Assembly (NCBI GenBank): GCA_903926465.1
Contig: CAIYJE010000009.1
Location: 1 to 41,771, forward strand
Length of the DNA stretch: 41,771 bases
Direction of reading: 5' to 3'
Origin: an uncultured Planctomycetales bacterium
GTDB taxonomy: Bacteria; Planctomycetota; Planctomycetia; Isosphaerales; Isosphaeraceae
Shown in pieces: positions 1 through 41,771 of this stretch. The notes below the pieces were generated by a model, which saw nothing but the letters and a program-made list of their open reading frames with translations, was not told where the DNA came from and did not search any database. A program made the position numbers and the translations under genes. Position 1 is the stretch's first letter, and every line of letters begins with the position of its first letter.

Positions 1-1840
1 CCGTCGAGGCCGTTCTTGCCAGGAGCGCCATCTTTGCCCGCCGGTCCAGCAACTCCGGCCTTGCCGTCGAGGCCGTTCTTGCCAGGAGCGCCATCTTTGC
101 CCGCTGGTCCAGCAACTCCGGCCTTACCGTCGAGGCCGTTCTTGCCTGGTGAGCCGTCTTTGCCCGCTGGTCCAGCAACTCCGGCCTTACCGTCGAGGCC
201 GTTCTTGCCTGGTGAACCGTCTTTGCCCGCCGGTCCAGCAACTCCGGCCTTACCGTCGAGGCCGTTCTTGCCTGGGGTCCCGTCTTTGCCCGCCGGTCCG
301 ACAGGTCCAACCTTGCCGTCGACTCCGGCCTTGCCATCGAGGCCGTTCTTGCCTGGGGTCCCGTCTTTGCCCGCCGGTCCGACAGGTCCAGCGACTCCAG
401 CCTTACCGTCGAGGCCATTTTTGCCATCGACACCGGCCTTACCGTCGAGGCCGTTCTTGCCAGGAGCGCCGACTGGTCCCACAGGTCCAGCAGGACCGTG
501 GTCGCCCTTGAGGCCGACTGCGCCGGTGTCGCCCTTGGGTCCGACAGGTCCAGCGATTCCAGCCTTACCGTCGAGACCATTCTTGCCATCGACACCAGCC
601 TTACCGTCGAGGCCATTTTTGCCTGGGGTCCCGTCTTTGCCAGCTGGTCCCACAGGTCCAGCGGGGCCATGGTCGCCCTTGGGTCCGACCGGTCCAGCGA
701 CTCCGGCCTTGCCGTCGAGGCCATTCTTGCCATCGACACCAGCTTTACCGTCGAGGCCATTTTTGCCTGGGGTACCGTCTTTGCCAGCTGGTCCCACAGG
801 TCCAGCGGGGCCATGGTCGCCCTTGGGTCCAACAGGTCCAGCGACTCCGGCCTTGCCGTCGAGGCCATCTTTACCGGCTAGTCCATGATCGCCCTTGGGG
901 CCGACCGCGCCGGTGTCGCCCTTGGGTCCTACAGGTCCAGCGATTCCAGCCTTACCGTCGAGACCATTCTTGCCATCGACACCAGCTTTACCGTCGAGGC
1001 CATCTTTGCCTGGGGTACCGTCTTTGCCAGCTGGTCCCACAGGTCCAGCGGGGCCATGGTCGCCCTTGGGTCCAACAGGTCCTGCAACTCCGGCCTTGCC
1101 GTCGAGGCCATCTTTACCGGCTAGTCCATGATCGCCCTTGGGGCCGACCGCGCCAGTGTCGCCCTTGGGTCCAACAGGTCCAACCTTGCCGTCGACTCCG
1201 GCCTTGCCATCGAGGCCATCTTTTCCGTTGAGGCCATGATCGCCCTTGGGGCCTACTGCACCGGTGTCGCCCTTGGGTCCGACCGGTCCAGCGACTCCGG
1301 CCTTGCCGTCGAGGCCATCTTTTCCGTTGAGGCCATGATCGCCCTTGGGACCTACTGCGCCGGTGTCACCCTTGGGTCCAACAGGTCCGGCAACACCCGC
1401 CTTGCCGTCGAGGCCATCTTTACCGGCCAGGCCATGATCGCCCTTGGGGCCTACTGGTCCAACAGGCCCGGAGGGGCCATGATCGCCCTTGGGTCCAACA
1501 GGTCCCGCAACTCCGGCCTTGCCGTCGAGGCCATCTTTTCCGTTGAGGCCGTGATCGCCCTTGGGTCCAACAGGTCCCGCAACTCCGGCCTTGCCGTCGA
1601 GGCCATCTTTTCCGTTGAGGCCGTGATCACCCTTGGGCCCTACTGGTCCAGCAGCACCCGCCTTGCCATCGAGGCCATCTTTTCCGTTGAGGCCGTGCTC
1701 ACCCTTGGGTCCTGCAGGACCAGGCTTGCCATCCAGGCCATCTCTGCCGGCCGGGCCGTGCTCACCCTTTGGTCCGATAGGGCCGATGGGGCCCGGCTCG
1801 CCCCGGTCACCTTTGGGTCCAGGAGGGCCTGTCAGTCCGC
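1..1840 (-). repeat. In-frame tandem repeats encoding collagen triplets
   Basis: The coding repeat has a higher-order period on top of the 9-nt triplet unit. In the first 300 bases the unit is 63 nt (seven Gly-X-Y triplets, ending GKNGLDGKAGVAG). Around 1430-1700 a 72-nt unit (eight triplets, GPKGDHGLNGKDGLDGK...) recurs. Units are nearly identical at DNA level, so recent expansion or gene conversion is likely. The reverse (plus) strand is also open in two frames, which produces long Pro-rich or Ser-rich false ORFs. Confidence 0.85.
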
Positions 1841-2120
1841 GATCTCCTTCAATTCCCTTGGCTCCCCGGCCTCCAACGATTCCAGCGGCACCGCCCAGTT
1901 CTGCCACTCGCGAGCCAACTGTTGAGGCATCAACCAGGCCGCCCAGACGACCCCAGAGATTCAGATGTCGCCATCGGTCGTGTTCCTCATCCCACACCCA
2001 AAGGAAGCCGGCTGATTCTTCATACCACGCATCGCCGATTCCTCCGCGTCGAGGTAGGCTCTTCTCATCGTCCACAACTCCGTGCACTGTCTGAATTGGT
2101 GGAAATTTGCGCAACGCCAC
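1..2120 (-). CDS. Collagen-like (Gly-X-Y) repeat protein, 3' end beyond left edge
   Basis: An uninterrupted minus-strand frame runs from a GTG at 2118-2120 to the window edge, at least 706 codons, with no stop. GGGG lies 8 nt before the GTG and an in-frame TGA lies upstream near 2194. Residues 1-76 form a non-repetitive head rich in Trp, including GDAWYEES and FLWVWDEEHDRW. From residue 77 (about 1892) the protein becomes Gly-X-Y triplets, for example GLTGPPGPKGDRG, GPKGDHGLNGKDGLDGK and, near the edge, GKNGLDGKAGVAGPAGKD. Lys-Asp/Asn triplets and Pro in X and Y suggest a triple helix. The short 'GDAW...WVWD' head before collagen repeats resembles phage-tail-fibre and surface collagen-like proteins (my recollection, not searched). 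No signal peptide is visible at this start, and the C-terminal domain is outside the window. A fibrous surface or appendage protein is the likely role; its function is unknown. Confidence 0.85.
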   Translation of the reverse strand, partial: MALRKFPPIQTVHGVVDDEKSLPRRGGIGDAWYEESAGFLWVWDEEHDRWRHLNLWGRLGGLVDASTVGSRVAELGGAAGIVGGRGAKGIEGDRGLTGPPGPKGDRGEPGPIGPIGPKGEHGPAGRDGLDGKPGPAGPKGEHGLNGKDGLDGKAGAAGPVGPKGDHGLNGKDGLDGKAGVAGPVGPKGDHGLNGKDGLDGKAGVAGPVGPKGDHGPSGPVGPVGPKGDHGLAGKDGLDGKAGVAGPVGPKGDTGAVGPKGDHGLNGKDGLDGKAGVAGPVGPKGDTGAVGPKGDHGLNGKDGLDGKAGVDGKVGPVGPKGDTGAVGPKGDHGLAGKDGLDGKAGVAGPVGPKGDHGPAGPVGPAGKDGTPGKDGLDGKAGVDGKNGLDGKAGIAGPVGPKGDTGAVGPKGDHGLAGKDGLDGKAGVAGPVGPKGDHGPAGPVGPAGKDGTPGKNGLDGKAGVDGKNGLDGKAGVAGPVGPKGDHGPAGPVGPAGKDGTPGKNGLDGKAGVDGKNGLDGKAGIAGPVGPKGDTGAVGLKGDHGPAGPVGPVGAPGKNGLDGKAGVDGKNGLDGKAGVAGPVGPAGKDGTPGKNGLDGKAGVDGKVGPVGPAGKDGTPGKNGLDGKAGVAGPAGKDGSPGKNGLDGKAGVAGPAGKDGSPGKNGLDGKAGVAGPAGKDGAPGKNGLDGKAGVAGPAGKDGAPGKNGLD

Positions 2121-2502
2121 TGTAGCTACCCCATGCTTCTTGAAATTTCCGGCCGCCTCAAAATGAAAACGTGAGCTTCTCCAAAGAATCAATCAGAACC
2201 TTGAACTGTGTTGATATGGCCTTATAAGGCTTAATCGTGTTGCGTTCTGTTTGGGATGTGTGGAGATAGCCGTTCCTGCATTTCGCGGGGCGATGACTCT
2301 GGTGGACCCACTAGAGAATTGCCCCGTACTTTCCGGTAGAGAGGATTCCGGGCAGTGAACGAAAGTGGCTTTTCCTCAACCATGATGATCAATAGGCCAG
2401 GGCCTGCCATCTGATCATTTGTTCTCATGAGGGTCGTTTGAAATTGGTCAGAGTGGGGTGCCAAGTTTGGCGTGGAATTATATGGGTGAGTGTGAATTCG
2501 GT
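2121..2502. other. Intergenic region upstream of the collagen-like gene
   Basis: No supported gene. It holds the upstream region of the collagen-like gene and the 3' side of the VOC gene. A perfect 12-bp palindrome, GCCTTATAAGGC, lies at 2219-2230, about 100 nt before the collagen start; it could be an operator or part of a promoter, but nothing else supports that. A 77-codon minus-strand ORF here has no recognisable features. Confidence 0.4.
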
Positions 2503-2898
2503 TTATGTGTTGGCGTCATCGTTTGTTGCAGCACCAGGACTTGGTGAAAGGCAACGGAGAAGGTTCCCATCGGGGTCGATGAGTGCAAATTCTGTCAGTC
2601 CCCACGGTTGTTCAACCGGTTCAGAGATGCGGGGGATGTGAAGATGGGAGGCAGGGAGATTGGCTTCCCCGAAGGCTTGGTGCAAAGACCTGCAGTCTGT
2701 GACCCGGAGGCAGCAACTGGCGATATTGGTTTTGGGATCGAGCGGAGTCCAGGGAAAGAACTCGATCTGGATGGTGTCTCGCTGAAGGATTAACCAGCCG
2801 TCGTCTTTGAAGGTTTCTTTGAACCCAAGCTGGGCGTAGAACAGAGACGTTGCCGTGAGGTCTCGGCTTGGTAAATTGGGAGTGGCTCGGTCCAGCAT
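2503..2898 (-). CDS. VOC-family (glyoxalase/bleomycin-resistance-like) protein
   Basis: The 131-residue product has the size and pattern of a single-module vicinal oxygen chelate protein. It starts ATPNLPSRDLTATSLFYAQLGF, the usual beta-alpha opening of the fold (P-x-L-x-x-x-D-x-x-x-x-x-x-FY...LGF). It has a central IEFFPW strand and ends with the typical FALIDPDGNLLRC strand. This arrangement is closest to bleomycin-resistance-type proteins, which bind ligand rather than catalyse; a dioxygenase or isomerase role cannot be excluded. AGGA lies 9 nt before the ATG. The neighbours are a collagen-like gene and a decayed ureD, which give no functional hint. Family assignment is good; substrate unknown. 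Confidence 0.85.
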   Translation of the reverse strand: MLDRATPNLPSRDLTATSLFYAQLGFKETFKDDGWLILQRDTIQIEFFPWTPLDPKTNIASCCLRVTDCRSLHQAFGEANLPASHLHIPRISEPVEQPWGLTEFALIDPDGNLLRCLSPSPGAATNDDANT

Positions 2899-3001
2899 GG
2901 GGCATGTTCCTGGGGGCAGGATGCTTGGGTGGCAAGGCCCAGTGGTCGGTTCGCGGAGTTCCGGGTAACTCAGGAAACGGAGAAGTTTCTATGGAGAGGG
3001 G

Positions 3002-3592
3002 TGATCGCCAGGCGAATTCAGCCGGCACCTCGGCCTGAGCAACCTCGCGCCGCACGAGCGTCTAGAATTCTCGAATTCTGGCTTTCACCGTATCTAGTTC
3101 CTTACCCAGCACGCGGTAAACGATACCCGCATCATTGGGCAAGCGGCTAGCGCTGGCGGCCCACGGGTGGGCTGGGTCAAGTTCTGTGGGGGCCGGGGCA
3201 CAAATTCGTTCCGCATTTTCTTTGAGTGTCAGCAAGATCACGTTGCCGAAGGCATGGAATGGCCCCATGAGCGCGGATTGGCGGAGGTCGAGTTTGGCCG
3301 GTTCCAGGAGATAAGTCTTACTGAAGAGCGGAGAACCGTCTGGCCGTTCGGCTTTCGTGCGAGAGGATTAGAGATTGAACTGGAAGAATTCACCATCGCC
3401 GTAATACTTGCGGCTGGCGGCCAGAATTTCAGCATAAATCAGGGTTGCGCTGGGGGCGATCTGGATTCTGGTGGTGGCCAAAAACCGTGAGCGGCGGAAT
3501 GGGATCGCCGGGTCTGGCAGATATTCAAGGTAGGCGCCATCGTGAAGGGTGATGGCTTTGTCCTGGGCCGCGTATTTGGCATCCCGTTTCAA
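3002..3592 (-). pseudogene. ureD: Truncated ureD (urease accessory protein) with two in-frame stops
   Basis: Reading one minus-strand frame from about 3592 gives a recognisable UreD: GAYLEYLPDPAIPFRRSRF, then EILAASRKYYGDGEFF, SSRTKAERPDGSPLF, LMGPFHAFGNVILL, SRLPNDAGIVYRVLGK and finally LVRREVAQAEVPAEFAWR. The frame is broken by TAA at about 3368-3370, where the family has an aromatic residue (FNL*SSR), and by TAG at 3062-3064, between REF and TLVRRE, where the family usually has Trp. Both are single-base nonsense changes (Tyr to TAA, TGG to TAG). The first roughly 100 codons of UreD are absent; homology starts at the junction with a porin fragment near 3590. UreD is needed for nickel loading of urease. 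No ureABC or other urease gene is in this window. This looks like a remnant, not a working gene. Confidence 0.8.
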
Positions 3593-3870
3593 GCCGCGGC
3601 CAGTTTGGCCCAGGCGCCTGGCAACTGGCCAGCCCGTGGTCTCAGTTCAATGCCCGCAGCGCCGACATCGCACGCGGCTTTGTTGCAACAGACCGGTCGA
3701 CCACCCAGATGAGCAGTTTCATGGTTGGCATGAACTGGTGGCCTAACAAGTACACCCGTCTCAGTTTTGACGATGTCTGGACCGGTCTCAACACGCCAAT
3801 TCCGATTGTCGGCCCAAACCCGATCAGTGACTACAACTCCTTCTGGATGCGGTTCGCCATGTTCTACTAA
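3592..3870 (+). pseudogene. 3' remnant of a phosphate-selective-porin-type (OprO/OprP-like) gene
   Basis: The plus frame ending in TAA at 3868-3870 reads QFGPGAWQLASPWSQFN, then MVGMNWWPNKYTRLSFDD and finally FWMRFAMFY before the stop. These are the closing beta-strands of an outer-membrane porin of the OprO/OprP type: the GAWQLA..WSQFN motif, the MNWWPN strand and a C-terminal aromatic residue for BAM recognition. Only about 90 codons remain. Upstream the frame is closed (TGA at 3550-3552) and the sequence becomes antisense ureD. No start codon or signal peptide is present. The retained part is intact and is followed by a strong hairpin, so the loss of the 5' part was probably a single deletion. 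I infer that porin and ureD were divergent neighbours whose 5' halves, and whatever lay between, were removed. Confidence 0.75.
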
Positions 3871-3939
3871 TCGCTGGAAATAACACGTGTCGGTCTAGCC
3901 TCTGGTGTCTTGATCCTGAAACCTGATGCAAACTCAGCT

Positions 3940-3990
3940 GCCTCTGGGAAACGCAACCTGCCAGGTTGCTTTCCCAGAGGCGTTTTCGTT
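3940..3990 (+). terminator. Strong hairpin terminator after the porin remnant
   Basis: The arms GCCTCTGGGAAA-c-GCAACCT and AGGTTGC-TTTCCCAGAGGC pair over about 19 bp with one bulged C and a 3-nt loop, followed by CGTTTTCGTT. It lies 70 nt after the porin stop codon and fits an intrinsic terminator kept from the formerly active gene. Confidence 0.75.
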
Positions 3991-4235
3991 GGGTGGGGGC
4001 CAGCGTGCGGTCTGCCACTGTTGAGCTTTGTGGATAACAGGATCTGGAAATTCAAAACAGTGCTTGCCAGACGCGTAACTTCGGTAGATGATGCTGCACG
4101 GGGAGTCGTTGAACCAACTCGCGAACAGTCGCGGGCTTGGTTGCAGAGCCAAACTTGGTCGGGGGAACAGAGCCGATCTGGGAACCGATCAGATTGGGTG
4201 TAGTGTGCGATTGCGCCTGAATCAGGAGGTAGGGT

Positions 4236-5543
4236 ATGGCATATCGATCGGTGTTTCTGGCCGTACTCTTGGGAACCGCGATGATTGTGGCCGCGCTCTT
4301 GATCAATCGGGCCCGACCCTCGTTTGAAGTGAACCAGCCCACAATTTCGCTGGTGCGTGCCTCAGGCAAGTGCGCGGAGTGCCATCGGCGTGAAACCGCG
4401 GCCGTTGTGCATGAATTCGAACTGAGCCGTCATGCGCTCAAAGGGGTGACCTGCCTAGACTGTCACCAGACGGCGGGCGGTCAGGAAGAGCTGGATCACC
4501 GTGGTTTCAAGATCTCAAAGCAGTTGACGGGTGCCAACTGCAAGCAGTGTCATCCCCACGAATATGAGCAATTTCTGAGAAGCCGACATGCTGCGCCGGC
4601 CTGGGCCGCCGTGCGTGGGCCTGAAGACTTTAGTGCCGAGCAGATTCAGTTCAGTGAGCAGTTTCATCCGGGAGCGGTGAACAGGAAAGCGAATATGCTT
4701 GCCATTTGTGAAGGGGCCGGTGCCATCTCTCGCGGCTGCACGGCTTGCCACGATGTGGGTAAGCCGAATCAGGATGGGTCAATTGGAAGTTGTACCAAGT
4801 GCCATGCGCGCCATGTGGCTTCCGTGGAGCTGGCCAGACTGCCGGAAACGTGTGGTCAGTGCCACCTGGGCCCCGATCACTCTCAGATCGAGATCTATCA
4901 CGAGTCAAAGCACGGCGTGCTGTTCAACGCCCAGCGCAAGATCATGAATCTGGAAGCTCGCCCCAAGGAGCTCAAGGTCACGGATATGCCGGTGCCCACC
5001 TGCGCCACCTGTCACATGAGTGGAATCGAAGGACTCAAGGTTACGCACGACACTACGGAGCGGCTTTCTTACTTTCTGTTTGCAGAGCACACAGAGCTTC
5101 GGCCAACCGGCCAGCAAGGGCAGTTGGCCATGAAGGAAACCTGTGCCAAATGCCATACCACACCCACCATTGAGCGGTTCTACACAGAGGCCATTACCGT
5201 ACTCAACGAAACGAATGACCATATCAAAGAAGCGTCTACGATTGTTGAGAAGCTCCGCGTGGATAAGTTGCTCACACCGGTGCCATTCGATGAGCCGATC
5301 GAGTTTCTGTACTACGACCTCTGGCATTATGGTGGCCGGACCGCAAAACATGGCGCGTTCATGGGCGGGGCCGACTTCGTTCAGTGGCACGGTTACTACG
5401 AGGTTGTGAGCAAACTCGTCGAACTCAAAAGAATGGCCGAGGAACTTCGCTCAGCGCATCAAACTCCTCGTCAGGATCGCCCAGCCGATGATAAGCCCGA
5501 AACCAGCGCTGTTACCCAACCGAACAGCTTCACCGGAAACTAA
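4236..5543 (+). CDS. Octaheme c-type cytochrome, hydroxylamine-oxidoreductase-like
   Basis: The 435-residue protein has an N-terminal signal or anchor helix (about residues 5-23) and exactly eight CXXCH heme c motifs: CAECH 46, CLDCH 73, CKQCH 102, CTACH 168, CTKCH 186, CGQCH 206, CATCH 256 and CAKCH 303. Order, spacing and the C-terminal signature WHYGGRTAKHGAFMGGAD...QWHGYYEV match the HAO / octaheme family (hydroxylamine oxidation, or reverse-acting nitrite/hydroxylamine reduction). It should sit in the periplasm, or the paryphoplasm of planctomycetes. It is shorter than bacterial HAO (about 550 residues). In true HAO a Tyr in the C-terminal part cross-links to heme 4 (P460); Y359/Y360 are candidates, but I cannot align them by eye, so the reaction direction is open. 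A textbook AGGAGGT lies 5 nt before ATG. The next gene overlaps its 3' end. Confidence 0.9.
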   Translation: MAYRSVFLAVLLGTAMIVAALLINRARPSFEVNQPTISLVRASGKCAECHRRETAAVVHEFELSRHALKGVTCLDCHQTAGGQEELDHRGFKISKQLTGANCKQCHPHEYEQFLRSRHAAPAWAAVRGPEDFSAEQIQFSEQFHPGAVNRKANMLAICEGAGAISRGCTACHDVGKPNQDGSIGSCTKCHARHVASVELARLPETCGQCHLGPDHSQIEIYHESKHGVLFNAQRKIMNLEARPKELKVTDMPVPTCATCHMSGIEGLKVTHDTTERLSYFLFAEHTELRPTGQQGQLAMKETCAKCHTTPTIERFYTEAITVLNETNDHIKEASTIVEKLRVDKLLTPVPFDEPIEFLYYDLWHYGGRTAKHGAFMGGADFVQWHGYYEVVSKLVELKRMAEELRSAHQTPRQDRPADDKPETSAVTQPNSFTGN

Positions 5544-6468
5544 ACCGGCGCTCGGTGGGTCTTGGATCCATCCCCTGGTCTGCGCAGAACTGTTCGCGGT
5601 GGCGAATCTGGCGTTCCTGGGGGTCGATATCCTGCTGGCTCACTCGATGAACGCGTTCCACAACCCGGCCGAGTGGTATCCGATCTATTTCTCAGCAGTG
5701 GCGAGTTTGCTGCTGCTCATCAGCCAGATCCTGACCCGCCTGCGGCCAGATCCAGGCTCCTGGCCCCAGGGTAATCTGGCCGCGCGAAGACGCTGGCAAT
5801 GGGGCCGTGCGCTCGGATTATTCGTGGGCGCAAGTGCGGTTGTGCTGGGGGTTGTTGGTCTGATTTATCACCTTCAGAACCAGTTTTTCGAGCTCAGGAC
5901 CATCAAGAGCCTGGTGTACGCTGCCCCTTTTGTGGCTCCACTGGCTTACACCGGGGTGGGTCTGCTGATTGTTTTGAACCGCATGGTGGCTTGCGACCAG
6001 CCCGAATGGGGCTGGTGGGTTGTGACGCTGGCCATGTTTGGCTTCGCCGGTAATTTCGTGCTCAGCCTGACCGATCATGCCCAAAATGGCTTCTTTCATG
6101 CGACCGAGTGGATCTCTGTTGTGGCCGCCGCTTACGCCACGGCCAGCCTTGTTGCAGTCATGATTCAGCCTGAGTCCAGGCCCGTGCTCCGATTTACGGC
6201 ATGGATTCTGGGCGGGGCGGGGGTTGTTGGCATGCTTGGTGCGGGCTTGCACCTTTTGGGGAACTTCGAGCCGGCAGAGCTCTTCGCGTTCAGCCAGGAC
6301 TTGCTGTCTGGGAAGGTTTCTCAGCTTCTGACCTCCCAAGAGCTTCGTGATCGCCTGATCTACGGCGCTCCGGCGTTTGCGCCGCTGCTCTTCACCAACT
6401 TGTCGGTCCTCGGTGGGCTTGGACTCTGGGGGATCGTTCGCACCAGGGCTGGGTCCTCGGTTCGATAG
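5488..6468 (+). CDS. 8-TM membrane protein with internal duplication, HAO-associated
   Basis: I do not recognise the family. The 326-residue protein has about eight hydrophobic segments (near 30-50, 64-84, 108-128, 142-165, 176-194, 208-226, 236-256 and 292-316). The two halves are related: H52-x-x-N-x-F-x4-E-W in half A recurs as H197-x-x-N-x-F-x4-E-W in half B. A later His (H128, H255) sits in a Gly-rich helix in both, and YxAPxxAPL recurs at 144 and 292. The conserved, duplicated His residues near helix ends could bind heme b or a quinone. The start overlaps the octaheme gene by 56 nt, so the pair is translationally coupled. I infer that it anchors the cytochrome or passes its electrons to or from the quinone pool. 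The exact start is uncertain; an alternative start could lie a few codons later. Confidence 0.8.
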   Translation: MISPKPALLPNRTASPETKPALGGSWIHPLVCAELFAVANLAFLGVDILLAHSMNAFHNPAEWYPIYFSAVASLLLLISQILTRLRPDPGSWPQGNLAARRRWQWGRALGLFVGASAVVLGVVGLIYHLQNQFFELRTIKSLVYAAPFVAPLAYTGVGLLIVLNRMVACDQPEWGWWVVTLAMFGFAGNFVLSLTDHAQNGFFHATEWISVVAAAYATASLVAVMIQPESRPVLRFTAWILGGAGVVGMLGAGLHLLGNFEPAELFAFSQDLLSGKVSQLLTSQELRDRLIYGAPAFAPLLFTNLSVLGGLGLWGIVRTRAGSSVR

Positions 6469-6731
6469 TGCCAAGGTGAACGTTTGGGTATCGGTTGCCC
6501 GGTGTTTTTTGCATTCCCGGTCAGGATTCGTAGAGAGCTGGGTGGCCGCCGCTTGAACTTGGCTTTGGTGTCTGACTGTTGTAGAGTTATAGGTGGCCGC
6601 CTGGTCTGCCAGCGTTGCGCCTTTCCGGGCCCGGACCGGACACCCGCCTCAGACTCTCATGCCTACCCGGCCGTCTTGAAATCATGCCCATGACGTCCCC
6701 AGAGATTCAACGGACTCCGGAACCCCACACA

Positions 6732-9038
6732 ATGGGCCATCGTCCCGTGATTGCCTTTGTGCTGCTGGGTTTTCTGATGGCCGGCACACGTGCCAGAGCC
6801 GCCGATGATCCGCCCACCGGCGAGCAGATTTACACGCGGTTATGCGCGAACTGTCATGGGGCCACGGGGCAGGGGACCAATGAGACCCAGAATCACCCCT
6901 TGATTGGAGACAAGTCGATTGGTCAGCTGACCAAGCTGATTGAGAAGACTATGCCCGAGGACAATGTGGGTAGCTGCGTGGGAGACGATGCAGCGAGTGT
7001 GGCTGCCTTCATTCACGAATCATTTTACTCGCCCACGGCACGGGCTCGGAACGAAGTGGCGCGGGTTGAGCTGGCGCGCCTGACCGTGTCTCAGTACCGG
7101 AACGCGGTGGCCGACCTGATCGGTCATTTTCGTCAGCCGCAGGGGCCGGGTGTAAGAATCGGTTTGCGTGGTCAATATACCAGAGTTGAGGAGAAGGAAC
7201 GCCATCGGGTGATCGACCGGACGGACCCGGTGATCGACTTTGATTTTGGTGAGGGGAGTCCCGCGGCCGAGGCTATTTCTCCCGAAGAGTTTTCAATTCA
7301 GTGGCAGGGTTCGGTCTTCGCTCCCGAGACTGGTGATTACGAATTCGTTGTCAAAACCAAAAACGGTATGCGTTTATGGGTGAATGACAACCGGACACCG
7401 CTGATTGACGCCGATGTTCGGTCTGGGGTTGATCCTGAGTATCGGGCGAGCCGGTTCTTGCTTGGTGGCCGGACTTATCCGCTGCGCCTGGAGATGAGAA
7501 AGTCCAAGAACGCCAAGGAGAAGACGGCGGCCATAACGCTCGGCTGGAAAATCCCAGGCGGGATCCAGGAGGTGATTCCCCAGCGGTATCTTTCGCCGGT
7601 TCACGGTGGTGAAACCTTTGTGGTTGCGACACCGTTTCCCCCCGACGACCGAAGTGTTGGGTATGAGCGAGGTACCAACGTCTCAAAAGCCTGGGAACAG
7701 GCGACCACCAGCGCGGCCTTGGAAATTGCGTCTTTTGTGGCAAACAGAGTGGATCGACTTGCTGGTACCTCTGCGGACGCCCCGGACCGGGCTGAACGGA
7801 TCAAGGCGTTTTGTGGCCGCCTGGCGGAGCAAGCATTTCGTCGCCCGCTGACACATGAAGAGACTGCGCTTTATGTCACTCGCCAGTTCGAGAAACCGGG
7901 CGATCTCCTTGCCGCGGTGAAGCGTGTCGTGGTGCTGGTCATGAAGTCGGCCCACTTCTTGTACCTCGACATTGAGGGGCGCCACGACGATGGGTTTGCC
8001 GTGGCTTCCCGCCTTTCGTTTGGATTGTGGGATTCGTTGCCTGATAATCAGTTAATGGAGGCGGCAAAAGCCGGACGCCTGGCCACCCGTGACGATGTGC
8101 GCAGGGAGGCCGAAAGGATGCTGGCAGACCCGAGAGCGCGGGCGAAGCTCAGGGAATTTCTTATCCAGTGGCTTCATGCCGAAGGATCGCCAGAGATTTC
8201 CAAAGACTCCAAGAAGTTTCCAGAGTTCAGCCGTGAGATTGCGGCCGATCTGCGTACCTCTTTGGAGCTGGCCCTGAACGAGATTGCGTTGAGCCAATCG
8301 GCCGATTTGCGTCAATTGTTTCTGGCCGATCTTTTCTTCGTGAATGGCCGCTTGGCGAAGTTTTATGGCTTTGAGTTGCCAGAGGGTGCACCGTTTCAGG
8401 TAGTGAGGCCGCCGGCTGGTAGCCGTTGGCCTGGTTTGGTTTCTCATCCCTACCTCATGGCGATGCTGGCTTACTCAGGGGCAAGTTCACCAATTCATCG
8501 TGGCGTGTTCCTCTATCGCAACGTGCTGGGTCGTTCCCTGCGTCCACCGCCGGTTGCGGTGGCACCGCTGGCTCCCGAACTGGAGCCGCATCTCACCACC
8601 CGCGAGAGGGTTTCGCTTCAGACGAGCCCCGAAACCTGCCAGACCTGCCACGGTCAGATCAATCCTCTGGGTTTTTCGCTGGAAACCTATGACGCGGTGG
8701 GTCGGTTCCGGGCTACGGAGAATGACCGTGCCATTGATGCTTCGGGCTTTTACGTGGATCGCGTGGGGGCCCGGCATGAATTTGCCAGTACCACGGCGTT
8801 GGTGGAATACCTGGCGCAAAGTGAGGAAGTTCATCAAGCCTTCACCGAGCAACTTTTCCACCACCTGGTCAAGCAGCCCGTGGCCGCGTTTGGAACCGGC
8901 TTGCCTGCTTGGCTCCAGACCAGACTGATTGAGCAGAACTTTCACATACAGAAGCTGCTGGTCGATATTATGGTAAGCACGGCATTGCGCAGTGAATCTC
9001 AGACCCGAGCTCCCAGCGTTTCCGACCTCCGGCATTGA
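6732..9038 (+). CDS. DUF1592/DUF1588/DUF1585 planctomycete cytochrome with PA14 domain
   Basis: From the ATG at 6732 the product starts [21 protein letters not shown], a clean signal peptide with cleavage near ARA-AD; in-frame starts at 6615, 6684 and 6690 would only lengthen the n-region. Mature order: a c-type heme motif CANCH (cytochrome c domain), a DUF1587-like short segment ([16 protein letters not shown]), a PA14 domain ([20 protein letters not shown]...[11 protein letters not shown]), then DUF1595/1592/1588 with [18 protein letters not shown] and SSPIHRGVF, a second [19 protein letters not shown] (DUF1588) and a C-terminal DUF1585. Such proteins are extremely common in Planctomycetota and are nearly always followed by a DUF1552 gene, as here (gap 37 nt). 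A carbohydrate-related extracellular redox role is suspected for the group but not proven. Confidence 0.9.
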
Positions 9039-9075
9039 TGGTCCTGAATTCCGACAAAGAATGAGGCGACTCCGT

Positions 9076-10392
9076 ATGGCACTTCACGTGAGCCGAAGAA
9101 CGTTTCTGAAAGACCTGGGCCTGGGTTCGGCTGCCCTGCCATTCCTGTTGAATTTATCCTCCCTGAGTCATGCCAATCCTGGGAATCCGAAACAGCGGCT
9201 GATCATTGTTTTCAGCCCCAACGGGGTTGTGCCGCCGGCCTTCTGGCCCGATGAAGTTGGCTCAGACTTCAAGCTCAAACGCAGCTTGGCACCGCTAGAG
9301 CCGTTCCGTTCTCGGACGATGATTTTGAACGGGGTTGCGGATAAGGTTCGGGGCGATGGCGATAACCACATGCGTGGTATTGGCTGTTTGTTGACCGGCA
9401 TCGAGCTCTTCCCAGGCAATATCCAGGGGGGCTCGCACACGCCGGCTGGCTGGTCGAGTGGCCACTCGATTGACCAGGAGATCAAGAATTTCCTGCAATC
9501 TCAGCCGGAATCGCGCACCCGGTTTGGCTCTCTGGAGTATGGGGTCATGGTTCCAGAGCGGGCCGACACCTGGACTCGCATGGTGTACGCCGGGCCCAAC
9601 AAGCCGATTTCACCGATTGATGACCCCTATCAGATGTTCTCCAAGCTGTATGGGCGTGTGAAAGACCGAGAGAGTTTGCAGAGTATTCTGGATGACGTCC
9701 AGGAAGACCTTCGGAAGGTTGAGCAGGTGGTGGGGGCGGCCGATCGCCGCTTGATTGAAGAGCACGCCACGTTTGTGCGGGAAATGGAGCAGGAGCTGAA
9801 AACGTCTGCCAGCGCCGATGTTGGGCATCCGGTTCCGGAACTTGAGCCTGGCCTGAAGCATGAAAATGATCAGATGCCCAAGCTGACCCGGACCCAAATT
9901 GATTTGCTGGTGCAAAGTTTGGTGGCCGATTTCACGCGGGTGGCCACGTTCCAGTTCACCAATTCGGTGGGCCAGGCCAAGATGCGCTGGATTGGGGTGG
10001 ATCAGAACCACCATGAGCTATCGCACGAGCCGGATAGCAACGAAGAGGCTCAGGAGCAACTCACCAAGATCAACCTTTGGTTCTGCGAGCAACTGGCCTA
10101 CCTGGCCCAGCGGCTGGCAGATACGCCAGAGCCTGGCGGTGAGGGATCGATGCTGGATCATACCCTGATCGTTTGGACCAACGAGCTTGGTAAGGGGAAC
10201 TCGCACACCTTGGATGATATTCCGTTTGTGTTGGTGGGTGGAGCGCCTGGGTTCAAAATGGGCCAGTCTCTGAAGTTCCCCCAGGTGCCACACAACCGGT
10301 TGTTGCTTTCACTGGCGCACTCGATGGGGCACCACCTGGATCGGTTCGGGAATGTCGACTACTGCGGCGATGGCCCGCTTTCTCTGGGTTAA
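9076..10392 (+). CDS. DUF1552 family exported protein
   Basis: The product begins [25 protein letters not shown], a Tat-type signal (SRRTFLK). An in-frame ATG at 9061 and the frame opening at 8992 are alternative starts; I prefer 9076 because GAGG precedes it and the Tat motif then lies near the N-terminus. The body has the DUF1552 hallmarks: [19 protein letters not shown], the L..L.P....[13 protein letters not shown] region, [19 protein letters not shown], and the C-terminal [25 protein letters not shown]. The fold is related to the alkaline phosphatase/sulfatase-like DUF1501 group. It is the standard partner of the DUF1592 cytochrome upstream, probably co-transcribed and co-exported. No biochemical role is established. 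Confidence 0.9.
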
Positions 10393-10443
10393 ACAGAGAT
10401 TTTCGTAACCTTCAGGCTAGGTCTTTCAAAATTGCGGCGTTCA

Positions 10444-10473
10444 TCAGGCACAGCCACCCTGGGCTGTGCCTGA
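10444..10473. terminator. Bidirectional hairpin between convergent genes
   Basis: TCAGGCACAGCC-accctg-GGCTGTGCCTGA is a perfect 12-bp stem lying between the DUF1552 stop (10392) and the HAD-gene stop (10496). There is no clear T-run on either side. Its core (ACAGCC..CCCT..GGCTGT) resembles the palindrome inside the MITE-like elements at 11279 and 13606, so it may be a derived copy used as a terminator. Confidence 0.6.
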
Positions 10474-10495
10474 CTACTTGTGCCTTGGGCATCAG

Positions 10496-11182
10496 TCAGA
10501 GGATGACAGGCTCGATACGTACGTGATCGAACAGTTGGTTCGGGGTTCGGATGATGAATTCCGCACCGGCGTGCCGGAGTTCGTCGGCCGAGCGGAAGCC
10601 CCAGGTCACTCCCACGGCAATCATTCCTGCCGCCTTGGCGGTTTGCATATCCACCCCGGTATCTCCCAGATAGACAATTTCTGAGGGTGGGTGCTGGAGG
10701 ATCTGGGCAATTTCCAGTGCGCCGGCCGGGTCGGGCTTGCGTGGTACGCCGGTACGCTCGCCGAACACCGGATAGAAGGTCCATGAGGCGAGCAACTGTT
10801 CTACGCAGAGACGCGTGAAACCATCGGGTTTATTGGACAGAACGGCCATGGGAACCTGCTCACTGGTGAGCCAGTCAAGCAGTTCCGCAATGCCAGGATA
10901 GGGCTGGGTTTGCTGATTCCATGTGCGATGATATTCCCGCCGATATCCTTCAACGACATCCGCGACAATGGCCGTATCTGTGGCAACCTCCTTGGGCAGT
11001 GACTTCCGCGCCAGAATATCAACCCCTTCGCCGATGAATCCCTTGAAGTCTTCGAGCGAGTGAGTGGGGTAGCCGAGTTGTTCCAGCGTCAAGTTCACGG
11101 CCCGGGCGATATCCGCCAGCGAGTCCAGCAGCGTGCCATCCAGGTCGAATACGGCAGCTCGGGCAAGTCGGATATGAGACAC
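10496..11182 (-). CDS. gph: HAD-superfamily hydrolase, phosphoglycolate phosphatase-like
   Basis: I place the start at GTG 11180-11182 because AAGGA lies 7 nt upstream. A longer frame to 11302 exists, but its first residues (QPNREPL) are a translation of a repeat-element end. The 228-residue protein has HAD motif I AVFDLDGTLLDS (about 9-20), motif II VLSNK, motif III KPDPAG and motif IV YLGDTGVDM. A helical C1 cap lies between motifs I and II. This pattern and length fit Gph (2-phosphoglycolate to glycolate plus phosphate), although close relatives include beta-phosphoglucomutase and pyrophosphatase PpaX. It is convergent with the DUF1552 gene and divergent from the glycosyltransferase gene, so it stands alone. 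Confidence 0.8.
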   Translation of the reverse strand: MSHIRLARAAVFDLDGTLLDSLADIARAVNLTLEQLGYPTHSLEDFKGFIGEGVDILARKSLPKEVATDTAIVADVVEGYRREYHRTWNQQTQPYPGIAELLDWLTSEQVPMAVLSNKPDGFTRLCVEQLLASWTFYPVFGERTGVPRKPDPAGALEIAQILQHPPSEIVYLGDTGVDMQTAKAAGMIAVGVTWGFRSADELRHAGAEFIIRTPNQLFDHVRIEPVIL

Positions 11183-11278
11183 GGAAGAATCCTTAGGAGA
11201 GAGGGAGTGGAAGGGGAGGGCCCGCGGGCATCCCCGTGTCATTGAAGCGGTGTCTGAGTTTGAGGAACCTGTGGTCTT

Positions 11279-11370
11279 TAGCGGTTCACGATTGGGCTGC
11301 ATCAGTGGGACAGCCGCCCTCGGCCGTGTCTTGGGGTTATTCTTATGTGCAATCCAATCATAATCCCCTC
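11279..11370. mobile_element. Short MITE-like element (copy 2)
   Basis: The left end TAGCGGTTCACGATTGGGC... (11279 on) matches the end of the element at 13608 closely. The right end, read on the minus strand from 11370, gives a related end (16 of 23 positions match). The interior contains GGACAGCCGCCCTCGGCCGTGTC (11308-11330), the same palindromic core as the larger element. It lies in the divergent promoter region between the HAD gene and the glycosyltransferase gene. Confidence 0.65.
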
Positions 11371-11703
11371 AAGCTGTTCGGAAACCTGAAAGGCCAGGGC
11401 TGATGGTTTTTTGCAGACCGTATTTTGCTGTTCTTTGAAGGCTATGACAAGAATTTCTGGGTTGGCCTAAAAATCGCCTGGCCGCGACCTGGTTACCGAG
11501 AAGTGAACAGGATGAGTGTGAACGATTCTGTGTCACGGTCGAACGACAGGCGGTTGGTTTGGACCGTAAATTCAAAATGTCAGACCGAGTCCAAGTGGCA
11601 CGTGCACCTGAGTGTAACGCGTTCAGGGTTTGAGATCTGCCTGATAGTCTGGGACTCTCGGAATTGCCCGGTCTGTTCGGTATAGTCTCGATGTACCCGT
11701 TCA
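11371..11703. other. Intergenic region upstream of the glycosyltransferase gene
   Basis: No gene is supported. Short frames on both strands have no recognisable motif. The stretch presumably holds the promoter of the downstream glycosyltransferase gene; I see no convincing -35/-10 pair. Confidence 0.35.
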
Positions 11704-13524
11704 ATGGTATCTCTTCCAGGCTCAGCCAGATCGTCGCACTTGTTACAATCATTTTTCAAGGAACAACTGCGGCAACCGGCACCACAGTCCGTCGTTCGTA
11801 GACTTCTGCGCAGAACGTCGCAGTCGCTCACGCCGTTGGTCTCGCTCTTGAACACGCGGATCATGGCTTTGGATGAGCGGGCCTGCGATGAGACGTCCGC
11901 CTTGGCTTTACCAAGCGTGGCAGCCCCCCACATCGTCTGCTTCAGTCCCTATGCAATGTGGCGACTCCACTCAACGTGGGAGTTCACAATTCTGCGGGCT
12001 CTTGCCATGCGCGGAGCGAAGATCTCACTGATCCTGTGCGATAGCATCTCGGCCTCATGTGATCTTTACTGGCAAGAGAAAACCGTTCCCTGGGACCGGT
12101 GTGTTGTGTGCCAGGCCAGGACGACCCAGCAGGCGCGTTTTTTGCGGACGCCATTTCAGTGGATTTCTCGTTACATCGATCAAGCGGAGAGCGCACGCAT
12201 TCACCACTGGGCAGCGTCGTTGAGGGACGACGAACTGCGGCACGCGAGATTCGACGGGCAACCGCTTGGAGACTGGGTTTTGGGGTCGGTGCACACCCAC
12301 TTCCGTCTTTCCAGGCTGGAACTGAATGAGCCGCAGCTCAAGGTTTACCGGAATTACCTTGAGGGGGCAGCGATGACTTTCACGGGCATGCGAGCAGCCA
12401 TTGAGCAACTCCAGCCAGACTCACTCTTTCTCTTCAATGGACGGATGTCGCTCCCAAGATCGGCAATAGAAGCGGCCAGGCTTCAAAACGTGCGCACCGT
12501 GTGTCATGAACGGGGCGCGGTCCGCAATTCGATTAGCTTGTGGGAGAATGAGCGGTGCAGCCAGTACCTGCAACGCCGCGAGGCGACCCGTGCTTGCAAT
12601 GGTGTTGCGCTCATCATGCCACAGTTTCGGATGGCTCGCCACTGGCTGAGTGACCGGCGCCGAGGTAAAAACCTCAACTGGCGGCCGTTCATGAAGCAGC
12701 AACGAAACTCGGCCGCCACGCTAGCGCGGGCGGGAATCATAACGGGTGAGCCACTGAATCTGGTTCTTACGAGTTCCGATGATGAATTTGTGGCCGAACC
12801 CGATCGGAACCGGATTTTTTCCGAACAGTACCTCTGGCTCCGCGCGATTCTGGACTGGAGCCAGGCACATCCTGAGCAAAAGGTTGTGATTCGGTTCCAT
12901 CCCAATACCAGCTCTGAATCATGGAGCTTTCTCCAGAACCAGATCCCCGAACTGCGGGAAGAGTCCGACAACCGGCCAACCGGATCCGAGGTCAATTATC
13001 GAGTGATCCCGCCATCAAGCCCGCTCGATACGTATGCCTTCATGGATGCGGCCACAACGGTACTCACGTATGGAACAACCGGGGGTGTTGAAGCTGCCGC
13101 ACTGGGGAAAACCGTGATTCTGGCCGATGACTGCTGGTACTACGGGTTACCGTTTGTGCAATCGGCCACAAGTCCAGAGCACTTTCTCACGCTTCTCGAT
13201 GCCGCGCCCAGAGCCAACGTCACTCCCGATCCAACGATCTCCCAGCGCGCATTTCGATTTATCTGGGATTACAACCTGTCCCAGAACATCAGCAGCAGTC
13301 TGGTCCACCAGCAGAGTCTTCATGAGGCTGTGCCTCACTATCGTACGGATGAGTCTTCCAGCCTGGCATACGGCAAAGACGCTGGCATGGACCGGATCAC
13401 CGACATCATCCTGCACCATCGACCCATGTATGAGATTCGCCCGCCCGTGAACACCGAGGTGGAAGCCGAGGAATTTCGGCAGGTTCAGAAATTCCTCAAC
13501 CGCTTCGTTCGCATAGAGCATTGA
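11704..13524 (+). CDS. GT-B-type capsule/teichoic-polysaccharide-like glycosyltransferase
   Basis: The 606-residue frame may really start at the ATG at 11863 (553 residues). The C-terminal half has the pattern of capsule-polysaccharide-synthesis and CDP-glycerol glycerophosphotransferase-like GT-B enzymes: KVVIRFHPNT (about 396-405), then DTYAFMDAATTVLTYGTTGGVEAA..G, followed by the acceptor-side CWYYGLPFV. In this family the 'S/T-x-G-T/S-x-x-E/ EAA..GKP' segment binds the nucleotide sugar phosphate. No signal peptide or TM segment is visible, so it should be cytoplasmic or peripheral. It lies convergent to the pseudaminic acid operon, which makes transfer of pseudaminic acid, or synthesis of the glycan that carries it, a reasonable hypothesis. 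Family assignment is by motif only. Confidence 0.7.
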   Translation: MVSLPGSARSSHLLQSFFKEQLRQPAPQSVVRRLLRRTSQSLTPLVSLLNTRIMALDERACDETSALALPSVAAPHIVCFSPYAMWRLHSTWEFTILRALAMRGAKISLILCDSISASCDLYWQEKTVPWDRCVVCQARTTQQARFLRTPFQWISRYIDQAESARIHHWAASLRDDELRHARFDGQPLGDWVLGSVHTHFRLSRLELNEPQLKVYRNYLEGAAMTFTGMRAAIEQLQPDSLFLFNGRMSLPRSAIEAARLQNVRTVCHERGAVRNSISLWENERCSQYLQRREATRACNGVALIMPQFRMARHWLSDRRRGKNLNWRPFMKQQRNSAATLARAGIITGEPLNLVLTSSDDEFVAEPDRNRIFSEQYLWLRAILDWSQAHPEQKVVIRFHPNTSSESWSFLQNQIPELREESDNRPTGSEVNYRVIPPSSPLDTYAFMDAATTVLTYGTTGGVEAAALGKTVILADDCWYYGLPFVQSATSPEHFLTLLDAAPRANVTPDPTISQRAFRFIWDYNLSQNISSSLVHQQSLHEAVPHYRTDESSSLAYGKDAGMDRITDIILHHRPMYEIRPPVNTEVEAEEFRQVQKFLNRFVRIEH

Positions 13525-13605
13525 GTGTTCCACGGGCATCGAGGCAGACAGGCTGTTGCCTATCAGTCGTTGCGGCGGCACTTCCTGGTGAGTGAGAGTG
13601 TGTGC

Positions 13606-13821
13606 TATAGCGGTTCATAATTGGGTTGCACATGAAAGGATTTGCTTAGTGTCACGCTTAACTGTCTTGATCTTCGTTCGATGTAGGACAGCCGCCCTCG
13701 GCTGTCATCTTCGTAACGGCCCAGAAATTCAGAGACAGCCGAGGGCGGCTGTCCTACATTCGGAAAAGGAACACCAGGAAAGGCGCTCACTCTGTGTGCA
13801 ACGTAAATGTTAACCGCTATA
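13606..13821. mobile_element. MITE-like element with terminal inverted repeats and TA ends
   Basis: The ends TATAGCGGTT...TTGCACA (13606-13632) and the reverse complement of 13795-13821 match at 22 of 27 positions. Inside are two perfect 26-bp inverted arms (13681-13706 and 13734-13759; ATGTAGGACAGCCGCCC...), each itself palindromic (ACAGCCG-CCCT-CGGCTGT). The outermost TA on both sides could be a TA target duplication, as made by IS630/Tc1-type transposases; that is inference. There is no coding capacity. The right end overlaps the last codons of pseC (TAT AGC GGT TAA). Confidence 0.75.
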
Positions 13822-15063
13822 AGCCAGGGCGGCCTTGAGAGCATGGGTGACGCGATCAACGTCGTGGTCTGTCATGGCGGGGAAGAGTGGCAAGCTCAAG
13901 CATCCGTCGTAGAATGCCTCGGCCCGTGGGAAGTTGCCATCGCGGGTGCCGACATGTTGCTGGTACCAGGGCTGCAAATGGACCGGAATGTAATGGATCT
14001 GGCAGCGGATGTTGCGTGCTGCCAAGAAATCAAACACCTGTCGGCGGCGTGCGGCTCCACCCTGAATCTGAGCGATGAGCAGGTGGTACGATGACCGCTT
14101 ACCCGGTTGCTCCAGTAGCAGTGTCAGGTCATTCGCAAGCTCTGTCAACTGTTCGCGATAACGATTAACCAGGGCGCGCCGTCGCTCAACAAAGCGGCCC
14201 AGTTTGCGCAACTGCGAGATTCCCAATGCGCATTGAATGTCTGTAATTCGGTAATGGTAGCCAAGTTCTTGCTGCTCGTAATACCAAGGCCCGTCATTGC
14301 GTGTGAGCAGGCCAGGTTCACGCGTGATGCCGTGGCTGCGAAGCCGCAGAAGTTTGGCATGAAGTTCTGGCGAGTTGGTCAAGATTGCACCTCCCTCGCC
14401 GGTTGTAATATGTTTGACTGGGTGGAAGGAAAAGATCGCCAGGTCTGTATGGGCGCAAGAGCCGGCCTGGTACCAATGTCCTTCATGCTCATAAAGGGCG
14501 CCAAGTGAATGGGCCGCGTCTTCGATGATGATCGCCCCGTGACGTTGGGCCACATTCTGGATTGCCGGCAGGTTTGCCGGTTGACCAGCGAAATCGACCG
14601 GGATCACCACCTTGGGTGCATGGAGAGAGCAAGCGGTTTCCAGCAAGGCTGGATCAAGACACGCGGTATGCGGATCGATATCAACGAACCCTGGAGTTGC
14701 GCCGCAATAGGCTACGCAATTGGCCGAGGCCACGAACGTGATCGGGCTTGTGATTCCGACGTCACCAGGACCAACGCCCGCTGCCAGGCAAGCCAGATGC
14801 AAAGCGGCCGTACCGCTACTGACCGCCACGGCATGTTTGGCCCCGCAAGACTCGGCCAGAGCCTGCTCGAAGGCTTCAACCATGGGGCCTTGGGTCAGCC
14901 AGTCACCGTTCAGAACGCGAATCACGGCTTCGCAATCGTCTTCGTCCAGAGATTGCCGGCCATAAGGTAAGATCTGAGAATGATTAACTGGCTGATCAAA
15001 CGATGTGCGGTCTGGCTTCTTCGTTTCCATGTGGCCCTCATGTTGCAATGGCAATTGGCTCAT
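13810..15063 (-). CDS. pseC: UDP-4-amino-4,6-dideoxy-N-acetyl-beta-L-altrosamine transaminase (PseC)
   Basis: This is a DegT/DnrJ/EryC1/StrS-family PLP aminotransferase of about 417 residues. It aminates C4 of the 4-keto sugar made by PseB, the second step of pseudaminic acid synthesis. Visible motifs: LPYGRQSLDEDD and DWLTQGP at the N-terminus, AVSSGTAALHLA (phosphate loop), IIEDAAHSLGA (Asp facing the PLP pyridine) and FSFHPVKHITTGEGG with the Schiff-base Lys. The C-terminal half has the substrate-binding YRITDIQCALG segment. I use ATG 15061-15063, which overlaps the pseI stop (ATGA); frames to 15078 exist. The last codons TAT AGC GGT TAA are the end of a MITE-like element, so the natural C-terminus was probably changed by that insertion. 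Confidence 0.92.
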   Translation of the reverse strand: MSQLPLQHEGHMETKKPDRTSFDQPVNHSQILPYGRQSLDEDDCEAVIRVLNGDWLTQGPMVEAFEQALAESCGAKHAVAVSSGTAALHLACLAAGVGPGDVGITSPITFVASANCVAYCGATPGFVDIDPHTACLDPALLETACSLHAPKVVIPVDFAGQPANLPAIQNVAQRHGAIIIEDAAHSLGALYEHEGHWYQAGSCAHTDLAIFSFHPVKHITTGEGGAILTNSPELHAKLLRLRSHGITREPGLLTRNDGPWYYEQQELGYHYRITDIQCALGISQLRKLGRFVERRRALVNRYREQLTELANDLTLLLEQPGKRSSYHLLIAQIQGGAARRRQVFDFLAARNIRCQIHYIPVHLQPWYQQHVGTRDGNFPRAEAFYDGCLSLPLFPAMTDHDVDRVTHALKAALAYSG

Positions 15064-16112
15064 CGGAGGTGTGCCCATTCCAGCGGAGTGCCTTTGGGCA
15101 AATTGATCGTGGCGTGTCGACCCAAAACGATGTTGGAAAATCTGGGTGCAAGCCCGTTCCCAGGTCGAATGGAGCGAACATTGAGTTCTGTCAGCCGGTC
15201 GCCCGCCTTGATGTCTTGAATGACGTATAGAGAGCGACGAAACAGACGACTGGCGACGTCCTTGGTACTCAGGCCGTAGTGTATGGTGCCCAAGGCTTGC
15301 TCGGCCGTGCGAACCCCCTCAACCATGGCCTTGAACTCATGCGGTTCGAGTGAGAATTCGCTATCGGGGCCTGGCGTGCCCCTTGAGAGCGTGAGGTGCT
15401 TCTCGATCACGCATGCTCCGAGCGCCACCGAGGCGACCGGCACGGCAATGCCCAGGGTATGGTCCGAAAGGCCGGCCGGTACGCCAAACGCAGCCGCCAG
15501 GTGGGGAATGGTGCGCAGGTTCATTTCGGCAGCGGAGGCCGGGTAGGCGCTGGTGCATTTCAGCAAAGCAATCTCAGTTGCGCCAGCCAAACGAGCCACG
15601 TCCACCGCTTCTGAAATTTCGGCAAGCGTTGCCATTCCCGTAGACATGATCAACGGTTTGCCGGTTTTTGCAATTTTTTCGATGAGCGGGAGATCGACCA
15701 GTTCGAACGAGGCGACCTTGTAGGCGGGCACATTCATCTGCTCCAGAAAATCGACGGCAGTGGGATCAAACGGAGAGCTGAACAGGTCCAGTCCCAGGCT
15801 GTTGGCCAGTGTCTTGAGCTTTGGCTGCCAGTCCCACGGCGTGTACGCCTCACTGTAGAGGTCATACAGTGTGCGCCCATCCCACAGGGTGCCGCCACCC
15901 ACCCGGAATTCCGGCCGGTCGGAATCCAGAGTCAGTGTGTCGGCCGTGTAGGTCTGGAGTTTAACGGCATCGGCACCGGCAAGCTTGGCGGCTTCGATCA
16001 GACGAACCGCATGATCAAAGCTCTGGCCATGGTTGGCTGATAACTCGGCAATGATGTAGACCGGATGACCAGCACCAATGCGCCTGGTTCCGAGGGTTAG
16101 TTCGTTTCCCAT
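15060..16112 (-). CDS. pseI: Pseudaminic acid synthase (PseI)
   Basis: The 350-residue enzyme belongs to the NeuB/PseI family and condenses 6-deoxy-AltdiNAc with phosphoenolpyruvate to give pseudaminic acid. The N-terminal TIM barrel shows YIIAELSANHGQS, GADAVKLQTY, FSSPFDPTAVD, YKVASFE, IMSTGMA and LLKCTSAYPA. GLSDHTLG and ACVIEKHLTL complete the metal and PEP site. The last 60 residues (RSLYVIQDIKAGDRLTELN...GRHATINLPKGTPL) form a SAF (antifreeze-like) domain. The wording GLSDHT and GTPGPDSEFSLEP is typical of PseI rather than sialic acid synthase. The start overlaps the end of the pseG-pseH gene by 16 nt, and the stop overlaps the pseC start, so the operon is translationally coupled. Confidence 0.93.
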   Translation of the reverse strand: MGNELTLGTRRIGAGHPVYIIAELSANHGQSFDHAVRLIEAAKLAGADAVKLQTYTADTLTLDSDRPEFRVGGGTLWDGRTLYDLYSEAYTPWDWQPKLKTLANSLGLDLFSSPFDPTAVDFLEQMNVPAYKVASFELVDLPLIEKIAKTGKPLIMSTGMATLAEISEAVDVARLAGATEIALLKCTSAYPASAAEMNLRTIPHLAAAFGVPAGLSDHTLGIAVPVASVALGACVIEKHLTLSRGTPGPDSEFSLEPHEFKAMVEGVRTAEQALGTIHYGLSTKDVASRLFRRSLYVIQDIKAGDRLTELNVRSIRPGNGLAPRFSNIVLGRHATINLPKGTPLEWAHLR

Positions 16113-17629
16113 GGATGGCCCTTTTCATAAACCAGGTGGTGGGCTGCATGTCCGTGTACCAAAACCGTGCCACGCTTGAAGAATCCAGCCTTGAGGAAGG
16201 CCGATTGAGAAATGGTGTTGTCTTCACGGATGAAAGCATGGACCAGGTTGATCGGTCGAGATTGAAATGATTCCTGAATGCAAAGACGAATGAATTCTGG
16301 GCCATAGCCCATGCCACGAAAGCGTGGATCGAGACTGATGGAGATTGTGGCTTCCGGGCCATCCAGTTCCAGCCGGAGCTGGCCAATTGCGTGTTTGTCT
16401 GCATCCTCGGCAATCCAGAACAAGCAGGAAGGGTGATTCAAGCGGGCCGTGAACCACTGCTGGTGCTGCTCCCAGGCGATCGGTTCCACGTTGAAAGAAA
16501 CCGATCGAATCAACGGTTCGTTGGCCCACTCCCAAACCTTGCGGCAGTCTTGCTGGTCAATACGACGGATCTGTAGGCGGCTACCACCGCTTCGCATTCG
16601 CTTGATCACCCGGCCTGTTCCGTGACCATCCACAATTTCAGGGCCCCGTTGAGCCATTGAAGCTCGCGTTGCCGAATCGAGCAGGAACCGGCGAAGCGTG
16701 TCGGCAAGAGCTGGGACATTGAGTGAATCTGAGGGGCCAAGGTTCCAGCCAAGCCCCATGTTCTGAGCAGATTCCGCCAGATCGCGTTGATTGTCTGCAA
16801 GTACCACAATCAGGCTGGGTAGGCCCAGCAGGGCCCGCTCCCAGGTTGTGGTGCCCCCGGCGGCGACCGCAATATCGGCCCATGCCATCAACTCCGACAT
16901 CTTGGAGACGTTCTGATGGAACCGAATCGAACCACCAAAGCCCTTCGTAATTTCCTGGAATTGGTGAAGTTCTGAACTGCCACCACCCAGAACGGCTTCA
17001 ACCTCAAGATCGGGTCGCTCAATCAGCCTGAGCGCCTCTAGCACCCTGAGCGTGACATGCGTGGTTTGTGAACCGCCCATCGTGATCAGAATTTTTCGAC
17101 CAACCTCAGACACTTCACGTTTCCAGCCAATCCAGCTTTGGAACTCTGGCCTCAAAAGCACATAACGCGTTCCAAGTAATAAGCTGGTATGTGGATCTCT
17201 GGGCCGGTAAAGCCCTTCATTGGCATGCAGGTTCTGGTTCAGGATCAGGTCTGCAGAGTAATGGTCGGCCTGGCCATAGTCATCAATGGCAAGTACGCGA
17301 GTACCGTTGCGTTTTAAAAGATCCTGAAACTTGGCTGAAAATTGATAGCCGTCCAGAACTACCCAGGCCGCGCCTGTTCTCTCTGCGGTTTGATAAGTCT
17401 GATCAAGGTCTGCATCGCTACCAGGTGCGGCCTCCAGCCGCTCTAGTTCAAACCCGCTGGCTGTCAAGCGGGCGTTCAAGGAGTCTAGCCGGCAAGCGGT
17501 CAGAAAAGTGACCACGCCGCCCTGCGTCCGCCACCCTTGCGCCAGCGCCAGGCAGCGCATCAGGTGCCCGGCCCCAATCTCCAGAGAGGCGTCTGCCCTG
17601 ATCAGCAGTCTTTGAACTTGGCTTTGCAT
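16097..17629 (-). CDS. pseG: Fused PseG (UDP-sugar hydrolase) and PseH-like GNAT acetyltransferase
   Basis: The 510-residue product has two domains. Residues 1 to about 350 are PseG, a GT-B-fold hydrolase that removes UDP from UDP-2,4-diacetamido-2,4,6-trideoxy-beta-L-altropyranose: IRADASLEIGAGHLMRCLALA (with the catalytic His of the GxGHxxR motif), DGYQFS, LAIDDYG, ILITMGG and AAGGTTTWERALLGLP. Residues about 352-505 are a GNAT domain: LQIRRIDQQDC at the start, SISLDPRFRGMGYG as the acetyl-CoA loop, and AFIREDNTISQSAFLKAGF near the end. It should supply the PseH 4-N-acetylation. PseH acts just before PseG in the pathway, so the fusion joins two consecutive steps. The start lies 3 nt after the upstream stop. 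Confidence 0.9.
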   Translation of the reverse strand: MQSQVQRLLIRADASLEIGAGHLMRCLALAQGWRTQGGVVTFLTACRLDSLNARLTASGFELERLEAAPGSDADLDQTYQTAERTGAAWVVLDGYQFSAKFQDLLKRNGTRVLAIDDYGQADHYSADLILNQNLHANEGLYRPRDPHTSLLLGTRYVLLRPEFQSWIGWKREVSEVGRKILITMGGSQTTHVTLRVLEALRLIERPDLEVEAVLGGGSSELHQFQEITKGFGGSIRFHQNVSKMSELMAWADIAVAAGGTTTWERALLGLPSLIVVLADNQRDLAESAQNMGLGWNLGPSDSLNVPALADTLRRFLLDSATRASMAQRGPEIVDGHGTGRVIKRMRSGGSRLQIRRIDQQDCRKVWEWANEPLIRSVSFNVEPIAWEQHQQWFTARLNHPSCLFWIAEDADKHAIGQLRLELDGPEATISISLDPRFRGMGYGPEFIRLCIQESFQSRPINLVHAFIREDNTISQSAFLKAGFFKRGTVLVHGHAAHHLVYEKGHPWETN

Positions 17630-17632
17630 GGT

Positions 17633-18373
17633 CTACTGGATGGTTTTCTGCTGGATGTGCCCGTTAATGTCTGACCAGTGCGAGTGTTGCTCCAACAGCG
17701 TTGCAACCTCATGCATGGAAAAACGATCATGGCCGAACGCTTCATAAATCCGCTTGATCAACTTCAGGTCTTCCAGAGTGTCTACCGTCCAGCGCATGGC
17801 CGACATGTCACATTCCTGAACCAGCCCGCAGATTCGGAAATCTTCAGGCTTGTGGTGCAGGTACTGGGTCACGTGTTCCCGCCAGGCTAAATTTTTATCA
17901 ATGGCCCAGAGACGCGTCAGCGTTTGCATCCAGAAGGCCTCGACATCCAGGCCGCGAGGGAACGTCCTGCGTGGCAGAAGGTTGCACGCGTAATCCATGG
18001 TCGGTTGGCAGGTGAGCTGCCTCACCACTTGATCAATGATCTCGGGCTCAATCAGTGGGCAGTCTGAGGTGATCCGCACCACCAGGTCAGCGTGATGAGC
18101 GATCGCCGCCTGATAGTAGCGATCGAGGACATCCTCCTGACTCCCTCGGAAACAGGGCCAGCCTTTCGCTTCGCAAACCGCGGCGAGTGCGTCATCGGCA
18201 GATTCCGTGGTGGTCGCAATCACGACCTGATCCACAGTTTCCGCGCGCTTCACGCGGTTGACCACCCGTGTGATCATCGGCTCGCCGGCAAGTTCCAGCA
18301 AAACCTTACCCGGTAAGCGACTGCTACCCATTCGTGCCTGAATGATTGCCACAACGCGAACTTTGGAATTCAT
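17633..18373 (-). CDS. SpsF-type cytidylyltransferase, probable PseF role
   Basis: From ATG 18371-18373 the protein has 246 residues. It opens VVAIIQARMGSSRLPGKVL, the nucleotide-binding motif of the SpsF/KdsB-like cytidylyltransferases, rather than the 'IPARGGSKR' of canonical PseF/NeuA. It continues with EPMITRVVNRVKRA, VVIATTTESADD, FRGSQEDVLDRYYQAA, VVRITSDCPLIEPEIID (metal-binding Asp region) and MRWTVDTLEDL. In this operon it is the only candidate to activate pseudaminic acid with CTP. The order of genes (pseB before it, pseGH, pseI and pseC after) supports that role, but the substrate is inferred from context. An upstream in-frame ATG would add 11 residues. Confidence 0.85.
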   Translation of the reverse strand: MNSKVRVVAIIQARMGSSRLPGKVLLELAGEPMITRVVNRVKRAETVDQVVIATTTESADDALAAVCEAKGWPCFRGSQEDVLDRYYQAAIAHHADLVVRITSDCPLIEPEIIDQVVRQLTCQPTMDYACNLLPRRTFPRGLDVEAFWMQTLTRLWAIDKNLAWREHVTQYLHHKPEDFRICGLVQECDMSAMRWTVDTLEDLKLIKRIYEAFGHDRFSMHEVATLLEQHSHWSDINGHIQQKTIQ

Positions 18374-18475
18374 CACGGGGATTTCTAGCGGAGTCGCACC
18401 TTGCACGTGGATCGTTTGTGATCTGGGCGAGGTTCAATGAGTCTGGTGATCAAAGCACGTTCGTAAGGAACTTGA

Positions 18476-19525
18476 TTATTGAGACCAGGCCTCGCGCAGG
18501 TCTTCGTTGCCTGTGAGGTTCAGATCCAGAATCATTCGCTTCATCTCATCAGGTGTTACCCATTGCTCATTATTGTCACTCGTGTAAGCGAAGCCATCTG
18601 GACATGATCGAACTGCAGTCTGGTTCTTGAGCGAGCTGTTCCAGAAATTCAGCAAAGGGGGAACGATGTAGTGTGTGCCGCAGTCCAGGGTGTTCAGGCC
18701 AGACTCCTGATCCACCATCATCTCGTGCATTTTTTCGCCAGGCCGAATCCCAACGATTTCGTGCTTGCAGTGGGGACCGATCAGCTTTGCCAGTTCGAGC
18801 ACTCGCATGCTCGGGATCTTCGGTACGAAGATCTCTCCCCCTTCCATGGTGTATAGGGCATTGAGTACGAAGCATGCCGCTTGATTCAAGGTGATCCAGA
18901 AACGGGTCATTTCTGGATGCGTGATGGGTAGCACGCCAGTTTTGCGACGTTCCAGGAAGAATGGAATCACGCTACCCCGGCTTCCAACCACATTCCCATA
19001 ACGAACAATGGAGAAGCGGGTCTCACGCGAGCCACTGTAGCTGTTGCCAGCAACAAAGAGTTTGTCCGAACAGAGTTTGGTTGCGCCATAGAGATTCACC
19101 GGATTGGCGGCCTTGTCTGTACTGAGCGCGGCCACCCGCTTGACCCCCATATCAATGGCCGCGTCGATCACGTTTTGCGCGCCCATCACGTTCGTTTTAA
19201 CGAATTCGAATGGGTTATATTCTGCAGCCGGCACCTGTTTGAGCGCAGCGGCGTGAATCACGTAGTCGACCCCTTCAAATGCGCGTTTCAAGCGATCCTT
19301 ATCACGCACATCCCCCAGAAAGAAGCGGAGGATCTGGGCATGGTCTTGGAACTTCTCGGCCATCACATACTGCTTGTACTCATCGCGGCTCAGAATCAGG
19401 ATTCGCCGTGGATTGCCATGCCGCAGCAGAACGCTGACCAGTTCATTACCCAGTGAGCCTGTACCGCCTGTGATCAAGATCGATCGATTCTCGAAAAAAT
19501 CCGATGCGAAGCTCCGCTCAAGCAT
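18476..19525 (-). CDS. pseB: UDP-N-acetylglucosamine 4,6-dehydratase, inverting (PseB)
   Basis: This 349-residue extended SDR enzyme is the first enzyme of pseudaminic acid synthesis: it converts UDP-GlcNAc to UDP-2-acetamido-2,6-dideoxy-beta-L-arabino-hexos-4-ulose. The nucleotide motif is ILITGGTGSLGNEL (about 16-29). ILSRDEYKQ and FFLGDVRDKDRL follow. The catalytic region reads ALSTDKAANPVNLYGATK, with Asp-Lys in place of the usual Thr/Ser and the Tyr-x3-Lys, which is the PseB/FlaA1 signature. HAAALKQVPAAEYNPFEFVKTN is also characteristic of this subfamily. It is the first gene of the minus-strand operon; about 100 nt lie between its stop and the ATG of the next gene. The upstream 300 bp hold no gene and presumably contain the operon promoter. 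Confidence 0.93.
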   Translation of the reverse strand: MLERSFASDFFENRSILITGGTGSLGNELVSVLLRHGNPRRILILSRDEYKQYVMAEKFQDHAQILRFFLGDVRDKDRLKRAFEGVDYVIHAAALKQVPAAEYNPFEFVKTNVMGAQNVIDAAIDMGVKRVAALSTDKAANPVNLYGATKLCSDKLFVAGNSYSGSRETRFSIVRYGNVVGSRGSVIPFFLERRKTGVLPITHPEMTRFWITLNQAACFVLNALYTMEGGEIFVPKIPSMRVLELAKLIGPHCKHEIVGIRPGEKMHEMMVDQESGLNTLDCGTHYIVPPLLNFWNSSLKNQTAVRSCPDGFAYTSDNNEQWVTPDEMKRMILDLNLTGNEDLREAWSQ

Positions 19526-19758
19526 GATTGTCTCTGACTATCTCGATTATGGGCTCGAATCAAATCCCCGCTTGTGGGTCAAAGCATTCAATTAAGCTTT
19601 TACGGGCGTGGATCAGCCGAAGAGATCGAGTCGCCTGGTTACAGGTTGTACGAATTCCTAAGATTCTACGCAATTGATTTGTCGGGCGATCGTATCGTTG
19701 AAATCGACCCAACCATGTGCAGATTCAAGAAATTTGATCCATTTCTTGTCAAGCGGTG

Positions 19759-19786
19759 GAAGGGGCGGGGTACGGCCCGCCCCTTC
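19759..19786. terminator. GC-rich hairpin between Gfo/Idh gene and pseB promoter region
   Basis: GAAGGGGCGGG-gtacgg-CCCGCCCCTTC is a perfect 11-bp stem downstream of the oxidoreductase stop on the minus strand (41 nt after it). No T-run follows on the minus strand. It probably ends that transcript and isolates it from the pse operon; the 300-bp gap 19526-19826 otherwise holds no gene. Confidence 0.65.
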
Positions 19787-19826
19787 ATTAACGCATTGCA
19801 GGATGGGGTCTGAGCTCAGACTGAGA

Positions 19827-21206
19827 TCAGACTTCGATCTCAAATCCTTTACGGCGTTCCCGACCAACGAGTCCCTGGGCCTGGGGATCATCAACGATGA
19901 CTTCGCGGTTTGGGTCCCACTGGATTTTTCGACCTACGCGTGCGGCAATTCCGGCCAGGTGACAGGTTGAAATTGCGCGATGGTGGCTGAAAACGTCGGA
20001 GATAGGTTCCTTCCGGCTCACCACACAGTCAAAGAAGTTTTTGTAGTGACCGGTCACTGGCTGGTTCTTGTACACCTTATCGAGCGCTCCCTCTGGTAAG
20101 GGGCGGGTTGCCAGTTCATCCACAGCCTTGCCAGAGATCTTACCCCGGGTGACGAAGAGGGTTCCTTCTGATCCTTCGAACAGGATACCGTTGTCACCAT
20201 CGTGACGAATCTCGATTTCCTGACCGTCCGCGTATTTCGCGGAAATCAGGAACTCGGTGGCGGTGTTGTAGTGAGAATTATCGGTGGGGTAGCCGTCTTT
20301 GAACTCGACGGGGTGCTTGACCATGACCGGGTCGATCGATATGGGGCCCGTGTTGGTTTTATCCATGGCCCAGGTGGCAATATCCACGTGATGCGCGCCC
20401 CAGTCTGTGAGCTTGCCACCCGAGTACTCATACCACCAGCGGAACTCATAATGGCTGCGTGACCAGCTCTTGGTCTCACCATTGTCGCCGGCCAGATAGC
20501 GGTATGGGGTATAGGGAACTGGTCCAAGCCACAGATTCCAGTCAAGTTCCGTTGGAGGCTCGACCACGGGAAGTTCTGGGCTGGTAGGCGAACCGTTGAT
20601 AACGCATGTCGCCTTCTTCACAGCGCCAATGCGTCCGTCGCGAATCAGGGCGATAGCTTGGAGAAAGGTGTTCTCGCTCCGTTGCTGCGTACCAATTTGC
20701 ACAATTCTGCCTGTCTTCCGGCAGGTATCCACCATGAGCTGACCTTCTTCAATGGTCAGCGTCATTGGCTTTTCACAGTAAACGTCTTTGCCTGAGCGCA
20801 TGGCCTCAATGGCCATCTTGGCGTGCCAGTGGTCGGGGGTGGAGATGTGAACGACATCGATATCCTTGCGATCGATAATCGCCCGATAGTCGGCATAAAT
20901 TTCGGGTGTCTTATCGCACCATTCTTTCACAAGCTTGGCGGCCAGGGTTCGGCGGCTGCCATCGGCATCGCACACGGCCACGTAGTCCGCGAACTCCGCC
21001 ATCCCTTTGGCGGACCCCCAAGGGCCTTCGAGTCCGGTTGCCTTCTGGGACCAACGGCTGCCGGTTCCGATTGCCGCCATGCGAGGGCGGTCATTTGTAT
21101 TCCGATATCCGGAGCCGCGGCTGGTCTGGCTTCCCAGAACGATGGCGCCGGCCCAGGCCAGCGACCCCTGCAAGATCTCTCGGCGATTGAATTTGCTTGC
21201 GGGCAT
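19827..21206 (-). CDS. Tat-exported Gfo/Idh/MocA family oxidoreductase
   Basis: I use ATG 21204-21206: the product then starts MPASKFNRREILQGSLAWAGAI, a Tat signal with NRREIL, as is usual for planctomycete members of this family. The frame extends to 21398, but the extra residues do not look coding. The 459-residue protein has an atypical Rossmann start (RMAAIGTGSRW, about 40-50), YVAVCDADGSRR, the DIDVVHISTPDHWHAKMAIEA segment, GKDVYCEKPMTLT with the catalytic-region EKP, and a C-terminal domain with WWYEYSGGKLTDWGAHHVDIA. The family oxidises or epimerises sugars and inositols with NAD(P). Secreted Gfo/Idh proteins are abundant in Planctomycetota and substrates are mostly unknown. It is followed by a hairpin and not linked to the pse operon. 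Confidence 0.9.
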   Translation of the reverse strand: MPASKFNRREILQGSLAWAGAIVLGSQTSRGSGYRNTNDRPRMAAIGTGSRWSQKATGLEGPWGSAKGMAEFADYVAVCDADGSRRTLAAKLVKEWCDKTPEIYADYRAIIDRKDIDVVHISTPDHWHAKMAIEAMRSGKDVYCEKPMTLTIEEGQLMVDTCRKTGRIVQIGTQQRSENTFLQAIALIRDGRIGAVKKATCVINGSPTSPELPVVEPPTELDWNLWLGPVPYTPYRYLAGDNGETKSWSRSHYEFRWWYEYSGGKLTDWGAHHVDIATWAMDKTNTGPISIDPVMVKHPVEFKDGYPTDNSHYNTATEFLISAKYADGQEIEIRHDGDNGILFEGSEGTLFVTRGKISGKAVDELATRPLPEGALDKVYKNQPVTGHYKNFFDCVVSRKEPISDVFSHHRAISTCHLAGIAARVGRKIQWDPNREVIVDDPQAQGLVGRERRKGFEIEV

Positions 21207-21648
21207 GATTTCGGCTCTCGATTTCGGAATGAAAGGGTGGCGTGATCTAACCGTTCGAGTTTTTTGCTCGGGATGCCGTGGCAGGCTCATCAAAGTGTGC
21301 CGCCATGCCCCGTTGGACGATGAACATATTCTGCCAGATAAGCTCAGCCCTGTCTCATGGATGGTCGGGCAAAACCATTCCGCCACGCCAAGTTGCAACG
21401 ATCACCGGAGCCTTCACTGGTCGTCGCAAACGGCAAAGTCTATTCGCGCCTGCGATATGGGCGAGTCACTGGGTCATGGGTCTGGACCGGTTCAGGAGAA
21501 TCTCAATGGGTATGCGGTGAGTCTGGGTCCAGACACCACATTTCAAAGCTACCAGAGACGCCCCGTGAATTGCCGCCGGATGAGAGCCGCTGCTCCACGT
21601 TTGCCCCAGATTGATTTCCCGGGGGGATGTGGGGAGATACATCACCAA
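21207..21648. other. Intergenic region between tRNA-Leu and the oxidoreductase
   Basis: No supported gene. Overlapping short frames on both strands have no recognisable motif. Transcription on the minus strand passes from the tRNA terminator at 21649 toward the oxidoreductase, so the oxidoreductase promoter should lie here. Confidence 0.4.
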
Positions 21649-21682
21649 TAAAAAAAGGGTCACAGCTTTCGCCGTGACCCTT
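21649..21682 (-). terminator. Intrinsic terminator after tRNA-Leu
   Basis: On the minus strand AAGGGTCACGGC-GAAA-GCTGTGACCCTT is followed by a run of T (read as AAAAAA on the plus strand at 21650-21656). It has a stable GNRA-type loop, a stem of about 11 bp and a T-tract, and lies 19 nt after the tRNA 3' end. Confidence 0.9.
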
Positions 21683-21700
21683 AATTATACACAACTCAAG

Positions 21701-21786
21701 TACCGAAGAGAGGATTTGAACCTCCACCCGGGGTAAACCGGACTAGGACCTGAACCTAGCGCGTCTGCCAGTTCCGCCACTTCGGC
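21701..21786 (-). tRNA. tRNA-Leu (anticodon CAG)
   Basis: The minus strand from 21786 gives acceptor GCCGAAG pairing with CTTCGGT (one G-U), a D-arm with GGCGGAACTGGCAGACGC, anticodon stem CTAGG/CCTAG with loop TTCAGGT (anticodon CAG), a long variable arm with a CCGG/CCGG stem, and the T-arm GGTTCAAAT. The long variable arm identifies a class II tRNA, and the CAG anticodon makes it leucine. The 3' CCA is not encoded. A terminator follows at once. Confidence 0.95.
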
Positions 21787-22077
21787 ATGAAGTGAATTGC
21801 GAGAGGAAGACGGTATCAAAAACACACGGTCAGAATCAAGCCCCATCTGGAAATAGATCAAGAGATTGTTCCAGAAAACCTTCTTGGTTATTCCGCAGGG
21901 CAGATTCATGCCGTGTAGGTTGCCTTTTCAGTCGGTTTGTTTCGCCTATCCATTCAACTTGACGGGTTTTAGGTTAAACTCATAATCAGGCGTTATGGTT
22001 CAAGCCCTCGATTGAACCCGCAACGCGGGCTGCGAGCGGGATGGGTGTGCGCCGATTTTGCCTGGGGGTCTTCATAA

Positions 22078-22875
22078 ATGCGAGCAGCGATGATCCGCTT
22101 GTTGGCCATCGGCCTTTTTGCCGCTGGCCTGGAACTCTCAGTACTGAGAGCTCAAGAGCAAGATCGGCAACCGGCTGGAAGTGATGTAGGGGCGGGTGTT
22201 CAGGCTCAGGCTGTTGCCGGGCCGGAACCTATTCCCGCGTTTCAACTCTCGGATCTCAAGACGATACCGATCAGGCGAGAAATTCCTGGGGCAAACTGGG
22301 TCGTGGCCGATGCCTCGCCTCTGCCCAAAGATCCCGAGGGGATCTGGGTGCTTGAGTTTTCGTTCAAGCCGGTTCGGTTGATCGAGGTCGATATTCCGAA
22401 CAAGGGACGACGCAAGGTTCATTACCTCTATTACCGAGTGGTGAACCGGACCGGCAAGGCCCGTCGGTTTGTGCCGCAGTTTACCTTGGTTGCGGATGAT
22501 GGCAAGCGTTCCGAAGACGTGGTTTTGCCGCTGGCCGCCAAGAAGATTCAGGCCAAGGAAGATCCCACGAAAGATCTTTCCGGGGCCGTGCAGGTGATGG
22601 GTGAGTTGCCAGCCAGCATCAAGAACGGTGTCGACGACGCGTTCTATGGCGTAGCGATCTGGGACGATGTCGACTTTCGAGCCGATTCCTTCCAGGTGTA
22701 TGTGCGGGGGTTGTCCAACGCCTATCAGGCGGTAGAACCTGCTGCTGGTACAGATCCGGTAACTCGCTACAAGGCGCTTAGGCTAGATTTCACCCGTTTC
22801 GGCGACGAGCGGAACCCGCACAGTCGTGAGATCAGGCTGGGTGAGCCGGCGTACGAGTGGACGTACTTCCCTTGA
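22078..22875 (+). CDS. Secreted protein of unknown function
   Basis: I do not recognise the family. The 265-residue product starts MRAAMIRLLAIGLFAAGLELS and has a cleavable signal peptide ending near LRAQ. After a Gln/Ala-rich linker the mature part is rich in beta-type segments: GIWVLEFSFKPVRLIEVDIPNKG, VHYLYYRVVNRTGK, FVPQFTLVADDGK, FYGVAIWDDVDFRADSFQVYVRGLSNAYQ. It ends YEWTYFP. The 'YYRVVN.TG....F.P.F.L.....K' arrangement is one I associate with conserved hypothetical proteins of planctomycetes (unsearched). It may be an Ig-like or carbohydrate-associated exported domain. It stands alone, and a hairpin after its stop separates it from the convergent queC. Confidence 0.8.
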   Translation: MRAAMIRLLAIGLFAAGLELSVLRAQEQDRQPAGSDVGAGVQAQAVAGPEPIPAFQLSDLKTIPIRREIPGANWVVADASPLPKDPEGIWVLEFSFKPVRLIEVDIPNKGRRKVHYLYYRVVNRTGKARRFVPQFTLVADDGKRSEDVVLPLAAKKIQAKEDPTKDLSGAVQVMGELPASIKNGVDDAFYGVAIWDDVDFRADSFQVYVRGLSNAYQAVEPAAGTDPVTRYKALRLDFTRFGDERNPHSREIRLGEPAYEWTYFP

Positions 22876-22887
22876 TTTGAACAGGTT

Positions 22888-22916
22888 GCGGCGAACCATT
22901 GGATTTGGTTCGCCGC
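22888..22916. terminator. Bidirectional hairpin between convergent genes
   Basis: GCGGCGAACCA-ttggatt-TGGTTCGCCGC forms an 11-bp perfect stem 12 nt after the hypothetical gene's stop and 15 nt before the queC stop on the other strand. No T-run follows, but position and symmetry fit a shared terminator. Confidence 0.75.
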
Positions 22917-22930
22917 TGCGCCGGTTCCAT

Positions 22931-23680
22931 TCAGGGGTTAGGCACATAAGGGACGGGGTCGGTCCGTCCCAGTTGCCTGAAGGCATCCAGCCGAATTCGG
23001 CAAGAGTCGCATCGGCCACAGGCTCGGTCCTGTAGATCTGGGTCATAGCAGGAATGGGTGAGGCTATAGTCCACACCGAGCGCAAGGCCACGGGTAATAA
23101 TCTCGTCCTTGGTCATGTGAAGTAGCGGCGCATGGACCCGAAACCTGCCCGTGTCTTCAACGCCGGCCTTGGTGGCCAGATTCGCCAGGTTTTCAAACGC
23201 TTCCAGGAACGCTGGGCGGCAATCTGGGTAGCCGGAATAGTCAACGCAGTTGGCACCAATGAAGATATCAAAGGCACCTAGCACTTCGGCCCAGGCGAGT
23301 GCGAGCGAGAGAAAGATCGTATTGCGCGCGGGGACGTAGGTGATTGGGATGGCCGCCTCAACCATGGCGTCTGGGGTTCGGTCTTTAGGGACCTCAATGG
23401 TGGCCGTGAGTGCGCTGCCACCGAAGAGGCGGAGGTCGATTCCTTGTTCGACGTGCTGGGCAACTCCCTGGGCTGCAGCCACTTTTCGGGCAGCAACCAG
23501 TTCGGCCTCATGTCTTTGGCCGTAAAAAATGGTCAGAGCATGAACCTGAAAACCGGCCGCTCTGGCTTCGGCCAGGGCCGTTGCAGAGTCTAGGCCGCCA
23601 CTAAGTAAGACCACCGCTCGGGGGGCTTCAGAGTCTGCCACGCTGGGGAATCTCCGTTGAGGAACGCGCTGGAATTGCAT
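22931..23680 (-). CDS. queC: 7-cyano-7-deazaguanine synthase (QueC)
   Basis: QueC converts 7-carboxy-7-deazaguanine to preQ0 with ATP and ammonia, on the route to queuosine. The ATG at 23678-23680 gives 249 residues, close to the usual 220-240. Motifs: [18 protein letters not shown] (PP-loop SGGxDS, about 20-37), [45 protein letters not shown] and the C-terminal zinc site C-x10-C-x2-C-x2-C ([17 protein letters not shown]). The same frame stays open to 24244, but the added 188 residues are low-quality sequence without motifs, so I leave them out. No other queuosine gene lies nearby. I looked for a preQ1 riboswitch upstream and did not see one. Confidence 0.93.
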
Positions 23681-24275
23681 GGCTAGTTTGGCAAGGGTGC
23701 CGCAGTGGTTCCAGCCCAGAGCTCTTGGGTTCGGGAATCGGAAGCCACCAAAAGTGCTGCCCTGGAATGAGTAGGTGCCATTTGCCGGTTTTGTGCCCTG
23801 CCGGCAACAGCTTTCACGACAGGATGGTACCTGGATATAGCCGTTTGCCCAGTTTGCGATCCCTTCCCTGGGCCGAGAGCACGTTCCACAGAGCTTGGAT
23901 ACTTGATCCTGGTGAGTTCCGTAGCTGGATCTGGCGCGTAGGTTGGATGGCTGAGGAAGGACAAAGACGGGGGCTTGGCTTCCTTGGCGTTCGCGATTGG
24001 GCGGTTTTTGTCTTGACTGTGCTGGTCGGTTCCTCCGGTTGGGGGCTTGGGTCGTTCGATCGCAAAAGGCCTGTATTTCAGGGTTTATGTGTGGATGGCG
24101 GAATTCAATGCTGAAGGTTTGTACCGGTTGGCCAGGATTTTGCCATGAGATCTGGTCGGGGCGGGCTTGAGCAAGGGGTAGAGCGTCGGTTATAGTTCTT
24201 AATTCGCACTCCTGGAACGTGATATTCTGGGAGAGCCCGAACACGCAGGTTTGGTCTGTTTAGAGGATTTCAGAG
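23681..24275. other. Intergenic region upstream of queC and rpmA
   Basis: Nearly 600 bp without a supported gene. It must hold the divergent promoters of queC and the rpmA operon. Open frames on both strands (for example the upstream extension of queC, and a plus frame 23725-24114) lack motifs. rplU, which usually precedes rpmA, is not here. Confidence 0.45.
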
Positions 24276-24542
24276 ATGGCTCATAAAAAGGGGCAGGGCT
24301 CCAGCCGTAACGGTCGTGATTCCAATGCCCAGCGGCTTGGCATCAAGCTTTTCGGCGGTCAGCTTTGCATTGCTGGGAACATCATTTGCCGTCAGACCGG
24401 CACTCGCTGGCGTCCAGGCAAGAACGTGGGTCTCGGCCGAGACTACACGATTTTTGCCCTTGTAGACGGCACCGTGAAGTTTGACCAAGACGGCCGTCGG
24501 ATCAACGTCGTTCCGATTGCAGAGACTGTTGCCGCCGGTTGA
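24276..24542 (+). CDS. rpmA: 50S ribosomal protein L27
   Basis: The 88-residue protein matches L27: [21 protein letters not shown] at the N-terminus that reaches the peptidyl-transferase centre, [34 protein letters not shown] and VDGTVKF. It starts directly with Met-Ala-His, so it has no cleavable N-terminal extension of the Firmicutes type. GAGGA lies 9 nt upstream of the ATG. It is first in a plus-strand operon with obgE, as in most bacteria. The usual partner rplU (L21) is absent upstream and must be elsewhere in the genome. Confidence 0.97.
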
Positions 24543-24583
24543 GCATCTTTCCCTGGCTCACCTGAGCCGCTGAGTTCGCCGCC

Positions 24584-25714
24584 ATGTTTGTTGATCGGGT
24601 CGAAATTCATGTGAAGGGCGGCGACGGCGGCAATGGCTGCGTGAGTTTCCGCAAAGAGAAGTATGTCCCCCGTGGCGGTCCGAACGGGGGTAACGGTGGT
24701 GATGGTGGGTCCGTGATCGTGATTGCCACGGAAGGACTCACCAATCTTGCCCACCTGTCTTCCCAGAGACACTGGAAGGGGGATCGTGGTGAACATGGTC
24801 TAGGCTCGAACTGCACGGGCAGATCTGCCCAAGACCTTGTGATCACGGTGCCCGTCGGTACGATTGTACGAGACCGTGATCGTGGATTTGTATTGCGCGA
24901 CCTGCGAGAGGTTGGCGATACCGTGGTTGTGGCCCGTGGCGGAAAAGGCGGGTTTGGCAACACGCACTTCAAATCCAGCACCAACAGAACTCCCCGTATT
25001 GCCGAGAAGGGGACTCTGGGTGAAGAGCGTTCCGTTTCCATGGAACTGAAGGTCATTGCCGACGCTGGCCTGATCGGTTTGCCCAATGCCGGCAAATCTA
25101 CACTTCTCTCACGAATTTCTAGGGCACATCCAGAGATCGCGGATTACCCGTTTACTACAAAATACCCGAACCTCGGTACCGTAAGCCTGGATGCTGAGCG
25201 TTCGTTTGTTGTTGCCGATATTCCCGGACTGATCGAGGGTGCGCATCTTGGTCATGGGCTGGGTCATGAGTTTCTGCGGCATGTGGAACGGACTCGGTTG
25301 CTCGTGCACTTGGTCGATCCGATGCCGCCAGATTCCTCGGATCCGCTTCATAACTACAATGTGATCCGGGACGAGCTATCTCGTTACAGTTCCACGCTTG
25401 CCACCCGCCCAGAAATTCTGGTGGTGTCCAAGATGGACTTGCCGGGGTCGGATGAGGTTCGAGATCGGCTTAGCAAAGAGCTTGGTCGCGAGGTTCTGGC
25501 CATCTCGGCGGTCACCGGACGTGGTATCCCTGCGCTTCTTCAGGTGATGAGTGATCGGCTGATGGCTTCGGAATCACTTCCTCCTGAGGAAGCGCCTCCA
25601 AGTCGGTCCGATCTCGCAAATCGGCGGGTTTTCCCGGCCGGTCCTGCCCAGGCCGTTGAAGTGATTCCGCCCCCCATGACCGACGTTGATATAGATAAGC
25701 CGGTCGGTGCCTGA
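24584..25714 (+). CDS. obgE: GTPase Obg/CgtA
   Basis: The 376-residue protein is the essential ribosome-associated Obg GTPase. The N-terminal Gly-rich Obg fold starts MFVDRVEIHVKGGDGGNG and runs through VPRGGPNGGNGGDGG (to about residue 155). The G domain has G1 GLPNAGKSTL (about 167), the Obg-type switch YPFTTKYPNLG, G3 DIPGLIEGA, G4 VSKMD and G5 SAVTGRG. The C-terminal OCT domain is replaced by a short disordered tail. It assists 50S maturation and lies 41 nt after rpmA. Its stop codon TGA overlaps the ATG of coaX (TGATG). Confidence 0.97.
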   Translation: MFVDRVEIHVKGGDGGNGCVSFRKEKYVPRGGPNGGNGGDGGSVIVIATEGLTNLAHLSSQRHWKGDRGEHGLGSNCTGRSAQDLVITVPVGTIVRDRDRGFVLRDLREVGDTVVVARGGKGGFGNTHFKSSTNRTPRIAEKGTLGEERSVSMELKVIADAGLIGLPNAGKSTLLSRISRAHPEIADYPFTTKYPNLGTVSLDAERSFVVADIPGLIEGAHLGHGLGHEFLRHVERTRLLVHLVDPMPPDSSDPLHNYNVIRDELSRYSSTLATRPEILVVSKMDLPGSDEVRDRLSKELGREVLAISAVTGRGIPALLQVMSDRLMASESLPPEEAPPSRSDLANRRVFPAGPAQAVEVIPPPMTDVDIDKPVGA

Positions 25715-26499
25715 TGCCCCCGAAGCGTTTCCTGGCCGATATCGGGAATTCGCGACTGAAATTTGCCCGTGTGGACTCACACGGTGAAATGGCTTTGCAG
25801 ACGATTGTGGTGACCGAGCTTCCAGAGACCTGGCCCCAGGCCATTGAAACACTGGGTGGCTTTGAGACCGGTTGCGTCTGGGGGATTTCTTCGGTGCGAC
25901 CCGAAGCGGCGCAGTGGCTCGCCACGTTGCTGGACGAGGCGGGGGTTTTATCCGTCCGCTGGTTTCGATCGGTTGCGGATATTCCCATCCGGCACGCCCT
26001 GGAAAATCCCGAGTCCGCGGGCGCTGATCGAGCGCTGGCGGTTCTTGGTTTTCTTGCGCAAACGGGCATTCAGGCTGGTGGCGTTGTTGTGATGTGTGGA
26101 ACCGCACTCACGGTGGAACAGGTTTCCCCGGACGGATGCTGGCAGGGGGGTGCCATTGCGCCTGGGTGGCGACCGCTGGCCCAGGCTCTTCATGTGCAGG
26201 CTGCTCAGTTGCCATTCATCGAGCAAGCGGGAGTTGGAAGCGGGCGTGGTCCCGGCACCAATACCCAGTCCGCGATTCAAGTCGGGCTTCAGGGCATGAT
26301 GGTTGGAGGATGCCGGGAGCTGGTCCAGACCATGCGGCACGGCCTTCCATCGTCGGCCCGAACGGTCTGGACGGGTGGAGATGCAGGCTGGCTGGCTCGG
26401 GCCGTGGATGGGGAATTTGCCAGGATCGAGACCGACCTGGTTTTTCGAGGTCTGCTGGAAGCGCTAGGATGGAGCCGAGTTCATGGACCACGGCCCTGA
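25714..26499 (+). CDS. coaX: Type III pantothenate kinase-like protein (CoaX)
   Basis: This 261-residue ASKHA-fold enzyme would phosphorylate pantothenate in CoA synthesis. The N-terminal FLADIGNSRLKFARV carries the phosphate-loop Asp, GADRALAVLGFL is the typical GxDR segment, and AIAPGW is the substrate-side motif. In the third core motif, usually D-x-G-T-A-x-T-x-D, the sequence reads VVVMCGTALTVEQV: the first Asp is Met and the last is Glu. Codons ATG TGT GGA ACC GCA are clear, so this is not a frameshift. PGTNTQSAIQVG keeps the C-terminal signature. It sits in an operon with obgE (1-nt overlap) and mnmE-like (17-nt overlap). Activity needs testing because of the lost Asp. Confidence 0.85.
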   Translation: MPPKRFLADIGNSRLKFARVDSHGEMALQTIVVTELPETWPQAIETLGGFETGCVWGISSVRPEAAQWLATLLDEAGVLSVRWFRSVADIPIRHALENPESAGADRALAVLGFLAQTGIQAGGVVVMCGTALTVEQVSPDGCWQGGAIAPGWRPLAQALHVQAAQLPFIEQAGVGSGRGPGTNTQSAIQVGLQGMMVGGCRELVQTMRHGLPSSARTVWTGGDAGWLARAVDGEFARIETDLVFRGLLEALGWSRVHGPRP

Positions 26500-27631
26500 T
26501 CGATGTCTTGTGAAACGATTGACGGCCGAGGGAAAAGGGGCGATCGGAGTCCTGAAGGTCTCTGGTCCACGGTCATTGAGCGTGGTAAGCCAGGTGTTTC
26601 GGCCTCACCACGGATCAAGCCTTGCAGAGACGCCGGCCAACCGGTTACGGGTGGGTCGGATTGGGGCTGGGCTGGGTGATGAGGTGGTGGTTGTCTGGTG
26701 GGGGAACCCTCCTGAGGTCGAAATTCAGTGTCATGGCGGTCGGGCGGCGCTAGCATTGGTTCATCAGGCCCTGATGGATGAGGCTGGGCAAGATGCCGAA
26801 ACCATGTCCACTTCAGCTTCAGAACAGACGATTGCGGAGGAAGCGGCCGACGATTTGATGCGAGCGCCCACGCTTCGGACGGCGAGCATTCTTCTGGAGC
26901 AGTCTCAGGGGGCACTGGCCGATTGCGTTCGCGGGCTTCGCGCTCAACTGCTGCAGGGTGATGCCCAGTCGATCGCCGTTGCTCAGGCCACCCTGAAGCG
27001 GCTACTCCAGCGGTATGAACTGGGGAAGCGGCTGATCTCCGGCTGGAAAATTGTGCTGGCAGGGCGCCCTAACGTGGGCAAGAGCCGGCTCCTGAACGCG
27101 CTCGCCGGATACGACCGTTCGATTGTTGCCGCCCTGGAAGGGACCACCCGAGACATTGTGTCGGTCCAGACCGCGTTTGACGGCTGGCCTGTACTGCTAA
27201 GCGATACCGCAGGGCTGCGTGAATCCGTTGATCTGATTGAGGCCAAAGGTGTGAGCCTTGCAAAGGAAAGCCATGAACGGGCCGACTTGCTGCTGCTGTT
27301 GCTGGACGGTTCTCGCCCACTGACGCAGGAAGACCGGTCGTTGCTTAGCTTGCATCCGAGCAGTCTGGTAATCCGGACTAAAAGCGACCAGCCTCAGCTT
27401 TGGGGAGAGTCCACCGCACCTGCGCTCGCCATTTCCGCAGAGACAGGCGACGGTATAGCTGCACTCATCCGGCAAATTAGCCAAAAACTCGTGCCCGATC
27501 CTCCCGAAAGCGGCGAGCCCATCCCGTTTCGGGACTCTCACAGAATCTGGCTGCAAGAAGCCTTGAAAATACTCAAGGCGGAAGGTGGCGTGGCCACTAG
27601 CCAGATCTTGGGGGCAGTCCGACTCGGCTGA
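26483..27631 (+). CDS. MnmE-like GTPase lacking the C-terminal CxGK motif
   Basis: The 382-residue protein is shorter than MnmE (about 450). The N-terminal formyl-folate-binding-type domain (GAIGVLKVSGPRSLSV, EVVVVWWGNPPEVEIQCHGG) is present. The helical domain is reduced: EAADDLMRAPTLRTASILLEQ stands where MnmE has AEFTKRAFLNGK-type sequence. The G domain has G1 LAGRPNVGKSRLLNAL, G2 TTRD, G3 DTAGLRE and a non-standard G4 TKSD in place of NKxD. The protein ends GVATSQILGAVRLG and has no FCIGK, whose Cys is essential for tRNA U34 modification in classical MnmE. It overlaps coaX by 17 nt. It could be a divergent MnmE or a paralog with a different job; I cannot decide without the rest of the genome. 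Confidence 0.8.
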   Translation: MDHGPDRCLVKRLTAEGKGAIGVLKVSGPRSLSVVSQVFRPHHGSSLAETPANRLRVGRIGAGLGDEVVVVWWGNPPEVEIQCHGGRAALALVHQALMDEAGQDAETMSTSASEQTIAEEAADDLMRAPTLRTASILLEQSQGALADCVRGLRAQLLQGDAQSIAVAQATLKRLLQRYELGKRLISGWKIVLAGRPNVGKSRLLNALAGYDRSIVAALEGTTRDIVSVQTAFDGWPVLLSDTAGLRESVDLIEAKGVSLAKESHERADLLLLLLDGSRPLTQEDRSLLSLHPSSLVIRTKSDQPQLWGESTAPALAISAETGDGIAALIRQISQKLVPDPPESGEPIPFRDSHRIWLQEALKILKAEGGVATSQILGAVRLG

Positions 27632-27655
27632 CCGGTCGTCGCCAAACCGTCGGAC

Positions 27656-30600
27656 TCAATGATTTCCTGGTGGCGGTGTTGGCAACTGATCCATTCGTGG
27701 TCCGGCCATGGGAACCGGACTCTCTGGTGCCAGCCGAAGGTCCACGGGGCTCAGGTCCCAGGGGGGCGTATCGGAATCAGGTGGGCGCAAGAAGCGTGCG
27801 TCGCCGTGGAACGGCGCATCATCGTGGTCTCGTACGGCCACTTCCCAAGACGCTCGACTCTTTCCCACCGTGGATTCACCGGCCTTCGCAGATTCATCAC
27901 GTCGGTAAACATCAATGTCATGGTAGACAACCCGCTGACCCTCCCAGGTAATCCGGTCGGCCAGGCTCTCCAGGTCAGATTGGCCCTCGACCCTGAGCAG
28001 TGGCCACCCGCTATCGCCCGTGGAAAGAATCGAGTCTGACGCCTCGATCAGAACCCGGGGAATCCTGGCTCGAAGGCTATCTGCTTCCAGGAAGACCAAT
28101 CCCGCCAGAACACGCGCGGTGGATTGTCGAAGTTTGAGCGAGATTCCCAGATCGGATCCTTGCCGGATCGTCGATTGAATTTTGCCATGCAGTAATCGGC
28201 CGCCGCTGGACACGATCGAGTTCACGAAACTGAAATCGGCGGCATGTCCTGACGTCTCCTCAATAATGTCTCCCTCTGCGCGTAAGACACAGTCTTCAAC
28301 TTGGACCTTGGTCGATTTACCAGAGGCACCAAAGCCTGCCACAAGTCGAATCAAGGCAGACGGAACCGAGGAAGCGATGGTGGCCCCTTGATTACCTTCC
28401 AGGGTCAAAGTGCAACGTCGGAGTTTGAGCGAGCCACCGGGCTCAATCGAGAAGATCGACCAGCGGCCATTCGCCGGACGTTGGTCCCTTGGCAACACAA
28501 TATCCAGATCAACAAGTTCGAGGCTTGCTCCCGTTGGGATCGAGAAAAGCGCGGGAGCCGCTAGCGACTCACGTTCGGCCGGGCGACTGGCCTGAAGTTC
28601 GATGATTGAGCGTCGTCCTGAAGCCTGCCCCTCAATCTCCCAGTGAGAGTCGGCCATCAGATTGATGGGCGAGAGTGTCAGCCGTTCTGGCGAGTTTACA
28701 AGAACGCGCATTTCGCCAGACACCAAGGAACTCTGAAGAATCGAACGGAGTTCTGTTCCGGTATGGGCTTCGCGAACCCTGGTGTTGGATTCGGAACCAG
28801 GCTGAACGGCGACCTGGGTTCGCTCGATTCGTGTGCGATTGGTGGCTTCGCTAGAGGCGAGTACTTTCTCTCCGGCCACCGCCACCGCGGTTGTCGAGGG
28901 GTTGGAATCGTCTGTCGTCCGGCGATTGGCTTCGAGATCGACGGAGTCTGAGTTCGCCTGAATCATGGGTCGGATGGACTCGACCTCCGCGGTCCCCACA
29001 ATCATGGGCGATCGATTCACATCCTCGGTTCGAACTTCCATGGGGGCCTGGGCGTTCGGTTTTTGTTCAGCCAGTGCGGTTGTTTGGGTGCCCGATCCTT
29101 CCGGATTGGCTTTTTCGGTCGCACCACTTTGGCTCAGGGGTTCCGGCGTTGTGCGTTTGGAAGCAACCGGACTCGGATCGAAAAGGCCCGCCAATGAGTT
29201 CCCAATTCGCACGAACAGGGCGTTGGGGCCTCGACGTGCTCCGACATCGTTGGAAACCTCTGCGAGTGCAAAGGCGGCCGAGGGATCTGGCCGATCGAGC
29301 AAGGCGCCGGGATCTGGCGGTCCCCAGATCCGTTTTTCCGTGGTCTGCGAACGGATCTCACGAATCCCGTTGGTGGCATCAATCCAATCTGCGAACGTCA
29401 CTATGGGGGTACCGCGTTTGGCCGTACCCAGTGGCAAAAGAAAACTCGCCACTTTTCCGTAAAGGTTTTCCCGGCCCGACCAGTTGAGGTTGGCCGATTC
29501 GTCTGTGGCAACCAAAACGGTTGGTTCCGAACCAACAGGACCAATGACCGATTTTTCCAGTTCCATTCGAACACGCGATCGGGAGAACCGGAAGATGGGC
29601 GAGGCGGCCGTCTGAATGCTGCAGTAGCGAACCGAGACCTGGAATTCCGCGGTGGTTCGATCTGTTGAATTATCAAACCAGGCCACAGGTTGACCCGGCC
29701 CAAAGAGGCAATCTCGAATGGCGAGATCTAGCGGGCAGCGACTGAAGGTTCCCGTTACGCCTGAATCAAAGAAGCAAGAGACCAGCCGAATATCGGGTAA
29801 CGGATCGTCTCCGGTTGGCCGCAAACTATCACGCACCTCAATGGCACGAAAGCTGCTCAGCGAGCGGCTCTTGGAGCGATTCCTGAACGAGCAGCCAGAC
29901 AGGCTCAAATCGGTCCCGTCGATGAGGAGTGCCGTAAGAGTGGTATCACTACGGTCCCCCTCAAACTGAAACTCAAGCCCTTGAATATGAATCTTGCCAC
30001 CGCGGAATGCCAGCAGGGCTGCGTCTTGCCGTAGCGATTGCGTTGAAGCACGCAGCCTGATCACCGGCCTGACCAAGGCATCTGCGCGAAGTGTCAGGGT
30101 TTTGGCATGGGCCTGGGTGGTGTCTCGTCCATCGGTGCCCTCAAGCAGTGCGGGCGAGACCAGATAGGGTCCATTGTCTGTGAGGGTGATCGTGCTACCG
30201 CTCGGAGCCGAAGCCAGCGTTGTGGCAAGGTCCCCCTCGGAGCCAAGCGTGATCAGGCGGGGATTTTCACCCACTGTGGCAGTCTGCACTTCCGCGGCCG
30301 GTTTCTCAAAATTGCGAGGCAATTCTTGAGGCGAGCTTTCAGGGATCGGGGCGGTTGAGCCCCGTGACGCCGTGCTCTGTCCGGTTGTGGTGGTGAGGTC
30401 GGGCCGGCTTTGGTCAGACCAGGGCGCACCCTCATTCCTGGGCCCAGACCAAGACAACGCCGAAATCACAAGTGCCAGCGCAATGGCCGGAATTCCCCAG
30501 ATCAGATGTTTCTCCAGAGGCGAGCGGAGGGGCGGGGTGGGACCCGGTTCTGGTTCCGGTTCACCATCCAGTTTCCGGGCAATCTGTTGAAGATCTTGCC

Positions 30601-31615
30601 GTAACAATTCTGGGGTCTGGTAACGCTCTGCCCGATCTTTGAGAAGTAATTTGCGGGTCAGGTTTGCCAGCCGTGCTGGAATTTCGGGACGAAACGACCT
30701 TACGTCTGGCGCAGGCTGCTCTTGGTGATGGAGCAGTTTCTGCAGCATCGTTCCATCAGGAAAAGGCGGGTGACCCGTCAGCATGTGAAATAATGTGCAT
30801 CCCAGCGAATAGAGATCGCTACGGACGTCCACATCGCGTGGGTCTCTGGCCTGTTCGGGGCTGATGTAGTCAAACGTTCCCAGCGTCATGCCGGTCTGGG
30901 TAAGACCTGGATCGTCACTGTCACGCTCAAACTGGCGAGCGAGCCCCATGTCTACCAGTTTGATCTTGCCGTCAGGGGTGCGCAGAATGTTCGACGGTTT
31001 GATGTCCCGGTGGATCACGCCGCGAGACGAGGCGTGGGCAATTGCCTCTGTGATCTGCTGGCCCAGCGCCACCACTTCATCAAGCGGTAACGGTCCAAGC
31101 CGCTCAATTCGCTGACGGATGGTTTCGCCTTCAATGTATTCGAAGGCGATGTAGTGGATTCCCCGATCCTCACCCAGGCAATAGATTCTCGCGATGTTCT
31201 CATGGTCCAGGCGGGCGGCAGATCGGCCCTCCTGTACGAACCGTTGTACGCTCTCAACGCATTTGTTCTGTTCGGGTGGCAGCACTTTGAGCGCTATCAG
31301 TCGATCAAGTTGCTGGTCGCGGGCCAGGAACACGCTTCCCATTCCACCGATCCCGATCGGCCGCTCGATCAGGTAAGAATCCACGGAATCGCCAACCGCC
31401 ACGGAAAGCGCGGATGACGCATCTGTAGCCCCAGTTCCGCTTGAACCCGCCACGGGCGGAGCTTCATGGGAGAGGGGGGGCCTGGGAAGATCCGACGACC
31501 GGGGTTGATCAAGATCCGCAGACGAAGTTCCAGGCGTGGAGGCTCTCCAGGCGTTTGTCTGGGACGTCGATCCAACCGATTGTTTCGGCTCGAGTTCTTG
31601 CATCGGCCGTCTCAT
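27656..31615 (-). CDS. Transmembrane Ser/Thr protein kinase with long beta-helix-like extracellular region
   Basis: With the ATG at 31615 the product has 1319 residues. After a Pro/Ser-rich stretch, the Hanks-type kinase domain (about 75-345) shows glycine loop IGIGGMGSVFLA, the catalytic Lys in ALKVLPPEQ, HRDIKPSNIL, and KLVDMGLAR with DMG in place of DFG, then SPEQARDPRDVDVRSDLYSLG. A single TM helix (IWGIPAIALALVISALSW, about 365-385) follows. The remaining 900 residues contain long stretches of short beta-strands with GxxLxx...IxLxD patterns, twice over: a first set after LITLGSEGDLATTLASAP and a second after GTELRSILQSSL. These look like right-handed beta-helices of the pectin-lyase type. 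Large kinases with such sensor tails are typical of Planctomycetota. The ligand is unknown. The gene is convergent with the rpmA operon. Confidence 0.88.
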   Translation of the reverse strand: MRRPMQELEPKQSVGSTSQTNAWRASTPGTSSADLDQPRSSDLPRPPLSHEAPPVAGSSGTGATDASSALSVAVGDSVDSYLIERPIGIGGMGSVFLARDQQLDRLIALKVLPPEQNKCVESVQRFVQEGRSAARLDHENIARIYCLGEDRGIHYIAFEYIEGETIRQRIERLGPLPLDEVVALGQQITEAIAHASSRGVIHRDIKPSNILRTPDGKIKLVDMGLARQFERDSDDPGLTQTGMTLGTFDYISPEQARDPRDVDVRSDLYSLGCTLFHMLTGHPPFPDGTMLQKLLHHQEQPAPDVRSFRPEIPARLANLTRKLLLKDRAERYQTPELLRQDLQQIARKLDGEPEPEPGPTPPLRSPLEKHLIWGIPAIALALVISALSWSGPRNEGAPWSDQSRPDLTTTTGQSTASRGSTAPIPESSPQELPRNFEKPAAEVQTATVGENPRLITLGSEGDLATTLASAPSGSTITLTDNGPYLVSPALLEGTDGRDTTQAHAKTLTLRADALVRPVIRLRASTQSLRQDAALLAFRGGKIHIQGLEFQFEGDRSDTTLTALLIDGTDLSLSGCSFRNRSKSRSLSSFRAIEVRDSLRPTGDDPLPDIRLVSCFFDSGVTGTFSRCPLDLAIRDCLFGPGQPVAWFDNSTDRTTAEFQVSVRYCSIQTAASPIFRFSRSRVRMELEKSVIGPVGSEPTVLVATDESANLNWSGRENLYGKVASFLLPLGTAKRGTPIVTFADWIDATNGIREIRSQTTEKRIWGPPDPGALLDRPDPSAAFALAEVSNDVGARRGPNALFVRIGNSLAGLFDPSPVASKRTTPEPLSQSGATEKANPEGSGTQTTALAEQKPNAQAPMEVRTEDVNRSPMIVGTAEVESIRPMIQANSDSVDLEANRRTTDDSNPSTTAVAVAGEKVLASSEATNRTRIERTQVAVQPGSESNTRVREAHTGTELRSILQSSLVSGEMRVLVNSPERLTLSPINLMADSHWEIEGQASGRRSIIELQASRPAERESLAAPALFSIPTGASLELVDLDIVLPRDQRPANGRWSIFSIEPGGSLKLRRCTLTLEGNQGATIASSVPSALIRLVAGFGASGKSTKVQVEDCVLRAEGDIIEETSGHAADFSFVNSIVSSGGRLLHGKIQSTIRQGSDLGISLKLRQSTARVLAGLVFLEADSLRARIPRVLIEASDSILSTGDSGWPLLRVEGQSDLESLADRITWEGQRVVYHDIDVYRRDESAKAGESTVGKSRASWEVAVRDHDDAPFHGDARFLRPPDSDTPPWDLSPVDLRLAPESPVPMAGPRMDQLPTPPPGNH

Positions 31616-32107
31616 ACGTAGCGAGTGTAACCTCGCCCAAAACTTGCAATCCTTTGCCATTCGCGATGCGATGCGGCAACAAAATGAATCCTCAATCAAG
31701 GTAGATTCATGATCTCATTTTACGGTCCAAACTACCCACGGTCAACCCTCTGAATGCATGCAATCCCTGCCAGGTTTTGTGGGGAGCTGGTTGAACAAAG
31801 GTGGTGGTCCATGCTCCCCAGGCCATTGCAGGGCCTTGGCCACTCGGTTGAGCGGGTATCGAACTATGCCCCAGGCCTAAGCCTGTGGCTGCCGGTCCAT
31901 TCGCACCATGCTTCCAGGGAGACCTCTGGCGGTTCACAATTGGGTTGCACAGATGAAGAGATCCACTCGCTCACACCTCGGGCTAATATTGCAGGCGTCT
32001 TGCCCAGAAAACCGAAAATCGCAACTTCAAAGCTCGGGGTTCGACCAACCACCAAGAGCGCAAGCCAGACGTGAATTGCGGCAGGTTGAACTGGCGTTCC
32101 GCCCAGG
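31616..32107. other. Intergenic region with a solitary MITE-like end
   Basis: No supported gene between the U32 stop and the kinase start. At 31927-31951 lies TGGCGGTTCACAATTGGGTTGCACA, which differs from the end at 13608-13632 at only two of 25 positions. No partner end is visible nearby, so it is a relic. The rest has no recognisable structure. Confidence 0.5.
31927..31951 (+). repeat. Solitary terminal-repeat end of the MITE-like family
   Basis: This is a 25-bp match (23 identical) to the left end of the element at 13608-13632. Its reverse reading encodes the 'QPNCEP' string seen in spurious ORFs. No inner palindrome or second end was found within 250 bp. Confidence 0.7.
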
Positions 32108-34645
32108 TCAGCCCTCCAGAATTGCAAGTTGCCCGCGTGTCACTCCGTACCGATTGGTGGCTTTTAAATCTTTCCAAAGCGTGCGGGGATCACGCTGGCC
32201 GGTCAGACTTTCGCGATAGAGTTTGATGATTTTGGTAACGGACTCCGCCTCGTCATCCAGGAACTCAATCCGCATTGTTCCAATTCCATGAGTCAGCAGG
32301 CGGGGTAAATACTCAGAGGCCGTCTGAGGGACCGCGTTGTAAAGCGTATTTCGGCACGCCACATCCGCTTTGAGCGGGTGTTCCATGCCAACCCGATCCC
32401 GCAACTTGACAAGGTGTCGGTCACAGGGTCGTCCACAGTTAGACTTGTTTGTCCCTGGAGAAAGCACTGCGCAAAACACACAATGTTCCATATGAAACAT
32501 CGGCATGTGCTGGTGAATGACCACTTCCATCCATGGGGCCGGCACCGCACGAATCAGGTCATCCAGTTGTTCAAAGCTCAGGTCGTAAGACGCAGTCACG
32601 CGAGACGCCCCCTGGGCGTGCAACCATTCCACGGTCAGTTCGTTGGCGGCGTTCCATGAGAAATCGGCAACAAACGGAATCCCACGGGCCACGCAAAACC
32701 TGAGCGATCCCGCGTTCCGGACAAGCATTCCGTCTGCCCCCTGACGGGTCAGGAATCGGAAGATGGGCCCCTCGCCTGGTTTTTCAATTCGGGGTGGCGC
32801 CAGCAAAATAGAGACCCCTTCCGCGTTCGCCCGGATCTCTTCCACGGCCTTTCCGTAAGCCTTGATTTCCTGGAAATCCAGGTAAATGCGATGAATGCCC
32901 GCACGTGCTGCCGCCAGGGCCTGTTCCGTACTTCTGCACAAACAGGCCAGCTCAGGAAGTGCAACCGTGGATGCCAATTCCGGCGTCTCGACCGCCGCTT
33001 GTGCCCGGATTGCCGCCTTGAGTGCGGGAAGCACGGCTTGTTCGGACATGGTGCGAGTTGCCGGTGTTGCCGCCAGCAAGTCAAGCGTTTCACTGAGCTC
33101 GCGGCGCAGCGAATTCAGCAGACTACGAGGCACCAGCGGGCCGCCCTCGATCTCGGCCTGTACAGACTCCAGGTGATAGGAGGTGCCACCCAGCCTGTCC
33201 AGTTGCGCGTGCAGTTCCTCCAAAGACGTGGGCTTGGATGTGGCGGCCACCAGGGGAGAATCGCTGGTGCTGGTTGCGCTTAGCCCTTGTTCGGTTTTGG
33301 CGGTAAGCCGGAGTCCACTGCCAACTCTGGCCTCAACATTCACGGTCAGGCCCACCGTTCGGCGCGGTGGCCCGGTATAGGACGCCCGCAAACGCTTGGT
33401 TAATTGGGGATCGTCCGTCTTCCAGAGCCGCTGTCCGACCCGGATACAAGCAAGGTCAATATCGCGATGCCCAAACGCCAAGTCTGCGGTGCCTGCAGAA
33501 AGCCCCGCGGGTGCCATCTGGGAGGGGTTTCGACCTCGTCCAGGTTGCAAGACCTCATAAACGCGCCCACCCTGTTCTGGCACGTTCAACTCTGTGCTGG
33601 CGTCAAAAACGACGCCGTCTCCCGGTTTGACGGGGGCTGCCAGGTCGAGCCGCACCCGGTTTCCTTGAACGGCCGAAACTTGGCCCAAAAACAGTCCGCG
33701 CTTCTTGGCATAATCGCCGCGCACCAGCACTTTATGGTTGTTACCGTCCAGAAATCCATGGCTAAAACCACGGGAGAACGTCATCTCCATATCCTGGCGT
33801 TCCGTGTCTGAAAACTGAGCCGATTTGCCAGCCCAGGCAAGGTCAATCGCTTTGCGATATCCCTGGGTAATGCTGGCCACATATTCGGGCGACTTTAAAC
33901 GGCCTTCGATTTTGAGGCTTGAGATCCCCAGGTCGATCATCTGGGGGATCAGGTCAAACGCAGCGAGATCCTGAGGGCTCAGCAGGTACCGGATATCGCC
34001 CAGGTCAACCCGCTCGTTATCACGAATGACCTCGTACTCCATCCGGCATGCCTGGGCGCATTCTCCTCGGTTTGCCGAACGTGCCCCAAGGGCCTCGCTG
34101 GTGAGACATTGCCCGGAGTAGGCCACGCAGAGCGCACCGTGGACAAAAATCTCGACCGGGAGATTGGTGGTCGTACGGATCTGGCCAATCTCTTTAAGTG
34201 AAAGCTCACGCGCCAGGATCACGCGTGAGCAGCCGAGTTCCTCGGCAATTTTCAAGCCCTCGGTACTGGTGATCGACATCTGGGTCGAACCGTGAATGGC
34301 GAGGTCTGGGGTCAGGGCCCGGATCAGCCGACAAAGTCCAATATCTTGCACGATCACGGCGTCCACGCCGGCTCTCACCACCTCACGCAACAGGCTCTCC
34401 ATCCCTTCGAGTTCCGAAGGGAAAACCAGGGTGTTCAGGGTGACATAACCCAAAACACCGCGGCGGTGCAGCGTTGCCATTGTCTCCGATAAATTCTCAA
34501 TCGAAAAATTCGCGGCCCTGGCGCGAGCGTTGTGGGATTGGAGCCCGAAGTAAACGGCGTCGGCCCCATTTTCAATGGCGGAAATCAGGCACTCGTGGGT
34601 ACCCGCCGGCGCAAGCAGTTCGGGCTTGGATCTCGGTTGAGTCAT
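32108..34645 (-). CDS. Large U32-family protein (RlhA/UbiU-like)
   Basis: I use the ATG at 34643-34645 (845 residues); a TTG at 34720 would add 25. The N-terminal U32 domain begins KPELLAPAGTHECLISAI and contains the family signature EIFVHGALCVAYSGQCLTS, then ANRGECAQACRMEY, where Cys residues bind a 4Fe-4S cluster in characterised members (UbiU, TrhP, RlhA). A middle DUF3656-like region (KKRGLFLGQVSAV, GRVYEV) follows. The C-terminal third is a second U32-like module ending with a Cys cluster: HMEHCVFCAVLSPG, NCGRPC and VACRNTLYNAVPQ. E. coli RlhA (23S rRNA C2501 hydroxylase) has U32 plus DUF3656, so an RNA-hydroxylation role is a fair guess, but this protein is longer. The old name 'collagenase' is not supported for such members. 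Confidence 0.88.
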   Translation of the reverse strand: MTQPRSKPELLAPAGTHECLISAIENGADAVYFGLQSHNARARAANFSIENLSETMATLHRRGVLGYVTLNTLVFPSELEGMESLLREVVRAGVDAVIVQDIGLCRLIRALTPDLAIHGSTQMSITSTEGLKIAEELGCSRVILARELSLKEIGQIRTTTNLPVEIFVHGALCVAYSGQCLTSEALGARSANRGECAQACRMEYEVIRDNERVDLGDIRYLLSPQDLAAFDLIPQMIDLGISSLKIEGRLKSPEYVASITQGYRKAIDLAWAGKSAQFSDTERQDMEMTFSRGFSHGFLDGNNHKVLVRGDYAKKRGLFLGQVSAVQGNRVRLDLAAPVKPGDGVVFDASTELNVPEQGGRVYEVLQPGRGRNPSQMAPAGLSAGTADLAFGHRDIDLACIRVGQRLWKTDDPQLTKRLRASYTGPPRRTVGLTVNVEARVGSGLRLTAKTEQGLSATSTSDSPLVAATSKPTSLEELHAQLDRLGGTSYHLESVQAEIEGGPLVPRSLLNSLRRELSETLDLLAATPATRTMSEQAVLPALKAAIRAQAAVETPELASTVALPELACLCRSTEQALAAARAGIHRIYLDFQEIKAYGKAVEEIRANAEGVSILLAPPRIEKPGEGPIFRFLTRQGADGMLVRNAGSLRFCVARGIPFVADFSWNAANELTVEWLHAQGASRVTASYDLSFEQLDDLIRAVPAPWMEVVIHQHMPMFHMEHCVFCAVLSPGTNKSNCGRPCDRHLVKLRDRVGMEHPLKADVACRNTLYNAVPQTASEYLPRLLTHGIGTMRIEFLDDEAESVTKIIKLYRESLTGQRDPRTLWKDLKATNRYGVTRGQLAILEG

Positions 34646-35155
34646 GAGCGACGCTGTTGAATCAGGTTTGACTTCGACTCCAAACTCAGACGCTGTCGGC
34701 ACAGTGCGATCCTTGGGCAACGATCAAAGGGCTGTGAAGGATGAGACGCAAACGCGTCCGACTGTTCATGGTATCCACGGAACTGGGCGGTGCCGAGACC
34801 AGGTCTGCCCAGCGGATCAACTTGGTGTCTGGCGGACCTGAAAATGTTGGAGACGCAATTGGGTGACTTCACGGACGGGATGGCCAGCCTGGGTTCGCCG
34901 TTTGGTCGAACGGCGGCCCGGGGTCTGAAATGGTTCAACACAATGTCCCAAGCGTCCCGAAACCGCATTTCTAGAATTTCGAATGGGAAGCCGTCGAGAA
35001 ATTCTCTCAGTCGCAGCCTGGGGCTGGTCGAAATTATAAAGCCAAGCCCGATCATGCTGGTTTGATATCGGGCCTGGAGTCTTAGCCTGGAATTCAAGAT
35101 CCCGCTCTCAATGAGTTGGGTCGGGCTCGCCAACAGATCTCAAAGGAGTGGACTC
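34646..35155. other. Intergenic region between divergent U32 and secreted-protein genes
   Basis: No supported gene over 510 bp. A long minus frame (34642-35133) has no recognisable motif. The region should hold two divergent promoters; I see no clear consensus elements. Confidence 0.4.
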
Positions 35156-35773
35156 ATGGTTGCAAATTGGAGCAGGCGTAACCGTGAGCGATCGATGGTT
35201 TGGGCCGGATGCTTGCTTGTGGCTGCAACGGGTAGTTTCGTTCAGGCTCAGGATCCGGTCCTGGAGAATCTGCCTCCGCTGGAAGTTCAGTCTGTTCCGT
35301 TGCCGCCGACTCTCGATTGGCCGCCCACCTCAACGGCCCCTGTAATCCGGCCCAGGCCCGCAGGCAGCAGCGTTCAAGTGATGCGACCGACAATGGTCTA
35401 TTCCCCACAGATTGTTGAAGAGATCGGTGCACCCATCGTTGTGGACCGCCCGTTGCTTGGGCTGGCTGAGCAGCTTGTGTTCGAAATTGATGATTTTGTG
35501 CTGAATTTCGGCCCGCAGGTCGCCTCGGTCCCCGATGGTCGCAAGATCCTGAATGATGCGGAAAAACTCAGGATCCAGGCCATCCGGTTCCGGGATGCGG
35601 TGCGAGTGGCCAACTTTGACCATATCTCCAAGCTGTACAAGATGTTGCGGGTCGAATCGAATGATCTCGTCAGGCGTGTGAGCCGAGTATCTCGTGGTCG
35701 GTCTGGTCCTAATGTTCAGCGGGTGGGCATGATTGCCGCCACCACCGCCCGAATGGGGTCCATGCTTCGCTAA
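35156..35773 (+). CDS. Small secreted protein of unknown function
   Basis: AAAGGAG lies 7 nt before the ATG at 35156, which fixes the start; 15 extra codons upstream are not needed. The 205-residue product has an n-region with several Arg (SRRNRERSM), a hydrophobic core VWAGCLLVAATGSFVQ and a cleavage site near VQAQ. A Pro-rich segment (PLPPTLDWPPTSTAPVIRP) follows. The last 100 residues look helical (LAEQLVFEIDDFVLNFGPQV, DAEKLRIQAIRFRDAVRVAN, HISKLYKMLRVESNDLVRRV) and end in a basic Arg/Ser stretch. I do not recognise the family. It lies upstream of a VanZ-like gene with a 157-nt gap, which suggests separate control. Confidence 0.75.
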   Translation: MVANWSRRNRERSMVWAGCLLVAATGSFVQAQDPVLENLPPLEVQSVPLPPTLDWPPTSTAPVIRPRPAGSSVQVMRPTMVYSPQIVEEIGAPIVVDRPLLGLAEQLVFEIDDFVLNFGPQVASVPDGRKILNDAEKLRIQAIRFRDAVRVANFDHISKLYKMLRVESNDLVRRVSRVSRGRSGPNVQRVGMIAATTARMGSMLR

Positions 35774-35930
35774 GGCTGGAATCTGCGGGGCTGCATCCAA
35801 AACCAGCAAGGCTATTCAACGAGATCTCACCTGCAGGGGCTGGAAACTCCGCTATACTAAGTCTTTGCAAACCGGAGTCCGCTTGCTGTCCACGGACAGG
35901 TCTGGCCCCGCACTGACGTGAGCTTTTCGC

Positions 35931-36341
35931 ATGAATCGTCGATCCTGGTATGTCGCGGCGGCCTCGCTTTGGACCTTGGCGATTTTTATTGGGACCTGGT
36001 TGCCTGGAAAGCATCTGCCTCATCCTGAGCTTGAGGATTCCACATTCTTCAGCATGATTCCCCTGGATAAGGTGGCTCATGCCGGTCTTTTTGCCGGCTT
36101 CGCGTTTCTCTGGCTCCTGGCCCGTTCAACCCCTGCCATTCCCTTCAAAAAGGTTTTCATCGTGGGGGTGCTGGTTGCCATTCTCACGGAACTGGGTCAG
36201 GCCACGGATTGGGTGGGAAGAGACGCAGATATCAGCGACGTGGTTGCGGACACCTTTGGCCTGTTTCTCGGAGCAGGTTTCTTTGTCTGGATGATCGCCC
36301 GCTTTCCCGCAACCCGAAGCAGCCTCGATAATCTGGCCTAG
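35931..36341 (+). CDS. VanZ-like family membrane protein
   Basis: The 136-residue protein has four hydrophobic segments (near 7-24, 48-66, 72-90 and 109-128). It has the VanZ-family motifs: DKVAHAGLFAGFAFLW in TM2, ILTELGQ in TM3 and RDADISDVVADTFGLFLG leading into TM4. In this family the Asp and His/Glu residues at helix ends are conserved. VanZ itself raises teicoplanin resistance, but most members, including this one, have no demonstrated role. The neighbours (a secreted protein and a DUF1501 gene) give no pathway. The start ATG follows GAGCTTTTCGC without a strong Shine-Dalgarno site. Confidence 0.88.
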   Translation: MNRRSWYVAAASLWTLAIFIGTWLPGKHLPHPELEDSTFFSMIPLDKVAHAGLFAGFAFLWLLARSTPAIPFKKVFIVGVLVAILTELGQATDWVGRDADISDVVADTFGLFLGAGFFVWMIARFPATRSSLDNLA

Positions 36342-36421
36342 TGGTCCGGTCTGATCGTTGTAGACGAACTGACTCGACGGCCTGTCCGGAAATCTGTTAA
36401 AATTGCTTTCAGGTTGAGCAA

Positions 36422-37870
36422 ATGTTGGATCTTGAGTGGCCACCCTGGCGCACGCTTGATCTTCATCCCGTAACCTGCCGGCCTGGGTGCAAAATGAGTG
36501 CTTGTTCAGGCTTCTTCCAGGGCCACAAGAGCCGACGCGAGGCGGTTGCGGTTGGGGCGGTGTCTCTGGCCGGACTTGGTCTGGGGCTGGCTGATCTTTC
36601 TGCGGCCCGGGCAAAGCCCGTGGATGCCTCGACACAGCCTGCCGGTTTTGGTCGAGCTCGTTCCTGCATCTTGGTTTTTATGTGGGGTGGCCCCAGTCAG
36701 CTTGATACCTGGGATCCCAAACCCGAAGCCCCCGCTGAAATCCGGGGTTCTTTTGGAACAATTGAAACGCGAACCCCCGGTCTTTGGATCAGCGAGCATT
36801 TTCCCAGGCTTGCCGGAGTGAGCAATCGGCTGGCTGTGATCCGCTCGATGACTCATGACGACCCCGCGCACCTTTCAACCGCGCACCGCGTTCTGACGGG
36901 TCATCTGGCTCCAACCCCAAAATCCGATGCGGCCGGCCCCTCTCCGCGTGATTGGCCCCATCTTGGGTCGATGCTCGCCAGAATTCGTGGACAGGTGGGC
37001 GCATTACCGGTTGCGGTAAGCATGCCCTGGACGGTGGCACATCCGGCGGCCCCCGGCGGGCGGGCGCCTGGTCAGAATGGCGGCTGGCTTGGCCACGGTT
37101 TTGATCCGCTTCAGATTGACGGCGATCCGAATACCGCCGGGTTCCGAGTTCAGGGGCTGGATCTACCGCCCGGCCTGGATATTGCCCGCGTGGCATCCAG
37201 GCAGGAACTTCTGAAAAACCTGGGGGGACAGGCCGATCCCGATTCCTGGAACGTGCATCAGCGGCATGCGTTTAATGCCGTCACATCGGCGCAAGCACGC
37301 ACGGCCGTTCAGATTGGGCGTGAGGATCCCCGTTTACGAGACCGATATGGCCGGCACATTCACGGGCAATGCCTTTTGCTGGCCCGGCGGCTGGTTGAGG
37401 CGGGTGTGTCACTGGTCACGGTGAACTGGCACAATGACGGGCAGAATTTCTGGGACACCCACGGCGACAACTTCAATCATCTGAAAAATCGCTTGATGCC
37501 GCCGGCAGATCAGGGGCTCTCTGCGCTTCTGGATGACTTGAGTGGTCGCGGAATGCTGGAAGAGACGCTGGTCGTTTGGGTGGGCGAGTTCGGGCGTACG
37601 CCCAGAATTACCGCCGCCAATGCCGGTCGAGAACACTGGCCTCGGTGTTACTCTGCGGTCATGGCGGGGGGTGGCGTGACCGGGTCACAAATTTATGGGG
37701 CGTCAGACCACTGGGCGGCGTACCCCGCGCGTGATCCGGTTTCTCCGGAAGACCTTGGGGCCACCATCCTGCATGCACTTGGGGTTTCTCCCGAAATGGA
37801 GATTCCAGATCCAACGGGTCGCCTGATGCAAATCAATCAGGGTCGCCCGCTAACAACGCTTTTCGCCTGA
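36422..37870 (+). CDS. DUF1501 family exported protein
   Basis: The product (482 residues; 458 if it starts at the ATG at 36494) has a Tat-like signal around KSRREAVAVGAVSLAGLGLGL. It shows the DUF1501 pattern: CILVFMWGGPSQLDTWDPKP, TRTPGLWISEHFPRLA, RLAVIRSMTHDDPAHLSTAHRVLTG, the His-rich DGQNFWDTHGDNF and the C-terminal VWVGEFGRTPRI with GREHWPRCYSAVMAGGGV. The fold is of the alkaline-phosphatase/sulfatase type; the Asp and His residues in these motifs would bind metal. In Planctomycetota such genes usually sit beside DUF1549/DUF1553 cytochromes; here that partner is missing and the neighbour is an AAA ATPase. Confidence 0.9.
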   Translation: MLDLEWPPWRTLDLHPVTCRPGCKMSACSGFFQGHKSRREAVAVGAVSLAGLGLGLADLSAARAKPVDASTQPAGFGRARSCILVFMWGGPSQLDTWDPKPEAPAEIRGSFGTIETRTPGLWISEHFPRLAGVSNRLAVIRSMTHDDPAHLSTAHRVLTGHLAPTPKSDAAGPSPRDWPHLGSMLARIRGQVGALPVAVSMPWTVAHPAAPGGRAPGQNGGWLGHGFDPLQIDGDPNTAGFRVQGLDLPPGLDIARVASRQELLKNLGGQADPDSWNVHQRHAFNAVTSAQARTAVQIGREDPRLRDRYGRHIHGQCLLLARRLVEAGVSLVTVNWHNDGQNFWDTHGDNFNHLKNRLMPPADQGLSALLDDLSGRGMLEETLVVWVGEFGRTPRITAANAGREHWPRCYSAVMAGGGVTGSQIYGASDHWAAYPARDPVSPEDLGATILHALGVSPEMEIPDPTGRLMQINQGRPLTTLFA

Positions 37871-37930
37871 GCACCAATCCGATCAAGTCGGACAGTGGCT
37901 TGAGTCGATATCCATAGTTAACAAGGCTCA

Positions 37931-39268
37931 ATGCTCACGGTAGGGCAAGTTTCGCGGGCCGTCCGGATCGGTCGCAAGAGCAGGGGAGTCGCTCGCGTGG
38001 ACCGTAATCGCTTCAAAAATACTCGATCGAACCGAGACGGCCTGGCTCTGCCAAGTCGTTCCGCCATATTGGCTTCGGTTCAGGAATCAGTCTCTTCGGA
38101 CTGCCGGGTGATTTTGATCACCGGTGAGGCTGGAGTTGGGAAAACCTGGTTGCTGAATACGGCAACTCGCTCCATGGATCTTGAAAGGTCCTGGCTGTGG
38201 GTGGATACAGGGCCGACCACCACCCCGGTTGAGTTGATGGCAGATCTGGCACACCAGGTCGGTCTTGAGTGTCGGTCCTCAGACACTGTCTCCTACTTGA
38301 TGAGATCCATTCGGGATCGACTTGAAGAGACCTCGCTCGACGGGCACTCATGGTCTCTGGTGGTCGATGAGGCTCATCTTGCCTCATCGGATGTGCTTGA
38401 ACAGATCCGGTTGATCACGAACGAATCCAATCTTGGGCAATGGTTACGGCCCACGATCATCAGTGGTCAGACCTCGCTCTTGAAACGAATTCGAGGGTCA
38501 AGGCTCACAAGCTTCGACTCTCGGGTTGATCTGAGTGTGCATCTGAAGCCCTTTGACGCAGATGAGGCCCAGACCTGGCTCAGTATGGTGTCTGGGAATT
38601 TGGATCGTGATCAGGTGGAAGCCTGGCATCGCGATAGCCTGGGAAATCCCGCGCGCCTACTGCGATGCAGTCGTCAAATCTCAAAGGACCATTCCTCAAT
38701 CATCCCTGCTCACAATGTGGACACGGTGGGGGCCACGGTCCCGTTTGGTTCCATTGAACCGCCGGATCTGGAAGCGTTAATTGACCCCATTCCTGCCTCG
38801 CTGGTGCCATCGGTTCCACCTCTTCAGATTGAAGAGGGAGTGATCGAGGTTGGCTGGGTAGGGTCAGACTCGCTCACGGGCGAGAACTCATTGGGCGATG
38901 AATCCGATTCTCCGTCGGCGTTTGAATCGCCCATGGTCTCAACGTATACCCCTCAGGGTTCACGGTTGCCTGGCACGGTGGAGTTGATTCACGATCGGTA
39001 TGCCGCGCTGCAGGCGTGGGAAGAGTGGTCGTCTGCCCAGGTTGATGACCTGGAATCCGCCCTCGACGAATCCGACGAACTCACGCTTGGCGAGCTTGCG
39101 GATGATTCCAGCCTGCTCTATACCGAAGAAGATTTGCCTGAGTCTCCGCTAGGAACCGACGTCTGGACCGATCCCGCCGACCGGTTCGCACCGTTCGGAA
39201 ACTTGTTCGGCCCTCGGACCTCGGTGCCCCAGGAGGAGGCTAGCCATGTGCTTGACTCTGAAACCTGA
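37931..39268 (+). CDS. ExeA/GspA-type AAA ATPase
   Basis: The 445-residue protein has an N-terminal AAA domain with Walker A ITGEAGVGKTW (about 63-73), Walker B WSLVVDEAHLASSDVLEQIR with the sensor-like TIISGQTSL, and a helical lid (FDADEAQTWLSMVSGNL, GNPARLLRCSRQIS). This arrangement matches the ExeA/GspA family (type II secretion accessory) and related TniB-like ATPases. The C-terminal 180 residues are acidic and of low complexity (ESALDESDELTLGELADDSS), with no TM segment and no peptidoglycan-binding domain, unlike GspA proper. It starts 60 nt after the DUF1501 gene and may be co-transcribed. The role cannot be narrowed further. Confidence 0.85.
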   Translation: MLTVGQVSRAVRIGRKSRGVARVDRNRFKNTRSNRDGLALPSRSAILASVQESVSSDCRVILITGEAGVGKTWLLNTATRSMDLERSWLWVDTGPTTTPVELMADLAHQVGLECRSSDTVSYLMRSIRDRLEETSLDGHSWSLVVDEAHLASSDVLEQIRLITNESNLGQWLRPTIISGQTSLLKRIRGSRLTSFDSRVDLSVHLKPFDADEAQTWLSMVSGNLDRDQVEAWHRDSLGNPARLLRCSRQISKDHSSIIPAHNVDTVGATVPFGSIEPPDLEALIDPIPASLVPSVPPLQIEEGVIEVGWVGSDSLTGENSLGDESDSPSAFESPMVSTYTPQGSRLPGTVELIHDRYAALQAWEEWSSAQVDDLESALDESDELTLGELADDSSLLYTEEDLPESPLGTDVWTDPADRFAPFGNLFGPRTSVPQEEASHVLDSET

Positions 39269-39830
39269 GGCGAATCGTCCTAGATAACCAAAGCCGCATC
39301 GTCTAAACCTCGTGATTCCAGCCGAATTGGAGATCCAGGCAAGCAGGCGGATGTCATGTGGGGAAATTTGGGAAATATACAAGTAATTGTGTCCTTTCCC
39401 AATCTCCCCTAATCGGTCATGATCTACAAAATATTGGCGAGAAGTCGCCATGCGAACGAGGAGGAGCAGGTACCGTTGCGTTCCGAATTTTGGTGCTCCC
39501 AAAATGAGGTACCTTCTTTCCCGAGAGGGCCTCGCGGCGGCGATTTCTGTCTCATCTGCCTTCGGGTCGATGGGGCACAACCCCCGAAGTGGCGATACCT
39601 GCTCCTTCCTTGATTTGATCTGAATCTACAATGTGGCTTGGAAGGTTCGTTTTTCCAGCCTCAATCATTGTGGTTTACTCAAAACCGGTATTGTTGTTTA
39701 CTCGTGACCTTGTACCATCCCAGTGCAGGCGTCCCTGGCTGGTTTCGTCCAAGACTTGGTGCTGGTAAACACGCGAAGATCGAATCCGTCGCGTTTTTCC
39801 GCAGGTGGCCACTCTTCTGAGGTTCAGTCT
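39269..39830. other. Intergenic region upstream of the GT2 gene
   Basis: No gene is supported. It holds an imperfect inverted repeat at 39360-39409 (separate entry) and a weak 10-bp inverted pair GGAGCAGGTA/TACCTGCTCC at 39463-39472 and 39596-39605. A minus frame at 39149-39580 lacks motifs. GTTTACTC occurs twice (near 39671 and 39693), possibly by chance. Confidence 0.4.
39360..39409. terminator. Long imperfect hairpin after the AAA ATPase gene
   Basis: GGGGAAATTTGGGAAA and TTTCCCAATCTCCCC pair with one bulge and one mismatch around a 19-nt AT-rich loop. There is no T-run. It lies 92 nt after the AAA ATPase stop codon. It may end that transcript or act in RNA stability. Confidence 0.45.
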
Positions 39831-40697
39831 GTGAGTGAGACCAACAATTTTCCTGGCTCCGCCGCGAGACGACTTTTAATCTCGCTCGCGACGTACAATG
39901 AAGCTGGAAATCTTGAGGAATTGATCCACGAGATCCGCTTGCATGCGCCACAGGCCTGGATTTTGGTGACCGACGATAATTCACCCGATGGCACTGGTCA
40001 GATTGCTGACCGATTGAAAAATAGCCTTCCCCGAATCGCCGTGATTCATCGTAGTGGAAAGCTCGGTCTGGGGACCGCCTTGATTGCCGCCATGGGTTAT
40101 GCCATCGAGAATGATTTCGAGTATTTTCTCAATCTCGACGCCGATTTCAGCCACCCACCTCGGTATATTCCTGACTTGCTGGCCGGGATGACAGATCATG
40201 ATGTGATGATCGGGTCTCGCTACGTTCCAGGGGGCGGGATCGCGGGCAATCAGTTTGACCTGAAACGAAAATTCATGAGTACGGGAATTAACCTCTACTC
40301 CAGACTTTTCCTTGGTCTTCCGAGCAAAGATAATTCCGGCTCGTACCGCTGTTATCGAGTGAGCAAGCTCAAAGAGATCAACTTTCAGGCGATCCGGTCT
40401 CGTGGATACTCATTCATGCAGGAGATTCTCTTCTGGTGCCGACAGGCAGGCTGCCGGATTGGAGAAACTCCGATCATTTTTGAGAATCGACGCGCGGGAA
40501 CGACGAAGATCAATCGCCAGGAAGCCACTCGCGCACTGTCGATCATCTTCCAGCTTGGAATGCTCCGCCTGTTTGGTAAGGCCGGTGGTCCTAGCCCCCA
40601 AAGTCCGGTGCCAGCACCTGTCTCCACCAAGCTCAACGCTCGGCTGGCAGTTGACCCCAAGCCATCGAGCGTGCCTCAGCGAAACTTGCGTTCATGA
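39831..40697 (+). CDS. GT2 family polyprenol-phosphate mannose synthase-like glycosyltransferase
   Basis: I start at the GTG at 39831 (288 residues), with TGAGG 8 nt upstream; an earlier GTG at 39723 would add 36 poorly conserved residues. The GT2 fold shows ISLATYNEAGNLEELIHEI, LVTDDNSPDGTGQIAD (first Asp motif), LGLGTALIAAMGYA, NLDADFSHPP (DxD-type metal site) and MIGSRYVPGGGI. DNSGSYRCYR and RGYSFMQEILFWCR complete the DPM1-like set. No TM segment is present, so this is the soluble DPM1 type. It would transfer a hexose, most often mannose, from a GDP-sugar to a polyprenyl phosphate for use on the outer face of the membrane. The sugar donor is inferred from the family. Confidence 0.88.
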   Translation: MSETNNFPGSAARRLLISLATYNEAGNLEELIHEIRLHAPQAWILVTDDNSPDGTGQIADRLKNSLPRIAVIHRSGKLGLGTALIAAMGYAIENDFEYFLNLDADFSHPPRYIPDLLAGMTDHDVMIGSRYVPGGGIAGNQFDLKRKFMSTGINLYSRLFLGLPSKDNSGSYRCYRVSKLKEINFQAIRSRGYSFMQEILFWCRQAGCRIGETPIIFENRRAGTTKINRQEATRALSIIFQLGMLRLFGKAGGPSPQSPVPAPVSTKLNARLAVDPKPSSVPQRNLRS

Positions 40698-40719
40698 ACT
40701 GGGCCTGACTGAGCCCGTT

Positions 40720-41091
40720 TCAATGTTCGCGTTCGAACTCAACATCTTGGATGGCAACAAAGACTTGCTGACAGGTTTCAGCGATCTTCTCACCCAGCCC
40801 TTGATGCTTGGATTCGAGCTGACTGGTGTACATTCCAAGCAGCTTGCACAGAAATGACGCGTGGCTAGCGTCACCTTCTGACTCTAGTTGATGGATCGAA
40901 TCTTCGATCTGGTCGGCCAGATAGAGCAGGAACTGAGTCTGGCCCTTGACCTCCGCCAAGGCCTTAGAAAGTTCTAGAGAACCAACCTGCTGGGACGTGC
41001 CGTTCTTGGAACCGGAAGACGCCAGCGGCGGGTTCTCCATGTTTGCTGCGGTTGCCTGGGCGGGTTGGAAACTCTGCCTGTTTCCGCTCAT
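40720..41091 (-). CDS. Small helical protein A of a paralogous pair
   Basis: I do not recognise the family. The 123-residue product has a polar, disordered first 35 residues (SGNRQSFQPAQATAANMEN), then a nearly all-helical core. It contains ALAEVKGQTQFLLYLADQI, LESEGDASHASFLCKLLGMY and LESKHQGLGEKIAETCQQVF, with heptad-like spacing of Leu/Ile. No signal peptide or TM segment is present. Its ATG overlaps the stop of the upstream gene by 4 nt (ATGA), so the two are translated together. The core aligns with the upstream neighbour: GxxQFxxYL, L-x-SExD, FLxxLxxMxTxxL. A dimeric or heterodimeric helical bundle, for example a chaperone or adaptor, is possible; the function is unknown. Confidence 0.75.
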   Translation of the reverse strand: MSGNRQSFQPAQATAANMENPPLASSGSKNGTSQQVGSLELSKALAEVKGQTQFLLYLADQIEDSIHQLESEGDASHASFLCKLLGMYTSQLESKHQGLGEKIAETCQQVFVAIQDVEFEREH

Positions 41092-41402
41092 ACGGCCTCT
41101 CCATAGTTTCCATTGGAAGCAGGGCCTGGAGGGGCGACCGTAGCTGCCTCAAGCGAGTGACAAAGTTCGCCCATCAGGCGCATGTTCTCGGTCTCGATGG
41201 CCAGACTCTGCGTGTGCATTTCAACCAGTTGGCGAAGAAAAATCTTGGTGCCAGGATCATTTTCAGACTGGAGCCGCAGAACGTCCGCGTTGGCGGCACG
41301 TACCAGGTAGTCCATGAATTGCAGTTTGCCACGAATCGAGGACGTGAGCTTATCAAGCGAAGCTCGTTCCGAAGAAAGCGGTGGCGAAGTCAGACGCGAC
41401 AT
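41088..41402 (-). CDS. Small helical protein B of a paralogous pair
   Basis: The ATG at 41400-41402 has GGAG 9 nt upstream, which fixes the start; a TTG at 41417 would add five residues. The 104-residue product is helical: ERASLDKLTSSIRGKLQFMD, YLVRAANADVLRLQSENDPG and FLRQLVEMHTQSLAIETENM. It then has a Pro/Gly-rich tail. It aligns without gaps to the downstream protein over about 65 residues (GKLQFMDYL with GQTQFLLYL; LQSENDPGTKIFL with LESEGDASHASFL; QLVEMHTQSL with KLLGMYTSQL). The pair therefore arose by tandem duplication. No known domain is visible. Stop and start overlap (ATGA) imply equal expression, as in obligate heterodimers. Confidence 0.75.
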   Translation of the reverse strand: MSRLTSPPLSSERASLDKLTSSIRGKLQFMDYLVRAANADVLRLQSENDPGTKIFLRQLVEMHTQSLAIETENMRLMGELCHSLEAATVAPPGPASNGNYGEAV

Positions 41403-41713
41403 CCTGAATGTCTCCAACCACGAAGGGGGATAGGGCTGGTGTTGATTCCTTCAAAAGCCTTCAGGAATGACTCACGAGTCGAATTAGTCGCAAAATCAGG
41501 CAAAATACGGTAAACGAGCCGAAAAATCGACTCCCCAACTATTCATGCCTGAAACAACGTGTTTTTTTCGAAACACATGAGATCGTAGTATTGTGAACGA
41601 ACCGCCTGAGTCTGTCTAGCGGGTAACCCTGGTCAGGGCTGTTGACAGTTTCAGTCTGGAGGCTATAGATAGTTTCTCATTCACCTGGTTGTTCAACAAC
41701 TTGAGGCAGACGC
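41403..41713. other. Intergenic region between small paralogs and a probable IS end
   Basis: No gene is visible. The first part contains the divergent promoter region of the small-protein pair. CAGGGCTGTTGACAG at 41634-41648 resembles the outer end I associate with ISAs1-type elements and lies 80 nt before the transposase-like start; the match is from memory only. Confidence 0.35.
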
Positions 41714-41771
41714 ATGGATGCGGCATCGAGCAGTTCGCTATTGGCACATCTTTCGGCCATCCCTGACCCCC
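41714..41771 (+). CDS. Probable ISAs1-family transposase, first 19 codons only
   Basis: The frame from ATG 41714 reads MDAASSSSLLAHLSAIPDP and runs off the window. 'LL.HL..IPDPR' is the typical opening of ISAs1-type transposases (the DDE_Tnp_1-associated N-terminal domain), which usually continue RR-x-G-x-R-HPL. Only 19 residues are visible, so this is tentative. TTGAGG lies about 10 nt upstream. Confidence 0.45.
   Translation, partial: MDAASSSSLLAHLSAIPDP

Follow-up and report, generated by a model that had tools for sequence, protein, structure and literature searches.

A duplicated membrane protein paired with one clade of octaheme cytochromes, and its possible place on the quinol side of a reductive system

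Except in nitrifiers and anammox bacteria, the source of electrons for the many octaheme cytochromes is largely an open question. The present analysis concerns two overlapping genes in the window (the whole stretch of DNA analysed, 41,771 nucleotides from an uncultured Planctomycetales bacterium; all features given below lie on the + strand). The upstream gene (4236..5543) encodes an octaheme cytochrome c of the HAO/IhOCC family (OCC), and the downstream gene (5488..6468, ATG start) encodes an internally duplicated 8-TM membrane protein of 326 aa (MEM). The ORF coordinates place the end of the OCC frame 56 nt inside MEM (5488..5543), as the original prediction had it. A weak terminator-like stem-loop is found past the MEM stop codon (6486..6507); the region has three of these, with a shuffle mean of 2.9.

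The repeat within MEM is borne out by profile comparison. HHalign of the N half against the C half (a 72-row alignment, with 68 rows used) gave a probability of 98.45 and a score of 87.4 over 110 columns, whereas the best of 100 hydrophobicity-preserving shuffles, in which the hydrophobic class of every column was kept, scored 27.0, and the reversed C half, used as a control, scored 14.1. Chance does not account for this repeat: MEM consists of two tandem copies of one 4-TM unit. When predicted alone, the first unit (residues 24-168, 5557..5991) forms four long helices (pLDDT 90.9), whereas the second (residues 167-326, 5986..6465) was recognised by HHalign to the first unit and to a single-unit family described below. 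The AlphaFold2 model of the complete protein has eight long helices (mean pLDDT 89.9), in line with the expected 8-TM architecture.

The recurring motifs were all located where the original prediction had placed them. HxxNxFxxxxEW occurs at residues 52-63 (HSMNAFHNPAEW, 5641..5676) and 197-208 (HAQNGFFHATEW, 6076..6111), with its His ending helix 1 (H52; predicted helix 29-53) and helix 5 (H197; predicted helix 172-198). The second His recurs on helix 3 (H128, 5869..5871; predicted helix 97-136) and helix 7 (H255, 6250..6252; predicted helix 231-259), and YxAPxxAPL starts at 144 (YAAPFVAPL, residues 144-152, 5917..5943) and at 292 (YGAPAFAPL, residues 292-300, 6361..6387). Among 74 distinct full-length sequences, including that of the window (matches covering fewer than 220 residues were dropped), all four His are invariant, i.e., present in 74/74, together with D47, D196 and N40, and the same is true of Y144, P147 and P151 in the first YxAPxxAPL and of P295, A298 and P299 in the second; the acids E62 (68/74) and E207 (73/74) are near-invariant. 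The invariant His, two per unit, lie at helix ends that most loop charges place on the periplasmic side; loop 4-5 is acidic, whereas a basic one would be expected under the proposed topology. MEM contains no CxxCH motifs.

Searches for known relatives of MEM in Pfam, NCBIfam and PDB sequences returned nothing significant (in NCBIfam, the window protein only), and the Pfam profiles of NrfD/PsrC (PF03916), cytochrome b (bc1/b6f), b561 and CtaA had no match at E 0.1 among 72 MEM members. Foldseek against the PDB, run with the whole protein and with its first half, gave nothing below E 0.001. With VIA, the best match of the whole model was 3d19 (Z 15.9, rmsd 4.0 over 239 residues, identity 4%; Foldseek E 1.4), the next reaching Z 11.6; the top value is barely above the ordinary because the typical best Z for mostly helical models is 14. 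The half matched varied four-helix bundles (best Z 12.9), including designed heme bundles and, at Z 9-11, copper storage proteins. These model-based matches are treated as shared architecture only, and the fact that no cytochrome b, NrfD or CtaA stands among the Foldseek and VIA matches listed for MEM carries no exclusion weight. Heme A synthase (CtaA/Cox15) has 8 TM helices in two 4-helix bundles derived by duplication, with paired His, which is also the layout of MEM. However, within each unit the His stand on helices 1 and 3 in MEM but on helices 2 and 4 in CtaA, and there is no profile similarity. Kinship with CtaA (HHalign probability 2.0 against ten proteins) and with NnrS (2.6 against nine) was rejected on sequence, both comparison families being small (two of 12 CtaA and three of 12 NnrS were dropped, as the ORF was insufficiently hydrophobic). 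No description of MEM was found in a search of open-access papers, and its absence from print is only as sure as that search.

The association of MEM with its cytochrome extends far beyond the window. The OCC gene is upstream of MEM on the same strand in 70/70 full-length public loci, so that the genomic link to octaheme cytochromes anticipated for the homologs was found throughout; this count excludes four partial MEM matches without OCC (L104-L107, 78-116 aa, of which L105 lies at a contig start). The pairing is also seen from the side of the cytochrome: across 294 genomes, only ten OCCs score above 500 bits, and they come from exactly the ten genomes that hold full-length MEM; the next OCC reaches 313 bits. 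Among 59 relatives, a set that partly overlaps the genomes of the other pairing counts, OCC accompanies MEM in 13 of 14 MEM genomes, the 14th holding a remnant. MEM and OCC distances are correlated over 71 pairs (Mantel r 0.63, with 0.29 at best in 1000 permutations), although the hosts' common descent would contribute to this value. MEM is tied reciprocally to one OCC clade, and the pair is found in planctomycetes, Verrucomicrobia, Acidobacteria, Poribacteria, Gemmatimonadetes, Bacteroidetes/Rhodothermia, Deltaproteobacteria, Minicystis rosea and others. Its cultured hosts include Roseithermus sacchariphilus, Aquisphaera insulae, Paludisphaera soli and strain ZRK32.

The OCC is assigned to the HAO/OCC family by its eight CxxCH motifs and its Multi-haem_cyto (Pfam, 1.1e-24) and HAO similarity; its N-terminus has a hydrophobic stretch (residues about 5-23), a putative anchor or signal peptide. 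Eight CxxCH are present in 71 of 72 OCCs longer than 340 aa (seven in L084, which is cut by the contig end), as they are in 4qo5, N. europaea HAO (4fas) and reductive HAOr, whereas OCC differs from other HAO-family octaheme cytochromes in forming a separate clade tied to MEM. The nearest solved structures are 4qo5 (Ignicoccus IhOCC) and then HAO. The fourth CxxCH (residues 168-172, 4737..4751; C168, C171 and H172 in 72/72) was aligned by HMMER to CTMCH of HAO 4fas, the motif of the P460 heme 4, and D214-H215 (4875..4880; 72/72 OCCs) to D267-H268, the distal active-site pair. By this alignment, the heme-4 pocket of OCC has the distal Asp-His pair of HAO, whereas 4qo5 has D-V at this position. 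In the C-terminal region, K371 and H372 (5346..5351) are each conserved in 72/72, with no Tyr in these columns, and Y388 is likewise present in 72/72; the OCC-HAO profile alignments end before the HAO Tyr467 column.

Neighbouring genes offer further clues. Of the eight sister OCC loci examined, three have a known quinone module next to OCC: L150 has cytochrome b, L155 has cytochrome b with Rieske, and L156 has NrfD with an Fe-S protein and a molybdopterin enzyme; the eight include L151, L152 and L157, in which OCC is masked by longer overlapping ORFs, and L153 and L154, with no partner assigned. These NrfD/PsrC and cytochrome b (bc) modules have no sequence match to MEM. A nitrogen-oxide neighbour or fusion is present in at least 7/70 full-length MEM loci. 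Two loci have hcp, occ and mem in a row, with hcp-occ gaps of 24 nt (L062) and 23 nt (L068), and the Pfam scan of neighbours found Prismane in two A5 members. A qNOR-type NorB is directly downstream of MEM in L044, L049 and L061 and second downstream, on the opposite strand, in L036 (three of these four cases are close Verrucomicrobia), whereas in L102 NnrS is fused to MEM (1.4e-32). The MEM remnant of G029 also adjoins NorB, and the window's own MEM locus has no nitrogen-oxide neighbour. The tally covers genes of at least 110 aa up to three places from MEM (272 listed, 249 scanned; among the remaining 23, nine ORFs were over-long, two overlapped and 12 belonged to the partial loci L104-L106; the scan took one ORF twice and also included a distant one). 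The figure of seven is a lower bound because the Pfam counts comprise the best 25 of 124, 84 and 87 families in three tables, and further nitrogen genes may sit beyond these.

Within the window's family, NorB does not track MEM (9/14 with MEM vs. 10/23 without, p 0.19), whereas Hcp is found in 6/14 vs. 2/23 (p 0.02 one-sided, uncorrected for kinship); "Hcp or NorB" (13/14 vs. 12/23, p 0.01 one-sided) was combined post hoc and is given no evidential weight. NapC/NrfH (PF03264) has no match in 13 of the 14 MEM genomes of this family, which is a whole-family trait because 0/23 MEM-less members have it either; outside the family, 7/8 MEM genomes have a match, mostly weak. The nitrogen-oxide context agrees with a role in this chemistry, but it is sparse. 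For strain ZRK32, the host of L047, nitrite reduction has been assigned to NirBD (PMC10945688), in a main text from which the words "cytochrome" and "hydroxylamine" are absent and which neither supports nor refutes a MEM-OCC role.

Where these three sister loci have quinone modules, MEM most likely stands in as the subunit on the quinol side, serving an OCC that is reductive and acts on nitrite, NO or hydroxylamine. The two genes would then form a quinol-linked octaheme cytochrome system with MEM as its membrane subunit. In each unit, the first helix ends in a His and the third has one close to its end, and the two would bind a cofactor on the periplasmic side, with a single bis-His heme b as the likeliest candidate; helices 1 and 3 would run parallel and, in a plain up-down bundle, be expected to stand diagonally. 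MEM would oxidise membrane quinol on the periplasmic side and pass the electrons to OCC, whose heme-4 pocket may reduce nitrite, NO or hydroxylamine. A comparable arrangement, reverse HURM, is described for Nautilia profundicola (PMC3701875), in which an octaheme Hao is joined by a NapC/NrfH-type CycB, with Hcp. Both systems have an octaheme Hao-family enzyme with a quinol link via a dedicated membrane partner (as proposed for MEM), and Hcp, the next step of reverse HURM, is encoded beside occ-mem in two loci, where, standing just upstream, it would take hydroxylamine to ammonium. Unlike CycB, however, MEM is a duplicated 8-TM protein with no c-heme motifs and no NapC/NrfH profile match, so that MEM-OCC may be a counterpart of reverse HURM with MEM substituting for the NapC/NrfH-type cytochrome. 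For Phycisphaerae, Onr-related octaheme proteins have been reported, and the available part of that report (PMC11266412) mentions no membrane partner.

The original interpretation is partly supported. The duplication, the paired His and the tight OCC link are borne out beyond what the sequence alone could reveal. The electron-transfer role that had been proposed for MEM is supported by the gene context (cytochrome b or NrfD in 3/8 sister loci; two hcp-occ-mem loci), and we consider it quite probable. A reductive direction is judged probable, the quinol-linked explanation as a whole, with heme b as the likeliest cofactor, is mildly favoured, and whether the His pairs hold heme b is an even call.

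Alternatively, MEM might bind quinone or quinol directly at its His/Asp/Glu clusters, heme-free, as in NrfD/PsrC, and pass electrons directly to a heme of OCC where it meets the membrane. Such clusters are common in quinone sites, each half has an invariant acid near its His (D47, D196) as well as a near-invariant Glu (E62, E207), and NrfD, an all-helical multi-TM protein, adjoins one sister OCC; yet the 72 members show no NrfD profile match, and a pair of invariant His on parallel helices in each unit is, in our judgement, more suggestive of heme ligation, which leaves this reading rather unlikely. If the acidic residues and His formed Cu, Zn or Fe sites, and neither heme nor quinone were bound, the title of 3d19 (conserved metalloprotein) and the copper storage proteins matched by the half would fit, but the former match has a Foldseek E of 1.4, 4% identity and a Z little above ordinary, and the invariant His are confined to two helices; metal sites are quite improbable.

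Two further readings, both judged improbable, concern the relation of MEM to its cytochrome. The one-to-one pairing with a single OCC clade would also fit an assembly factor, i.e., a maturation, anchoring or heme-handling protein that carries no electrons, and the arrangement of eight helices as two 4-helix units with His resembles that of CtaA; nonetheless, CtaA similarity is absent from both the profile search (72 members) and HHalign (probability 2 with ten CtaA), and the quinone modules at the place of MEM in 3/8 sister loci tell against this reading. Conversely, OCC might oxidise hydroxylamine or NO, with MEM reducing quinone. The match of D214-H215 to HAO and the conserved Y388 are consistent with this direction, but the nearest solved relative is 4qo5 and not HAO, no Tyr stands at K371/H372 (in alignments that end before Tyr467), and the informative neighbours (Hcp, qNOR, NnrS) are reductive or detoxifying.

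A single-unit 4-TM family of eight members (L199, L200, L212-L217) matches the MEM unit by HHalign and shares with it both His, the acid preceding the first His, and the P and P-x-LAP motif, and it looks like an undoubled form of the MEM unit. Whereas MEM has two units and OCC as its neighbour, this family has one and adjoins a helix-hairpin-helix (HHH)-type protein in seven of eight loci; no multiheme cytochrome lies beside it in any of the eight. Since both His are kept without a multiheme neighbour, the His pair may serve something else, and since the 4-TM two-His unit occurs without OCC, its underlying role may extend beyond HAO-like cytochromes. The chance is somewhat below even that MEM, with its two 4-TM two-His heme-b units, represents a novel class of quinol dehydrogenase in the membrane and that the undoubled form, partnered by an HHH-type protein in other bacteria, belongs with it to a superfamily of membrane redox modules absent from the libraries searched.

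MEM is a previously unnamed bacterial membrane protein family, and it gives one widespread OCC clade a defined partner in the membrane, encoded with it as a compact gene pair. Should MEM prove to be a heme-b quinol dehydrogenase, electrons from the quinone pool would have a new path to nitrite, NO or hydroxylamine. In soils and sediments, such a path would matter for ammonification and NO detoxification, and MEM would be an instructive example of a redox bundle that evolved via duplication.

The octaheme cytochrome c gene of the window (OCC; 4236-5543, forward strand) encodes 435 residues with a hydrophobic N-terminal stretch and eight CxxCH motifs, and it is followed on the same strand by the gene for a 326-residue membrane protein (MEM; 5488-6468), which starts 56 nt ahead of the end of the OCC gene. 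This overlap and the motif coordinates in MEM had been part of the original prediction, and all are correct. The predicted internal duplication of MEM is likewise real: within a 72-row alignment, HHalign matches the N-terminal to the C-terminal half over 110 columns with a probability of 98.45 and a score of 87.4, whereas 100 shuffles preserving the hydrophobic class of each column scored at most 27.0, and reversal of one half gave 14.1. AlphaFold2 models the whole protein as eight long helices (mean pLDDT 89.9, pTM 0.87) and the first half, predicted alone, as four (pLDDT 90.9).

When matches covering fewer than 220 residues are removed, H52, H128, H197 and H255 are identical in all 74 distinct MEM sequences (including that of the window), as are N40, D47, D196, Y144, P147, P151, P295, A298 and P299. 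In the AlphaFold2 model, H52 and H197 lie at the extreme ends of helices 1 and 5, and H128 on helix 3 and H255 on helix 7 are each close to a helix end. Across 72 rows, the N-terminus and loops 2-3 and 6-7 have more basic than acidic residues; loops 1-2 and 5-6 are nearly charge-free, loops 3-4 and 7-8 are slightly acidic, and the C-terminal end is approximately neutral. The simplest topology would have the two termini of MEM in the cytoplasm and its four invariant histidines at the periplasmic face; however, loop 4-5 is acidic, contrary to the charge trend of such an arrangement.

MEM and OCC pair strictly, and in both directions. When a collection of 84,980 species genomes was scanned for two conserved peptides, a method biased towards close relatives, 74 loci emerged. 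Full-length MEM is present in 70 of them, each time with a same-strand ORF matching the OCC profile upstream (cut by the contig end in L071, L084 and L102), so that the predicted link to octaheme cytochromes is borne out; the other four loci hold partial MEM matches of 78-116 residues without OCC. The MEM ORF starts between -400 and +160 nt from the OCC stop in 68/70 loci, and in the remaining two (L058 and L101) the ORFs extend far at the 5' side. Among 59 relatives, some of whose genomes are also among the 74 loci, 14 carry MEM, with OCC adjoining in 13; the fourteenth (G029) has only a 144-residue remnant. Conversely, across 294 genomes from the phylum, OCC matches above 500 bits number ten and belong to the ten genomes with full-length MEM, and the next-best OCC scores 313 bits; in an eleventh genome, G248, a contig starts with a 28-residue MEM end, so that its gene context falls outside the contig. 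Searched with the 72-row profile, 392 genomes gave 13 strong MEM matches, three of them new, and all three have OCC in the flanking sequence retrieved. The pairwise distances of the two proteins are correlated, with r = 0.63 over 71 pairs (highest of 1000 permutations, 0.29), a value partly due to the common descent of the hosts.

The same profile search also yielded two marginal matches (E = 1.3e-4 and 6.2e-4, each per one genome among the 392), whose ORFs, 145 and 158 residues long, each comprise one 4-TM unit. Together they align with the second half of MEM with an HHalign probability of 96.3 and a score of 57.2 (top of 100 shuffles, 24.8), and with the first half with a score of 34.6 (top shuffle, 20.3). 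Searching the 392 genomes with these two sequences revealed six further members and two marginal matches, one of which is MEM itself. All eight members (L199:5234-5671; L200:5772-6248; L212-L217) retain a P-x-LAP motif and both histidines, with an acidic residue six positions ahead of the first histidine and a proline behind it; neither of the two scanned has a Pfam match. Adjacent to seven of the eight genes lies a gene with an LNPN/LDPN-type start of a helix-hairpin-helix-type protein (HHH_3, confirmed by Pfam for one), whose N-terminus appears signal-like by eye; a slightly stricter form of this motif occurs in 0/70 MEM loci. Within four places of the single-unit genes, no gene has more than one CxxCH motif. 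The two-His 4-TM unit therefore exists independently, the simplest view of MEM being that it is a doubled form of this unit recruited to OCC. Because the unit occurs undoubled, the idea of one cofactor, whatever its kind, per 4-TM unit is strengthened.

The closest solved relative of OCC is 4qo5, the Ignicoccus octaheme cytochrome, followed by HAO. The fourth CxxCH of OCC aligns with CTMCH of HAO 4fas and D214-H215 with D267-H268, elements of the heme-4 site in HAO; both are invariant in 72/72 OCCs. The alignments end before the cross-linking tyrosine of HAO; in the C-terminal region of OCC, K371, H372 and Y388 are invariant. PMC12758564 assigns histidine at the key site to reductive HAOs and tyrosine to oxidative ones. 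OCC is therefore likely to be a reductive enzyme.

Where informative, the surroundings of MEM concern nitrogen oxides. Apparent hcp-occ-mem operons occur in L062 (3081-6795) and L068 (3079-6864), with hcp-occ spacings of 24 and 23 nt, respectively. A qNOR-type NorB lies immediately downstream of MEM in L044, L049 and L061, near Crp-type regulator and YgbA_NO genes (some identified by Pfam, the rest by BLAST clustering), and second downstream on the opposite strand in L036. An NnrS domain is fused to MEM in a PVC-group contig (L102:687-2699), and the G029 remnant adjoins a qNOR-type NorB (L031:6527-6961, L158:3155-5449), and the sequence retrieved around it showed no octaheme gene. Such context is sparse: a neighbour or fusion of this kind occurs in at least 7/70 full-length loci, several of them related to one another. 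According to PMC1274295, hcp, nnrS and nor genes are among the core members of nitrogen-oxide-responsive regulons. The window's own locus is uninformative about nitrogen: downstream of MEM (6615-10392) are two overlapping ORFs, the first encoding a DUF1592/DUF1588 protein that also has PA14 and cytochrome c domains (Pfam) and the second, of 466 aa, probably being the one neighbour that matches HXXSHH (DUF1552) in the same Pfam table. Elsewhere in the window (16-1925), overlapping ORFs contain long runs of collagen-like Pro/Gly-rich repeats.

NorB does not track MEM within the window's family (9/14 members with MEM vs. 10/23 without). NapC/NrfH proteins are absent from 13/14 MEM genomes of this family, but this alone says little about MEM, since 0/23 MEM-less members have them and 7/8 MEM genomes outside the family show a match, mostly weak. 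In eight of the next-closest OCC loci (L150-L157), outside the MEM-paired clade, a known quinone module was identified beside OCC in three: L150 has cytochrome b, L155 has cytochrome b together with Rieske, and L156 has NrfD, an Fe-S protein and a molybdopterin enzyme. L151 also has a molybdopterin enzyme near its OCC, and L152 a prismane protein. The place of the quinone modules in these three loci is taken by MEM in its own.

MEM is thus a real, widespread and previously unnamed membrane family that accompanies one octaheme clade. In reverse HURM, as described in PMC3701875, a NapC/NrfH-type cytochrome feeds octaheme Hao, with Hcp next. Given the quinone modules beside three sister OCCs and the nitrogen-oxide gene context, MEM is best read as the quinol-side electron-transfer subunit of a reverse-HURM-like system, in which its histidines would bind cofactors and electrons would pass from MEM to OCC.
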